From Aeromicrobium sp. CnD17-E (lineage in GTDB: Bacteria; Actinomycetota; Actinomycetes; Propionibacteriales; Nocardioidaceae): a stretch of DNA of 54,257 nucleotides. The notes under the pieces are model-generated. The model was not told the origin of the DNA. It searched no databases and saw nothing but the letters and a program-made list of their open reading frames with translations. Position numbers and translations under genes: made by a program. The stretch covers positions 1 through 54,257 of the forward strand of contig NZ_JAMXRU010000012.1 in the NCBI RefSeq assembly GCF_024124745.1. The letters run 5' to 3'. Below are positions 1 through 54,257 of the stretch, piece by piece. The first letter of the stretch is position 1; every line of letters starts with the position of its first letter.

Positions 1-75
1 GGTGGCCCGCAGCGCCCATGCCGCGACCGCCGTCGTCAGGGCCGAGGCCACCGCGGCGAGCGCGAGCGGCTTCAC
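1..75 (-). CDS. Partial gene: N-terminus of a membrane-anchored or exported protein
   Basis: Only the first 25 codons lie in the window; the gene continues past its left edge. Reading leftwards from a GTG whose first base is at 75, the peptide begins MKPLALAAVASALTTAVAAW, a short basic start followed by a hydrophobic stretch typical of a signal peptide or N-terminal membrane anchor. A purine-rich GGGAG lies about 7 bases upstream of the GTG and supports this start. It diverges from the YihY gene at 209. Too little is visible to name the product. Confidence 0.5.
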   Translation of the reverse strand, partial: MKPLALAAVASALTTAVAAWALRAT

Positions 76-208
76 GCGGCCGCTCCCGTCGCGCGACGCA
101 CCGAGGTCGTGAGGCACCTCGTGCCTGCTCCCGCGTCGGGGGCGACGAGCAGGATCGCCCGGGTCGAGGGTGCGCGGCGGAAGGGATGCATGTCGATACC
201 GTAGGGGC

Positions 209-1084
209 ATGGCGGCTGAACGGGTAGGACGCCCGGCGGCCGTGGACCGGCTGGCGCGAGTCACGGCACGCACCGTCTCCCGCTGCATCCAGCACCGGGT
301 CACCGGCCTCGCGGCCGAGGCGGCGTTCTTCGCGATCCTGTCGCTGCCGCCACTCGTGTTCGGGCTCGCCGGCACCATCGGCTTCGTCGCCGAGCGCTAC
401 GACGTGGCCCAGGTCGACGTGCTGAAGGACCGGGTGCTCGAGCTCTCGTCCCAGGCGCTCACGCAGGGCACGGTCGACCAGGTCATCGCGCCCACGCTCG
501 ACGAGGTGCTGAGGTCCGGACGCATCGACGTCGTCTCCATCGGGTTCGTCCTCGCGCTGTGGTCGGGCTCGCGGGCCCTGAACGTCTTCCTCGACACCAT
601 CTCCATCCTCTACGGCCTGGGCGGCGTGCGCGGCATCGTCAAGACGAGGGCGCTGTCGTTCTCGTTGTACGTCGTCGCCCTCGCGATCGCGATCGTCGTC
701 GTGCCGCTCGTGCTCGCCGGCCCGGAGGTGGCGGCGTCGGTCGTGCCCTCGCAGCTGGCCGTGCTGCAGCCGTTGTACTGGCCGGCGGTGCTGCTCGTCT
801 CGGTCGGCTTCCTCGCCTCGCTCTACCACCTGGCCGTCCCGGTCAAGGTGTCCTGGAGATCCGGTCTGCCCGGCGCGTTCTTCACCATGGGGCTGTGGAT
901 CGGCGGCAGCCTGCTCGTGCGGTGGGCGCTCGGCTTCTCCACGGGCGGCACCTCCATCTACGGTCCGCTCGCCGCGCCGATCGCCGTCCTGCTGTGGCTG
1001 TACGTCATCTCCATCGCCGTGCTGATCGGGGCTGCGATCAACGCCTCCTTCGACGAGGACCGCCACCCCCGTCCTGACCGCTAG
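209..1084 (+). CDS. YihY/BrkB-family integral membrane protein
   Basis: A 291-residue polytopic membrane protein of the YihY (formerly 'BrkB') family, whose molecular role is not settled. A basic N-terminus is followed by about six hydrophobic segments. The family signature is near the C-terminus: YGPLAAPIAVLLWLY followed by a GAAINA-type last helix. I chose the ATG at 209 rather than an in-frame ATG 39 bases upstream because TACCGT (197-202) sits 6 bases before it, the leaderless promoter pattern seen throughout this window. The TAG stop lies inside the -10 element (1082-1087) of the next gene. Confidence 0.85.
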   Translation: MAAERVGRPAAVDRLARVTARTVSRCIQHRVTGLAAEAAFFAILSLPPLVFGLAGTIGFVAERYDVAQVDVLKDRVLELSSQALTQGTVDQVIAPTLDEVLRSGRIDVVSIGFVLALWSGSRALNVFLDTISILYGLGGVRGIVKTRALSFSLYVVALAIAIVVVPLVLAGPEVAASVVPSQLAVLQPLYWPAVLLVSVGFLASLYHLAVPVKVSWRSGLPGAFFTMGLWIGGSLLVRWALGFSTGGTSIYGPLAAPIAVLLWLYVISIAVLIGAAINASFDEDRHPRPDR

Positions 1085-1087
1085 AAT
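1082..1087 (+). promoter_or_regulatory. Leaderless -10 element (TAGAAT)
   Basis: TAGAAT overlaps the stop codon of the YihY gene and lies 8 bases before the GTG at 1096, so transcription probably starts at or next to the start codon. Confidence 0.5.
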
Positions 1088-1095
1088 CGTCGCCC

Positions 1096-1497
1096 GTGAA
1101 GAAGATGCGGAAGGTCGCGGCCCTCGTCGTGGTGCTGCTCGGGGTCGCAGCGCTGCTCTTCGCGCTGCGTTCGTGCAGCCCCGACGACGACGGCGGATCC
1201 GGCTCCAGTGCCGACCCGACGCCGTCGGCGTCGGCCAGCCCGTCGCTCGCGCCGACCAAGATGACGACCACGCGGATCGAGCAGTCGATCAAGACGCGCC
1301 TGGACCAGAACGCCGGTCAGCCGACGCGCGTCGAGTGCCCCGACCGGGTGCTGCAGAAGATCGGCACGGCCTTCGACTGCCAGGTGTTCTTCGCCAACCA
1401 GCCCAACACGGCGGCAGTCGCGGTCGCGGCGGTCAAGATCGACGGCCCCGACGGTCACTTCGCCTGGAACTCCAAGCCCGTCTCGCAGGGGGAGTGA
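1096..1497 (+). CDS. Membrane-anchored DUF4333-like protein, first of a tandem pair
   Basis: 133 residues: an N-terminal signal anchor (residues about 5-25), a Ser/Pro/Ala-rich linker (36-55), then a compact C-terminal domain. The domain has two cysteines (VECPDR and TAFDCQVFF) and ends in a GPDGHFAW-type strand. That arrangement (Cys-Pro, then Gly/Phe-x-Cys, then beta strands) is what I recognise as DUF4333, a small extracytoplasmic domain of actinobacteria with unknown function; the two cysteines probably form a disulfide. The next gene encodes the same architecture, so the pair arose by tandem duplication. Confidence 0.7.
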   Translation: MKKMRKVAALVVVLLGVAALLFALRSCSPDDDGGSGSSADPTPSASASPSLAPTKMTTTRIEQSIKTRLDQNAGQPTRVECPDRVLQKIGTAFDCQVFFANQPNTAAVAVAAVKIDGPDGHFAWNSKPVSQGE

Positions 1498-1498
1498 C

Positions 1499-2062
1499 GT
1501 GGGCGCGTCGAAGAAGGTCCTCGCCGCTCTCGTGCTGACCGTCCTCGTGCTCGCTGGCGGTGTGTTCGGGCTGCGCTCGTGGCTCGGGACCGACAGCACC
1601 GAGGGGGACGGCCAGCGAGCTGCGGGGGAGCGGGTCGTGCCCACGCGCTCGCCGGATGCCGAGCCCACCGCCTCCGCGTCGACGTCGGCGAGTCCCTCCC
1701 CGTCGGCGAGTCCCTCCCCGTCGGCGAGTCCCTCCCCGTCGGCGAGTCCGTCGCCGACGGCCTCACCGACCCCCACCGCCTCACCCACCCCGACGCGGTC
1801 GACGGCTCCCCGCCCGGCCCCTGCGGCGCCTCGGACGGTCCGATCGACGGCGGCGGTGTCGGCGCAGGTGAAGGCCTCGCTCGACGCCCAGGGGCGTCCC
1901 ACGGTGGTCTCCTGCCCCCGTTCCGTCCCGGCAGCGGTCGGCACGCAGTTCAGCTGCGCCGTCGCCTACGCGGCGCAGCCGTCCGTCGTCGTGGCCGACG
2001 CGATCGTGCGGATCACGTCGGCCGACGGCACCTTCACCTGGCGCTCCGTCTCGCGCACCTGA
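1499..2062 (+). CDS. Membrane-anchored DUF4333-like protein with SP-repeat linker, second of a tandem pair
   Basis: 187 residues: signal anchor (about 6-25), a long low-complexity Ser/Pro/Ala/Thr linker (about 50-105), and a C-terminal DUF4333-like domain with paired cysteines (SCPRS and FSCAVAY). It parallels its upstream neighbour but has a longer stalk because of an 18-bp tandem repeat (1683-1754). The GTG at 1499 is preceded by AGGGGGAG (1487-1494), which overlaps the end of the upstream gene, so the two are co-transcribed and probably translationally coupled. A surface-exposed role is inferred from the architecture; the function is unknown. Confidence 0.7.
   Translation: MGASKKVLAALVLTVLVLAGGVFGLRSWLGTDSTEGDGQRAAGERVVPTRSPDAEPTASASTSASPSPSASPSPSASPSPSASPSPTASPTPTASPTPTRSTAPRPAPAAPRTVRSTAAVSAQVKASLDAQGRPTVVSCPRSVPAAVGTQFSCAVAYAAQPSVVVADAIVRITSADGTFTWRSVSRT
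1683..1754 (+). repeat. 18-bp tandem repeat (VNTR) encoding SPSPSA-type linker
   Basis: Four head-to-tail 18-bp units (1683-1700, 1701-1718, 1719-1736, 1737-1754). The first three are identical and the fourth is diverged. The unit keeps the reading frame and lengthens the Ser/Pro stalk of the DUF4333 protein, so copy number could vary between strains. Confidence 0.85.
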
Positions 2063-2108
2063 CGTCGCTGCGGTTGCGGTCCTGGCAGACGCACCTAGAT
2101 TGGGAGTA

Positions 2109-2154
2109 CGCCGGGTTCGGCCGTCGGCTTGCGCAGCTCGACGGCCGCCCGGCG
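2109..2154. terminator. Long GC-rich hairpin between convergent genes
   Basis: Arms CGCCGGG (2109-2115) and CCCGGCG (2148-2154) enclose a second 8-bp stem (2119-2126 with 2139-2146) around a 12-base loop. It lies between a + strand gene ending at 2062 and a - strand gene ending at 2163, so it probably terminates both. No U-tract is present, as is usual in high-GC actinobacteria. Confidence 0.6.
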
Positions 2155-2162
2155 GTATCACG

Positions 2163-2432
2163 TCAGGACGGACCTGGGCCCCGAGCGGGACGCAGCAGCG
2201 ACGCAGGCACCCAGTTCGCGACCAGCGCGCCCGTCGGCAGCAGCATGACCACGTACGCCCACCAGCCGTCGTCGCGGCGCTGCCAGGTGACGAGCAGACC
2301 GGGGTACGGTCGCAGGTCCACCTGACGCGCGGACGGCGCCACCCACACGTGACGCGCGCGCTCGACCGACGAGGGCTCCGGCGACGGCCTGGCGGCCGTG
2401 GAGCGCGGTGCGTGGTGGGGGTGGGCGCTCAC
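2163..2432 (-). CDS. Small conserved-looking protein of unknown function
   Basis: 89 residues. The C-terminal two thirds have the look of a small soluble beta-rich domain (DLRPYPGLLVTWQRRDDGWW, then VANWVPASLLRP). It resembles small actinobacterial proteins annotated only as hypothetical. The frame is open far upstream, but the GTG at 2432 is the best start: TACCAT (2445-2440, minus strand) lies 7 bases before it, matching the leaderless pattern. Tryptophan spacing and codon bias support a real gene. I assign no function. Confidence 0.6.
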   Translation of the reverse strand: MSAHPHHAPRSTAARPSPEPSSVERARHVWVAPSARQVDLRPYPGLLVTWQRRDDGWWAYVVMLLPTGALVANWVPASLLRPARGPGPS

Positions 2433-2439
2433 CCGGACG

Positions 2440-2445
2440 ATGGTA
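2440..2445 (-). promoter_or_regulatory. Leaderless -10 element (TACCAT)
   Basis: On the minus strand TACCAT ends 7 bases before the GTG at 2432; this decides the start of the 89-residue gene. Confidence 0.45.
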
Positions 2446-2598
2446 GTCGAACACGTGGTCGAATGCGCAGCGGAACGGCTCGTCCTCGAGATGCGGATGC
2501 AGCAGACCTGCGTACCGTCGAGCGCACCGGTTCGGTGAGTTTCCCGGACCGGGCCAGCCTCACACCAGCCCCGCATCTCGCATGTCGGTGTGACGACG

Positions 2599-2625
2599 AG
2601 CGGCCCCGCCAGCGGCGGGGCCGCT
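2599..2625. terminator. 12-bp perfect hairpin, orphan
   Basis: AGCGGCCCCGCC (2599-2610) pairs perfectly with 2614-2625 around a 3-base loop. It sits between two divergent genes, where neither needs a terminator, so its role is unclear. It could insulate the lipoprotein gene at 2694 or mark the end of a short unrecognised transcript. Confidence 0.4.
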
Positions 2626-2693
2626 GTCGCGCGGGGCGCGGCGCCGAGGTCTCGTGCGTGCTGCCGCGACCGGGGTCGACCTATGCTCCCCGC

Positions 2694-3119
2694 ATGAGGC
2701 GTCGTCTGGTCGCGGTCGCGGTGGTCCCCCTGCTCCTCCTGGGCGCGTGCGGCGGGTCCGACAGCGGTTCGGCGCCGACCGCGACCGAGCCGGGACCGGC
2801 GGAGTCGGCGTCGGGCGCGCAGGGTGAGGCGCTCGAGCAGGCCGTCGTCCGCTACGTCGACGCCTTCCACGGTGGCCGCGCCGACGACGCGTACGCGTTC
2901 CTGTCGGCGCGGTGCCGCCAGGAGCTGCCGTTCACCGAGTTCCGGCGGATGACGAGCCAGGCCACCGCGCTCGACGGCGACGACCCCCTGCGCGACGTGG
3001 AGGCGACGGCTGACGGCGCCCGCGGCACGGTGTCGTACGAGCTCGACGTCGAGTCCCTGTCCGAACGGGACCAGCCGTGGGTCCGTGAGGACGGCGGCTG
3101 GCGCAACGACGACTGCTGA
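2694..3119 (+). CDS. Lipoprotein with NTF2-like fold region
   Basis: 141 residues. The N-terminus MRRRLVAVAVVPLLLLGAC is a classic lipoprotein signal with lipobox LLGAC; the mature Cys is residue 19. A Ser/Gly/Pro/Thr linker follows, then a domain starting ALEQAVVRYVDAFHGGRADD, typical of SnoaL/NTF2-like proteins where a helix-rich start precedes a curved sheet. It is anchored outside the membrane; its ligand or partner is unknown. The start is supported by TATGCT (2682-2687) 6 bases upstream, and other in-frame starts further upstream lack any signal. Confidence 0.7.
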   Translation: MRRRLVAVAVVPLLLLGACGGSDSGSAPTATEPGPAESASGAQGEALEQAVVRYVDAFHGGRADDAYAFLSARCRQELPFTEFRRMTSQATALDGDDPLRDVEATADGARGTVSYELDVESLSERDQPWVREDGGWRNDDC

Positions 3120-3717
3120 GGCCTCACGCGGGGTCGGGACGGCCCGGGGCGCGACGGCTCCCCGCGTCACGCCCCGAGTCGGTCAGCGTCGCCCCTGGTC
3201 GACGCGCTCCCAGTCGACGTCTGGTGCGTCATAGGCGCACCGATCCACGTCGACCTCGCCTACTGAAGCAGAGGTCCTGCGGGGCCGCATCTCCATCGTC
3301 GGGACCCGTCGCGTCGGCGTGGGCCTTCTCGCGACGCGACCTCCCGGATGAACATTGTGCGGTTTCGTCCCGCAACAACCCGGGGACCTCTAGATTGATC
3401 GCCGGCCCGGTCCGCAGCGCATGGCGGCCGGACCTGGCGGTGGGCCCGATTCCCGAGGTCGAGCCCCCGTCTGATGCGGCCCGCGCGGCGTCCGGTGGTC
3501 CTCGTCGCCGCGCGGGCCCATCTCCTGTCGCTCGGGCCGATCCCGACACGTGGCTGAGATCACATCGCAGGCTGAACCGTGCACCGTGTAGGTGCAGGTC
3601 GTGCGGGAAGGCAGTACACAGCACCGTCGGGTTCAACCCAGGAGCCCCGAGTGCGAGCGGCTGGGGCGGCTTCGGCCGAAGCGCCCCGGCTGCGCTCGGG
3701 GGCCGCGTGCGCAGCGA
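3120..3717. other. Gene-poor interval, nothing convincing
   Basis: About 600 bases between the lipoprotein gene and the GNAT gene. Open frames exist on both strands, but their translations have no domain-like pattern and the codon bias is poor. A 35-codon frame on the minus strand ending at 3183 is the only mildly protein-like piece. I see no RNA gene or strong hairpin. It may be a decayed gene. Confidence 0.4.
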
Positions 3718-4146
3718 TCAGCCCAGCTGTGGGTCGTGCGCCAGGACCATGCCGAGGGACCTCGGCGCCGTCTCGACGAACCCCATCGAGGCGTACAGCC
3801 GGCGCCCGGGTGCGTCGGCCATGAGTGTCACGTACGGGTCGGGCGGGGCGGCCTCGGCGATCTGCGCGAGCAGGTCGGTCAGGACCAGACGCCCCAGGCC
3901 GCGGCCCTGGTGCTCCGGCAGGGTCGCCATGTCGGCGACGTGGAAGTACCAGCCGCCGTCGCCGATGACGCGACCCATGGCCACGGCCCGTCCCTCGTGC
4001 TCGACGACGCTCCATGCCCAGCTGCCCGCCAGCGCGCCCTCGCCCTGGGTCGCGGACCTCGGGGTCAGCCCGGACGTGGTCCGCAGGCGCAGGTAGTCCT
4101 CGAGCGTTGGGGGCGTCCTGAGCACCTGGTCATCGGTCGTCGTCAT
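3718..4146 (-). CDS. GNAT-family N-acetyltransferase
   Basis: 142 residues covering a complete GNAT fold. The acetyl-CoA pyrophosphate-binding motif A is visible as MATLPEHQGRGLGRLVLTDL (Q/RxxGxG/A type) at about residues 70-90. Motif B (YASMGFVE) is near the C-terminus and GRVIGDGGWYFHVADM forms the preceding strands. It transfers an acetyl group from acetyl-CoA to an amine; the substrate cannot be read from sequence. The ATG at 4146 is favoured over longer in-frame starts because TACCGT (4159-4154) lies 7 bases before it on the same strand. Confidence 0.85.
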   Translation of the reverse strand: MTTTDDQVLRTPPTLEDYLRLRTTSGLTPRSATQGEGALAGSWAWSVVEHEGRAVAMGRVIGDGGWYFHVADMATLPEHQGRGLGRLVLTDLLAQIAEAAPPDPYVTLMADAPGRRLYASMGFVETAPRSLGMVLAHDPQLG

Positions 4147-4525
4147 CGCACCGACGGTAGACGAGCGTGCGACGCCGTCCCGCAGGGCCCGGACGGACGG
4201 GCCACCAACGACGAGACGCTGCCCACGCTCTCGGGGAGATGAGAGTCGTCGACAGCGTCTCGCGGGCCCAGCTCCTCGTGGAGCAGGCGCAATGTCGTGG
4301 ATCGTTTCCTTGGGAGAGAGGATCAGCGACGACACGAGGCTAGCGGCCGGGTCGGCGTGTCGACCACGTCTTCGGCCATGCCGAATCTCACCCCGGCCGC
4401 CACCCATCCGTCGGGGCGTGGGCGTCGAACGTTTCCTTCATGCTCCTGGACCGGGGAGAGGTGCCGTGGAGTTTTGTGGGCGAGGAAGGTCGCTGCGCGG
4501 ACGGACAGCGGGCTGATCGCATGCG
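4147..4525. other. Gene-poor interval downstream of the tRNA operon
   Basis: About 380 bases between the GNAT gene start and the tRNA terminator. Short open frames on both strands have no recognisable content. I see no tRNA fragment, integrase attachment repeat or hairpin other than the terminator at its right end. Confidence 0.35.
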
Positions 4526-4560
4526 AAAGGCCCCGGAACCGATGAGGATTCCGGGGCCTT
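4526..4560 (-). terminator. Intrinsic terminator of the tRNA operon
   Basis: A perfect 12-bp stem (4527-4538 with 4549-4560) around a 10-base loop. In the direction of tRNA transcription it is followed by a short run of T. It lies just after tRNA-Val on the minus strand. Confidence 0.75.
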
Positions 4561-4564
4561 CTGA

Positions 4565-4639
4565 TGGTGGGCGATACTGGGTTTGAACCAGTGACCTCTT
4601 CCGTGTCAGGGAAGCGCGCTACCGCTGCGCCAATCGCCC
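4565..4639 (-). tRNA. tRNA-Val (anticodon GAC)
   Basis: Complete cloverleaf on the minus strand: acceptor GGGCGAT/ATCGCCC, anticodon arm CTTCC-CTGACAC-GGAAG with anticodon GAC, T-arm with GGTTCAAACC. The 3' CCA is encoded (4567-4565), unlike the other tRNAs here. It is last in a Gly-Cys-Val operon and nearly identical to tRNA-Val(CAC) at 5810 outside the anticodon arm. Confidence 0.96.
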
Positions 4640-4668
4640 GTGGGTGGTGCTGTTCTGTTGGGGGATCG

Positions 4669-4739
4669 AGGTGGGTACGGGATTTGAACCCGTGTACACG
4701 GATTTGCAGTCCGTTGCCTCGCCTCTCGGCCAACCCACC
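4669..4739 (-). tRNA. tRNA-Cys (anticodon GCA)
   Basis: Cloverleaf on the minus strand: acceptor GGTGGGT/ACCCACC, anticodon arm ACGGA-CTGCAAA-TCCGT with anticodon GCA, discriminator U as expected for tRNA-Cys. CCA is not encoded. Middle gene of the Gly-Cys-Val operon. Confidence 0.96.
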
Positions 4740-4766
4740 GCTGGATGGGTATGGGGACCCTCTCCG

Positions 4767-4838
4767 AGCGGACAACGAGATTCGAACTCGCGACCCTCAC
4801 CTTGGCAAGGTGATGCTCTACCACTGAGCTATGTCCGC
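4767..4838 (-). tRNA. tRNA-Gly (anticodon GCC)
   Basis: Cloverleaf on the minus strand: acceptor GCGGACA/TGTCCGC, anticodon arm TCACC-TTGCCAA-GGTGA with anticodon GCC, T-arm GAGTTCGAATCTC, discriminator U. CCA is not encoded. First gene of the operon; Gly-Cys-Val is a recurring actinobacterial tRNA order. Confidence 0.96.
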
Positions 4839-4919
4839 ATTTGCACCGTTCCCGGCGCGAGATGAAACATTAGTACATGCCCCTGCGGCGGCCAAACAGG
4901 GGGGTCCGGGCGGGCGCGT

Positions 4920-4925
4920 TAGGGT
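4920..4925 (+). promoter_or_regulatory. Leaderless -10 element (TAGGGT)
   Basis: TAGGGT ends 6 bases before the ATG at 4932, with no Shine-Dalgarno sequence between them. Confidence 0.55.
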
Positions 4926-4931
4926 GGGGCC

Positions 4932-5768
4932 ATGCGTGCCTGGCTGAACGGAAAACTGCTGGAATCACCGGACGAACCGGCCCTCAGCGTGCTCGACCAC
5001 GGGCTCGTCGTGGGCGACGGCGTGTTCGAGACCGTCGCCGTCGACGACGGGCAGCCGTTCGCCCTCACGCGCCACCTCGACCGGCTCGCACGCTCCGCCG
5101 AGGGGCTCGGCATCGGCCGGCCCGACCTCGGACTCCTGCGCGAGGGGATCGACGCGACCCTGGACGGCCAGGACCTCCCCTTCGGACGGGTGCGGATCAC
5201 CGTCACGTCGGGTCGGGGTCCGCTCGGCTCTCCCCGTGGCGATCACGGGCTCACCCACGTCGTCGTCACCGAGCCGGCCCAGAAGCCGCCGTCGGTCGCC
5301 ACGATCATCACGGTGCCGTGGCCGCGCAACGAGCGAGGTGCGCTGTCGGGCCTCAAGACCACGTCGTACGCCGAGAACGCCAGGATGATCGAGGCGGCGC
5401 GCGCCGCGGGCGCGTCGGAGGCGGTCATGCCGAACACGCAGGGCCACCTGTGCGAGGGCACGGGCTCGAACATCATGTACGTCCTCGACGGCACCCTCGT
5501 CACCCCCACGCTCGCGTCGGGCTGCCTGGCTGGCATCACCCGGGCGCTGGCGCTCGAGTGGCTCGCCGACGAGCTCGACGTCGTGGAGCGCGACGCGCCG
5601 ATCGAGGTGCTCGCCGACGCCGAGGAGGTCGTCCTCGTCGGCACCACGCGTGACATCCAGGCCATCTCGCACGTCGACGGACGGCCCGTCGCCGCGGCTC
5701 CCGGGCCCGTCACGCAGCGCGCGCAGGCCGTCTGGGCGCGAGAGGCGGCGAAGACGTCGGACCCGTAG
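4932..5768 (+). CDS. pabC: PLP-dependent class IV aminotransferase, aminodeoxychorismate lyase-like
   Basis: 278 residues, full length for the fold-type IV PLP family (PabC, branched-chain and D-amino-acid aminotransferases). DHGLVVGDGVFET (residues 22-34) is the family's N-terminal signature. K142 in LKTTSYAEN is the Schiff-base lysine, and EGTGSNIMYV (from E175) binds the cofactor. The best guess is 4-amino-4-deoxychorismate lyase, which makes p-aminobenzoate for folate; a D-amino-acid or branched-chain aminotransferase cannot be excluded because no other folate gene is nearby. It is a single-gene transcription unit with a leaderless promoter, flanked by two oppositely oriented tRNA-Val genes. 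Confidence 0.8.
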   Translation: MRAWLNGKLLESPDEPALSVLDHGLVVGDGVFETVAVDDGQPFALTRHLDRLARSAEGLGIGRPDLGLLREGIDATLDGQDLPFGRVRITVTSGRGPLGSPRGDHGLTHVVVTEPAQKPPSVATIITVPWPRNERGALSGLKTTSYAENARMIEAARAAGASEAVMPNTQGHLCEGTGSNIMYVLDGTLVTPTLASGCLAGITRALALEWLADELDVVERDAPIEVLADAEEVVLVGTTRDIQAISHVDGRPVAAAPGPVTQRAQAVWAREAAKTSDP

Positions 5769-5791
5769 CTCGACCTCGGGACGGGGTGGAG

Positions 5792-5797
5792 TAAGGT
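5792..5797 (+). promoter_or_regulatory. Probable -10 element of tRNA-Val (TAAGGT)
   Basis: TAAGGT ends 12 bases before the mature 5' end of the tRNA at 5810, consistent with a short 5' leader removed by RNase P. Confidence 0.4.
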
Positions 5798-5809
5798 TCT
5801 GACGTCCCC

Positions 5810-5881
5810 GGGCGATTGGCGCAGTGGTAGCGCGCTTCGTTCACACCGAAGAGGTCACTGGTTCGAACCCAGTATCGCCCA
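5810..5881 (+). tRNA. tRNA-Val (anticodon CAC)
   Basis: Cloverleaf on the plus strand: acceptor GGGCGAT/ATCGCCC, anticodon arm CTTCG-TTCACAC-CGAAG with anticodon CAC, T-arm GGTTCGAACC, discriminator A. CCA is not encoded. A strong hairpin terminator follows at 5891-5918. Confidence 0.96.
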
Positions 5882-5890
5882 CCGACACGC

Positions 5891-5918
5891 AGGCCCCCGG
5901 CTCACCAGCCGGGGGCCT
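5891..5918 (+). terminator. Intrinsic terminator after tRNA-Val
   Basis: Perfect 12-bp stem (5891-5902 with 5907-5918) and a 4-base CACC loop directly after the tRNA. Confidence 0.75.
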
Positions 5919-5951
5919 CGTCGTTCCCCCCACGCTCCTACGATGGCCGGC

Positions 5952-6437
5952 ATGTCGATCGAGAGCGCCCGCGCCCACCTCGCCCGCTTCGGACGCGACG
6001 GCGACGTCGTCGAGACGTCCGGGTCGAGCGCGACCGTCGAGCTGGCAGCCGCCGAGCTCGGGGTCGAGCCGGCGCGCATCGCGAAGACCCTCGGCTTCTA
6101 CGGCCGGGAGCCGGGCACCAGCATCCTCGTCGTCGCCGCGGGCGACGCGCGGGTCGACAACGCGGCCTTCAAGGCGACCTTCGGCCTCAAGGCGCGCATG
6201 CTCAAGCCCGACGACGTCGAGGCGCTCACGGGCCATCCTGCGGGCGGTGTGTGCCCGTTCGCCAACCCCGACGCGGCGGCCGTGCACCTCGACGAGTCGC
6301 TGCGACGGTTCCCGTCGGTCTACCCGGCCGTCGGCAACGCGGCGTCGGCCATCGAGCTCACGCCCGACGAGCTCCAGGTCGTCGCGGAGCCGGTCGGCTG
6401 GGTGAGCGTGACGAAGCGAGCCACCTCTTCGTCTTGA
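5952..6437 (+). CDS. ybaK: YbaK/EbsC-type aminoacyl-tRNA deacylase
   Basis: 161 residues, complete for the YbaK/ProX editing-domain family. The family hallmarks are IAKTLGFYG, holding the conserved substrate-binding lysine, and TGHPAGGVCPF. YbaK hydrolyses Cys-tRNA(Pro) made in error by prolyl-tRNA synthetase; related EbsC/ProX proteins edit other mischarged tRNAs, so the exact substrate is inferred. An ATG 9 bases upstream is also in frame, but TACGAT (5939-5944) overlaps it and lies 7 bases before the ATG at 5952, which I therefore prefer. It ends at a bidirectional hairpin shared with the convergent small gene. Confidence 0.88.
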   Translation: MSIESARAHLARFGRDGDVVETSGSSATVELAAAELGVEPARIAKTLGFYGREPGTSILVVAAGDARVDNAAFKATFGLKARMLKPDDVEALTGHPAGGVCPFANPDAAAVHLDESLRRFPSVYPAVGNAASAIELTPDELQVVAEPVGWVSVTKRATSSS

Positions 6438-6445
6438 CGGGATCG

Positions 6446-6472
6446 CGACGGTTCTCGGCCCGAGAACCGTCG
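6446..6472. terminator. Bidirectional hairpin terminator
   Basis: Perfect 12-bp stem CGACGGTTCTCG/CGAGAACCGTCG (6446-6457, 6461-6472) with a 3-base loop between convergent genes. Confidence 0.75.
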
Positions 6473-6512
6473 TCACGTCCCCACAACGCGGGAAGGGGGG
6501 TGGGGGAGGAGA

Positions 6513-6716
6513 TCAGGTGGTCTCGGCGGTACCGAGCGGGTCGAGGCGCACCCACCCGCGGTCGGTGCGACGCTCGAGGCGCAGCCCGCGGCCCTCGCCG
6601 GGGGTCGGGGCCTCGAACGGCCGGCTCGAGCGCCAGGCGACGGCCGCCTGGTCGTGCTCGAGCGTCTCCTCGGCGACGACGTCGCCGTCCTCCGTGGTCA
6701 GTCGGTACTCAGCCAT
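6513..6716 (-). CDS. Small acidic protein of unknown function
   Basis: 67 residues beginning MAEYRLTTEDGDVVAEETLE and containing alternating strand-like segments (GLRLERRTDRGWVRL). There is no signal peptide or membrane segment, so it is probably cytoplasmic. The composition and codon bias are those of a real small gene, and the ATG at 6716 is the only start in frame. It lies 42 bases beyond the decarboxylase-fold gene of the monooxygenase operon on the same strand and could be its last gene. I recognise no family. Confidence 0.6.
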   Translation of the reverse strand: MAEYRLTTEDGDVVAEETLEHDQAAVAWRSSRPFEAPTPGEGRGLRLERRTDRGWVRLDPLGTAETT

Positions 6717-6758
6717 GGGACCACCGTGCCGTGGAACGCGGCGTCGTGCGACCCGAGG

Positions 6759-7346
6759 TCAGGCCCGACCGAACAGCAGCCGGAACCTCGACGCCCGCAC
6801 CGACACGACCGGACGCCGTCCTGCGAGCAGCGACAACGGGCCGCAGAACGTCCACGACGTGCGCACCAGCTGCGCGCCGAGCCGTCCGCGCACGGGTGTG
6901 ACGACCGCACGCCCGGCTCGACGCTGCACCACGCGGAACGCGAGCGGCCAACGACCCGGCAGGGGCGCCGTGCGCTCGACCTCGACGCTCGCCAGGCCGT
7001 CGCCGCGGTGCCGACGCCCCGGCTCGACGTCGAAGCGGGCGAGGTCCTTCGGGATGGCCCACAGGGCGCGACCACCGTCGCGCGACGCCTCGCTGTCGAC
7101 CCAGATCCACGGGATCCACACGCGCGGTCGCACGCCGCGACGCACGAGCACGGTCGCCATGACCTCGTCGTAGACGAGCGGGCTTGGCTCCTCGTACCGG
7201 AAGAACGCAGCGGTCACGACCGCCCGCCCCGCCACGGAGACGACGCGGGTGCCCGGCGGCGGCGCCGGGAGCGACCGGACGGGCACGAGGAACACCGACG
7301 CGACCGCCTGCCCGTGCAGGTCCCACGGCTCCGGGGGGTAGGTCAC
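6759..7346 (-). CDS. Acetoacetate decarboxylase-fold protein
   Basis: 195 residues resembling the acetoacetate decarboxylase (ADC) beta-barrel superfamily. The diagnostic region is VWIPWIWVDSEASRDGGRAL followed by WAIPKDLARF, matching the E/GR/W-x-x-PK pattern in which ADC carries its Schiff-base lysine. In clostridial ADC two adjacent lysines occur; here the second position is Asp (PKD), so true decarboxylase activity is uncertain and a different ligand-binding or hydrolytic role is possible. The GTG start overlaps the TGA of the monooxygenase gene (GTGA), so it is translationally coupled as the third gene of the TetR operon. Substrate unknown. Confidence 0.65.
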   Translation of the reverse strand: MTYPPEPWDLHGQAVASVFLVPVRSLPAPPPGTRVVSVAGRAVVTAAFFRYEEPSPLVYDEVMATVLVRRGVRPRVWIPWIWVDSEASRDGGRALWAIPKDLARFDVEPGRRHRGDGLASVEVERTAPLPGRWPLAFRVVQRRAGRAVVTPVRGRLGAQLVRTSWTFCGPLSLLAGRRPVVSVRASRFRLLFGRA

Positions 7347-8764
7347 GCCCACGCGAAGTCCTCGACGTCGAGCGAGCGCACCCGACGGTGGTACGGGTAC
7401 GTCGACCCGGGCCAGTTCGACGTGATGCGACCCGACGGGTGGCGGTACCAGCTGTCGCAGCTGCCCCAGACGGACCTCTCCAGCCGCTCCTGCACCTGGC
7501 GGTCGTACGCGGCCTCGACCTCGGGTCGCACGTCGACCGTGGCGTGGGCTCCCTCGCGCATCCGGTCGAGCACCAGGCGCATGTGCCGGGCCTGCGCCTC
7601 GAGCATGTAGATGATCGACCCGCCGCCGAGGTTCGTGTTCGGGCCGTAGGAGACGAACAGGTTCGGGAAGCCCGGTACGTACATGCCGAGGTGGGCGTGC
7701 GCGCCGTCGACCCAGCGCTTGGCGAGGGCCTCGCCGTCCACGCCGCGCACGTCGATCGTGTCGAGGAAGTCCTGGGCGGCGAAGCCCGTCCCGTAGACGA
7801 CGACGTCGGCAGGGTGCACGGTGCCGTCGGCGGTCTCCAGCCCCTCGGGGACCACCCGCACGATGCGCTCGGCGACGACGTCGACGTGGTCGCGCTCCAG
7901 CGTCGGGTAGAACGTGTTGGAGAACAGGATCCGCTTGCAGCCGATCGGGTAGTCGGGCGTGAGGACCTCGCGCAGGCGCGGGTCGCGCACCTGGCGGTGC
8001 AGGTGCGCGAGGGCCACGCGCTTCTCGATGGCGCCGACGACCGTCCCCTCGTCGAGACCTCGCGAGAACTGCTCGCCGAGCGTCCACCACAGCGGGCGCT
8101 CGAGCCGGATCCCCGGCCGCCACCAGCGGGGGAGCGGACCGTCGGGCTTGGGCAGGATGTAGTTCGGGGAGCGCTGGAACAAGGTGAGCTCGCCGGCGAC
8201 GTCGGCCAGGTGCGGGATGTACTGGATGGCGCTCGCGCCGACGCCGACCGCGGCGACCCGCTTCCCGCGCAGGTCGAGGTCGTGGTCCCAGCGCGCCGAG
8301 TGGAACGCGTCGCCCTCGAAGTCGTCGATGCCGGGGATGGAGGGCAGGCGTGGCTCCGACAGCTGTCCCACGGCGCTCACCAGCACCTGCACCCGCTCGA
8401 CCGACCCGTCGGCGAACCCGACCTCCCACTGCCGGTCGGTCTCGTGCCAGTGCGCCGAGACGACCTCGCGGCCCAGGTGCACGAGCGGCGTGATGCCGAG
8501 GTCGTCGGCGGTGCGCCGCAGGTAGGCGTGGATCTCCGGCTGCAGCGCGTACCGGCGCGACCAGTCGGTGTTCACGGCGAAGGAGAACGAGTACAGCGGC
8601 GAGGGGACGTCGCAGCCGGCGCCGGGGTAGGTGTTGTCGCGCCACACGCCCCCGACGTCGTCGCCACGCTCCCACAGCCGTACGTCGGTGTGCCCGTGCT
8701 GCAGGAGCTCGGCTGCCACGGCGATGCCGCCGAAGCCCGAGCCGATGATGCCGACGGACGTCAT
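7343..8764 (-). CDS. Flavin-dependent Baeyer-Villiger-type monooxygenase
   Basis: 473 residues. The N-terminal FAD-binding motif is GSGFGG (residues 8-13) and a second Rossmann motif for NADPH is GVGASA (about 174-179). Between them FEGDAFHSARWD (149-160) fits the type I Baeyer-Villiger fingerprint FxGxxxHxxxW(P/D) exactly. Such enzymes insert one oxygen atom next to a ketone to give an ester or lactone; some family members oxidise N or S instead. Its ATG overlaps the TGA of the upstream TetR gene (ATGA) and its stop overlaps the next start, so it is the middle gene of a three-gene operon. With the divergent ChoD-like oxidase it suggests steroid, terpenoid or alicyclic ketone catabolism. Confidence 0.85.
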   Translation of the reverse strand: MTSVGIIGSGFGGIAVAAELLQHGHTDVRLWERGDDVGGVWRDNTYPGAGCDVPSPLYSFSFAVNTDWSRRYALQPEIHAYLRRTADDLGITPLVHLGREVVSAHWHETDRQWEVGFADGSVERVQVLVSAVGQLSEPRLPSIPGIDDFEGDAFHSARWDHDLDLRGKRVAAVGVGASAIQYIPHLADVAGELTLFQRSPNYILPKPDGPLPRWWRPGIRLERPLWWTLGEQFSRGLDEGTVVGAIEKRVALAHLHRQVRDPRLREVLTPDYPIGCKRILFSNTFYPTLERDHVDVVAERIVRVVPEGLETADGTVHPADVVVYGTGFAAQDFLDTIDVRGVDGEALAKRWVDGAHAHLGMYVPGFPNLFVSYGPNTNLGGGSIIYMLEAQARHMRLVLDRMREGAHATVDVRPEVEAAYDRQVQERLERSVWGSCDSWYRHPSGRITSNWPGSTYPYHRRVRSLDVEDFAWA

Positions 8765-9339
8765 GAGCCCTCCAGGACGTGGACGAGGTGGGTGGTGAGC
8801 AGGTCGAGGACGTCGTCGCGCGTGAGCGTGCCCCGCTGGAGCCACTCCCGGCACAGCGCCTTCACGTACGCGGCCGAGGCCCGTAGCCGGGCCCGCAGCA
8901 CAGGGGAGTCGGGCAGCCCGACGGCGTCGAGCACGAGGCGTGCGGCGCGGTCGTCGGCCTCGTCGACCACGACCTGCAGGTCGGACTCCCCGTGCAGCTC
9001 GGCGGCGCCCGACGCGGCGACCCAGGCCTGCCCGTACGTCTGCGCGGCGTCGAGGATCCAGTCCATCGTCACCCGCACCCGCTCCTCCATCGGCAGGTGC
9101 AGCAGGTCGGGCAGCTCGGTCTCCGGCATGAACGTCGAGTCGCGCATGACGGCGAGGAAGATCTCGCGCTTGGAGCCGAAGTAGTGGTGCAGCAGCCCCC
9201 GCGTGACGCCGGCCGCGCTCGCCAGCTCGGCCAGCGAGACGTCGTCGTAGGCGCGCTCGGCGTACAGCGTGCGGGCGGCCTCGAGGATCTGGCGACGGCG
9301 CGCGTCGGGCTCGAGGCGGTGGCGGGGCAGAGCGGTCAC
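8761..9339 (-). CDS. TetR-family transcriptional regulator
   Basis: 192 residues from the GTG at 9339. The N-terminal HTH is clear: RRRQILEAARTLYAERAYDD, then SLAELASAAGVTRGLLHHYF with the GSK turn typical of TetR proteins. The rest is a helical ligand-binding domain without recognisable specificity. A longer version could start at a TTG at 9366, but that would lie inside the promoter; the chosen GTG is 6 bases downstream of a -10-like TTCACT whose -35 is TTGACA at 17-bp spacing. It is the first gene of the operon with the monooxygenase and ADC-fold genes and probably represses both its own operon and the divergent oxidoreductase. Confidence 0.88.
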   Translation of the reverse strand: MTALPRHRLEPDARRRQILEAARTLYAERAYDDVSLAELASAAGVTRGLLHHYFGSKREIFLAVMRDSTFMPETELPDLLHLPMEERVRVTMDWILDAAQTYGQAWVAASGAAELHGESDLQVVVDEADDRAARLVLDAVGLPDSPVLRARLRASAAYVKALCREWLQRGTLTRDDVLDLLTTHLVHVLEGS

Positions 9340-9345
9340 GCGACG

Positions 9346-9374
9346 AGTGAACAACGCTATTGGCAAAGTGTCAA
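9346..9374 (-). promoter_or_regulatory. Promoter of the TetR-monooxygenase operon
   Basis: Minus strand: -35 TTGACA (9374-9369), 17-bp spacer, -10-like TTCACT (9351-9346), then 6 bases to the GTG at 9339. The -35 is one arm of the palindrome at 9360-9374. Confidence 0.55.
9360..9374. promoter_or_regulatory. Candidate TetR operator shared by two divergent promoters
   Basis: TTGGCAAAGTGTCAA is an imperfect palindrome of the form TTGNCA-N3-TGNCAA. Its left arm is the -35 of the plus-strand promoter and its right arm, read on the other strand, is the -35 of the minus-strand promoter. A dimer bound here would block both. Confidence 0.45.
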
Positions 9375-9388
9375 CAAGCGGGTACGGT
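9360..9388 (+). promoter_or_regulatory. Promoter of the GMC oxidoreductase gene
   Basis: -35 TTGGCA (9360-9365), exactly 17-bp spacer, -10 TACGGT (9383-9388), then 7 bases to the ATG at 9396; no Shine-Dalgarno, so probably leaderless. Confidence 0.65.
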
Positions 9389-9395
9389 GCGCGAC

Positions 9396-11090
9396 ATGAA
9401 GCACTACGACGTCCTGGTGGTCGGCTCCGGGTTCGGCGGCAGCGTGACCGCGCTCAGGCTCACCGAGAAGGGCTACGCGGTCGGTGTCATGGAGGCGGGC
9501 CGACGCTTCGCCGACGACGAGCTGCCCGAGACGTCGTGGCGTCTGCGCCGCTACCTGTGGGCCCCGTGGGCGCGCTGCTTCGGCATCATGCGCATCACGC
9601 CGCTCAAGGACGTCCTCATCGCGAGCGGCACCGGCGTCGGTGGCGGCTCCCTGGTGTACGCGAACACGCTCTACCAGCCGCTCGACGGCTTCTACGACGA
9701 CCCGCAGTGGGCCCATGTCACCGACTGGCGCGACGAGCTCGCCCCGCACTACGACCAGGCCCGCCGCATGCTCGGGGTCGCGACCTACCCGCGCACGACC
9801 CTGCCCGACCGGTTGATGGCGGAGGTCGCCGAGGGGCTCGGCGTCGGCGACACGGTCCACGCCGCCGACGTCGGCGTGCTGTTCGGCGACCGTCCCGGCG
9901 AGGAGGTCGACGACCCCTACTTCGGCGGCGCCGGGCCTGCACGCCGCACGTGCACCGACTGCGGTGCCTGCATGACCGGCTGCCGGCACAACGCGAAGAA
10001 CACGCTCGTGAAGAACTACCTGCACCTGGCCGAGCGGGGCGGCGCCCAGGTGCACCCGCTGACCACGGTGACCGACGTGCGCCCGCGGCGCGGCGGTGGC
10101 TACGTGGTGCACACGCGACGCACCGGCAACCGGCTGCGGCGTCGTCGCTTCAGTGCCGACCAGGTGGTCTTCGCGGGCAACGCGCTCAACACGCAGGACC
10201 TGCTGCACCGGCTCCGCCGTCGCTCGCTGCCGGAGATCTCCGAGCGGCTGGGGGAGCTGAGCCGCACGAACTCCGAGGCGGTGCTCTCGGCCCGCGCGAG
10301 CGCGAAGGACGCCGACGTCACGCCCGGCGTCGCGATCACGTCGTCGTTCCACCCCGACCCGCAGACGCACGTCGAGCCCGTCCGCTACGGCCGGGGCTCG
10401 GGCGCGCTGAGCCTGATGAACATGGCGCTGGCCGACCACCGCGGCGGGGGCTCGCAGCTGCGCAAGGTGCTGCGCGGCTACCGCGGCCTCGGGCTGCGCG
10501 GCACGCTGCGCCTGCACGACCCGCGCCGCTGGGCCGAGCAGTCGGTCGTGGTGCTCGTCATGCAGTCGCTCGACAACTCCGTCACGACGTTCCTGAAGCG
10601 CGGTCCGTTCGGCCTCAGGATGAGCAGCCGGCAGGGCACGGGCGCGCCGAACCCGTCGCACATCCCCGTGGCCGACCACGTCGCCCGCGAGATCGCCGAC
10701 AAGCTCGACGGCGTGCCGGGCGGCTCCGTCGGCGAGCTCGTCGGCATCCCGCTCACGGCCCACTTCATCGGGGGCTGCCCGATCGGCACCACGCCGCAGG
10801 AGGGCGTCATCGACCCCTACCAGCGGCTGTTCGGGCACGACGGCCTGCACGTCGCGGACGGCTCGGCCATCAGCGCGAACCTCGGGGTCAATCCGTCGCT
10901 GACGATCACGGCCCAGGCGGAGCGGGCGATGTCGTTCTGGCCCAACCGCGGCGAGCCCGACCCGCGTCCGCCGCTCGGGTCGGCGTACCGCCGGGTCGAC
11001 GCCGTCGCCCCCCACCGGCCGGTCGTGCCCGAGGGCGCGCCGGGCGCGCTGCTCCTGCCCACGCCGCGCCTGCGCGTCGGGGCCTCGTGA
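9396..11090 (+). CDS. GMC-family oxidoreductase, ChoD (cholesterol oxidase)-like
   Basis: 564 residues. FAD dinucleotide-binding motif GSGFGGSVTALRL at residues 10-22; the GMC substrate and flavin regions include SGTGVGGGSLVYAN (about 77-90) and a C-terminal HVADGSAISANLGVNPSLT segment holding the conserved active-site Asn region. Residues 186-196 contain four cysteines (TCTDCGACMTGCRH, spacing CxxCxxCxxxC), which resembles a ferredoxin-type cluster site and is characteristic of the ChoD/Rv3409c subgroup of GMC proteins rather than secreted cholesterol oxidases. There is no signal peptide. It probably oxidises an alcohol on a steroid- or terpenoid-like compound; direct cholesterol oxidase activity is unproven for this subgroup. 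It is divergent from the TetR operon and shares its operator. Confidence 0.82.
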   Translation: MKHYDVLVVGSGFGGSVTALRLTEKGYAVGVMEAGRRFADDELPETSWRLRRYLWAPWARCFGIMRITPLKDVLIASGTGVGGGSLVYANTLYQPLDGFYDDPQWAHVTDWRDELAPHYDQARRMLGVATYPRTTLPDRLMAEVAEGLGVGDTVHAADVGVLFGDRPGEEVDDPYFGGAGPARRTCTDCGACMTGCRHNAKNTLVKNYLHLAERGGAQVHPLTTVTDVRPRRGGGYVVHTRRTGNRLRRRRFSADQVVFAGNALNTQDLLHRLRRRSLPEISERLGELSRTNSEAVLSARASAKDADVTPGVAITSSFHPDPQTHVEPVRYGRGSGALSLMNMALADHRGGGSQLRKVLRGYRGLGLRGTLRLHDPRRWAEQSVVVLVMQSLDNSVTTFLKRGPFGLRMSSRQGTGAPNPSHIPVADHVAREIADKLDGVPGGSVGELVGIPLTAHFIGGCPIGTTPQEGVIDPYQRLFGHDGLHVADGSAISANLGVNPSLTITAQAERAMSFWPNRGEPDPRPPLGSAYRRVDAVAPHRPVVPEGAPGALLLPTPRLRVGAS

Positions 11091-11108
11091 CGCCTCGCCG
11101 ACGTCAGG

Positions 11109-11567
11109 TCAGTCGGGGACGCCCCAGGTGTACGTCTGCTTGACCAGCTTCAGGTAGGTGAACGTCTCGGTGCTGACGACGTCGTCCCGGGCGCGGATGT
11201 TCTCCGACAGCACCTGCAGCAGGTGCTCGTCGGTCTCGCACACGAGCTCGAGGATGATGTCGAACGAGCCCGCCGTGATGACCACGTAGTCGACCTCGGG
11301 GATCTCGGCGAGGCTCTCGGCGAGCGGCTCCAGCGGACCCCTGCCGCGGATGCCGATGAGCGCCTCCCGGGCGAAGCCGAGCTGCATCGGGTCGGTGACC
11401 GCGACGATGTTGATGACGCCGGAGTCCGTCAGCTTCTGCACGCGCTGGCGCACCGCGGCCTCCGAGAGCCCGACCTCCTTGCCGATGGCCGCGTACGACA
11501 TGCGGCCGTCGACCTGCAGCAGCGCGATGATGCGCTTGGCGACCTCGTCGAGCACCGGCGCGCTCAT
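11109..11567 (-). CDS. Lrp/AsnC-family transcriptional regulator
   Basis: 152 residues: N-terminal HTH (VDGRMSYAAIGKEVGLSEAA, then VRQRVQKL) and a C-terminal RAM/AsnC ligand-binding domain (VDYVVITAGSFDIILELVCE). Lrp proteins sense amino acids or related small molecules and often act on neighbouring genes. It lies 37 bases downstream of the aminotransferase gene on the same strand, separated only by a 14-codon overlapping mini-ORF, so it is co-transcribed. A likely target is the divergent intergenic region at 13021-13171. Confidence 0.9.
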   Translation of the reverse strand: MSAPVLDEVAKRIIALLQVDGRMSYAAIGKEVGLSEAAVRQRVQKLTDSGVINIVAVTDPMQLGFAREALIGIRGRGPLEPLAESLAEIPEVDYVVITAGSFDIILELVCETDEHLLQVLSENIRARDDVVSTETFTYLKLVKQTYTWGVPD

Positions 11568-11608
11568 GGCGTCGCCTCGGCGACGAAGGGGGACTGGCGA
11601 ACGTTCAT
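11564..11608 (-). CDS. 14-codon mini-ORF bridging aminotransferase and Lrp genes
   Basis: A 14-residue frame (MNVRQSPFVAEATP) whose ATG overlaps the TGA of the aminotransferase gene and whose TGA overlaps the ATG of the Lrp gene. Its translation would carry ribosomes from one gene to the next. It could be chance; the peptide itself is not recognisable. Confidence 0.25.
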   Translation of the reverse strand: MNVRQSPFVAEATP

Positions 11609-13020
11609 GCGGAGATCTTGGCCCACGCCTCCGTCAGCACGCCACGCAGCACCTGCTCGATCTCGTCGAACTGGGCCTGCTCGGCCACCAGGGGCGGCGC
11701 CAGCTGGACGACCGGGTCGCCCCGGTCGTCGGCGCGGCAGTAGAGGCCGGCGTCGAGCAGTGCGTGCGACATGAACCCGCGCAGGAGCCGGTCGCACTCC
11801 TCGGACGTGAAGGTCTCCTTCGTGTCCTTGTCCTTCACCAGCTCGATGCCGTAGAAGAAGCCGTCGCCGCGGACGTCGCCGACGATCGGCAGGTCGCCGA
11901 GCCGCTCCAGCGTGCTGCGGAACGCGCCCTCCGTCGACCGCACGTGCTGCAGCAGGCCCTCGCGCTCGAAGAGGTCGAGGTTGGCCAGGGCCACGGCGCA
12001 GGAGACCGGGTGCCCGCCGAACGTGTACCCGTGGGCGAACATCTCGCCGGTGCGCTGGAAGGGCTCGGCGACGCGGTCGCTGACGATCGTCGCGCCGAGG
12101 GGGGAGTAGCCCGACGTCAGGCCCTTCGCGCAGGTGATCATGTCGGGCACGTAGCCGTAGCGCTCGGCCCCGAACGTGGTGCCGAGACGTCCGAAGGCGC
12201 AGATCACCTCGTCGGAGACCAGCAGCACGTCGTGACGGTCGCAGATCTCGCGCACCCGCTGGAAGTAGCCGGGCGGCGGCGGGAAGCACCCGCCCGCGTT
12301 CTGCACCGGCTCCAGGAACACGGCGGCGACCGTCTCGGGACCCTCGGCCTCGATGGCCACCTCGATCTGGTCGGCCGCCCAGCGCCCGAACGCCTCGAGG
12401 TCGTCGGCGTGCTGCGGGGCGCGGTAGTGGTTGGTGTTGGGCACCCGGAACGTCGAGGGCACGAGCGGCTCGAACTGCTGCTTCAGCGTCGGGAGACCCG
12501 TGATCGAGAGCGCCCCGTGCGTGGTGCCGTGGTAGGCCACCGAACGGCTGATCACCTTGTGCTTCATCGGCTTGCCGACGAGCTTGAAGTAGTTCTTCGC
12601 CAGCTTCCACGCCGTCTCCACGGCCTCGCCGCCGCCGCTGGAGAAGAACACGCGGTTCAGGTCGCCGGGCGCGAGCGACGCGATCCGCTCCGCGAGGTCG
12701 ATCGCCGTGGGGTGCGCGTACGACCAGAGTGGGAAGAACGCGAGGTCCTGCGCCTGACGGGCCGCCGCCTCGGCGAGCTCACGCCGACCATGGCCGGCCT
12801 GCACGACGAAGAGACCGGCGAGGCCGTCGAGGTAGCGCCGCCCCCGGTCGTCCCAGACGTAGCAGCCCTCGCCCCGGACGATCACGGGCACGTCGGCGGC
12901 GTCGGCGTCCTTCAGGGGCGCGAAGTGCATCCACAGGTGGTCGCGCGCGGCCTTCTGACGTCGCGCGAGCTGCTCGTCGATGCCGGGGGCGCGGTGTGGG
13001 TCGAGCGTTGGGTGGGTCAT
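11605..13020 (-). CDS. Class III PLP aminotransferase (omega-amino acid/amine:pyruvate type)
   Basis: 471 residues. The PLP-binding core is clear: FFSSGGGEAVETAWKLA (phosphate binding), LVSDEVICAFGRLG (aspartate contacting the pyridine N) and ITCAKGLTSGYSPLG with the Schiff-base lysine. SDEVICAFGRLGTTFG with AKGLTSGYSPLGA is most like the omega-amine:pyruvate transaminases that act on putrescine, beta-alanine or similar terminal amines. A strong Shine-Dalgarno GGAGGAACC directly precedes the ATG at 13020. It is the first gene of a unit with the Lrp gene and is divergent from an APC permease, so it probably deaminates the compound that the permease imports. The exact amine is not determinable. 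Confidence 0.85.
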   Translation of the reverse strand: MTHPTLDPHRAPGIDEQLARRQKAARDHLWMHFAPLKDADAADVPVIVRGEGCYVWDDRGRRYLDGLAGLFVVQAGHGRRELAEAAARQAQDLAFFPLWSYAHPTAIDLAERIASLAPGDLNRVFFSSGGGEAVETAWKLAKNYFKLVGKPMKHKVISRSVAYHGTTHGALSITGLPTLKQQFEPLVPSTFRVPNTNHYRAPQHADDLEAFGRWAADQIEVAIEAEGPETVAAVFLEPVQNAGGCFPPPPGYFQRVREICDRHDVLLVSDEVICAFGRLGTTFGAERYGYVPDMITCAKGLTSGYSPLGATIVSDRVAEPFQRTGEMFAHGYTFGGHPVSCAVALANLDLFEREGLLQHVRSTEGAFRSTLERLGDLPIVGDVRGDGFFYGIELVKDKDTKETFTSEECDRLLRGFMSHALLDAGLYCRADDRGDPVVQLAPPLVAEQAQFDEIEQVLRGVLTEAWAKISA

Positions 13021-13171
13021 GGTTCCTCCGATCACTGCGAGTATTCGCGACGGAATGCGTCGAATGCAAGGGTCAAGGCGACTGAACACGTAACGATCAT
13101 GTGACGACTCTTGTGGATTCCGTCGAGCGGGTGCAGAGTTCCTGCAACGAGTCGACGGGAGAGGAGCACCC
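13021..13171. promoter_or_regulatory. Divergent regulatory region with inverted repeats
   Basis: Between the aminotransferase and permease genes. CGACGGAAT (13048-13056) and its exact reverse complement ATTCCGTCG (13117-13125) are 60 bases apart. A weak dyad, CACGTAACGATCATGTG (13087-13103), lies between them. This is where the Lrp-family regulator encoded nearby would be expected to bind. Confidence 0.4.
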
Positions 13172-14713
13172 ATGGCGCAGGACGTGGGACCGGGAGCCGC
13201 CGACGTGGCTCCCACGGGCGGCAAGGGTCTGAAGGCCAACGCGATCGGCTTCTGGGAAGGCCTGTCGATCGGGCTCGACGCGACCGCGCCGGCCTACTCG
13301 ATCGCCGCCGTGCTCGGCTCGATGGTGGTGGTGGCGGGCATCCACGCCCCGGCGGTGCTGTGGCTGTCGTTCGTGCCGATGTTCCTCATCGCCGGTGCGT
13401 TCCTCTACATGAACCGGGCCGACACCGACTGCGGCACCACGTTCTCGTGGGTCACCCGCGCGATGGGCCCCTGGATCGGCTGGATGGGCGGCTGGGCCGT
13501 CTTCACCACCGGCGTGCTCGTCATCGGCTCCCTCGCCGACGTCGCCGCGCGCTACCTCTTCGTCATGGTCGGCGCCGACTCGCTGGCCGCCAACCGCCCG
13601 GTCGTCGTGACGATCGCCGTGGCCATCGTCGTCGTCATGACGTGGCTGTGCGTCCGCGGCACCGAGGCGTCGGCGAGGTTCCAGGTCTGGCTGGTCTTCG
13701 CGCAGGTCGGCGCGCTGCTCCTCTTCGTCGGCGTCGCCGCCGTGCGGCTCGCGACCGGGTCGCTGCCCGCCGGCGCGACGACCCCGAGCTGGAGCTGGCT
13801 CAGCCCGGCCGGGCTCGACTCCCACGAGCTGGTCAGCGGCCTGCTCATCGGCGTCTTCATCTACTGGGGCTGGGAGAGCGCGGTGAACCTGTCCGAGGAG
13901 TCGACCGACGGCGACACCACGCCCGGTCGCGCCGGCATCTGGAGCACGGTCATCCTCGTCGCGACCTACCTCGGCGTCGGGATCGTGACCATCGCCGCCG
14001 GAGGCGTCGACTTCGTCACCGGCTACGAGGACGACGACGCGCTGTTCGGTGCCGTCGGCGACCTCGTCATGGGGCCGTTCGCCTTCGTGCTGCTGCTCTC
14101 GATCATCACCTCGGGCATCGCCTCGACGCAGACGACCATCCTGCCCGCGTCCCGCGTGTCGCTCTCGATGGCGAGCGCCGGGGCGTTCCCGAAGATGTTC
14201 GCCCGCATCCACGAGCGGTACGGGACGCCGTCGTTCAGCACCTGGTTCATCGGCGCCGTGGCCATCGCCTGGTACGTCGGCGCGAGCGCGATCAGCGACA
14301 ACTTCCTGTTCGACTCGATCTCGGCGTTGTCCCTGATGATCGCCTTCTACTACGGCCTGACCGGCCTGGCGTGCGCCATCTACTGGCGTCGACGGCTCTT
14401 CACGTCGGCCAAGGCGTTCCTGTTCATCGGGGTGGGTCCGCTCGTCGGCGCAGGCACCCTCTTCTACCTCCTGTACGAGTCCGTGCTCGACCTCTCCGAC
14501 CCCGGCGCCTCGTACAGCGGCTCGTCGGTGCTCGGCGTCGGGCTGCCGCTCGCGATCGCCGTCGTCTTCCTGGTGCTCGGCCTGGTGCTCATGCTCGTCT
14601 GGCGGTTCACCGTCGGCGCCACGTTCTTCACGCGCAAGGGCTTCGAGACCGTCTCCGACGAGGTGGCGCTCGCGGCGCTCGGCCCGACGCGTCCCGGCGC
14701 GGCCCTGGACTGA
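13172..14713 (+). CDS. APC-superfamily amino acid/amine permease
   Basis: 513 residues with about 12 hydrophobic segments and the helix-1 signature ANAIGFWEGLSIGLDATAPA, a broken first helix with glycines as in APC transporters. GIASTQTTILPASRVSLSMA is the conserved cytoplasmic loop region before helix 8-9. It sits in the cytoplasmic membrane and imports an amino acid or amine by cation symport or exchange. A good Shine-Dalgarno (GGGAGAGGAG) precedes the ATG at 13172. It is divergent from the aminotransferase-Lrp unit and 75 bases upstream of the saccharopine-dehydrogenase-like gene, with which it forms an operon. Confidence 0.88.
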   Translation: MAQDVGPGAADVAPTGGKGLKANAIGFWEGLSIGLDATAPAYSIAAVLGSMVVVAGIHAPAVLWLSFVPMFLIAGAFLYMNRADTDCGTTFSWVTRAMGPWIGWMGGWAVFTTGVLVIGSLADVAARYLFVMVGADSLAANRPVVVTIAVAIVVVMTWLCVRGTEASARFQVWLVFAQVGALLLFVGVAAVRLATGSLPAGATTPSWSWLSPAGLDSHELVSGLLIGVFIYWGWESAVNLSEESTDGDTTPGRAGIWSTVILVATYLGVGIVTIAAGGVDFVTGYEDDDALFGAVGDLVMGPFAFVLLLSIITSGIASTQTTILPASRVSLSMASAGAFPKMFARIHERYGTPSFSTWFIGAVAIAWYVGASAISDNFLFDSISALSLMIAFYYGLTGLACAIYWRRRLFTSAKAFLFIGVGPLVGAGTLFYLLYESVLDLSDPGASYSGSSVLGVGLPLAIAVVFLVLGLVLMLVWRFTVGATFFTRKGFETVSDEVALAALGPTRPGAALD

Positions 14714-14788
14714 GTCGTCGTCGCGCCCCGCCACCTGCTCACCACCCCGCCCCACCGTCCCGAGCCCGGGACACCTCCGAGGAGAGAC

Positions 14789-16036
14789 ATGAAGATCCTG
14801 CTGGTCGGCTCCGGCGGCGTCGGCGCCGCCTTCACGGCCATCGCCGCACGTCGCGACTTCTTCGAGCTCGTGGTCGTCGCCGACTACGACGAGGCGCGCG
14901 CCCGCGCCGCCGTCGACGCCCTCGACGACGAGCGCTTCGTGGCAGCCCGCGTCGACGCGTCGTCGGCCGACGACGTCGCGGCCCTGTGCCGCGAGCACGA
15001 CGTCACCCACGTCATGAACGCCGTCGACCCGCGGTTCGTCATGTCGATCTTCGACGGTGCGTTCGCCGCGGGCGCCGACTACCTCGACATGGCGATGTCG
15101 CTGTCGACACGGCACCCCGAGGAGCCGTACGCCAAGGTCGGCAAGAAGCTCGGCGACGACCAGTTCGCCGTCGCCGACCAGTGGGAGTCGGCTGGTCGTC
15201 TCGCCCTCGTCGGCATGGGCGTGGAGCCGGGCCTCTCCGACGTGTTCGCCCGGTACGCGGCCGACCACCTGTTCAGCGAGATCCGTGACCTGGGCACCCG
15301 CGACGGCGCCAACCTGGCGGTGCACGACGAGCACGGCAACGAGGTGTTCGCGCCGTCGTTCTCGATCTGGACGACCATCGAGGAGTGCCTCAACCCGCCG
15401 GTGGTCTGGGAGAGGGCGCGCGCCGACGAGCCCGACGGCGGCTGGTTCGTGACACCCCCGTTCTCCGAACCCGAGGTGTTCGACTTCCCCGAGGGCATCG
15501 GGCCCGTCGAGTGCGTCAACGTCGAGCACGAGGAGGTGCTCCTCATGCCCCGCTGGGTCGACGCCGAGCGGGTCACGTTCAAGTACGGGCTGGGGGAGGA
15601 CTTCATCACCGTGCTCAAGGCCCTGCACGACGTCGGGCTCGACAGCACGACCCCCGTCCGCGTGCCGTCGGCCGGCGGAGCGGTCGAGGTGTCCCCGCGC
15701 GACGTCGTCGCCGCCTGCCTGCCCGACCCCTCGACCATCGGCCCGCGCATGACCGGCAAGACCTGCGCCGGGCTCTGGATCACCGGCACCGGCAAGGACG
15801 GGCAGGAGCGCGAGACCTACCTGTACCACGTCGTCGACAACGAGTGGGCCATGCAGGAGTACGGGCACCAGTGCGTCGTGTGGCAGACCGCCGTGAACCC
15901 GGTGGTCGCGCTCGAGCTGCTCGCCGACGGCACCTGGAGCGGGGCGGGGGTGCTCGGCCCCGAGGCCTTCGACGCGGTGCCGTTCCTGGAGCTGCTCACC
16001 GCCTACGGCTCCCCGTGGGGCCAGCGGGACTCCTGA
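14789..16036 (+). CDS. Saccharopine dehydrogenase-like NAD(P)-dependent enzyme
   Basis: 415 residues. The N-terminal Rossmann motif is LLVGSGGVGAAFTAIAA, followed by an acidic strand end (VVADYD) and the family's VTHVMNAVDPRF region. The overall form matches the saccharopine dehydrogenase / carboxy(nor)spermidine dehydrogenase family, whose members reductively couple or split secondary-amine adducts of amino acids. With the adjacent permease and amine aminotransferase it fits lysine, polyamine or related diamine metabolism; which reaction is an inference. AGGAGAG lies just before the ATG. The promoter is probably that of the permease gene. Confidence 0.8.
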   Translation: MKILLVGSGGVGAAFTAIAARRDFFELVVVADYDEARARAAVDALDDERFVAARVDASSADDVAALCREHDVTHVMNAVDPRFVMSIFDGAFAAGADYLDMAMSLSTRHPEEPYAKVGKKLGDDQFAVADQWESAGRLALVGMGVEPGLSDVFARYAADHLFSEIRDLGTRDGANLAVHDEHGNEVFAPSFSIWTTIEECLNPPVVWERARADEPDGGWFVTPPFSEPEVFDFPEGIGPVECVNVEHEEVLLMPRWVDAERVTFKYGLGEDFITVLKALHDVGLDSTTPVRVPSAGGAVEVSPRDVVAACLPDPSTIGPRMTGKTCAGLWITGTGKDGQERETYLYHVVDNEWAMQEYGHQCVVWQTAVNPVVALELLADGTWSGAGVLGPEAFDAVPFLELLTAYGSPWGQRDS

Positions 16037-16050
16037 TCCTGCGCAGGCCC

Positions 16051-16114
16051 TAGGGTGAGGGCAAGCAGAACGGCCCAGCCGTAGGGGTCGTCGGGACCAG
16101 AATGGAGCACCGCC
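16051..16114 (+). promoter_or_regulatory. thrS promoter (TAGGGT) and short leader
   Basis: TAGGGT (16051-16056) lies about 60 bases before the thrS ATG and is not followed by a start codon at leaderless distance, so thrS has a short leader with a Shine-Dalgarno GGAG at 16104-16107. I see no T-box-like structure. Confidence 0.4.
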
Positions 16115-18100
16115 ATGTCCGTCACCGTGCACGTCGCCGCCGAGGCGGGGGCCGAGGCAGCACCCCAGACCGTCGACGAGGGGACGAAGGCGTGGCAGCT
16201 CTTCGCCGAGCAGCCCGACGTCGTCGCCGCGCGCATCGACGGCGACCTGCGTGACCTGTCGACGCTGCTCGCCGAGGGCCAGACCGTGGTCCCGGTGACG
16301 CTCGACAGCCCCGACGGCCTCGACATCCTGCGCCACTCCACCGCGCACGTCATGGCCCAGGCCGTGCAGGAGCTGTTCCCGGAGGCCAAGCTCGGCATCG
16401 GCCCGCCGATCACCGACGGCTTCTACTACGACTTCGACGTCGCCGAGCCGTTCAAGCCTGAGGACCTGCAGGCCATCGAGTCGCGCATGAAGAAGATCGT
16501 CAAGGAGGGCCAGCGCTTCGACCGTCGCGAGATCAGCGACGACGCCGCGCGCGAGGAGCTCGCCGACGAGCCGTACAAGCTCGAGCTCATCGGCCTGAAG
16601 TCGAGCGCCGGCTCCACCGAGGGCGCGAGCGTCGAGGTCGGCGAGGGCGGCCTCAGCATCTACGACAACGTCAAGCGCGACGGATCGTTGGCCTGGAAGG
16701 ACCTCTGCCGCGGGCCGCACCTGCCCACGACGAAGCGCATCCCCGCCTTCCGGCTCATGCGCTCGGCCGCCGCGTACTGGCGCGGCGACGAGAAGAACAA
16801 GCAGCTGCAGCGCATCTACGGCACCGCCTGGCCCACCAAGGAGGCGCAGGAGGAGTACCTGCACCGCCTCGAGGAGGCGCAGCGTCGCGACCACCGCCGC
16901 CTCGGCACCGAGCTCGACCTGTTCTCCTTCCCCGACGAGATCGGCTCCGGCCTGCCCGTCTTCCACCCGCGCGGTGGCGTGATCAAGCGCGAGATGGAGG
17001 ACTACGTCCGTCGTCGGCACATCGAGGAGGGCTTCGAGTACGTCGGCACCCCGCACATCGCCAAGGAGGGCCTGTTCCACACGTCGGGCCACCTGCCGTA
17101 CTACGGCGAGGGGATGTTCCCGGCGCTCGACGTCGACGGCCAGGACTACCGCCTCAAGGCGATGAACTGCCCGATGCACAACATCATCTACCGCTCCCGG
17201 CAGCGCTCCTACCGCGAGCTGCCGCTGCGGTTCTTCGAGTTCGGGCACGTGTACCGCAACGAGAAGTCCGGCGTCATCCACGGCCTCACGCGCGTGCGCG
17301 GCTTCGCGCAGGACGACTCGCACTCCTACGTCACCCCCGAGCAGGCGCCCGACGAGGTGCGTCACCTGCTGAACTTCATGCTCAGCCTGCTGCGCGACTT
17401 CGGCCTCGACGACTTCTACCTCGAGCTGTCGACCCGCGACGCGTCGAAGGACAAGTTCATCGGGTCCGACGAGGACTGGGAGCTCGCCACCCAGGTGCTC
17501 GCCGACGTGGCCGCCGAGACCGGGATCGAGCTCGTGCCCGACCCGGGCGGCGCGGCCTACTACGGCCCGAAGATCTCGGTGCAGGCGCGCGACGCGATCG
17601 GTCGCACCTGGCAGATGGGCACGGTGCAGTACGACTTCAACCAGCCAGCGCCGGAGCGGTTCAACCTGGAGTACGTGGCCGCCGACGGCACGCGCAAGCA
17701 GCCGGTGATGATCCACTCCGCGAAGTTCGGCTCGATCGAGCGGTTCCTCGGCGTGCTCGTGGAGCACTACGCCGGCGCCTTCCCTCCGTGGCTCGCGCCC
17801 GTCCAGGCGGTCGGGATCCCCGTCGCCGAGCGGCACTCGGACTACCTGCACACGCTCGGCCAGCGGCTCCGCGGTGCGGGCATCCGCTTCGAGGTCGACG
17901 ACTCCGACGAGCGCATGCAGAAGAAGATCCGCACCGCCCAGACGCAGAAGGTGCCCTTCATGCTGCTCGTCGGCGACCGCGACATCGAGGCCGACGCCGT
18001 CTCGTTCCGCTACCGCAACGGCGAGCAGGAGAACGGGGTGCCCGTCGACGACGCGGTCCGGCGCATCCTCGAGGCCGTGGCGTCGCGCGAGCAGGTCTGA
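16115..18100 (+). CDS. thrS: Threonyl-tRNA synthetase
   Basis: 661 residues, full length. Order of domains: a degenerate TGS-like N-terminus (1-65), the editing domain with [10 protein letters not shown] and HLPTT, the class II catalytic core, and the C-terminal anticodon-binding domain ([20 protein letters not shown]). The core shows motif 2 ([13 protein letters not shown]), the zinc-binding cysteine of MNCPMH and motif 3 ([17 protein letters not shown]). It charges tRNA-Thr in the cytoplasm. It begins the conserved actinobacterial group thrS-HIT-pgsA, here interrupted by one extra gene. Confidence 0.97.
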
Positions 18101-18173
18101 GCGGCGCCGGCCTGTCCGTACGGCTCTCGCCCTCGTTCCCGGTGATCCGGGGACGGGGGCGACGTCGTTGCCC

Positions 18174-18179
18174 TAGGGT
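18174..18179 (+). promoter_or_regulatory. Leaderless -10 element (TAGGGT)
   Basis: TAGGGT ends 6 bases before the GTG at 18186. Confidence 0.5.
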
Positions 18180-18185
18180 CGCGCC

Positions 18186-19607
18186 GTGAGCAGACGCATC
18201 CTCGCAGCAGTCAACGGTCGCCCGCTCGTTCTTGGCCTCGCCCTCCTGCTCGCCGTCGGCCTTCTCGGGCCCGCGGCTGCACCTGCCGCCGCTGGGGATG
18301 CCTACATCGGCCCGGTCGGGCCACGGACCCGATGCGTGGAGTGGGCCGACCCGTTGCAGCTTCCCGTCGTGCGCTCCGTCGGGGCTGACGGGCCTCGCAC
18401 CGGCCAGCTGATTAGGTGGGAGTACCGCACCAGCTCGAACGGTCCGTACGTCTCCACGGACGCCGTTGCCGTGCGGGAGGACGGCCTGGCCGTCCCGCCG
18501 CCCGTGGAGGCATCGCTGGGTGAGACGGGGCATGGCGACGTCCGATTCCTCGTCCTGGTCGGCGACACGTGGCACTACCTGAACGCGACCGTCTTCTACC
18601 ACCCGTCCCGCTCCGTTCTTCTGCGTGAAGCCTCGGTGCAGGTCAGCGCACCAGCGACCAAGAAGTGGTCTCACGGCGTCGACGTGCTGGGGCTCTCGCC
18701 GCTCTACGAGGTGGCCGACGAGTCCGGAGCCTGCGCCGAGGCGCCAGCGCGCGACGTGCAGCTGGAGGTCTGGGCAACTCACGGGATCACGGGTCAGCGC
18801 ACGCTGCTCGGCCGGGTCGACGTGAATCGTCGCGTCTGGAGCCTCATGACCTATCCGCCGACCACCGGCCCCTTCTCCCTCACCGTCGAGCAGGTCCGAG
18901 CCGGGCAACGGCGCCAGGTCGCCGACACCGCGAACGTCACCCTCGTTCCCGACGACACGCGACTGGGCGTCACGGTGCCGGAAGCACGAGCCCACTCGCT
19001 GGGTCGTCGCCGCCAGGACGTGTGGTGGATGCCCCGCGGGACGCGCTTCACGCTCGTGGTGACGCAGCATCAGCAGTACTGGCGCCCGGTCGAGCTCGAC
19101 GGTCCCTCGAGGATCGTCACCGCGCGGTTCACGGGGTGGGGTGCGCGGGCGGCCACGACCCTGTCCGACATCGTGCTGACTCGTGGCACCGACTTCCGCA
19201 TCGGGCGACAGGATCACGTCATGCGCGGAGGTGGCCACGTCGAGCTCGCCTCCGCCGTTACCGCGACCGAGTCGGCGGGTCGGGTCGGTGCGGACGTCCG
19301 ACTGCTGCCCCGCCCGTCGTTTCCCTCACGCACCACGCGAGCGCGGGCCTACCATCCCGTCACCCGCACCGTGACAGTGAAGGACGGAGCGGGACTGAAG
19401 GCGTGGCTCGAGCTGAGGACCCGGGACGGCTGGTCGTCCGCCGGTCCGGAGCGCACGATCGGCAAGGACGGTCGGGTCCGCCTCCGCCTCGACAACGACA
19501 CTCGACGCACGCGACAGTACCGACTCACCATCTGGGCTCCGTCCTATGACGGCGGACTGGAGCAGATCATGGTGGCGCGCGGTCGTTGGACCATCCAGAA
19601 CCGGTGA
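18186..19607 (+). CDS. Secreted protein of unknown function
   Basis: 473 residues. The N-terminus has a Sec signal peptide (basic MSRRILAAVNGR, hydrophobic core to about residue 32, Ala-rich cleavage region APAAAGDA). The mature part is rich in beta-strand-like segments with many Trp, Tyr, Val and Thr; several short blocks recall immunoglobulin-like or stalk domains of actinobacterial exported proteins (for example LTIWAPSYDGG near the C-terminus). No catalytic motif is visible. Codon use is somewhat less GC-biased at third positions than in its neighbours. It has its own leaderless promoter and lies between thrS and the HIT gene, which are adjacent in mycobacteria, so it looks inserted. Confidence 0.75.
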   Translation: MSRRILAAVNGRPLVLGLALLLAVGLLGPAAAPAAAGDAYIGPVGPRTRCVEWADPLQLPVVRSVGADGPRTGQLIRWEYRTSSNGPYVSTDAVAVREDGLAVPPPVEASLGETGHGDVRFLVLVGDTWHYLNATVFYHPSRSVLLREASVQVSAPATKKWSHGVDVLGLSPLYEVADESGACAEAPARDVQLEVWATHGITGQRTLLGRVDVNRRVWSLMTYPPTTGPFSLTVEQVRAGQRRQVADTANVTLVPDDTRLGVTVPEARAHSLGRRRQDVWWMPRGTRFTLVVTQHQQYWRPVELDGPSRIVTARFTGWGARAATTLSDIVLTRGTDFRIGRQDHVMRGGGHVELASAVTATESAGRVGADVRLLPRPSFPSRTTRARAYHPVTRTVTVKDGAGLKAWLELRTRDGWSSAGPERTIGKDGRVRLRLDNDTRRTRQYRLTIWAPSYDGGLEQIMVARGRWTIQNR

Positions 19608-19654
19608 CATCGCACCACCGCGTCGGTCCCGGCAGGCGCAGCGAACCCCTCGTC

Positions 19655-19660
19655 TAGGGT
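19655..19660 (+). promoter_or_regulatory. Leaderless -10 element (TAGGGT)
   Basis: TAGGGT ends 6 bases before the GTG at 19667; it drives the HIT-pgsA pair. Confidence 0.5.
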
Positions 19661-19666
19661 GGTCGG

Positions 19667-20206
19667 GTGAGCCTCGACGACCGCCTGGAGCGTCTCTGGG
19701 TGCCGTACCGCATGTCCTACGTGCGCGGCGAGGAGCCCGAGCCCGACGACACCTGCCCCTTCTGCCGCATCGCGGCCGGGGGAGCGCAGTCCGAGCTCGT
19801 CGTGCACCGCGGTGCCACCTGCTTCGTCGTGCTCAACCTCTACCCGTACAACCCCGGGCACCTCATGGTCGTGCCGAACCGGCACGTCGCCGACTACACC
19901 GAGCTCACGGCCGACGAGACCGCCGAGGTCGCGGCCCTGACGCAGACGGCGCTGCGCACCATCCGCGCCGTGTCGGCGCCGCAGGGGTTCAACGTCGGCC
20001 TGAACCTGGGCGGCGTGGCCGGCGGGTCGCTGTCGCAGCACCTGCACCAGCACGTCGTGCCGCGCTGGTCCGGCGACGCCAACTTCATGACCGTGCTCGG
20101 CCGCACCAAGACGCTGCCGCAGCTGCTCGAGGACACCCGCGACCTGCTGGCCGAGGCCTGGCCCGCAGCCCCCACCACCACTTCGACCACCCTTGGGGAC
20201 GTCTGA
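19667..20206 (+). CDS. HIT-family nucleotide hydrolase/phosphorylase (Ap4A phosphorylase-like)
   Basis: 179 residues. CPFC (residues 30-33) is a zinc-ligand-like pair and HLHQHVVPRW (125-134) is the histidine triad whose middle His forms the nucleotidyl intermediate. The length and the position between thrS and pgsA match mycobacterial Rv2613c, reported as a diadenosine tetraphosphate phosphorylase, so the same activity is likely here. Its TGA overlaps the ATG of the next gene (TGATG), giving translational coupling with the phosphatidyltransferase. Confidence 0.88.
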   Translation: MSLDDRLERLWVPYRMSYVRGEEPEPDDTCPFCRIAAGGAQSELVVHRGATCFVVLNLYPYNPGHLMVVPNRHVADYTELTADETAEVAALTQTALRTIRAVSAPQGFNVGLNLGGVAGGSLSQHLHQHVVPRWSGDANFMTVLGRTKTLPQLLEDTRDLLAEAWPAAPTTTSTTLGDV

Positions 20207-20844
20207 TGCTCGAACGCTTCCGCCAGTTCTGGACCAACGTGTGGTCCCCGCTGGCCGACCTCCTGCTGCGCCTCGGCGTGAAGCCCGACCACGTGACCAT
20301 CGTCGGCACGCTCGGCGTCAGCGCCGGCGCCCTGTGGTTCTTCCCGCGCGGGCAGTTCTTCGTCGGCGTCATGGTGGTCACGGCGTTCGTGTTCAGCGAC
20401 CTCATGGACGGCTACATGGCCCGCAAGTCCGGGCAGTCGTCGAAGTGGGGGGCGTTCCTGGACTCCACGCTCGACCGGGTCGGCGACGCGGCCGTCTTCG
20501 GCGGCCTGCTGCTCTACTACACGCGCCCCGACGCGGAGTCGACGCTCGGCCCGGCCGAGCTGTACCTCGGCCTCAGCCTCGCCTGCCTCGTGCTCGGCAG
20601 CCTCACGTCGTACGCCCGCGCCCGCGCCGAGAGCCTCGGCATGCAGGCCAAGGGCGGCATCGCCGAGCGCGCCGACCGGCTCGTCGCCATCCTCGTCATG
20701 ACCGGCTTCTCCGGCCTCCTCGACCTCCCCGTGCTGCGCGAGGTGACCCTGTGGGCTCTCGCCCTCGCCAGCCTCGTCACCGTCTTCCAGCGCATGGCGA
20801 TCGTCCACCGCCAGGCCGTGCAGCAGCCGGGTCTGGACGTCTGA
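20206..20844 (+). CDS. pgsA: CDP-alcohol phosphatidyltransferase (phosphatidylinositol-phosphate synthase-like)
   Basis: 212 residues, about six membrane helices. The CDP-alcohol phosphotransferase signature is complete: D65-x2-D68-G-x2-A-R-x8-G82-x3-D86-x3-D90 (SDLMDGYMAR onward). These aspartates bind the metal ions. By synteny with mycobacterial pgsA1 it should join CDP-diacylglycerol to inositol-1-phosphate, the first step to phosphatidylinositol and its mannosides; a phosphatidylglycerol-phosphate synthase is the alternative. In mycobacteria the mannoside genes follow directly; here they do not, and the gene is followed by repeat element A. Confidence 0.88.
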   Translation: MLERFRQFWTNVWSPLADLLLRLGVKPDHVTIVGTLGVSAGALWFFPRGQFFVGVMVVTAFVFSDLMDGYMARKSGQSSKWGAFLDSTLDRVGDAAVFGGLLLYYTRPDAESTLGPAELYLGLSLACLVLGSLTSYARARAESLGMQAKGGIAERADRLVAILVMTGFSGLLDLPVLREVTLWALALASLVTVFQRMAIVHRQAVQQPGLDV

Positions 20845-21040
20845 CGTCGTCGGCGCGGCTTTCTGCTTGACCTGCGGCTGCGTCGGTGTGGGTCGGACTC
20901 CAGGTGGGGCTGCGTTGGCGCGGCCTCGACTCGACCTGCGTTCCGGAAGGGCCTCGACCGGGCGGCTGGGAGCGGCGGCGGCTCGGGTTCTCGGGCTGCG
21001 GCTCGCGTGGGACGCAAGAGTCTGCGCTTGCGCTGGCCAT

Positions 21041-21088
21041 CGGTGGATCTGCAACCTTCTGAGCGCTCTACAGGTGGCAGATCCACCG
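21041..21088. repeat. Element A hairpin 1
   Basis: 17-bp arms (21041-21057 with 21072-21088) with one mismatch; the 14-base loop contains GAGCGCTC. Conserved in the other three copies. Confidence 0.85.
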
Positions 21089-21118
21089 CCGACAGGGCTA
21101 GACGTGGTAATGATGCTT

Positions 21119-21146
21119 CCTTCTCGTGGACCGTGCCACGAGAAGG
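21119..21146. repeat. Element A hairpin 2
   Basis: Perfect 11-bp arms CCTTCTCGTGG/CCACGAGAAGG with loop ACCGTG. Confidence 0.85.
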
Positions 21147-21543
21147 GAGAAGCGCTGCCCGCCCCACCCCAAAGTGCACCCAACCTTCTTCCTTCGTGCG
21201 CTTGAGGCTGGACGCTTCTGCGTTGGTGACGGGATCCCGTAGCAGACGCAGCATCCTCGGTGTTCAGCACACGAACGCAGCATCGTGCGTCCACCCCGAG
21301 CGCGACCCGCGGCCCGAGAGCCCGACCCAGCGCTGTTTCAAGCCGTCCGGTCGAGGCCCTTTCGGAGACCACCCCCAGCGCCAGCCGAGGCAGCGCACCG
21401 GCAAGACGACGCCCCTGCGGCAGCGCACCAGCACGACGAGACCCCCTGCGGCAGCGCAGCAGCACGACGAGACCTCCACGTCAGCGGGACAGCAAGACAT
21501 CCGATCACCATCACGAAGGTGCGCCGAGAAACCATGACACCAT

Positions 21544-21556
21544 CAATGTGACATTG
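21544..21556. promoter_or_regulatory. Candidate operator CAATGTGACATTG
   Basis: A perfect palindrome (6-bp arms, 1-base centre) lying 3 bases upstream of the -35 box of the diiron oxygenase promoter. The cognate regulator is not encoded adjacent to it. Confidence 0.45.
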
Positions 21557-21559
21557 GTC

Positions 21560-21588
21560 TTGACACATAGCGACGGCCGTCACATACT
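21560..21588 (+). promoter_or_regulatory. Promoter of the diiron oxygenase operon
   Basis: Consensus -35 TTGACA (21560-21565), 17-bp spacer, -10 CATACT (21583-21588), then 6 bases to the ATG at 21595 with no Shine-Dalgarno: a strong leaderless promoter. Confidence 0.65.
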
Positions 21589-21594
21589 CGCGGT

Positions 21595-22629
21595 ATGACC
21601 CTCATGGACGAGCAGGATCTCGACCGCACCCAGGAGAGCCTGGCGTCGCTCGCGACGCCCGAGTACGAGGCGACGCTCCGGGCCCTGTCGCAGGCGTCCG
21701 TCGACCGGAACTTCGACGCGTTCGTCGACGTCCCGTGGGACGACCCCGACTTCCGCATCGACCCCAGCGACCGGCACTGGGTGCTCACCGAGGCCGACCC
21801 GCTCGGACGCCACCCCTGGTACCAGAACCTGCCGGTCGAGCGGCAGATCGAGATCGGGATGTGGCGCTACGCCAACATCTTCAAGGTGGGTCTGCAGTTC
21901 GAGAACCTGCTGATCCGCGGCATCATGCAGTACGTCTTCACCCGCCCGAACGGGTCGGCCGAGTTCCGCTACCTCACCCACGAGGCGACGGAGGAGTGCC
22001 ACCACACGCAGATGTTCCAGGAGTGCGTCAACCGCATCGGCGCCGACGTCCCGGGCATGCCGCGCTGGATGCGGGCGCTGCACGGTGTCATCCCGCTGTT
22101 CGCGTCCCGCTACCCGCTCGGCTTCTTCATCGCGGTGCTGGCCGGCGAGGAGCCGATCGACCACACGCAGAAGCGGATGCTGCGCGAGGGCACGAACCTG
22201 CCGCCGGTCATGCGTCGCATCATGCAGATCCACGTCGCGGAGGAGGCACGCCACATCTCCTTCGCCCACGCCTACGTCATGCGCAGCGGCCCCCACCTCG
22301 GGAAGGTCGACCGCTGGATCATGTCGATGCTCTTCCCGATCATCATGCGCGTCGCCGGCGACCTCATCCTCGTCCCGCCGAAGGAGCTGCGCACCCAGAT
22401 GGGCGTGCCGCAGGAGGTCATCGACGAGCTCTACTGGGACGCGCCCGAGTCCCGCGAGTTCCTCGCCGAGCTGTTCAGCGACGTGCGCATGCTGGCCGAG
22501 GAGTCGACGCTCATGACGCGCTCGTCGCGCTGGATGTGGCGGTGGCTGAAGATCGACGGTCGCCCGTCGCGCTACCGCAGCGAGCCGCCGGCGCGGCTGA
22601 CCGACCCGTCCCCGGTCGGTCCGTCCTGA
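21595..22629 (+). CDS. AurF/CmlI-type diiron oxygenase
   Basis: 344 residues. The diiron ligand pattern of the AurF family is complete: E103 (QFENLL), the ExxH of HEATEECHHTQMF (residues 129-141), E185/E186 (AGEEPID), and H213-x3-E217-x2-H220 in HVAEEARH. AurF and CmlI oxidise aromatic amines to nitro groups; relatives act on other amines or as fatty-acid-type oxygenases, so the substrate is open. It is soluble apart from hydrophobic helices typical of the ferritin-like fold. The next gene, a ferredoxin/ferredoxin-reductase fusion starting 1 base after its stop, is the obvious electron source. The promoter and a palindromic operator lie directly upstream. Confidence 0.85.
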   Translation: MTLMDEQDLDRTQESLASLATPEYEATLRALSQASVDRNFDAFVDVPWDDPDFRIDPSDRHWVLTEADPLGRHPWYQNLPVERQIEIGMWRYANIFKVGLQFENLLIRGIMQYVFTRPNGSAEFRYLTHEATEECHHTQMFQECVNRIGADVPGMPRWMRALHGVIPLFASRYPLGFFIAVLAGEEPIDHTQKRMLREGTNLPPVMRRIMQIHVAEEARHISFAHAYVMRSGPHLGKVDRWIMSMLFPIIMRVAGDLILVPPKELRTQMGVPQEVIDELYWDAPESREFLAELFSDVRMLAEESTLMTRSSRWMWRWLKIDGRPSRYRSEPPARLTDPSPVGPS

Positions 22630-22630
22630 C

Positions 22631-24295
22631 GTGCCGCACGTCGTCACCCAGGCGTGCTGTGGCGACGCCGCCTGTGCCTTCGCCTGTCCGGTCAACTGCA
22701 TCCACCCGACGCCCGACGAGCCCGACTTCGCCACGTCGGACATGGTCTACATCGACCCGCAGGCCTGCGTCGACTGCGGCGCGTGCGTCCGGGCGTGCCC
22801 CGTGGGCGCGATCAAGCCGGCGTCGCGGCTCACCCCCGACGAGCAGGTCTTCGTCGAGCTGAACGCGCTGTTCCACGCCGGGTCCGACGTCGGCAACGGC
22901 CTGGAGTCGCCCACCCGTCCGGCGCAGGCGCCCGTGCCGCCCGTCGTCCGGCTGCCGCCGGAGCGCCGGCTCGACGTCGCTGTAGTCGGCGCGGGCCCGG
23001 CCGCGCTGTACGCCGCCGACGAGCTCTTGAAGCAGCGTGGTGTGCGGGTGACGGTCGTCGACCGGCTCCCCACGCCGCACGGCCTCGTGCGCGCCGGCGT
23101 CGCGCCCGACCACCAGCACACGAAGGCCATCACCGACCTCTTCGCGCGCATCGAGGCGCAGCCCGGCTTCTCCTACGCCCTCGGCCTCGAGGTGGGCGTC
23201 GACGTCACCCACGAGCAGCTCCTGCAGCGCCACGACGCGGTCGTCTACGCCACGGGGGCCTCCGCCGACCGCCGCCTCGGGATCCCGGGGGAGGACCTGC
23301 CGGGCAACACCACCGCCACGGCGGTGGTCGCCTGGTACAACGGCCATCCCGACCACGTGGCCACCCCGATCGACCTCGACGCCGAGCGCACCGTGGTCGT
23401 CGGCAACGGCAACGTCGCCCTCGACGTCGCGCGCGTGCTGCTCAGCGACCCCGCGGAGCTGGCCCGCACCGACATCGCCGACCACGCCCTCGAGGCCCTG
23501 CGGACCAGCCGGCTGCGCTGCGTCGAGCTGGTCGCGCGACGCGGGCCCGCCCAGGCGGCCTTCACCGTGCCCGAGCTCGTCGGGCTGCTGCACCACCCCG
23601 ACGTCGACGTCGTCGTGCCGCAGCGCGACCTGCTCGACGGCGACGACGTGAAGATCCGCCTGCTGCGTGAGGGCACCACCGCCGAACCGGTCGAGGGACG
23701 TCGCCACGTGCTCCTGCGCTTCCTCGCCGCGCCGGTCGAGGTGCTGGGGGAGCGTGCGGTCACGGGGGTGCGCCTCACCCGCACCCGGCTGGAGACCGAC
23801 GTCGACGGCACCGTCCGGGCCGTGCCCACGGGCGAGCTCGACGACGTCGCCACCACGTCGGTCCTGCGCTCGGTCGGCTACCGCTCGACGCCCGTGCCCG
23901 GGGTGCCGTTCGACCCGGTGGCGCACCGCATCCCGAACGTCGGCGGGCGCGTGCTCGAGGCCCCCGGCGGCGCGCTCCTGCCGCGCACGTACGTCGTCGG
24001 GTGGGCCAAGCGCGGCCCCACCGGCTTCATCGGCACCAACAAGTCGTGCTCGCTGGAGACCGTCAACCACCTCCTCGCCGACGTCGCGCTCGGCCGGCTC
24101 GACCCCGAGCCGAACTCCGGGGCTCCCGGGCGGTCCGGCCGCGTGCAGGACCTCGCGGGGCTCGACCTGGACGCCTGGCGACGCCTCGACGCGCACGAGC
24201 GCGCCGCCGGACGCGAGCAGGGCCGTCCGCGTCGCAAGGTCGTCGACCGGGCACGGATGCTGGACGTCGTGAACGGTGTCGCCAGCGCTCGATAG
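22631..24295 (+). CDS. Ferredoxin-ferredoxin:NADP+ reductase fusion (FprB-like)
   Basis: 554 residues. Residues 1-65 form a seven- or eight-iron ferredoxin domain (CCGDAACAFACPVNCIHP and ACVDCGACVRACPVGAI). After a Pro-rich linker comes an adrenodoxin-reductase-like flavoprotein with FAD motif VVGAGPAALYAADELL and the NADP motif VVGNGNVALDVARVLL. GWAKRGPTGFIGTNK is the conserved C-terminal region near the flavin. The layout matches mycobacterial FprB (Rv0886). It would pass electrons from NADPH through FAD to its own Fe-S clusters and then to the upstream diiron oxygenase. The GTG start is 1 base after that gene's stop, so the two are translationally coupled. Its TAG stop is part of the pdxS -10 element. 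Confidence 0.92.
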   Translation: MPHVVTQACCGDAACAFACPVNCIHPTPDEPDFATSDMVYIDPQACVDCGACVRACPVGAIKPASRLTPDEQVFVELNALFHAGSDVGNGLESPTRPAQAPVPPVVRLPPERRLDVAVVGAGPAALYAADELLKQRGVRVTVVDRLPTPHGLVRAGVAPDHQHTKAITDLFARIEAQPGFSYALGLEVGVDVTHEQLLQRHDAVVYATGASADRRLGIPGEDLPGNTTATAVVAWYNGHPDHVATPIDLDAERTVVVGNGNVALDVARVLLSDPAELARTDIADHALEALRTSRLRCVELVARRGPAQAAFTVPELVGLLHHPDVDVVVPQRDLLDGDDVKIRLLREGTTAEPVEGRRHVLLRFLAAPVEVLGERAVTGVRLTRTRLETDVDGTVRAVPTGELDDVATTSVLRSVGYRSTPVPGVPFDPVAHRIPNVGGRVLEAPGGALLPRTYVVGWAKRGPTGFIGTNKSCSLETVNHLLADVALGRLDPEPNSGAPGRSGRVQDLAGLDLDAWRRLDAHERAAGREQGRPRRKVVDRARMLDVVNGVASAR

Positions 24296-24298
24296 ACT
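24293..24298 (+). promoter_or_regulatory. Leaderless -10 element of pdxS (TAGACT)
   Basis: TAGACT overlaps the stop codon of the upstream gene and ends 6 bases before the pdxS GTG at 24305. Confidence 0.55.
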
Positions 24299-24304
24299 GG
24301 AGCC

Positions 24305-25231
24305 GTGAGCACCCCGCAGACCTCCCCGACCCCCGACGGCACCAGCACCCCCAGCGTCGGCACGGCCCGCGTCAAGCGCGGCATGGCCGAGATGCTGAAG
24401 GGCGGCGTCATCATGGACGTCGTCGACGCCGACCAGGCGCGCATCGCCGAGGACGCCGGCGCCGTGGCCGTCATGGCGCTCGAGCGCGTCCCGGCCGACA
24501 TCCGTGCCCAGGGCGGCGTCGCGCGCATGAGCGACCCCGACCTCATCGACGGCATCATCGAGGCCGTCTCGATCCCGGTCATGGCGAAGGCGCGCATCGG
24601 CCACTTCGCCGAGGCGCAGGTGCTCCAGAGCCTCGGCGTCGACTACATCGACGAGTCCGAGGTCCTCACGCCGTCGGACTACGCCAACCACATCGACAAG
24701 TGGGCCTTCAACGTCCCGTTCGTCTGTGGTGCGACCAACCTCGGCGAGGCGCTGCGCCGGCTCACCGAGGGCGCGGCGTTCATCCGCTCCAAGGGCGAGG
24801 CCGGCACCGGTGACGTGTCCAACGCCGTCACGCACATCCGCAAGATCACCGGCGAGATCCGCCGCCTGCAGTCGCTGCGCGAGGACGAGCTGTACGTCGC
24901 GGCGAAGGAGCTGCAGGCGCCCTTCGAGCTGGTCAAGGAGGTCGCCGAGCTCGGCAAGCTGCCCGTCACCCTGTTCACCGCCGGCGGCATCGCCACGCCC
25001 GCCGACGCCGCGCTCGTCATGCAGCTCGGCTCCGAGGGCGTGTTCGTCGGCTCCGGCATCTTCAAGTCCGGCAACCCGCAGCAGCGCGCCGAGGCCATCG
25101 TCAAGGCCACGACGTTCTACGACGACCCCGACGTGGTCGCGAAGGTCTCCCGCGGTCTCGGCGAGGCGATGGTCGGCATCAACGTCGACGACATCCCCGA
25201 GCCGCACCGCCTCGCCGAGCGCGGCTGGTGA
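24305..25231 (+). CDS. pdxS: Pyridoxal 5'-phosphate synthase, lyase subunit PdxS
   Basis: 308 residues of the highly conserved PdxS/SNZ TIM barrel. Visible: [16 protein letters not shown] near the start, [10 protein letters not shown] with an active-site lysine, and [17 protein letters not shown] with the second catalytic lysine and the phosphate-binding glycines. It condenses ribose 5-phosphate, glyceraldehyde 3-phosphate and ammonia into PLP; ammonia comes from PdxT, encoded 323 bases downstream. PdxS forms a dodecamer in the cytoplasm. The GTG start is leaderless and a strong terminator follows. Confidence 0.97.
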
Positions 25232-25253
25232 CGACTCCCGCACGACCCTGACC

Positions 25254-25281
25254 GAGGACCCGGCGCTGGCGCCGGGTCCTC
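25254..25281 (+). terminator. Intrinsic terminator of pdxS
   Basis: About 12-13-bp perfect stem (GAGGACCCGGCGC, 25254-25266, with 25269-25281) and a very short loop, 22 bases after the pdxS stop. Confidence 0.7.
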
Positions 25282-25554
25282 GCTCGTTCCCGGCCCCGGC
25301 GCTCGCGTGGCCCGGTCCGCACCGCCCCGGCGGGCGATGACCCGGGGCGCGCTAGGCTGACGTCGTCGCCCCGGGATGGAGTGCTCGGAGCGGCTTCAGG
25401 GACTGCGTCACCAGGCCGGTGCGTGCGGTCCCGACCCCAGACCCGATCGGGAGGGATGCCGTGAGGGAGCGGCGGGGGTGTGAGGCGCTCAGCGCCCGCC
25501 CCCGCCTGCTGGGTCCTCTCGGACGGCCCGCGACCGCGTCACTAGGCTGTCCCG
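25282..25554 (+). other. pdxS-pdxT spacer with possible small transcript
   Basis: After the pdxS terminator, TAGGCT (25353-25358) is a promoter-like element not followed by a convincing gene. A GC-rich hairpin with an 8-bp base stem GGCGGGGG/CCCCCGCC (25471-25478, 25499-25506) could end a transcript of about 140 bases. The pdxT promoter TAGGCT (25543-25548) comes next. No protein-like frame is present. Confidence 0.3.
25543..25548 (+). promoter_or_regulatory. Leaderless -10 element of pdxT (TAGGCT)
   Basis: TAGGCT ends 6 bases before the GTG at 25555. Confidence 0.5.
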
Positions 25555-26178
25555 GTGACCTCCCCGACCATCGGCGTCTTCGCCCTCCAGGGCGACGTCC
25601 GCGAGCACGTGCAGGCCCTCCAGGCGTTGGGGGCGGACGTCGTCGCCGTGCGTCGCGAGGAGGAGCTCGACCGGGTCGACGGCCTCGTGATCCCGGGCGG
25701 TGAGTCGACCACGATGATCAAGCTGGCCGACGTGTTCGGCGTGGCCGACGCGTTCCGCCGCCGGATCGCCGAGGGGCTGCCGACGTTCGGCACGTGCGCG
25801 GGCATGATCATGCTCGCCGACCGCATCGTCGACGGCGCCGACGGCCAGACCACGTTCGGCGGGCTCGACGTCACCGTGCGCCGCAACGCGTTCGGCCGCC
25901 AGGTCGACTCCTTCGAGGCGCAGGTGCCGTTCACGACCTTCCCGGACCCCGTCCACGCCGTGTTCATCCGGGCACCGTGGGTGGAGCAGGTCGGCCCCGA
26001 CGTCGAGGTGCTCGCCCGTGTCCCGGTCGTGCTGGACGCGGCGACGGGCGACGACGACGAGCGAGCCGATAGGATCGTCGCGGTCCGGCAGGGTGCCCTG
26101 CTCGCGACGTCGTTCCACCCGGAGGTGGGGGACGACCTCCGCCTGCACCGCCTGTTCCTGGACCTCGTGGACATGTAG
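25555..26178 (+). CDS. pdxT: Pyridoxal 5'-phosphate synthase, glutaminase subunit PdxT
   Basis: 207 residues of a class I glutamine amidotransferase. IPGGESTTM is the PdxT-specific glycine loop, [11 protein letters not shown] holds the nucleophile Cys, and [10 protein letters not shown] holds the His and Glu of the triad. It releases ammonia from glutamine and channels it to PdxS. The gene is usually adjacent to pdxS; here it has its own leaderless promoter after a 323-base spacer. The yebC start follows 41 bases after its stop. Confidence 0.96.
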
Positions 26179-26219
26179 GGATCCGCCACCTGCCGAGGTG
26201 GCGCGGAAAGGGGCACGGG

Positions 26220-26975
<756 letters not shown>

Positions 26976-27298
26976 TCTCGGGAGCCTTCTTGCGGGGGGC
27001 GTGGCTCGTTGCTGCGCTGCGTGCGCGGGGGTGTGACCTCGCTGGTGCGGTGCCTGCGGGGGTCCTGACCTGCTGCTGCGCTGCCTGCGCGGGCCTCGAC
27101 CGGCTGGAGCGCTGCCTGCGGTCGTCGTGACCTTGCTGGTGCGCTGCCTCGGCCTTCGCTGGGGGTGGTCTCCGAAAGGGCCTCGACCGGCAGCGGGCCT
27201 GGGGGTGGTTTCGGGTCTCGGGGTCTGGCTCAGCCCGTCCTTGACGCACGATTCTTCGTTTCTGCGTCCTCGGCCCACGGTTCTGCGTTTGCGCGTCC

Positions 27299-27352
27299 TA
27301 TCGGTGGATCTGCACCCGCAGGAGCGCTTCTGCGGTTGCAGATCCACCGATA
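27299..27352. repeat. Element B hairpin 1
   Basis: 23-bp arms (27299-27321 with 27330-27352) with one mismatch and loop GAGCGCTT. Shares the GGTGGATCTGCA stem core with the other copies but has its own paired extensions. Confidence 0.88.
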
Positions 27353-27369
27353 GAGGGGGCCGCGTCGGA

Positions 27370-27415
27370 AAGATTCTGCTTTCGCGTGGACCGTTCCACG
27401 CGAAAGCAGAATCTT
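27370..27415. repeat. Element B hairpin 2
   Basis: Perfect 21-bp arms (27370-27390 with 27395-27415) with a 4-base CCGT loop; stem sequence differs from copy C at several paired positions on both sides. Confidence 0.88.
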
Positions 27416-27666
27416 GCGTCCACCCCAGCACCGGCCCACAGCCCGAGACCCCAGACCAGCGCGGTCGCCGGCCACCCGGTCGAGGCCCTTTCGGAGACCA
27501 GACACAGCGAAGGCCCAGGCAGCGCAGCAGCACGCTTAGACCTCCTGCGGCAGCGCCGCAGCAGGTCGGGACCCCCGCCGGCAGCGCACCAGCAGGTCGA
27601 GCCCCCCTGCGGCAGCACCCCACCCGACCCCGGCGTGGCGTCCGGCGCGGCGTCGCGGCTGCGGGT

Positions 27667-27672
27667 TATCGT
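27667..27672 (+). promoter_or_regulatory. Leaderless -10 element of ruvC (TATCGT)
   Basis: TATCGT ends 6 bases before the ATG at 27679, just beyond repeat element B. Confidence 0.5.
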
Positions 27673-27678
27673 TCGAAC

Positions 27679-28221
27679 ATGCGTTCCCCCACGCGCGTGC
27701 TCGCGGTCGATCCCGGGCTGACGCGGCTCGGTCTCGGTGTCGTGCAGGGCTCCGTCGGTCGGCCGTTGGAGATGGTGCACGTCGACGTGCTGCGCACGCC
27801 GGCCGACCTCGACACCGCCCGGCGTCTGCACCGGCTGGAGCAGGGGCTCGAGGAGGCGGTGCGGCTGCACCGGCCGCACGTCGTGGCCGTCGAGCGGGTG
27901 TTCAGCCAGAGCAACGTCAGCACCGTCATGGGCACCGCGCAGGCGAGCGCGGTCGCGATGCTCGTGGCCGCCCGGCACGGGGTCGACGTCAAGCTGCACA
28001 CGCCCAGCGAGGTCAAGGCGGCCGTCACGGGCAGCGGGCGCGCCGACAAGGCGCAGGTGGCGGCCATGGTGGTGCGGCTGCTGCGTCTCGCGGAGGCGCC
28101 CAAGCCGGTCGACGCCACCGACGCGCTCGCCCTGGCCATCTGCCAGATCTGGCGTGGCGGCGCGCAGAACCGTCTGCAGCAGGCCCACGCCGCTGCCCAG
28201 CGCAAGGAGTCCCTCCGGTGA
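27679..28221 (+). CDS. ruvC: Holliday junction endodeoxyribonuclease RuvC
   Basis: 180 residues. Catalytic acidic residues of the RNase H-like fold are visible: D11 in [11 protein letters not shown], Glu in [11 protein letters not shown], and the Asp pair region in [15 protein letters not shown]. It cuts Holliday junctions symmetrically as a dimer, guided by RuvAB. The open frame extends upstream into repeat element B, but the ATG at 27679 is supported by the family start and a leaderless promoter. Its TGA overlaps the ruvA GTG. Confidence 0.96.
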
Positions 28222-28811
28222 TCGCCCACGTCCGCGGCCAGGTGGCCGCCCTCTCGCTCGACTCCGCCGTCATCGACGTGGCCGGCCTCGGCCACCTCGT
28301 GCACTGCACGCCCGGCACCATCGCCCGGCTGCGGCTGGGGGAGCAGGCCCAGCTCGCCACCACGCTGGTCGTCCGCGAGGACTCCCTGACCCTCTACGGG
28401 TTCGCCGACGCCGACGAGCGCGACATGTTCCTGCTGGTGCAGACCGCCAGCGGCATCGGGCCCAAGGTCGCGCTCGCGATGCTCGCCGTCCTCGCCCCCG
28501 ACCGGCTGCGTCGCGCCATCGCCGAGTCCGACCACGCGGTGCTCACGTCGGTGCCCGGCATCGGCCGCAAGGGCGCCGAGCGGATCGTCGTCGAGCTGAA
28601 GGACCGCGTCGGCCCGGCACCCGTCGCGACGTCCGGCGGCACCGGTGGAGGCGAACCGTGGCGGGCGCAGGTGCTCGAGGCGCTGCAGAGCCTCGGCTGG
28701 TCCTCGCGCGACGCCGAGCGCGCCATCGACGCCGTGGCCGACTCCGCGGGCGACGAGCCCGACGTCGGCCAGCTGCTGCGCCTCGCCCTGCGATCCCTGT
28801 CGAAGGCGTGA
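28218..28811 (+). CDS. ruvA: Holliday junction DNA helicase subunit RuvA
   Basis: 197 residues: OB-fold N-terminus ([20 protein letters not shown]), helix-hairpin-helix motifs ([18 protein letters not shown] and [20 protein letters not shown]), and a C-terminal UBA-like domain ([18 protein letters not shown]) that contacts RuvB. It binds four-way junctions as a tetramer. The GTG start overlaps the ruvC stop (GTGA), and its own stop overlaps the ruvB start in the same way. Confidence 0.96.
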
Positions 28812-29872
28812 GCGGCGTGCACGACGAGTACCGCGACTCCTTCACCGACCTCGACGCCGTCCTCGCCGAGGCCACGCCCGACGACCGCGCCTTCGACGCC
28901 GCCCTGCGCCCGCGCACCCTCGAGGAGCTGGTCGGCCAGGAGCGGGTCCGCGAGCAGCTCTCGCTCGTGCTCGAGGCCGCGCAGCAGCGAGGCCGCACAC
29001 CCGACCACGTCCTGCTCTCCGGTCCTCCCGGCCTGGGCAAGACCACGATCGCGATGATCATCGCCCACCAGCTCGGCGCGCACCTGCGCCTCACCAGCGG
29101 TCCCGCCATCCAGCACGCGGGCGACCTCGCCGCGATCCTGTCCGGTGTCGACGAGGGCGACGTCCTCTTCATCGACGAGATCCACCGCATGTCGCGGCCC
29201 GCCGAGGAGCTGCTGTACATGGCGATGGAGGACTTCCGGGTCGACGTCGTCGTCGGCAAGGGCCCGGGCGCGACGGCGATCCCGCTCGAGATCCCGCCGT
29301 TCACCGTCGTCGGCGCCACCACCCGCGCAGGGCTCCTGCCCGGGCCGCTGCGCGACCGGTTCGGCTTCACCGCCCAGCTCGACTACTACGAGGCCGCCGA
29401 GCTGCAACGCATCGTCGAACGCTCCGCCCGGCTGCTCGACCTCACCATCTCCGACGACGGCGCCCGCGAGATCGCCTCCCGCTCCCGCGGGACCCCGCGC
29501 ATCGCCAACCGGCTGCTGCGTCGCGTCCGCGACTACGCGCAGGTGCGCGGCGACGGCACCGTCGGCCACCCCGAGGCGCGCAAGGCCCTCGCCCTGTACG
29601 AGGTCGACGACCTCGGGCTCGACCGGCTCGACCGTGCCGTGCTGCAGGCGCTCTGCGGCAGCTTCGGCGGGGGACCGGTCGGCATCAGCACGCTCGCCGT
29701 CGCCGTCGGTGAGGAGCGCGAGACCGTCGAGGAGCTCGCCGAGCCCTTCCTCGTCCGGCTCGGCTTCCTCGCGCGCACGCCGCGCGGTCGGATCGCGACC
29801 CCCGCCGCCTGGCGTCACCTCGGGCTCGCCGCACCGGCCGACCCGGCGCAGCTCCCGCTCGACGACGCCTAA
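28808..29872 (+). CDS. ruvB: Holliday junction branch-migration ATPase RuvB
   Basis: 354 residues. AAA+ ATPase with Walker [10 protein letters not shown], Walker B FIDEIHRM, the RuvB beta-hairpin region, sensor 1 (GATTRAGLL) and a C-terminal winged helix ([17 protein letters not shown]). It drives branch migration with RuvA. The start is a GTG that overlaps the ruvA TGA; the upstream frame belongs to other genes' shadow. A 156-base spacer separates it from yajC. Confidence 0.96.
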
Positions 29873-29959
29873 CCACGGCGCGTCCACGACGGGGCAGACG
29901 TCCGTCCCGACACGCCCTCGTGGAAGCATGAGAAGGGCCACGGTGCTTGGTTGCGTGTC

Positions 29960-30028
29960 TAAACTTCCTCCTGGCCCTGAGCCAGGTCCGCCCTGCGGAC
30001 GACATCCCACCCTGACGGAGCATCTCCC
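29960..30028 (+). promoter_or_regulatory. yajC promoter and structured leader
   Basis: TAAACT (29960-29965) is a -10-like element. The following leader has two small hairpins (CTGGC...GCCAG and GTCCGC...GCGGAC) and a GGAG Shine-Dalgarno before the GTG at 30029, so this is one of the few leadered genes in the window. Confidence 0.4.
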
Positions 30029-30322
30029 GTGACCGACCTCTACAGCCTCCTGCCGATCGTCCTGCTGCTCGTGATCTTCTACCTGCTGGTCATGCGACCG
30101 GCGCGGGCGCGGCAGAAGGACTACCAGAACACCCAGGCCGCCCTCGAGCCCGGTCGTCGTGTCATGCTCGCCAGCGGCATCTACGGCGAGCTCGTCTCCC
30201 TCGGCGACGTCGAGGCCGAGCTGCGCATCGCCCCGGACACCGTGATCACCGTCAACCGCCAGGCCGTCGCGAAGGTCGCCGACCCGAGCCCGACCCCCGA
30301 ACCCGAGAGCCCGAACGACTGA
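30029..30322 (+). CDS. yajC: Sec translocon accessory protein YajC
   Basis: 97 residues: one N-terminal membrane helix (LPIVLLLVIFYLLVMRPARA), then the cytoplasmic YajC domain with PGRRVMLASGIYGELVSLGD, the family's glycine-containing core. It associates with SecDF at the inner membrane. Its TGA overlaps the secD ATG (TGATG), so translation is coupled. Confidence 0.95.
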   Translation: MTDLYSLLPIVLLLVIFYLLVMRPARARQKDYQNTQAALEPGRRVMLASGIYGELVSLGDVEAELRIAPDTVITVNRQAVAKVADPSPTPEPESPND

Positions 30323-31953
30323 TGGCCAGACCTGCGCCCCGACCCGGGACCCCGCGTCCTCGTCGCACCCTCCTGCTGTTCCTCGCGCTGGTCGTGGCGC
30401 TCTACGGCCTGCTCGTCGGCGTCGACCTGAAGCACGACGACGGTGCCGTCTGGAAGCCGCGCCTCGGCCTCGACCTCCAGGGCGGCACCCGCATCACCCT
30501 CCAGGCCGAGGCCTCGTCGGGCGACGTGACGCCGGAGAAGCTGCGCGAGGCGCGCGACATCATCGACCAGCGCGTCAACGCCACGGGCGTGTCGGAGGCC
30601 GAGGTCACCACCCAGGGCGGCAACCAGGTCATCATCGAGATCCCCGGCGAGCGCCGCGGCAACATCGTCGACCAGGTCGGCAAGACGGCCCAGCTGCGCT
30701 TCCGGCTCGTCTGGGCCCAGGCGCAGGGCGCCACGGGCCAGCCGCTCGACGACGCGGCGCGCGCGAAGGCCGAGAAGGCGGTGTCAGCGGTCGACTGGAC
30801 CAAGCTGTCGCTCGACCAGATGATCGCCGCCGAGACCGACTCGCCGGCCACCCTGCCGAAGCAGTACTCCGACGGCGTCGCCGCGCTGCAGCAGCTGGCC
30901 GCCGGGTTCCAGTGCTCCCCGGACGGCAACCAGGTCGAGGACGTGCCCAGTCGGCCGCTCGTCACCTGCGACCCGACCAACGGGCAGGTCTTCGTCCTCA
31001 GCCCCTCCGTGATCGAGGGCTCGCAGGTCAAGAAGGCCGAGCAGGTCTACGACAGCCAGCGGTCGCAGTGGGTCGTCTCCATCGCGATGCGCGACGCCGG
31101 CTCCAAGGTGTTCGACGCCGTCACCACCGCGCTCACCCCGCAGCAGAAGAGCTTCGCGATCGTCCTCGACGGCGAGGTGCTCAGCGCGCCGACGTCGCAG
31201 GCGGTCATCCGCAACGGGCAGTCCCAGATCCAGGGCAGCTTCACGTCGACGTCGTCCAAGGCGCTCGCCAACCAGCTCACCTACGGTGCGCTGCCCCTGA
31301 CCTTCAAGGTCAACGGCGTCTCCGTGGAGGGTCCGTCGCTCGCGGGCAGCCAGCTGCAGGCCGGTCTGCTTGCCGGCGGCGTGGGTCTCGTGCTCGTCAT
31401 GGGCTACCTGCTGCTCTACTACCGGGGCCTCGGCCTCGTGGCCATCGGCTCGCTGCTCATGGCCGCCGCCGTCAGCTACGCCATGGTCCTGCTGCTCGGG
31501 CAGTCGCTCGGCTTCACGCTGACGCTGCCCGGCATCGCGGGCCTGATCGTCGCGATCGGCATCACCGCCGACTCCTTCATCGTCCTCTTCGAACGCATCC
31601 GCGACGAGGTGCGCGACGGCAAGTCGCTGCGCCTGGCGGTCGAGTCGGGGTGGGACCGCGCCCGGCGCACCATCCTGGCGGCCGACGGCGTCTCGCTGCT
31701 CGCCGCGGTGATCCTGTTCATCTTCGCGATCGGCGTGGTGCGCGGGTTCGCGTTCGCGCTCGGCCTGACGACGATCATCGACGTCATCGTCGTGTTCCTG
31801 TTCACCAAGCCGCTGATGTCGCTGCTCGCCAGCACGAGATTCTTCGGCAAGGGGCACAAGCTCTCCGGCTTCGACGCCGCCCACCTCGGCATCGGTGAGC
31901 GTGCCGTCGACCAGTCCGGGCCCGCCCGGACCCGCACGGGAGGACGCGCCTGA
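30322..31953 (+). CDS. secD: Protein translocase subunit SecD
   Basis: 543 residues. TM1 near residues 14-32, then the large periplasmic-side P1 domain beginning LGLDLQGGTRITLQ, then five more membrane helices in the RND-type half (LPGIAGLIVAIGITADSFIV with the conserved D/T-rich motif). It uses the proton motive force with SecF to pull secreted proteins across the membrane. The P1 domain contains an extra low-complexity stretch compared with short SecD proteins, which is common in actinobacteria. Overlaps yajC and secF by one base each. Confidence 0.95.
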   Translation: MARPAPRPGTPRPRRTLLLFLALVVALYGLLVGVDLKHDDGAVWKPRLGLDLQGGTRITLQAEASSGDVTPEKLREARDIIDQRVNATGVSEAEVTTQGGNQVIIEIPGERRGNIVDQVGKTAQLRFRLVWAQAQGATGQPLDDAARAKAEKAVSAVDWTKLSLDQMIAAETDSPATLPKQYSDGVAALQQLAAGFQCSPDGNQVEDVPSRPLVTCDPTNGQVFVLSPSVIEGSQVKKAEQVYDSQRSQWVVSIAMRDAGSKVFDAVTTALTPQQKSFAIVLDGEVLSAPTSQAVIRNGQSQIQGSFTSTSSKALANQLTYGALPLTFKVNGVSVEGPSLAGSQLQAGLLAGGVGLVLVMGYLLLYYRGLGLVAIGSLLMAAAVSYAMVLLLGQSLGFTLTLPGIAGLIVAIGITADSFIVLFERIRDEVRDGKSLRLAVESGWDRARRTILAADGVSLLAAVILFIFAIGVVRGFAFALGLTTIIDVIVVFLFTKPLMSLLASTRFFGKGHKLSGFDAAHLGIGERAVDQSGPARTRTGGRA

Positions 31954-33086
31954 TGGGACGTCTCAGCAGCTTCGGCCAGCACCTCTACACCGGCCGTGTC
32001 TCGGTCGACTTCGTCGGCCGCCGCCGGCTCTGGTACACGATCTCCGTCGTGATCCTGCTGGCCTCCACGCTCGGCTTCGTCGTGCAGGGGTTCAACCTCG
32101 GCATCGAGTTCAAGGGCGGTGTCGAGCTCACCGCCAAGGTGCAGCAGGCCGACACCGCGACCGCCGACCGGCTCACGCGCGCCATCGACGAGGCCGGCGT
32201 CCCGGAGGCGGGCGACCCCATCGTCACCACCTCGGGGCAGGACACGATCCGCATCGACGTCCGCGCCCTGACGCAGGACCAGACGGCCACGCTCGAGAAG
32301 GCGCTCACCGACGCCGGCGCGACCGAGGTCAGCCAGAACCTCATCGGCCCGTCGTGGGGCAAGCAGGTGGCCAGCAAGGCGCTCACCGGCCTGCTCGTGT
32401 TCCTCGTGGTGGTCGTCGTGTTCATCGCCGCCTACTTCCGCGACTGGCGGATGTCGCTCGCGGCCGTCGTCGCGCTCGCGCACGACGTGCTCATCACCGC
32501 CGGCGTGTACGCGTGGTCGGGCTTCGAGGTGACGCCCGCGACCGTCACGGGCTTCCTGACCATCCTCGGCTACTCGCTCTACGACACCGTCGTCGTCTAC
32601 GACAAGGTGCGCGAGAACACCCACGGGGTGCTGGCCTCGAACCGTCGCACGTACGCCGAGCAGGCGAACCTGGCGGTCAACCAGACCCTCGTGCGGTCCA
32701 TCAACACCTCGGTGACGGCACTGCTGCCGGTGCTCGCGCTGCTCGTCGTCGGTGTGGGCGTCCTCGGGTCGGGCCCGCTCAAGGACCTCGCGCTGGCCCT
32801 CTTCATCGGCATGGCGGCCGGCACCTACTCCTCGATCTGCATCGCGACGCCGCTCGCGGTCCAGCTGCGCGAGCGCGACCCCGCCGTCAAGGCGCACACG
32901 AAGCGGGTGCTTGCCCGGCGGGCGAAGGACGCCCAGGTCGCGGCCGAGCAGGCCGGTGCCGACGAGGCCCAGCCGGTGGCTGCGGGGGAGCAGGGCTCCG
33001 CCGTCCGCGGTCCCGGCGAGCGGCGCCAGCCGTCCCGTCCGCCGCGTTCGGCGCGCAAGGGCGGCAGCGGGTCGGGCGGACGGTGA
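31953..33086 (+). CDS. secF: Protein translocase subunit SecF
   Basis: 377 residues. TM1 at about 28-48 (LWYTISVVILLASTLGFVV), the SecF motif FNLGIEFKGGVELT, then the RND half with TVTGFLTILGYSLYDTVVVYD and the INTSVTALLP region. The basic, charged C-terminal tail of about 70 residues (from RERDPAVKAHTKR) is cytoplasmic. It forms the SecDF complex with its upstream neighbour. The secDF-apt-rel order is conserved in actinobacteria. Confidence 0.95.
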   Translation: MGRLSSFGQHLYTGRVSVDFVGRRRLWYTISVVILLASTLGFVVQGFNLGIEFKGGVELTAKVQQADTATADRLTRAIDEAGVPEAGDPIVTTSGQDTIRIDVRALTQDQTATLEKALTDAGATEVSQNLIGPSWGKQVASKALTGLLVFLVVVVVFIAAYFRDWRMSLAAVVALAHDVLITAGVYAWSGFEVTPATVTGFLTILGYSLYDTVVVYDKVRENTHGVLASNRRTYAEQANLAVNQTLVRSINTSVTALLPVLALLVVGVGVLGSGPLKDLALALFIGMAAGTYSSICIATPLAVQLRERDPAVKAHTKRVLARRAKDAQVAAEQAGADEAQPVAAGEQGSAVRGPGERRQPSRPPRSARKGGSGSGGR

Positions 33087-33136
33087 CGGCGTGGGGCCGT
33101 GGGCCGTCCGAGGGTCGGCATGACATGCTTGCGGGC

Positions 33137-33586
33137 ATGAAGAAGCTTGCCCTCGCCGGCGCCCTGCTCGCCGCCACCACCACCCTGACCGCCTGCGGAT
33201 CCGGCAGCAGCGCCTACTGCTCCGACCTGAAGTCCGCCACGAAGCAGTTCGACTCGCTCGAGAGCAACGACCTCGGCAAGATCGACGAGGCGTTCAAGAC
33301 GTTCCACCAGCTCGCCGACGAGGCCCCCTCCGACATCAAGAGCGACTGGAAGGTGCTCGACGACGGCATCACCTCCGTCGAGAAGGCGCTCGACGACGCC
33401 GGCCTCAAGATGTCCGACCTCGCGAAGGTCCAGTCGGGCAACCTGCCCGAGGGCGTCGACATGACGAAGCTGCAGGGTCTGGCCTCGGAGTTCCAGAAGC
33501 TGGGCGACGAGAAGTTCACCAAGGCGTCCGACGCGATCGAGAAGCACGCCAAGGACGAGTGCGACGTCGACCTGAAGACGTCCTGA
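33137..33586 (+). CDS. Small helical lipoprotein of unknown function
   Basis: 149 residues. Lipoprotein signal MKKLALAGALLAATTTLTAC; the lipidated Cys is residue 20. The mature part is short helices rich in Lys, Asp and Leu with two further cysteines (SAYCSDL and DECDVDL) that may form a disulfide. No known domain is recognised. It sits within the secDF-apt-rel group. CATGCT (33124-33129) lies 7 bases before the ATG and may be its -10 element. The high Lys and Asp content and balanced codon use are unlike a shadow frame. Confidence 0.7.
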   Translation: MKKLALAGALLAATTTLTACGSGSSAYCSDLKSATKQFDSLESNDLGKIDEAFKTFHQLADEAPSDIKSDWKVLDDGITSVEKALDDAGLKMSDLAKVQSGNLPEGVDMTKLQGLASEFQKLGDEKFTKASDAIEKHAKDECDVDLKTS

Positions 33587-33591
33587 CCTCC

Positions 33592-34116
33592 GTGGACGCC
33601 GCCACGGCGATCGACGCCTGCGTCCGGCCGGTCGAGGACTGGCCGGCGCCGGGCGTCACCTTCCGCGACGTCACGCCGCTGCTCGCCGACCCGGACGCGT
33701 TCGGCGCGGTGACGGCCGCGCTGGCCGACGCCGTCCGTGGGCTGCGCCCCGACGCCGTCGTCGGTGTCGAGGCGCGCGGGTTCATCTTCGGCGCGCCCCT
33801 GGCCCTGGAGCTGGGCGTCGGTTTCGTGCCCGTGCGCAAGGAGGGCAAGCTGCCTGCCGACACGCACCGCGCCACCTACGCGCTCGAGTACGGCGAGGCG
33901 ACGGTGGAGATCCACACCGATGCACTGGCGCCCGGCGCCCGCGTCGTCGTGGTTGACGACGTCCTCGCCACCGGCGGCACGCTGCGCGCGGCCGCCGAGC
34001 TGGTGCAGACCTGCGGCGCCGAGGTCGTGGGCAACGCCGTGGTCCTGGAGATCGGGGCGCTCGGAGGCCGCGAGCGGCTCGCGGACGTCCCGCTCGTGAG
34101 CCTGCGCCGCTACTGA
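33592..34116 (+). CDS. apt: Adenine phosphoribosyltransferase
   Basis: 174 residues from the GTG at 33592, the usual length. FPxxGVxFRDVTPLL-type start (WPAPGVTFRDVTPLL), VVGVEARGFIFG, the flexible loop FVPVRKEGKLP, and the PRPP-binding motif VVVVDDVLATGGTL are all present. It salvages adenine to AMP. A longer frame starts within the upstream lipoprotein gene, but the GTG at 33592, six bases after that gene's stop, gives the family's normal N-terminus. Part of the conserved secDF-apt-rel cluster. Confidence 0.94.
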   Translation: MDAATAIDACVRPVEDWPAPGVTFRDVTPLLADPDAFGAVTAALADAVRGLRPDAVVGVEARGFIFGAPLALELGVGFVPVRKEGKLPADTHRATYALEYGEATVEIHTDALAPGARVVVVDDVLATGGTLRAAAELVQTCGAEVVGNAVVLEIGALGGRERLADVPLVSLRRY

Positions 34117-34128
34117 GGACCGGAGACC

Positions 34129-34221
34129 GTGAACCCTCGACACACCCGCACCATCGCCCTCGTGCTCGTCGCCATCCTGGTGCTGACGGCGGCCGCCACC
34201 CTGCTGGACGTGCTCCTCTGA
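34129..34221 (+). CDS. 30-residue single-pass membrane micro-protein
   Basis: GTG at 34129 after GGAG (34122-34125), 12 bases downstream of the apt stop. The peptide starts MNPRHTRTIALVLVAILVLT and continues AAATLLDVLL before TGA. A short basic head followed by one uninterrupted hydrophobic helix of about 20 residues is the classic form of a bacterial membrane micro-protein. Third codon positions are almost all G or C. No family is recognised; a role near apt or rel would be guesswork. Confidence 0.5.
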   Translation: MNPRHTRTIALVLVAILVLTAAATLLDVLL

Positions 34222-34252
34222 CACGCCGCTTCGGTGGTGGCCGCCCCTGGCC

Positions 34253-34275
34253 TACGATGGAAGGCACGACAGGAG
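34253..34275 (+). promoter_or_regulatory. rel promoter (TACGAT) and Shine-Dalgarno
   Basis: TACGAT (34253-34258) precedes a short leader carrying AGGAG (34271-34275), spaced 6 bases from the GTG at 34282. Confidence 0.45.
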
Positions 34276-34281
34276 CAGTGA

Positions 34282-36615
34282 GTGGCTGATCGCATCGAGA
34301 CACCGCAGGCCGGAGCCCCCGAGGTGGCGCCGGCGACCGAGCCTGCCCGCGTCGACCCCGCCCCGGCGGGCGCTCGGGTGCGCAGCCGGCTGGCCCGCAT
34401 CGGCGGCCGCTCGACGCCGCAGAACCCGGTGCTCGACCCGCTGCTCGCGGTGTACCGCGAGAACCACCCGAAGGCCGACGTCGACGTCATCCGCAAGGCG
34501 TACGAGATCGCCGAGCGCATGCACGAGGGCCAGAAGCGCAAGAGCGGCGACCCCTACATCACCCACCCGCTCGCGGTCGCGACGATCCTCGCCGAGCTGG
34601 GCATGACCGGTCCGACGCTGTGCGCCGCGCTCCTGCACGACACCGTCGAGGACACGCCGTACACGCTCGACGCGGTCAGCACCGACTTCGGCGAGGAGGT
34701 GGCGCTGCTCGTCGACGGCGTCACCAAGCTCGACAAGGTCAAGTACGGCGACTCCGCGCAGTCGGAGACGATCCGCAAGATGGTCGTCGCGATGAGCCGC
34801 GACATCCGCGTGCTCGTCATCAAGCTCGCCGACCGGCTGCACAACATGCGCACGCTGCGCTACCTGCGCCAGGACAAGCAGGAACGCATCGCCCGCGAGA
34901 CGGTCGAGATCTTCGCGCCGCTGGCGCACCGGCTCGGCATGAACACGATCAAGTGGGAGCTCGAGGACCTTGCGTTCTCCACGCTGCACCCGAAGGTCTA
35001 CGACGAGATCGTCCGCCTCGTGGCCGACCGTGCGCCGTCGCGCGGCCAGTTCCTGGAGCGGGTCATCGGCGAGGTCGAGTCCGACCTGCGGCACGCGAAG
35101 ATCAAGGCGACGGTCAGCGGCCGGCCCAAGCACTACTACTCGATCTACCAGAAGATGCTGGTCCGCGAGCGCGAGTTCACGGACATCTTCGACCTCGTCG
35201 GCGTGCGGATCCTGGTCGACTCCGTGGCCGACTGCTACGGCGTGCTGGGCGTGCTCCACGCGCGGTGGAACCCGATCCCCGGTCGGTTCAAGGACTACAT
35301 CTCGGTCCCGAAGTTCAACATGTACCAGTCGCTGCACACGACCGTGATCGGCCCGCAGGGCAAGCCGGTCGAGCTGCAGATCCGTACGCACGCCATGCAC
35401 CGTCGCGCCGAGTACGGTGTCGCGGCGCACTGGAAGTACAAGGAGAACGGCAGCGCGCGTCCGGCCACCGGCAAGAACGCCTCGCCGGGCAGCGACGACA
35501 TGGCCTGGCTGCGCGAGCTGGTCCAGTGGCAGTCCGAGACCGAGGACTCCGTCGACTTCCTCGACAACCTGCGCTTCGAGATGAACAGCGCGGGCGTCTA
35601 CGCCTACACCCCGCGCGGCGACGTCATCCAGCTGCCCGCCCAGGCCACCCCGGTCGACTTCGCCTACGCCGTGCACACCGAGGTGGGCCACGCCTGCATC
35701 GGCGCCCGGGTGAACGGACGGCTCGTCTCGCTGGAGTCGGAGCTGAAGACGGGCGACGTCGTCGAGGTCTTCACGTCCAAGTCGCCCGACGCCGGGCCCA
35801 GCCGCGACTGGCTGGAGTTCGTCAAGAGCCCGCGCGCCCGCAACAAGATCCGCCAGTGGTTCACCAAGGAGCGGCGCGAGGAGGCGATCGAGCACGGCCG
35901 CGACCTCATCGCGAAGCAGATGCGCAAGGAGAACCTGCCGCTGCACCGCATCTTCAAGCACGACACGCTCGACGCGATCGCCAAGGACCTCAACCTCCCC
36001 GACGTCTCGGCGCTGTACGCCGCCGTGGGTGAGAACAACGTCGGTGCGCAGAACGTCGTCGAGCGGGTCATCGCCCTGTCCGGCGGCCGCGACGGAGCCG
36101 AGGAGGACCTCGCCGAGGCGACCGTCATCCCGGGCAGCGGCTCGCGCCGTCCGCGCGGCGACGGCCAGGCGGGCGTGCTCGTCGTCGGGGTCTCCGGCGA
36201 CCTCATGGTCAAGCTCGCCCGCTGCTGCACGCCGGTGCCGGGCGACGACATCGAGGGGTTCGTCACCCGAGGCTCGGGCGTCTCGGTGCACCGCAAGGAC
36301 TGCGTGAACCTGCAGTCGCTGCGCTCGCAGCCCGAGCGCCTGGTGCCGGTGCAGTGGGCCCCCACGGCGCACAGCACCTTCCTCGTCGCCATCCAGGTCG
36401 AGGCGCTCGACCGGCCCCGCCTGCTCAGCGACATCACCCGGATCATCTCCGACCAGCACGTGAACATCCTGTCGGCGGCACTGACCACGGGGCGCGACCG
36501 CGTCGCGAAGAGCAAGTTCAGCTTCGAGATGGGCGACCCGAAGCACCTCGACCACGTGCTCGCCGCCGTGCGGCACATCGAGGGCGTGTTCGACGTCTAC
36601 CGCGTCACCCAGTGA
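34282..36615 (+). CDS. rel: Bifunctional (p)ppGpp synthetase/hydrolase Rel
   Basis: 777 residues with all domains of a long RSH protein. HD hydrolase domain with [16 protein letters not shown] and LLHDTVEDT (H119-D120), the synthetase domain with [19 protein letters not shown] and GRFKDYI, TGS ([20 protein letters not shown]), a zinc-finger/helical region with CCTPVPGD, and a C-terminal ACT domain. RFKD rather than an acidic motif in the synthetase marks a bifunctional Rel with active hydrolase. It makes and removes the alarmone in response to uncharged tRNA on ribosomes. The N-terminal 45 residues are a variable Pro/Ala tail. It ends at a strong bidirectional terminator. Confidence 0.97.
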
Positions 36616-36654
36616 CGGTGTCCTGACGCCTGGCGCAGCCGTCAGGACACCGTC
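36614..36654. terminator. Bidirectional terminator between rel and the polysaccharide operon
   Basis: Perfect 15-bp stem GACGGTGTCCTGACG (36614-36628 with 36640-36654) and an 11-base loop between convergent genes. Confidence 0.85.
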
Positions 36655-36660
36655 GTCCCG

Positions 36661-39102
36661 TCAGGTCGGGATGACCTTGAACAGGAAGCGCTGGCGCACC
36701 ATCAGCCAGATCAGCCCCAGCTCGACGGTGTGCACGACGGCGCCCTGCCACGGGCTGCTGCGGTCGAGGCCGGGGATGTTGGCGACGGCCACGACGAAGA
36801 AGACGTGCACGATGAACACGTAGAGGCTGGCCGCGCCGATCGGCACGTAGAACCAGCCGAACAGGCGGTTCATCGGCTTCCACGCGGCCGTCAGCAGCGC
36901 GTAGGCGACGACCAGCACGAGCAGCAGGTCGAGGAGGCGTCCCGGCTGCAGGTAGATGCGCTGGTAGAGGTTCTCGTACAGCCAGTCGTAGCGCACGATG
37001 CCGAGGAACGGAGCCCCCTGCGTCGCCCACAGCGTCGCGAGCACGACCGCGTAGCCCACCACGAGCGTCGTGACCACCGCGACGCCGCGTCGGCTCGTCA
37101 GCGCCCGGGTGATCGGGCGGCGGTAGTAGCCGATCACGAGTCCGTGCAGGAAGGGCAGCTGCCAGCTGAGCAGCGGGAACACGGCGTCGAACTGCGAGGG
37201 CAGGACGGACGCCTTCGTCACGGCCTCGATGCCGTACAGGGTCCAGGAGATGACCAGGACGAGCCACCACAGCCGTCGACGCAGCAACCACATGAGGGCG
37301 GGCACCAGGGCCGAGAGCACGACGAACAGGCCCATGATGTTGAAGACCCAGGGGCCCATCTCCAGGAGCAGCAGCCCTCGCACGGCGTACCACGGGGGCG
37401 GGTAGGCGAGCAGCTGCGGGAAGTTCGCGTAGAGGTCGTACACCTGGCCCGCCGCCGCGCCACCGCCCGTGCCCGTGCCGCGGTCGGTGAACGTGGTGAC
37501 GACCGTCGCGCTGATGCCCGGCACCAGCCCGATGAGGTAGACGAGCACGACGACCCCGAGGGCCGTCAGGTACTGCTTGCGCACGCGGGCCCACGCCGCC
37601 GCCGACGCAGCCCGCTCGCCGAGCCGCTCGACGGTCCGTGGGTAGACCATGCCCAGCACGAGCCCGGACAGCAGCACGAACATCTCGGCCCCGGTGATGG
37701 CGCCGATCGCGTTGCGGCTGAGGAACGAGTAGGGACCTGCGAGCTCGGTGTGGATGACGACCACCGTGACCATCACCCAGCCGCGGAGGAAGTCGACCCG
37801 TCCGTCGCGCAGCCCGCCGTCGTCGGGGTAGCGCCACGACGGTGCGACGCGACGCACCAGGCCCGAGCCGACGAAGAGCACGGCGGCGAGCACGACGCAC
37901 CCCACGATCCAGGCCATCGGGTCGCCGTCGGCCGGGTCGGCCTGGCGGTACTCGGCGGTCGACTCGTTCGCGACCTCCTGGTCGACCACCCGGGTGACGG
38001 CGCCGGTCGTCGCACCCGTGCGCAGGACCGCCTCGAACGGGCGGGCGAGCTCGGGACGCGACGTGACCCGCCAGTCGGTCTCGCGACCGTCGGCCTCGTC
38101 CTCACGGCGCCGTTGCTCGAGCCAGGTGACGAGGTCGAGGCGAGGGTAGGCGGACCGGACGGTGGGGGAGAAGACCTGGTCCCACCAGGCCGACTTCACG
38201 GCGAGCTCGTCGACGTCGCCGCGGTCGTACCAGGCTGCCGCGGTCTCCAGCGACATCGAGCGTCCGTCGCGGGCGAAGCGGTCGTAGAACGGACGACGTC
38301 GGGTGTCGTCGTCGTAGCCGTAGCGCTCCTGCAGACGAGCCACGAGCTCGTCGGAGGCCGGGACGGAGTCGGTGCCGAACGGCTGCGCCCGACCGAACCG
38401 GAACATCACCAGGCCGACCCGGTCGACGACGTCGGCACCGGGCCAGTACGGACCGTACGGGTCGTCAGCCTCGGTGACCCGACCGTCGTCGTCGGTGTCG
38501 AGCTGGCCGAGGGGCCGGGGCGCGGAGCCCGGGATCGAGCCGTAGGCCCGACCGAAGGGGTAGCCGGCGCCGTACGCCGGGACCCAGGCCATCTCGACGG
38601 CGTCGGTCCGCGACGCGATCCCTCGGGCCGCCTCGCGGAATGCCGCCGTGTACGCCTCGGGCTGCTGCCCCCACGCCGTCCAGGTGCCGTTCATCTCCGG
38701 GGCGAACCGGACCACGAACTCGGTGTCGAGCTGCTCGTGGAGGGTCTCCAGCTGCTCACCGACGGCGCGGGCGTCGGCCGCCGTCAGGTCGTCCAGCGGG
38801 ATCCGCGGCTCGAGGGTGAGCTGCGCGATCGCCCCGTGCGCGGCGGTCTGCTGCACGAACTGGCGCAGGAACACCCGGTCGTCGCGGTCGAGCGGGTAGC
38901 GCACCTTCTGGGCGTACACCGACGGGGAGACGCCGAGCCGGTCGGCGTAGTCGTCGGCGGAGTCGCGGGTCCAGTCGAGCATGGGCCCCACGTAGGGGCC
39001 GTCCGTCGGCGTCGGCACGACGTCGGCGGCCTGGGCGGTCGTTCCGCCCAGGAGGGGGAGGAGCCCGACGAGCGCCGTGAGGAGCAGACGCCGCAGGATC
39101 AC
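36661..39102 (-). CDS. Exported GH26-like glycosidase fused to an OpgC-type membrane acyltransferase
   Basis: 813 residues. A signal peptide (1-26) precedes an extracytoplasmic GH26 (beta-mannanase-like) domain to about residue 360. E136 in FAPEMNG fits the GH26 acid/base, and E286 in SLETAAAW is a plausible nucleophile. Within it, DTDDDGRVTEAD (202-213) is a perfect EF-hand calcium loop. A membrane helix (about 395-415) leads into an OpgC-like acyltransferase region of about ten helices, beginning RVDFLRGWVMVTVVVIHTE. OpgC adds succinyl groups to periplasmic glucans. The likely role is trimming and acylating the polymer made by the synthase of this operon. GTG start overlaps the kinase gene stop (GTGA). 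Last gene of the five-gene operon. Confidence 0.78.
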   Translation of the reverse strand: MILRRLLLTALVGLLPLLGGTTAQAADVVPTPTDGPYVGPMLDWTRDSADDYADRLGVSPSVYAQKVRYPLDRDDRVFLRQFVQQTAAHGAIAQLTLEPRIPLDDLTAADARAVGEQLETLHEQLDTEFVVRFAPEMNGTWTAWGQQPEAYTAAFREAARGIASRTDAVEMAWVPAYGAGYPFGRAYGSIPGSAPRPLGQLDTDDDGRVTEADDPYGPYWPGADVVDRVGLVMFRFGRAQPFGTDSVPASDELVARLQERYGYDDDTRRRPFYDRFARDGRSMSLETAAAWYDRGDVDELAVKSAWWDQVFSPTVRSAYPRLDLVTWLEQRRREDEADGRETDWRVTSRPELARPFEAVLRTGATTGAVTRVVDQEVANESTAEYRQADPADGDPMAWIVGCVVLAAVLFVGSGLVRRVAPSWRYPDDGGLRDGRVDFLRGWVMVTVVVIHTELAGPYSFLSRNAIGAITGAEMFVLLSGLVLGMVYPRTVERLGERAASAAAWARVRKQYLTALGVVVLVYLIGLVPGISATVVTTFTDRGTGTGGGAAAGQVYDLYANFPQLLAYPPPWYAVRGLLLLEMGPWVFNIMGLFVVLSALVPALMWLLRRRLWWLVLVISWTLYGIEAVTKASVLPSQFDAVFPLLSWQLPFLHGLVIGYYRRPITRALTSRRGVAVVTTLVVGYAVVLATLWATQGAPFLGIVRYDWLYENLYQRIYLQPGRLLDLLLVLVVAYALLTAAWKPMNRLFGWFYVPIGAASLYVFIVHVFFVVAVANIPGLDRSSPWQGAVVHTVELGLIWLMVRQRFLFKVIPT

Positions 39103-39524
39103 CCGTTCCTCCGGCAGGTCACCGTCCAGCGGTTGATGTCGCCCTCGCGCTCGTAGGCGAGGGCGTCGACGGCGGCGATGGTCAGGGCGAGCCCGCGACC
39201 GTCCTCGGCATCCGGCGGGGGCATCGTCACGTCGCTGAGGTCGAGCCCCACCGGACGGCCGTCGTCGGCGAACCGCGCCTCGACCAGTCCGGGGGACACG
39301 TCGAGCTGGATCGCGACCTGGCGCAACGGCGGGCCGGGGTGGTGGCGCACGCTGTGCTCCACGATGTTGGCGAAGATCTCGACGAGCGCCATCTCGAACC
39401 GCACCCGGTCCGTCGTCGAGACCGACGGGACGCTCTCCCAGAGCTGGGCGATCTCGTCCTGGAGCGTGTCGACCTGCTCGGGGACGGCCTCCAGCACCAG
39501 GTGGACGCTGTGCACGTCGCCCAT
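39099..39524 (-). CDS. RsbW/SpoIIAB-like HATPase serine kinase (anti-sigma type)
   Basis: 141 residues, a single GHKL ATP-binding domain. N box EIFANIVEHS (E49 and N53 contact Mg-ATP), G1 box FADDGRP (D87-G89), G2 box DGRGLAL (109-114). Proteins of this size phosphorylate a STAS partner on serine and in turn bind a target, classically a sigma factor. The STAS partner is encoded immediately upstream with a one-base overlap (TGATG). No sigma factor gene is in the operon, so its output partner may be the synthase or an unlinked factor. Confidence 0.87.
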   Translation of the reverse strand: MGDVHSVHLVLEAVPEQVDTLQDEIAQLWESVPSVSTTDRVRFEMALVEIFANIVEHSVRHHPGPPLRQVAIQLDVSPGLVEARFADDGRPVGLDLSDVTMPPPDAEDGRGLALTIAAVDALAYEREGDINRWTVTCRRNG

Positions 39525-39853
39525 CAGAACGCCTCCGCGACCGAGGCGCGGGGTCGGAGCACGCGGTCGAGGTTGGTCAGGGACAGGACGGTCGTCACCT
39601 GCTCGGTCGGTCGGGCGAGCCGCAGGTCGCCGCCGGCCTGGCGGCACCGCTTCAGACCGGCGATGAGCGCGCCCAGGCCCGAGGAGTCGAGGAACGTGGT
39701 CTCGCCCAGGTCGACGACGACCTTCGACGTCCCGCCGTCGACGAGGCCGGTGATGGCCTCGGTCAGCTGTCGGGTGACGACCATGGTGAGCCGGCCGACC
39801 GGGGTGACGACCCCGATCCCGCGCTCGGTGTGGGCGACGTGGATGTCGGTCAT
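39524..39853 (-). CDS. STAS-domain anti-anti-sigma factor-like protein
   Basis: 109 residues, one STAS domain. LGETTFLDSSGLGALIAGL contains the phosphorylatable serine motif D56-S57-S58-G59 of SpoIIAA/RsbV proteins. The unphosphorylated form would bind the HATPase kinase encoded next; the PP2C phosphatase encoded at the head of the operon would regenerate it. ATG overlaps the stop of the glycosyltransferase gene (ATGA). Its being encoded directly after the synthase suggests that it relays the signal to polysaccharide production. Confidence 0.9.
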   Translation of the reverse strand: MTDIHVAHTERGIGVVTPVGRLTMVVTRQLTEAITGLVDGGTSKVVVDLGETTFLDSSGLGALIAGLKRCRQAGGDLRLARPTEQVTTVLSLTNLDRVLRPRASVAEAF

Positions 39854-41805
39854 GCGGGGGTCCTCTCCTCGACCGATGCGCTGCCGCGGTACCGCGCGGC
39901 CCGGATGATGATGCTCAGGATGACGAGGTCGAACACGACCCACACCACGTTCAGTGCCGTACCCAGCGGCTGGGCCTGTCCCACGCCGAGGCGGATGCCG
40001 CCGATCACGAGGGCCGCGACGAGCAGGCCCATGGCGACGAGCTGCGGCTTGATCAGGTCCCAGCGGGGCCGCCCCTCCGTGGCCGTCACGGTCTTCGGCG
40101 TCACGGCGAAGTCGAGGGCTCGGCCGCGGTACACGTTCCCGAAGGCCGACGTGAACGCCTTGATCCAGACCGGGAACAGCGCGAGCGAGTACTGCTGGCC
40201 GCGCCAGGTCTTCACCCCGCGCCCCACCACGAAGAACAACAGCTGGTTCACGACGAGGAACGGCACGAGCCGGATGAAGAAGTCGCTGCTGAGCGCCTGC
40301 ACCGGGAGCACGCCGAGGATCAGGTAGACCACCGGCGCGCCGATGTAGACGATGGCGGCGAAGCCGGACAGGTAGCTCCACATCGTCGCGAAGTACATGA
40401 GGCGCTGCGGCCACGACAGCCCAGGCTGCACGAGCGGGTTCTCGCGGAACATCACCTGGACCGTGCCCTGGGCCCAGCGCAGGCGCTGTGTGAGCATCGA
40501 GGCCATGTCCTCCGGGGCGAGTCCGTGCGCGAGGACCTCGTGGTGGTAGGCCGTGCGCCAGCCCATGCCGTGCAGGCGCATCGCGGTGGCCATGTCCTCG
40601 GTGACCGAGATGGTCGCGAGGGGCATGACGGGCTGGGCCTCGTCGAGCCGCGACACGTCGACCGCGTCGACCAGTCGTCGCACGCTGCTGAGTGCCCCGG
40701 CTGCCGACCAGTCACGCTCCAACGTCGCGGCGAGCACCTCGACGTCGACCGCGTCGAGGCCGTCCGTCGACAACCCGTCCTCGAGGGCGGCGATGGCGGC
40801 GACGTCGTCGGCGAGCAGCCGGGCGTCGGAGCGGGCCACCTCGCGCTCGGCGTCGCGCAGGCGCAGGCCGAACCGGAACGTCACGTCGGCGACGGCCTCG
40901 CCACGGTCGAGCGCGCCCAGGGCGCGTCGGGCGTCGTAGTCGATGCTGTCGAGCAGGGTCCTGAGGGAGGCGTCGGACTCCTCGACGCCAGATCGCGCAC
41001 GGTCGACGATCTTGCGGGCCGTCCGCAGGGCGGTGCGGACGCTGCGCTCGAGCTCGTCGGCGTAGCGCGAGACGCCGAGCTGCATGAGCGCCTCGCGGCG
41101 GATGACGGCGTTGGATCCGCAGAAGAAGGCGGCGTTCCAACCGTCCTTGCCCTGCTGGATGGGGCCGTAGAACAGGGGGGCCTGGCTGCCGAGCACATCG
41201 GCGTCGTCGACGTTGACGAAGTACTGCGGCGTCTGCACGAGCGCCATGCGGGGGTCGTCGAAGTAGCCGAGGACGCGGTCGAGGATGTCGGGGGTCGGTA
41301 CCTGGTCGGCGTCGAGGATGAGGATGAACTCGCCCTCCGTGGCCATGAGCGCGTTGTTGATGTTCCCGGCCTTCGCGTGCCGGGGACGGTCGACCCAGTC
41401 GGCGGTGCGGTGCAGGCAGCCGATGCCGTGCTGCTCCGCCCAGGCCGCGAGCTCCGGACGGTTGCCGTCGTCCAGGATCCACGTCTGGTGCGGGTGGCGG
41501 ATCTCGGCAGCCGCCAGGGCGGTGCGCTGCACGAGGTCGAGCGGCTCGTTGTAGGTGGTGATGAAGACGTCGACCGTGGCCTCGGGCGGCGCGTCAGGTG
41601 GGGCGGGACGTCGCTTCGAGCGCCACATGGTCATGCCGAACAGCAGCGAGTCGATGACGCTGTAGGTCTCGGCGATCACGAGCGGCACGGCGATCCACCA
41701 GGCCGGCCAGTTCACGGAGAAGAGCCAGCGCCAGAGGACGTAGTTGACCCCGAGGACGGCGGTGAGGACCACCAGGAGCCGGACCTGCCAGAGCGGTGAG
41801 CTCAC
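39850..41805 (-). CDS. BcsA-like processive family 2 glycosyltransferase (membrane polysaccharide synthase)
   Basis: 651 residues. Two N-terminal membrane helices, a GT-A domain, then about five C-terminal helices. All processive GT2 motifs are present: DDG (112-114), DAD (165-167), TED (402-404) and QRLRW (440-444), with FFCGSNAVIRREAL at 227-240. It should polymerise and extrude a beta-linked glucan or similar from a UDP-sugar. Two oddities: about 150 mostly helical, charged residues (245-395) are inserted between the acceptor-site motif and TED, and there is no PilZ domain, the c-di-GMP switch of cellulose synthases. GTG start overlaps the phosphatase stop (GTGA). Cellulose synthase is possible but unproven. 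Confidence 0.88.
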   Translation of the reverse strand: MSSPLWQVRLLVVLTAVLGVNYVLWRWLFSVNWPAWWIAVPLVIAETYSVIDSLLFGMTMWRSKRRPAPPDAPPEATVDVFITTYNEPLDLVQRTALAAAEIRHPHQTWILDDGNRPELAAWAEQHGIGCLHRTADWVDRPRHAKAGNINNALMATEGEFILILDADQVPTPDILDRVLGYFDDPRMALVQTPQYFVNVDDADVLGSQAPLFYGPIQQGKDGWNAAFFCGSNAVIRREALMQLGVSRYADELERSVRTALRTARKIVDRARSGVEESDASLRTLLDSIDYDARRALGALDRGEAVADVTFRFGLRLRDAEREVARSDARLLADDVAAIAALEDGLSTDGLDAVDVEVLAATLERDWSAAGALSSVRRLVDAVDVSRLDEAQPVMPLATISVTEDMATAMRLHGMGWRTAYHHEVLAHGLAPEDMASMLTQRLRWAQGTVQVMFRENPLVQPGLSWPQRLMYFATMWSYLSGFAAIVYIGAPVVYLILGVLPVQALSSDFFIRLVPFLVVNQLLFFVVGRGVKTWRGQQYSLALFPVWIKAFTSAFGNVYRGRALDFAVTPKTVTATEGRPRWDLIKPQLVAMGLLVAALVIGGIRLGVGQAQPLGTALNVVWVVFDLVILSIIIRAARYRGSASVEERTPA

Positions 41806-43049
41806 TCCGCCGCGTCCTTGCGCACCGCCAGCACGGTCACGTCGTCGCGGACGGGCACGGCGAGGGCGAGGCGCTCGACCTCGCGCACGAGCCGGTGCGG
41901 CGACCCCGTGGCGGCGACGAGACGGCTGACGGCGGCGGACGGCACCTCGATGTCGGGGACGACGTCGAGCAGACCGTCGCTGAAGCACACGAACGTGTCA
42001 CCCGCGGCGAGCGCGACGCGCTGCTCGTGCCAGTCGGACGTGGCGTCGACGCCGAGCGGCAGGTCGTCGGAGCCGAGTGTCGTGGTGCTCCCGTCGTGGT
42101 GGACGACCACGGAGAGTCCGTGGCCGGCGTCGACGAACGACAGGACGCCGGTGTGCGGGTCGGCCCAGCCGAGGAAGATGGTGACGAACGCCTCGGCGGC
42201 CTCCAGGTCGTCCTGGACGACGTCGCGCGCGCGTTCGAGCACACCACCCAGGTGGCCGCGGGTGGCCGGGTCGGTCGCGGCGAAGCGGCGCATCTCCGCC
42301 CGGATGACGGTGCGGACCGCGGACATGAGGATGGCGGCGGCGGTGCCCTTGCCCATGACGTCGGCGACGAGCACGTAGTGCCCGCCCTCGAGCTCGCGGT
42401 GGTCGAAGGCGTCGCCTGCGACGAGGCCGGTGGCGACGCACGTGGCGGCGAACGTGTAGCCCGGGACGGGCGCGACACCGCGGGGGAGGAGGGCCTGCTG
42501 CACCGACGTGGCGTGCTCGCGGTCGGAGCTGAGGTGCACCTCGTCCTGCACGCAGGTGGCGAGCTGCTCGAGCATCGTGAGGTCGTGGTCGTCGAACTCG
42601 CGCGGGCTCGTGTCGTAGAGGCACAGCGTCCCGATGGTCGTGCCGTGCTGGTCGCGGATCGGGTGGCCGGCGTAGAAGCGGACCCCGAAGGCGGTGACGG
42701 TGGGCAGGGAGGCGAAGGCCGGGTCCTGCACCGCGTCGTTGATCACGAGGGGCGCGTCGTGCTCGCGCGTGGTCTCGCAGAACGTGTCGCTCGTCCTGAT
42801 CTCGGTGACCCCGTCGATGCCGGCGGTCGACTTCAGGAAGGACCGCTCGTGGTCGAAGAGGTTGATGCTCGACATCGGCACGCCCCAGATGGTGCGAGCC
42901 AGCTGCGTGAACCGGTCGAACCTCTCCTCGCGGGGGGTGTCGAGCAGTCCGGTCGCCTCGACCGCGCGGTCGGGGTCGGTCGTCGTGGCGGGCGGCTCGC
43001 GGTACGCGGTCAACGTCCGCGCCCCGCCCTCCCCGGGGGCTTCGTCCAT
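41802..43049 (-). CDS. GAF-PP2C (SpoIIE/RsbU-type) serine phosphatase
   Basis: 415 residues. The GAF domain (about 30-175) has the typical SDTFCETTREHDAPLVINDA and YAGHPIRDQHGTTIGTLCLY strands and would sense a ligand or redox signal. The C-terminal SpoIIE-type PP2C domain shows LVAGDAFD, ADVMGKGTAAAI, DAGHGLSV and CFSDGLLD, then DDVTVLAV: all metal-binding aspartates are in place. It would dephosphorylate the STAS protein of the operon. First gene; the ATG at 43049 is preceded by an AT-rich stretch (TTAGAT, then 7 bases) that is probably its -10 region. Repeat element C lies further upstream. Confidence 0.9.
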   Translation of the reverse strand: MDEAPGEGGARTLTAYREPPATTTDPDRAVEATGLLDTPREERFDRFTQLARTIWGVPMSSINLFDHERSFLKSTAGIDGVTEIRTSDTFCETTREHDAPLVINDAVQDPAFASLPTVTAFGVRFYAGHPIRDQHGTTIGTLCLYDTSPREFDDHDLTMLEQLATCVQDEVHLSSDREHATSVQQALLPRGVAPVPGYTFAATCVATGLVAGDAFDHRELEGGHYVLVADVMGKGTAAAILMSAVRTVIRAEMRRFAATDPATRGHLGGVLERARDVVQDDLEAAEAFVTIFLGWADPHTGVLSFVDAGHGLSVVVHHDGSTTTLGSDDLPLGVDATSDWHEQRVALAAGDTFVCFSDGLLDVVPDIEVPSAAVSRLVAATGSPHRLVREVERLALAVPVRDDVTVLAVRKDAAE

Positions 43050-43371
43050 ACGTTTTATCTAACCGGACGATCGGGGACAGTGCCACCGAATCGGCCGCAT
43101 GGCGGCAGGGCAAAAAAGCGACACCGTGTCCGGAGGGGGACGGACGAGCGGATTGTCGCTCGACCTGCGGGAGCGCCGGTGCGGCCTCTCGTTCGGGTGG
43201 GGCTGCGTCGGTGCGGCTTCGAGTCGTCCTGCGGCTGCGCCGGCGCGTCTTCGACTCGTCCTGCGGCTGCGTCGGCTCCGCTCCGACTCGTCCTGCGCTC
43301 CGCAAGGGCCTCGACCGGGCGGTTGGGCGGTCGCTGGTCTGGGGTCTCGGGCTGCGGGTTGCGCGTCCCAT

Positions 43372-43419
43372 CGGTGGATCTGCAACCTTCTGAGCGCTCT
43401 ACAGGTGGCAGATCCACCG
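43372..43419. repeat. Element C hairpin 1
   Basis: 17-bp arms (43372-43388 with 43403-43419), one mismatch; arms and loop are base-for-base identical to copy A. Confidence 0.87.
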
Positions 43420-43437
43420 CCGAGCGGGCCAGACGTG

Positions 43438-43489
43438 GCAGCGCTTCTCCCTTCTCGTGGACCGTGCCACGGGAAGGGAGAAGCGCTGC
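43438..43489. repeat. Element C hairpin 2
   Basis: 23-bp arms (43438-43460 with 43467-43489) with a single T-G wobble and loop ACCGTG. The longest version of this hairpin. Confidence 0.88.
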
Positions 43490-43940
43490 CCACCCCACCC
43501 CCAAGTCCGCCCACGATGCTTCCTTCGCGCGCTGAAGCCCGAACGCTTCTGCGTTCATGACGGGATCCCGTGGGAAACGCAGAAGTCTCGAACCTCCGAC
43601 GCACAAAGGAAGAATCGTGTGTCCAACCAGGGCCACAGCCCGAGAACCCAGACCACGTGCCCGCCCAGCTGCCCGGTCGAGGCCCTTTCGGAGACCACAC
43701 CCAGCGAAAGCCGAGGCAGCGCACCAGCAAGCCCAGACCCCCTGCGGCAGCGCACCAGCAAGCCGAGACCCCCTGCAGCAGCGCACCAGCAGGAGGAGAC
43801 CCCTGCGGCAGCGCAGCACCGAACCCTGCCGAGACCCCCAGGCCAGCGCACCACCAAGCCGCGCCACGACCCCCTCCGGCGCCACGTGCAGGTCACCGGG
43901 GCGACACCCGGTGGTCAGACGGGTGGGGGAGGGTCGTGTC

Positions 43941-45515
43941 ATGAGCTCGGGGGAGATCGATCGTCGAACCGTCGTCCGCGCGGCTGCGCTGGCTGCCGTC
44001 ACCTCTGGCGGCGTGCTGCTGGGGAGTGGGCCGGCGGCTGCCCGCGGCGTGCCGTCCCTGGTGCGCCGGGGGAGGCCGGAGCTGACGCACGGGGTGCAGG
44101 CCGGTGACGTGCACGCTGGACAGGCGACGCTGTGGGGGCGGGCCGACCGGCCGGCGCGTCTCGTCGCGGAGATCTCGCGCGACCCGTCCTTCCGGCGCGC
44201 CGTGACCGTCCCCGGTCCGCGCGTCACGCCCGACACCGACCTCACCGGGCAGTGGGCGGTGCGCGGGCTCCCGCCCGGCACCGACGTGCACTACCGGCTG
44301 CGCGCCGTCGACCTGCACGACCCGCGACGCTCGGGTCGTCCGGTCGCCGGCCGGCTCCGGACGCTCGGCGTACGGCGGCGCGACGTCCGCTTCCTGTGGT
44401 CCGGCGACGTCGCTGGGCAGGGCTGGGGCGTCAACCCCGACCTGGGCGGCTTCCGCATCGCCGACGCGATGGCCCGCCGCGACGCCGACTTCTTCCTCTG
44501 CAGCGGCGACACCGTGTACGCCGACGGTCCCGTCCAGGCGTCGGTGCCGCTCTCGGACGGCCGGACGTGGACGAACCTCGTCACGGAGGAGAAGTCGAAG
44601 GTCGCCGAGACACTCGCCGAGTACCGGGGCCAGTACCGCTACAACCTGGAGGCGGAGAACTGGCGTGCGTTCCTGGCGAGCACCGCGCAGGTGACGCAGT
44701 GGGACGACCACGAGGTCACGAACAACTGGTACCCGGGCGAGGTGCTGGACGACGCGCGGTACACCGAGCGCCGTGTCGACGTGCTCGCGGCGCGGGCGCG
44801 GCGCGCGTTCCACGACTACGTGCCCGTCGCCGAGATCTCGCCCGACCGGGTCGGACGGGTCTACCGCGTCCTGCACCAGGGACCGCTGCTCGACGTCTTC
44901 GTCCTCGACATGCGCACCCACAAGGACCCGAACACGGCCGGCGACGAGACCTCGGGCGACGGCGGGGTGCTCGGCGCGGAGCAGACCAGGTGGCTGCTGC
45001 GCGAGCTGCGCGCCTCCCGCGCCACGTGGAAGGTCATCGCGGCGGACCTGCCGATCGGGCTCGTCGTGCCCGACGGCAGCAGCGCGCAGGAGGGTCTGGC
45101 CCAGGGCGACGCCGGGGCTCCGCGCGGTCGGGAGATCGACATCGCGCAGGTGCTCACGGCGCTGCAGGACGCCGGCATCCGCAACCACGTGTGGCTCACG
45201 GCCGACGTGCACTACACGGCCGCGCACCACTACTCGCCCGACCGGGCCGCCTACCAGCGGTTCGACCCGTTCTGGGAGTTCGTGTCCGGCCCGTTGAACG
45301 CCGGTGCGTTCGGACCCAACCGGCTCGACTCGACGTTCGGTCCGCGCGCGGAGTTCGTCGCCGCCCCGCCCACGCCCAACACCGGCCCGGCGGACGGGTT
45401 CCAGTTCTTCGGCGAGGTCGAGATCGACGCCGCCACCGAGGCGCTGACCGTCACCCTGCGCGACGTCGACGGGCGGGCGCTCCACACCCGCACGCTCGAG
45501 CCGCAGGCGCGCTAG
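43941..45515 (+). CDS. phoD: PhoD-type alkaline phosphatase/phosphodiesterase, Tat-exported
   Basis: 524 residues. The N-terminus EIDRRTVVRAAALAAVTSGG is a twin-arginine signal, as usual for PhoD. An N-terminal Fn3-like domain (VQAGDVHAGQATLWGRADR onward) precedes the metallophosphatase core: LWSGDVAGQ, FFLCSGDTVYADG, TQWDDHEVTNNW and LTADVHYTAAHHY carry the metal ligands. PhoD enzymes release phosphate from mono- and diesters such as teichoic acids outside the cell. The frame is open upstream through repeat element C, but the ATG at 43941 follows GGGGGAGGG and gives a proper Tat signal. A small dyad CACCGGG/CCCGGTG (43895-43914) lies in its upstream region. Confidence 0.9.
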   Translation: MSSGEIDRRTVVRAAALAAVTSGGVLLGSGPAAARGVPSLVRRGRPELTHGVQAGDVHAGQATLWGRADRPARLVAEISRDPSFRRAVTVPGPRVTPDTDLTGQWAVRGLPPGTDVHYRLRAVDLHDPRRSGRPVAGRLRTLGVRRRDVRFLWSGDVAGQGWGVNPDLGGFRIADAMARRDADFFLCSGDTVYADGPVQASVPLSDGRTWTNLVTEEKSKVAETLAEYRGQYRYNLEAENWRAFLASTAQVTQWDDHEVTNNWYPGEVLDDARYTERRVDVLAARARRAFHDYVPVAEISPDRVGRVYRVLHQGPLLDVFVLDMRTHKDPNTAGDETSGDGGVLGAEQTRWLLRELRASRATWKVIAADLPIGLVVPDGSSAQEGLAQGDAGAPRGREIDIAQVLTALQDAGIRNHVWLTADVHYTAAHHYSPDRAAYQRFDPFWEFVSGPLNAGAFGPNRLDSTFGPRAEFVAAPPTPNTGPADGFQFFGEVEIDAATEALTVTLRDVDGRALHTRTLEPQAR

Positions 45516-45516
45516 T

Positions 45517-45549
45517 CGTCGACACCCCGGGCGCCGGGGCGTCTCGACG
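45517..45549. terminator. Hairpin between convergent genes
   Basis: CGTCGA...TCGACG (45517-45522, 45544-45549) encloses CCCCG/CGGGG; it starts just after the PhoD stop and lies 12 bases before the stop of the convergent DUF349 gene. Confidence 0.6.
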
Positions 45550-45560
45550 ACCGTCGGGAC

Positions 45561-46793
45561 TCAGCCGAAGTCGGCGGCGGCCTTCTGGGCCATCGCCAGG
45601 AACGACTCGTTCGACTCCAGCTTCGCGCTCAGGTCCTTGACCTTGCGTGCGTCGCCGGCCGCCTCGGCCTTCGCGAGGGCCTCACGGGTCTCGTCGATCG
45701 CGCGCTGCAGCTTGCCGATCATGTCGTCGGCGCGGGCGGACTTCTCGGGGTCCGAACGCTTCCACTCCTGCTCACCGGCAGCCCGGACGGCCTGCTCGAC
45801 CGTGCGCAGACGTCCCTCGAGCTCCTTGACCCGGCCGCGCGGCACCTTGCCCGCGGCCTCCCAGCGGTCGGCGATGTCGTTGAGGGCGCGGCGTGCCTTG
45901 TCGAGGTCGGTGACGGGCAGGAGCGCCTCGGCCTCGACCAGGAGCTGCTCCTTCACGACGGCGTTGGCGGCGAACTCCTCGTCGAGCGCGGCGTTCGCGG
46001 CGTCACGGGCCTGGAAGAAGACGTCCTGGGCGGCGCGGAAGCGCTTCCAGAGCTTGTCCTCGACGTTGCGGGGCGCGGAGCCGGCAGCCTTCCAGCGGGT
46101 CATGAGGTCGCGGTAGGCGCCCGACGTGGGACCCCACTCGGTGGAGGAGGAGAGCGCCTCGGCCTCGGCGATCAGCTTCTCCTTGACCTTCTGCGCGGCC
46201 TCGCGCTGCGTGTTCTGCTCGGCGAAGTGGGCCTTGCGCTTGCGCGTGTACGCGGTGCGCGCGGCGCTGAAGCGGTGCCAGAGCTGGTCGTCGGCCGACT
46301 TGCTGAGCCGGGGGAGTGCCTTCCACTCCTCGAGCAGCTCGCGCAGCCGGTCGGCGCCGGCGCGCCAGTCCTGGCCGGCCGCGATCTTCTCGGCCTCCTC
46401 GACGATGCGCGTCTTCGCGACGGTCGCCTCCGCGACCTTGGCCTCACGCTCGGCGCGACGCTCCTCGCGCTGCTTCTCGATGGCCGGGGCCAGCGCGTCC
46501 AGACGCGCCTCCAGGGAGGCGAGATCGCCGATCGCGGCGGCGTCCGTCACCTCCCCGCGCACCTTCGCGACGGCCTTGGCGGCCTCGTCGGGCGACAGCG
46601 CACCCGAGGCGAGACGCTTCTCGAGCAGGTCGACCTCGGTCTCGAGGCCCTCGAAGCGTCGGACGTAGAAGGCGAGCCCCTCGGCGGGGTCCCCGACCTT
46701 CCACTCGCCGATCTCTCGTTCGGAGTCACCGGTCTTGACGAAGACCGTCCCCTCGGCGTCGACGCGGCCCCACGGGTGCTCGGCGGTGGTCAT
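45561..46793 (-). CDS. DUF349-repeat coiled-coil protein
   Basis: 410 residues. After an N-terminal beta segment (WGRVDAEGTVFVKTGDSERE) come a coiled coil and at least three helical DUF349 repeats, each with a W-x-x-AG(S/K)AP/VPR-type block (TRWKAAGSAPRNVEDKLW and DRWEAAGKVPRGRVKELE). Function is not established for actinobacteria; the protein is conserved there and often lies near hisS and rel, as here. No membrane segment. The start is set by TAGACT (46805-46800, minus strand), 6 bases before the ATG. Confidence 0.88.
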   Translation of the reverse strand: MTTAEHPWGRVDAEGTVFVKTGDSEREIGEWKVGDPAEGLAFYVRRFEGLETEVDLLEKRLASGALSPDEAAKAVAKVRGEVTDAAAIGDLASLEARLDALAPAIEKQREERRAEREAKVAEATVAKTRIVEEAEKIAAGQDWRAGADRLRELLEEWKALPRLSKSADDQLWHRFSAARTAYTRKRKAHFAEQNTQREAAQKVKEKLIAEAEALSSSTEWGPTSGAYRDLMTRWKAAGSAPRNVEDKLWKRFRAAQDVFFQARDAANAALDEEFAANAVVKEQLLVEAEALLPVTDLDKARRALNDIADRWEAAGKVPRGRVKELEGRLRTVEQAVRAAGEQEWKRSDPEKSARADDMIGKLQRAIDETREALAKAEAAGDARKVKDLSAKLESNESFLAMAQKAAADFG

Positions 46794-46799
46794 GGCGAC

Positions 46800-46805
46800 A
46801 GTCTA
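46800..46805 (-). promoter_or_regulatory. Leaderless -10 element (TAGACT)
   Basis: On the minus strand TAGACT ends 6 bases before the ATG at 46793. Confidence 0.55.
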
Positions 46806-46896
46806 GGAGGACGCCACCCCGACTCCGCCACCCCGCCGCCCGTCGGGACGCCTCGGCGGGGCGCCCGCCGTGGTCCGGGGGCCGCCATGCCCCGCG

Positions 46897-46902
46897 TACC
46901 CT
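46897..46902 (+). promoter_or_regulatory. Leaderless -10 element (TACCCT)
   Basis: TACCCT ends 7 bases before the GTG at 46910 and drives the MBL-hisS-aspS unit. Confidence 0.5.
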
Positions 46903-46909
46903 GTGGGGC

Positions 46910-47620
46910 GTGCTGCTCACGTCCTTCCCCGCCGGCCCCCTGCAGGCCAACTGCTACGTGCTCGCCCGCGAGGCGGGTGCCGGGTGCGTCGTCGTCGACC
47001 CCGGCATGGACGCCCTCGACGGGGTCCGCCAGGTCGTCGCCGAGCACGACCTGCGCGTCGAGGCCGTCCTCGTCACCCACGGCCACTTCGACCACCTCTG
47101 GAACGCACAGGACGTCGCACGGGAGTTCGACGCACCGGTGTGGATCCACCCCGCCGACCGACACCTGCTGAGCGACCCGATGGCGGCGATCTCCGGACCG
47201 TCCGCCGCGATGCTGCGCGCGCAGTTCGGCCTGCACGACCTGCCCGAGTTCGTCGAGCCCTCCGACGTGCGCGACGCCGTCGACGGTGCCGTGATCGAGG
47301 TCGACGGCCTGAGCCTCAGCGTCGACCACGTCCCGGGCCACACGCCGGGCACCGTCTACTACCGGGTCGACTGGGACGGCAGCGGCGTCACCGAGGGCAC
47401 GGTGTCGCAGGTGATGTTCTCCGGCGACTTCCTGTTCGCCGGCTCGATCGGTCGCACCGACCTGACCGGCGGCGACCACGACCAGATGCTGCAGAGCCTG
47501 CGCGAGAAGGTCCTGCCGCTGCGCGACGACGTCGTGGTCCTGCCCGGTCACGGCCCGCAGACGTCGATCGGGCGCGAGCGCGCCACCAACCCGTTCCTCG
47601 CCGAGCTGCAGGAGGGCTGA
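46910..47620 (+). CDS. Metallo-beta-lactamase-fold hydrolase (glyoxalase II-like)
   Basis: 236 residues. The metal-binding motif THGHFDH is present at about residues 57-63. Later ligands are HVPGHTPGT, SGDFLFAGSIGRTD and VLPGHGPQTS. This is the short glyoxalase II / persulfide-dioxygenase-like class; thioester hydrolysis is the usual reaction but the substrate is not known. The mycobacterial equivalent (Rv2581c) also precedes hisS. The GTG start is leaderless; hisS starts one base after its stop. Confidence 0.88.
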   Translation: MLLTSFPAGPLQANCYVLAREAGAGCVVVDPGMDALDGVRQVVAEHDLRVEAVLVTHGHFDHLWNAQDVAREFDAPVWIHPADRHLLSDPMAAISGPSAAMLRAQFGLHDLPEFVEPSDVRDAVDGAVIEVDGLSLSVDHVPGHTPGTVYYRVDWDGSGVTEGTVSQVMFSGDFLFAGSIGRTDLTGGDHDQMLQSLREKVLPLRDDVVVLPGHGPQTSIGRERATNPFLAELQEG

Positions 47621-47621
47621 C

Positions 47622-49004
47622 ATGGCGAAGCTGAGTGGATTCCCCGAGCTGCTGCCGGCCGACCGTGCGGTGGAGGTGGCGGTCGTCGACGCCCTGCGCC
47701 GCGTGTTCGAGCTGCACGGCTTCGCCAACGTCGAGACCCGCGCCGTCGAGCCGGTCGAGACGCTGCTGCGCAAGGGCGAGATCGACAAGGAGGTCTACGT
47801 CGTGCGCCGCATCCACGACGACGCCTCCGGCGACTCCGGCTCCCGCTCCGACGCGCTCGCGCTGCACTTCGACCTCACCGTCCCCTTCGCGCGCTACGTG
47901 GTGGAGAACGCCGGCAAGCTCGCCTTCCCGTTCCGTCGCTACCAGGTCCAGAAGGTGTGGCGCGGGGAGCGTCCGCAGCAGGGACGCTTCCGCGAGTTCA
48001 CGCAGGCCGACATCGACATCGTCGGCGACGGCACGCTGCCGTTCCACGCCGACGTCGAGGTCGCGCGGGTGATGGCCGAGGCGCTGGCCGCGGTGTCCGC
48101 CGTCCTTGGCGCCGGACCGGACGACCCGTCCTGGTTCACGTTGCAGGTGAGCAACCGCAAGGTGCTCGAGGGCTTCTACCGTGGCCTCGGCGTCGCGGAG
48201 CCCACTGCCGTCATGCAGGTCGTCGACAAGCTCGACAAGCTGCCGGGCGAGCGCATCCTCGAGCTGCTCGCCGAGACCGGTCTCGACGAGACGTCGGCCC
48301 GTGCCTGCCTGGCGCTCGCGGAGATCAGCACCGACGACACCTCCTTCGTCGAGCGGGTCCGCGAGCTGGGTGTCGAGCACCCGCTGCTCGACGAGGGCCT
48401 CGACGAGCTCGCGACCGTGGTCGCCGCCTGTGCCGACGTCGAGGGGGTCCGCGTCACCGCCGACCTGCGCATCGCGCGCGGCCTCGACTACTACACCGGG
48501 ACCGTGTTCGAGACGCGCATGACCGGGCAGGAGCAGCTCGGCTCCGTCTGCTCCGGCGGGCGCTACGACGAGCTCGCGTCCGACGGCCGACGCACCTACC
48601 CGGGCGTGGGCATCTCGCTCGGCCTCTCGCGGCTGCTCGTCCCGCTCGTCGCGAACGGGCTGACCAGCAGCCGACCCGTGCCGTCGGCCGTGCTCGTCGC
48701 CGTGACCGACGAGGAGTCACGTCCGGCGAGCGACGCCCTCGCGCAGCGGCTGAGGCGGCGCGGCATCCCCACCGAGGTGTCGTCGGCGGCGCAGAAGTTC
48801 GGCAAGCAGATCCGCACCGCGGAGCGCCGTGGGATCCCGTACGTCCTCTTCCCGGGCGAACCGCCTAGGGTCGCCCCTAGTGTCAAGGACATCCGTACCG
48901 GCGACCAGGTCGACGTCGACCCCGACACCTGGACGCCCCCCGCCGCCGACCTGACGCCCACCGTCGTCGGGCTCGGCCCCCACTCGAAGGAGACCACGCC
49001 GTGA
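47622..49004 (+). CDS. hisS: Histidyl-tRNA synthetase
   Basis: 460 residues. Class II core with motif 2 ([20 protein letters not shown], then [12 protein letters not shown]), the histidine-specific [12 protein letters not shown], motif 3 region [11 protein letters not shown], and an anticodon-binding C-terminus ([20 protein letters not shown]). GGAGGG lies before the ATG, so it is translated with its upstream neighbour. The C-terminus extends about 40 residues beyond the anticodon domain. Its TGA overlaps the aspS GTG. Confidence 0.96.
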
Positions 49005-50797
49005 TCCGCACCCACGCCGCCGGAAGCCTGACCGCCGCCCAGGTGGGCGAGCAGGTCACCCTCGCCGGATGGGTGGCGCGCCGGCGCGACCACGGCGGGG
49101 TCGCGTTCATCGACCTGCGCGAGGCCAGCGGCGTCGTGCAGGTGGTCGTCCGCGAGGAGGTCGCGCACCAGCTGCGCGCCGAGTACTGCCTGAAGGTCGT
49201 CGGCACGGTCGAGAAGCGTCCCGAGGGCAACGAGAACCCGGCCATCCCGACCGGAGAGATCGAGGTCATCGCGAGCGACGTCGAGATCCTCAGCGCCTCG
49301 GCGCCCTTGCCCTTCCCCATCGACGACGCCGCGTCGTCGAGCGCGGGCACGGTCGGCGAGGAGGTGCGGCTGCGTCACCGCTACCTCGACCTGCGTCGCT
49401 CGGGCCCCGCGCACAACCTCCGTCTGCGCAGCAAGGTCAACGCCGTCGCGCGCGAGGTGCTCGGCCGCCACGAGTTCGTCGAGGTCGAGACGCCCACCCT
49501 CACCCGCTCGACCCCCGAGGGCGCCCGCGACTTCCTCGTGCCCGCGCGCCTGCGTCCCGGCAGCTGGTACGCGCTGCCGCAGAGCCCCCAGCTGTTCAAG
49601 CAGCTGCTCATGGTCGGCGGCCTGGAGCGGTACTACCAGATCGCACGTTGCTACCGCGACGAGGACTTCCGCGCCGACCGGCAGCCCGAGTTCACCCAGC
49701 TCGACGTCGAGATGAGCTTCGTCGACCAGGACGACGTGATCGCGCTCGCCGAGGAGATCTACGCCGAGCTGTGGCGGCTCATCGACGTCGAGCTGCCCCG
49801 GCCGTTCCCGCGGATCACGTACGCCGACGCGATGCGTCGCTACGGCTCGGACAAGCCCGACCTGCGCTTCGACCTCGAGCTCGTCGAGCTGACCGACTAC
49901 TTCACGGACACCCCCTTCCGCGTGTTCCAGGCGCCGTACGTCGGCGCGGTGGTGCACCCGGGCGGCGGCTCGCAGGCGCGTCGCACGCTCGACGGCTGGC
50001 AGGAGTGGGCCAAGCAGCGTGGCGCGCGGGGCCTGGCCTACGTGCTCGTCGGCGAGGACGGCACCCTGGGCGGTCCGGTCGCGAAGAACCTGTCCGAGGC
50101 CGAGCGCGAGGGACTCGCGGAGGCTGCCGGTGCGAAGCCGGGCGACGCGATCTACTTCGCCGCCGGCCCCACGAAGTCGATGCGTCAGCTCCTCGGTGCC
50201 GCGCGCATCGAGATCGCCCGTCGCGAGAACCTCATCGACGAGTCGGCGTGGGCGTTCTGCTTCGTCGTCGACTGGCCGATGTTCGAGGCCGTGAGCGAGC
50301 TCGACTCCGGCGACGTCGCGGTGGGTGGCGGCGAGTGGACCGCGGTGCACCACGCGTTCACGGCGCCGCAGGACCCGGCGACGCTCGCCGACCCGGGCAG
50401 CTCGATCGCCCAGGCCTACGACATCGTCTGCAACGGCAACGAGGTCGGCGGCGGCTCGATCCGTATCCACCGCCCTGACGTCCAGAAGCGCGTCTTCGAG
50501 ATCATGGGCATCGGCGAGGAGGAGGCGCAGGAGAAGTTCGGCTTCCTGCTCGACGCGTTCGCGTACGGCGCCCCGCCGCACGGCGGCATCGCCTTCGGCT
50601 GGGACCGCACGGTCGGCCTGCTGGCGGGCACCGACTCGATCCGCGACGTCATCGCGTTCCCGAAGTCCGGCGGCGGGTACGACCCGCTGACCGCGGCCCC
50701 GGCCCCGATCACGCCGGAGCAGCGCGCCGAGGCCGGTGTCGACGCGGAGCCCGATGAGGAGGGGCCCGAGGACGCGGACGGCGCACCCGCGTCCTGA
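49001..50797 (+). CDS. aspS: Aspartyl-tRNA synthetase
   Basis: 598 residues, the long bacterial form. OB-fold anticodon domain with [20 protein letters not shown], catalytic motif 2 ([20 protein letters not shown]), a GAD insertion domain (about 290-420), and motif 3 ([19 protein letters not shown]). It charges tRNA-Asp; many actinobacterial enzymes also mischarge tRNA-Asn for the amidotransferase route, which sequence alone does not settle here. The GTG start overlaps the hisS stop. An acidic tail ends the protein. Confidence 0.96.
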
Positions 50798-50816
50798 CCT
50801 CGCGCGAGCAGGTCAG
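50794..50816. terminator. Short hairpin at the aspS 3' end
   Basis: CTGACCT/AGGTCAG (50794-50800, 50810-50816) overlaps the aspS stop codon and separates it from the convergent gene ending at 50823. Confidence 0.4.
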
Positions 50817-50822
50817 CCCCGC

Positions 50823-51320
50823 TCAGCGCGCGGTCGTCGGAGAGGGCCACCCGAGCTGCCGGGCCGCGTGGCAGAGGACGAACCAAGGGCCGACCAGCTC
50901 CACGACCTCGTCCGAGGGGAGCGTCAGCCGTGCCCGCCAAGGCGTGTGCGCCAGCCGGGAGCGGCGGACACCGTAGCGCGGGCGCACCACGACCGCGACG
51001 GGGTCTGGCAGCACGACCGGCGTGCGGGAACCGGTCGTGACCGTCTCGAGGACCAGGCCGTTGACCGTGACCTCCAGGACCCACATGAATCCTCGCAGCC
51101 CCGGGGCCACGACCCGCTCGCCCTCGGTGACGTCGAGCGTCCCGACGTAGCCGTCGTGGCGGGCACCCGGGAACAGGCTCCAGACGTGGAGGGTGCCCCC
51201 CGCGAAGGCGTCGAACAGGTTCGTGACGGTGTTGCTCAGCAGCCAGTACGTGACGGCGAACGGTCCCGGTCGCCGGACGTGCCAGGAGCCACGGTCGTCA
51301 CGAGCAGGACGCAGCTGCAC
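50823..51320 (-). CDS. Protein of unknown function
   Basis: 165 residues. There is one moderately hydrophobic stretch (FAVTYWLLSNTVTNLFDAFA) near the start and a strand-rich remainder (GFMWVLEVTVNGLVLETVTT, VVLPDPVAVVVRPRYGVRR). It ends in a Trp/Cys-containing helix (VVELVGPWFVLCHAARQLGW). I recognise no family. GTG start at 51320, preceded by GAGGG; it begins 8 bases after the stop of the upstream DUF695-like gene, so the two are co-transcribed. Probably cytoplasmic or membrane-associated. Confidence 0.65.
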   Translation of the reverse strand: MQLRPARDDRGSWHVRRPGPFAVTYWLLSNTVTNLFDAFAGGTLHVWSLFPGARHDGYVGTLDVTEGERVVAPGLRGFMWVLEVTVNGLVLETVTTGSRTPVVLPDPVAVVVRPRYGVRRSRLAHTPWRARLTLPSDEVVELVGPWFVLCHAARQLGWPSPTTAR

Positions 51321-51328
51321 CGTGGCCC

Positions 51329-52384
51329 TCAGCCGAGGAGGTGGCGGACGCGGGTCCAGCCCGGGTCGCGCTCATGGGTGGCGGACAGTCCGTGCGTCGA
51401 CGCCCACCGCGCCACGTCGGCGCCGGCGTTCTGGTCCTCGCCGTCGGTGTAGACGTGCAGGGTCCGGGTGCCGTTGGTCGTCACCCGGGCGACGACCAGC
51501 CCGCGTGGCTCGATGGTCGCGGTGAGGGAGTCGTCGAGGGCCTGCAGCCGACCGAGCACCTCCGGTGACGGCATGCCCCGATCGTCGGGGTCGAACGTGG
51601 CGACGAGCGCGTGGTGCAGGTCGAGGGTCGGCGCGTCGACCCATCGCAGACCGGTGCGGGCGAGCGCGAACACCGGGCGACCCTCGGCGGTCTGTCCGGA
51701 GAGCGCCGACCACACGTCGGTGTCGCGCTCCTCGGCGCACACGGCCACCGCAGCCTGCAGGTCCGCCACGGTGCGTGCCGATGACGGGGCGTCGACCAGC
51801 GGCTCGACCCCGCCCAGCCAGCGCGCGACGTCGTCCTCGCCCAGCGCCCAGTCGAGCACCATGAAGGTCAACGGGCCGTGCACCCGCTCGGGCAGCTCGG
51901 CGAAGGCGGGATGGTGCACGCCGACGTGCACGCGCAGCGCCTCCGGGTCGGTCTCGACGGCGAGCACGACCCGCGCGAGGTCGACGGCGGCCCCGTCGAC
52001 CTCGAGCACGGCGTCGAACGCGGTGGGGTCGGCCTCGACGGCCGGTGCGTACTCCCACGTCGCGTCCGCCGGCGGAGCGGCGCGGAACCACCGCTCGGCG
52101 GCAGGACGGGCGTCGGCGAGGCCGCCGGCCGAGACCGTGAGCCGGTGCTGTGCGGTGCGCCCGGGCCCGAGGTGCCAGGTCAGGTCGGGGTCGATCGACG
52201 CCAGCAGACCGTCGAGCACGGCGTGGGTCGGTCCCGCCTGCGACGGGTCGAGGTGCCGGCCCTCCTCGGTCCACCAGTCCCAGAAGGCACCGACCGGCGT
52301 GGGGGCGGGCCGTGCGGTCCCGGCGTCGCCGGCGTCGGCGTGCGGGTCGGACTCGGAGGAGGTACGGCGGGAGAACAGGCCCAT
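51329..52384 (-). CDS. DUF695-like protein of unknown function
   Basis: 351 residues from the ATG at 52384 ([13 protein letters not shown]). Repeated Trp- and Asp-rich segments ([15 protein letters not shown], then [15 protein letters not shown]) and a C-terminal block [20 protein letters not shown] ending in a D-x-x-W motif resemble DUF695, a domain of unknown function that compares two strand-rich halves. A longer start 18 bases upstream is possible, but CAGGCT lies 6 bases before the ATG at 52384, in keeping with the leaderless pattern. Cytoplasmic. First gene of a two-gene unit. Confidence 0.6.
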
Positions 52385-52446
52385 GGGCCCAGCCTGGCCC
52401 ATGCGCCGACCGCGGTACAGCGTCCGGGCGTGTCGGGGGCGGTGAC

Positions 52447-52452
52447 TACGCT
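52447..52452 (+). promoter_or_regulatory. Leaderless -10 element (TACGCT)
   Basis: TACGCT ends 6 bases before the GTG at 52459 of rarA. Confidence 0.5.
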
Positions 52453-52458
52453 CGCAGG

Positions 52459-53829
52459 GTGAGCGACGACGGACTGTTCGACCTGCCGGGGGACGACGTG
52501 CGCCCCGTGGCGCGTCCGGACTCCTCGGGCTCGCTCGCCGGCAACGCCCACTCCTCGGCGCCGCTCGCGGTGCGCATGCGTCCGCGCACCCTCGACGAGC
52601 TCGTCGGCCAGGAGCACCTGCTCGTGCCGGGGTCGCCGCTGCGGCAGGTGATCGACGGCGACCAGCCCCTCACGATCCTGCTCTGGGGCCCTCCGGGCAC
52701 GGGCAAGACGACCATCGCCTCGCTGATCAGCAACCACACCCACCGTCGCTTCGTCGAGGTCTCGGCGGTCTCCGCGGGCGTCAAGGAGGTCCGCGACGTC
52801 ATCGCCGGAGCGCGGCGCGCGCTGCAGAACGGCGTCGAGACGGTGCTGTTCGTCGACGAGGTGCACCGCTTCTCCAAGGCCCAGCAGGACGCGCTGCTGC
52901 CGGGCGTGGAGAACCGCTGGGTCTCGCTCATCGCCGCCACCACCGAGAACCCCCACTTCAGCGTCATCTCGCCGCTGCTCAGCCGGTCGCTGCTCCTCAC
53001 CCTGCAGTCCCTCGACGACGGTGACGTCGCCGTCATGATCGACCGGGCGGTCGAGGACGACCGTGGGCTCGGCGGGCGGGTCAACCTCACCGACGACGCC
53101 CGCGACCACCTGGTGCGGCTGGCCGGTGGCGACGGACGTCGTGTGCTCACCTACCTCGAGGCCGCCGCCGGCGCGACGCTCAGCCAGGGTCGCACCGAGG
53201 TCACCGTCGACGACGCGGCGCTGGCCGTCGACAAGGCGGCCGTGCGCTACGACCGGCAGGGCGACCAGCACTACGACGTCACGAGCGCCTTCATCAAGAG
53301 CATCCGCGGCTCCGACGTCGACGCCGCCCTGCACTACCTCGCGCGCATGGTCGAGGCGGGGGAGGACCCCCGGTTCATCGCGCGGCGCCTGATGATCCAC
53401 GCGAGCGAGGACATCGGCATGGCCGACCCGACGGCGCTGCCCGTCGCCACCGCCACCGCGCAGGCCGTCGCGCTGATCGGGTTCCCCGAGGCGCGCATCC
53501 CGCTCGCCCAGGCCGTGATCCACCTCGCCACCGCGCCCAAGTCGAACGCGGTCGTGCGGGCGATCGACGCCGCGCAGGCCGACGTCCGCGCCGGCCGGGT
53601 CGGTGCCGTGCCCCCGGCGCTGCGCGACGCGCACTACTCCGGCGCCAAGAAGCTCGGCCACGGGCACGACTACCGCTACGCCCACGACGACCCCCGCGGG
53701 GTGGTCACCCAGCAGTACGCGCCCGACGACGTCGACGGCCGCGACTACTACGAGCCCGGCCGCCACGGTCACGAGGCCGCCGTGGCCGACCGGGTCGCGC
53801 GGATCCGCGCCATCCTGCGCGACCGCTGA
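52459..53829 (+). CDS. rarA: Replication-associated recombination protein A (RarA/MgsA ATPase)
   Basis: 456 residues. AAA+ core: [18 protein letters not shown], Walker [11 protein letters not shown], Walker [12 protein letters not shown], sensor 1 [10 protein letters not shown], and the RarA tetramerisation/C-terminal part [20 protein letters not shown] and [16 protein letters not shown]. RarA acts at stalled replication forks. The long C-terminus ([16 protein letters not shown] onward) is family-typical. The upstream open frame is a shadow; the GTG at 52459 gives the normal short N-terminus. Confidence 0.95.
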
Positions 53830-53894
53830 CTCCACGACCCGCTGCTGCGATGCCGCAGGTCGTCGCGACCGCCCACGATGAGCCGTTCCTGCGC

Positions 53895-54012
53895 GCCGGC
53901 GGTGGATCTGCCACCTTCTCAGCCCGTACGAGGTGGAGGATCCACCGCCGCCCACCCACGCGCGGGAAGCGCTTCTCCCTTCGCGTGGCACGGTCCACGA
54001 GAAGGAAGAATC
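53895..54012. repeat. Dispersed element, core-only copy D
   Basis: Both core hairpins without the flanking arrays. Hairpin 1: 20-bp arms (53897-53916 with 53931-53950), two mismatches. Hairpin 2: 16-bp arms (53973-53988 with 53995-54010), two mismatches; its tip GTGGCACGGTCCAC (53985-53998) is the reverse complement of the tip in copy A. One degenerate array-like unit lies to its left near 53840. It sits between rarA and a broken permease gene. Confidence 0.75.
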
Positions 54013-54130
54013 CCTGCGCCTCCCTGCCCGTCCGGCGCCTCCCGACTCCGGCCGTGACCTGTGCCCATCTCCCACGCGGGAGCAGGGCCGCCGTTCCTAG
54101 TAACCTCGACACCATGCCCTCCGACGTCGA

Positions 54131-54257
54131 CCCGCCGAGCGCGCTGGCAGGCACGAGCACCCGGTGGCCGGGACCGACGACCATCCGGACCAGGTGGGGC
54201 ACGACCAGGCCGACGAAGGCGATGATGCCGGCGAAGGAGACGGCGGCCGCCGTGAGC
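54131..54257 (-). pseudogene. Broken FecCD-type siderophore ABC permease gene (fragment)
   Basis: Reading leftwards from the window edge, the translation gives [20 protein letters not shown] followed by [17 protein letters not shown], the unmistakable near-C-terminal part of FecCD/BtuC permeases. About 45-50 further residues (aspartate-arginine helix and ELPVG-type end) should follow, but similarity stops abruptly at about 54130 and the frame runs on into repeat element D. The gene is therefore truncated at its 3' end, or the sequence is chimeric at this point. Iron-siderophore import is the family role; this copy is probably non-functional. Confidence 0.6.

Follow-up and report, generated by a model that had tools for sequence, protein, structure and literature searches.

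We have found that in the actinobacterium Aeromicrobium sp. CnD17-E the gene of a BcsA-like polysaccharide synthase is linked, in one operon of five genes, to a complete partner-switching module. The window analyzed here is the whole stretch of 54,257 nucleotides from contig NZ_JAMXRU010000012.1. We consider the chances to be about even that the operon makes a surface polysaccharide and that the partner switch controls its synthase post-translationally. Re-examination of the sequence confirmed the five minus-strand genes at 36661-43049 described in an earlier note, each overlapping its neighbor (PP2C/synthase, GTGA at 41805-41802; synthase/STAS, ATGA at 39853-39850; STAS/HATPase, TGATG at 39526-39522; HATPase/GH26-OpgC, GTGA at 39102-39099, all on the minus strand). 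The identities proposed there for the five products also held, by Pfam matches and, for GH26, through a family profile. The features are as follows.

41802..43049, minus strand, GAF-PP2C (SpoIIE-type) serine phosphatase, 415 aa (Pfam GAF 66.4 bits, SpoIIE 114.1 bits)
39850..41805, minus strand, BcsA-like GT2 polysaccharide synthase, 651 aa, without PilZ (Pfam Cellulose_synt 70.8 bits)
40612..41100, minus strand, putative helical insertion in the synthase, residues 236-398, flanked by the CGSN strand and TED
40711..40809, minus strand, sub-segment of the insertion, synthase residues 333-365, absent from five synthases without HATPase or PP2C at the locus
39524..39853, minus strand, STAS protein, 109 aa, with DSSGLG (Pfam STAS 65 bits)
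39099..39524, minus strand, RsbW/SpoIIAB-like HATPase, presumed STAS kinase (Pfam HATPase_c_2 49.5 bits, for a query started one codon upstream of the gene start at 39524)
36661..39102, minus strand, fusion of a GH26-like domain and an OpgC acyltransferase, 813 aa (OpgC_C 169 bits; GH26 by profile)

A scan for promoters and terminators gave no signal above chance, and Rfam had no match within 34000-46000. The combination of a partner switch or STAS protein with a cellulose synthase was not reported in the passages of the open-licence PMC literature searched, and a term search for STAS or phosphatase in passages of an Actinoplanes paper on EPS clusters, found through the OpgC/GH26 literature, was negative.

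The module contains each component of an RsbU/RsbV/RsbW switch: a SpoIIE-type PP2C phosphatase (PF07228), a STAS protein with a phosphorylatable serine and a HATPase of the RsbW/SpoIIAB type. The GAF-PP2C protein is presumed to be the sensor and activator of the switch. Residues D56-S57-S58 of the STAS protein were invariant in 30 of 30 rows, and Ser57 (codon 39683-39685) is the presumed phosphosite. The HATPase family profile matched RsbW 6m36 at 3.6e-12 and also found SpoIIAB 1l0o; the N, G1 and G2 boxes are all present in the window protein, the G1 box being degenerate in one clade of relatives.

The synthase has the fold, the catalytic motifs and the gating-loop motif in common with BcsA, but differs from it by the lack of PilZ (no Pfam match), by a helical insertion before TED and by a score under the cut-off of the CelA model TIGR03030 (352 bits against 699). 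GT2 was matched at 68.6 bits, and E. coli BcsA was the nearest structure to the prediction (476 residues aligned, with Z 28.8 and rmsd 2.8), being covered by the alignment no further than residue 698. The chain is predicted to stop shortly past its last membrane helix, and no BcsB partner gene was found among the five genes of the operon. In alignment A4 (plasmid records L002 and L003 were left out of it and of the structure job) the GT2 motifs DDG, DxD, TED and QxxRW are conserved together with FxVTxK, the latter invariant across 44 rows. The insertion is predicted to be helical, and in the first set, which comprised 81 actinobacterial synthases, it measures 151-175 residues throughout; S367, adjoining residues 333-365, was invariant in 44 of 44 rows. 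As a sigma-factor mimic the insertion was discarded, since none of the PDB sequences matched its profile convincingly (best E 0.012). Foldseek gave no match at E≤0.001 and VIA-align a top Z of 9.6, where helical bundles are meaningful only from about 13; no sigma factor appeared among the 50 matches listed in either list, which excludes nothing. Co-variation was likewise abandoned as a guide to docking on the insertion: over 41 of 53 cis loci, with near-duplicates and loci without PP2C removed, the partial Mantel values were alike and non-discriminating (HATPase 0.41, STAS 0.35, PP2C 0.39).

In the last protein of the operon the OpgC_C domain is well above its cut-off (169 bits against 21.4). 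Pfam on its own found no GH26 in it, and recognized GH26 in 12 of the 20 rows of the family, the window's row not being among them; the profile of these 20 rows matched solved GH26 enzymes, the best being endoglucanase H (2e-21). At the columns that we take to be those of the GH26 acid/base and nucleophile glutamates, the acid/base Glu is retained in the window (PEMNG) and the nucleophile is Glu in five stand-alone rows. Since this nucleophile column holds Thr in 15 of 15 window-type rows, the GH26-like glycosidase of the operon is probably inactive.

The link between switch and synthase is widespread. The synthase was found in 30 of the 149 genomes of the window's family, all 30 of them having the HATPase family, adjacent in 29, and in 36 of the 199 genomes of the Clavibacter family, with the HATPase in 31 and adjacent in 30. 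Altogether both genes are adjacent in 59 of the 61 genomes that have them. Gene order was compared in the best 80 of at least 523 relatives, a sample in which close relatives weigh most, and the order PP2C>synthase>STAS>HATPase appeared at 49 of the 80 loci. Chance would come nowhere near such conservation. In genomes with a split operon, the switch genes are retained in trans. In a sample of the phylum at least 2 of 296 genomes had the synthase at E≤1e-60, a lower bound, scoring having been capped at four candidates for each genome. On plasmids, 532 records matched, 23 of them across at least 80% of the query; among the 20 plasmid matches listed, Nostoc and Paracoccus records were examined further, and related gene sets were found on one plasmid of each. 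The iterated profiles had taken in distant Nocardioidaceae-like, Nostoc and Paracoccus matches, inflating the scores for these, and the Nostoc proteins were therefore checked by Pfam; the Paracoccus gene identities are those of the record's annotation.

In a clade of five genomes, STAS is either fused to the synthase (two genomes) or encoded by the gene next to it (three genomes, L162, L164 and L206). The synthases of L163 and L165 carry the STAS domain at their C-terminus (PF01740 at 26.4 and 23.0 bits, cut-off 22.6), the matches being weak and PF13466 staying under its cut-off in both. In all five genomes the phosphosite serine of STAS is replaced by Pro or Ala, HATPase and PP2C genes are absent from the locus, and the synthase, with its catalytic motifs and FxVTxK intact, is devoid of about 40 residues of the insertion, around 333-365. 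A permanently unphosphorylated STAS on an intact synthase, as these sequences would predict, fits a permissive role of STAS. The fusion clade is a single lineage and the sister group of all other actinobacterial synthases; it therefore amounts to one evolutionary contrast, in which the short insertion could be ancestral. In the Clavibacter family the HATPase was present in 31 of 32 genomes with a full-insertion synthase and in none of the four with a short insertion.

The mechanism that we infer, as to phosphorylation, binding, polarity and product, would be the following. The HATPase would phosphorylate STAS at Ser57 and so hold it off, until a signal at the GAF domain led PP2C to dephosphorylate it; unphosphorylated STAS would then bind the synthase and permit synthesis, standing in for the c-di-GMP and PilZ of cellulose synthase. 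The product would be a cell-surface polysaccharide, probably an acyl-bearing beta-glucan. The switch, probably through its HATPase, is likely to dock on the helical insertion next to TED, on its distal half. In a further version, STAS would be a phospho-gated detachable subunit of this cellulose-synthase-superfamily enzyme, the insertion would dock the kinase, and one lineage would have hard-wired the active state by an unphosphorylatable fusion, dispensing with the kinase, the phosphatase and the segment for docking; this we put forward tentatively, with chances somewhat short of even. The suggestion of the earlier note that the switch may act on the synthase itself finds real support in the co-occurrence and in the fusion, the note's interpretation as a whole being supported in part. 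Action on the synthase is favored because the phosphosite, HATPase, PP2C and insertion segment are jointly missing in the STAS-fusion clade, because two genomes bearing the module have no SigB/F-type sigma factor, and because 7 of 20 synthase-bearing genome records have no GGDEF match.

The evidence favors STAS, and not the kinase alone, as the component that touches the synthase. It is rather unlikely that the HATPase itself binds the insertion and inhibits the synthase in the manner of RsbW, with STAS merely titrating the HATPase and making no contact with the synthase. The HATPase is indeed the most constant neighbor (at 72 of the same best 80 loci, against 58 for STAS), Curtobacterium (14 of the 80) retains it next to a synthase that lacks a STAS neighbor, and in one clade the insertion segment is absent exactly where the HATPase is absent too. 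However, synthases that have no HATPase gene still keep STAS, some of them in fused form, and such a model leaves it no task there.

That the switch targets a sigma factor encoded elsewhere, the synthase being affected through transcription only, we regard as improbable. RsbU/V/W modules classically act in this way, HATPase-family modules without the synthase do exist (2 of 32 genomes in one set, 11 of 42 in the other), and the window's genome holds, off the contig, one sigma factor resembling SigB/F, which at 221 bits falls short of the cut-off of 234. Against this, the window's contig had no SigB/F match, the fusion ties STAS to the synthase, and the genomes L047 and L051 bear the module with sigma matches of only about 130 bits, which we read as the principal sigma factor. 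Kocuria L050 was not counted as sigma-less, its genome, probably incomplete, giving no sigma match whatever. Among genomes with the full cis module, none was found devoid of both SigB/F and GGDEF.

In Sinorhizobium meliloti a partner switch, Bgr, reportedly goes with the mixed-linkage glucan synthase BgsA, in work said to be by Baena et al. in 2019. As in Bgr/BgsA, a STAS-based partner switch is here tied to a GT2 synthase, probably likewise of a beta-glucan, judging from the available passages on that system. Bgr acts there on the diguanylate cyclase BgrR, through c-di-GMP (passages of PMC8457831; Bgr study cited in PMC8546604), and BgsA is described as binding c-di-GMP without PilZ (passage of PMC5567048). 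A similar route in our operon, with the switch setting c-di-GMP and this activating the synthase, seems very unlikely: the window's genome has six GGDEF matches, but none lies on the window's contig, several synthase-bearing genomes have none at all, and the synthase, without PilZ, has little chain left beyond its final membrane helix, in contrast to the 139-residue tail given for BgsA. The idea in the earlier note that a phospho-switch replaces c-di-GMP agrees with the missing PilZ and the GGDEF-free genomes, but in view of those six matches it may not hold for this organism. There is just as slight a chance that something else keeps the genes together, such as shared expression of surface-stress genes, with no regulatory contact between switch and synthase, given that the module also occurs alone but adjacency, retention of the switch in trans and the STAS-synthase fusion all speak against it.

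Other known systems share parts of this arrangement, as far as the cited passages describe them. In SiaABCD of Pseudomonas aeruginosa the target is a diguanylate cyclase, and the small protein SiaC, which belongs to DUF1987, receives its phosphate on Thr68 (PMC8457831). There is in both a phosphatase, a kinase and a small protein, presumably phospho-gated here as well, which in SiaABCD activates its enzyme by direct binding; unlike there, no GGDEF protein is encoded with the window's switch. In Vibrio fischeri SypE/SypA the unphosphorylated STAS promotes polysaccharide or biofilm formation (PMC4517449, PMC8256260, PMC11112999), the promoting form that we propose for our operon too. SypE, however, is kinase and phosphatase in one protein and the target of SypA is unknown, whereas here the probable target lies within the operon. 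Nostoc punctiforme HmpU/V/W is also a polysaccharide-linked partner switch with an unknown STAS target (PMC8256260), likened to ours by description and not by sequence, and the literature passages on it link no synthase of the operon's family to it. Anabaena All4160, a STAS fused to a glycosyltransferase, is needed for polysaccharide (PMC8256260); its STAS is N-terminal, in contrast to the C-terminal STAS of the L163 and L165 synthases, and it is again likened by description.

Several STAS switch proteins, SypA and HmpV among them, promote polysaccharide or biofilm without a known target, while this operon encodes a likely target next door. In some relatives STAS and its likely target are one protein, which makes the question of what the switch acts on directly testable. 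If our reading is true, processive polysaccharide synthases could be switched in one more way than by transcription or c-di-GMP, and such control would be spread over Actinomycetota, with related sets on Nostoc and Paracoccus plasmids.

We have checked the sequence of the window, which is contig C33 within a 3.57-Mb genome, and it bears out the five genes described in the earlier note together with all four of their overlaps. The features are:

36661-43049, minus strand: operon of a GAF-PP2C phosphatase, a BcsA-like synthase, a STAS protein, an RsbW-like HATPase and a GH26-OpgC protein
38068-39027, minus strand: GH26-like domain fused to OpgC
43201-43297 and 43715-43861: two arrays of 31-32-nt repeats
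43372-43419 and 43437-43490: two strong hairpins

The Pfam domains are GAF plus SpoIIE-type PP2C, cellulose-synthase-like GT2, STAS, HATPase_c_2 and OpgC. The repeat arrays occupy the gap that separates the operon from its neighbouring gene (43166-43870), with inverted repeats and the hairpins between them, and form a mirrored element that is possibly mobile or structural.

Among 80 loci fetched by synthase, the best 80 of at least 523 relatives, 49 had PP2C, synthase, STAS and HATPase consecutively and 56 had the last three in this order. In 14, all titled Curtobacterium, the synthase was followed by the HATPase without STAS or PP2C, two had the module differently arranged, and in eight, all titled Arthrobacter, the fetched stretch contained no HATPase. 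All six of the latter that were checked genome-wide carried a PP2C-STAS-HATPase cassette elsewhere, and a seventh is of the same strain as one of these six. A separate STAS-HATPase pair was present in 4/4 Curtobacterium genomes tested; since a similar pair with a nearby PP2C gene is found at loci L167-L169, from Clavibacter and two synthase-free genomes, the Curtobacterium pair probably represents a second, paralogous module. Two loci (L170:5856-7709 and L171:6464-8116) have HATPase, GAF and PP2C fused into a single open frame immediately before the synthase gene, and another STAS gene precedes the fusion. In a Nostoc plasmid the STAS, HATPase_c_2 and SpoIIE proteins lie at most about 6 kb from the synthase, and an upstream protein has a sub-threshold GH26 match; within roughly 10 kb, the annotation of a Paracoccus plasmid has genes for SpoIIE, GAF, STAS, ATP-binding, OpgC and GH16 proteins.

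The co-occurrence was analyzed in two families. Over 149 Nocardioidaceae genomes, the synthase was found in 30 and the HATPase family in 32; 30 genomes had both, and in 29 of these the two genes were adjacent (<1.5 kb). For 199 genomes from the family of Clavibacter (Microbacteriaceae), the corresponding numbers were 36, 42, 31 and 30 (<2 kb). Fisher tests gave 2e-29 and 6e-22, respectively, for related genomes that are not independent. Within each family, the paired searches were assumed to sample the same genomes because totals and handles agree. HATPase modules without synthase appeared in two and 11 genomes, respectively; the two from Nocardioidaceae (L153, L154) are GAF-PP2C, STAS and HATPase cassettes with no sigma factor seen by eye among their neighbours.

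The HATPase family profile, compared with solved structures, matched RsbW and SpoIIAB. An alignment of 30 HATPase rows showed no variation in the N-box Glu, Asn and His or in the G2 glycines, and one row lacked the G2 arginine; the STAS proteins had DSS in 30/30. The window's HATPase has an intact G1 box. The box is degenerate in a Micrococcaceae/Planctomonas clade (L041, L047, L050, L051, L054, L060, L065, L066, L073, L075, L082; also L091-L096) that mostly retains the N and G2 boxes, the STAS serine and the phosphatase; there, judging from sequence, kinase activity may be altered. The other stand-alone STAS of the window's genome (L144:3141-3617, contig C162) is beside an apparent topA, the position of BldG in Streptomyces, with no HATPase of this family nearby.

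The indirect routes were considered through sigma factors and c-di-GMP. None of the genome's SigB/F-family matches, and none of its GGDEF matches, is on the window's contig, the genome having genes of both kinds. TIGR02980 was searched in 13 genomes and then in a set of 20 genomes and two plasmid records. Matches of about 130 bits, present in nearly all genomes, are read as the putative principal sigma factor. Planctomonas (L047) and Arthrobacter Bz4 (L051), which have the module, reached only this level, the maximum in eight Curtobacterium genomes was 132.9 bits, and the remaining synthase genomes except Kocuria had matches of at least 190 bits. GGDEF matches were absent from 7/20 synthase-bearing genome handles (7/19 is perhaps fairer, as G417 and G325 look like one genome), namely two Nocardioidaceae, two Curtobacterium, two Clavibacter and Nocardioides acrostichi. 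Among the genomes searched, none with the full cis module was shown to be missing both routes.

Among the matches listed, the named sequence most similar to the synthase is in a Propionibacteriales MAG (96% identity). The window's synthase scored 352 bits against the CelA model, well under the 699 cut-off, and had no Pfam match to PilZ. Its AlphaFold model (44 sequences, mean pLDDT 79.5, pTM 0.78) had E. coli BcsA as its best structural match (Z 28.8, rmsd 2.8, 476 aligned residues), and the DD, DxD, TED, QxxRW and FxVTxK motifs were conserved in the 44-row alignment A4. Between the CGSN strand and TED, 81/81 actinobacterial synthases of the first set carry an insertion of 151-175 residues (236-398 in the window), predicted to be helical, for which sequence-profile and structure comparison recognised no relatives. 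The Paracoccus relative has smaller insertions, and the Nostoc synthase (L002:11917-13899) a longer one at another site, between DDG and DxD. Given these differences in site or size, this insertion is actinobacterial and the switch association wider, and insertions in switch-linked synthases may have more than one origin.

The closest PDB structure to the GH26-like domain was endoglucanase H, whose GH26 domain is a lichenase, which hints at a beta-glucan as product. The nucleophile column is Thr in 15/15 rows of the OpgC-fused type and Glu in five stand-alone GH26 relatives, so that the domain may bind glycan instead of cutting it, perhaps as a pseudo-enzyme.

In the Clavibacter family five genomes had synthase without HATPase (G590, G605, G645, G658, G670). 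Four of them and the later-found G694 have an insertion about 40 residues shorter; residues 333-365 are missing in 5/5, as is a serine counterpart of S367, invariant in 44/44 A4 rows and in 7/7 further full-insertion loci (selected by hand), all seven with HATPase. Of the five short-insertion synthases, two (L163, L165) have STAS fused at the C-terminus (26.4 and 23.0 bits against a cut-off of 22.6), and in L162, L164 and L206 a STAS gene directly follows. The STAS residue matching the phosphorylated serine of SpoIIAA is Pro or Ala in 5/5. Locus-level searches with filters off found neither HATPase nor PP2C, an absence that covers the whole genome for HATPase in 4/5 cases and the locus only for PP2C; catalytic motifs were retained in 5/5. 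In G670 the insertion is complete, the STAS retains its serine and is followed by an apparent rpsO (by eye), and no HATPase was found. The tree recovers the short-insertion synthases as a single clade (support 1.0), the sister group of the remaining actinobacterial synthases, and thus as one evolutionary contrast, not five; the short insertion could be the ancestral form.

In the published work, SiaC activates SiaD directly and the Bgr and Hsb switches have cyclases as targets (PMC8457831), the targets of SypA and HmpV are given as unknown (PMC4517449, PMC8256260), as is the level at which SypA acts (PMC11112999), BgsA is treated in PMC5567048, and Baena et al. (2019) is cited by PMC8546604. 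No report of a partner switch directly controlling a polysaccharide synthase was found in the open-licence PMC literature.

The operon is a real, widespread and coherent functional unit. We infer that the switch quite probably acts directly on the synthase, in either geometry; that STAS is the effector on it has about an even chance. From the sequences, an unphosphorylatable STAS on or beside an intact synthase would be best read as a permanently permissive state, with a presumed polarity.
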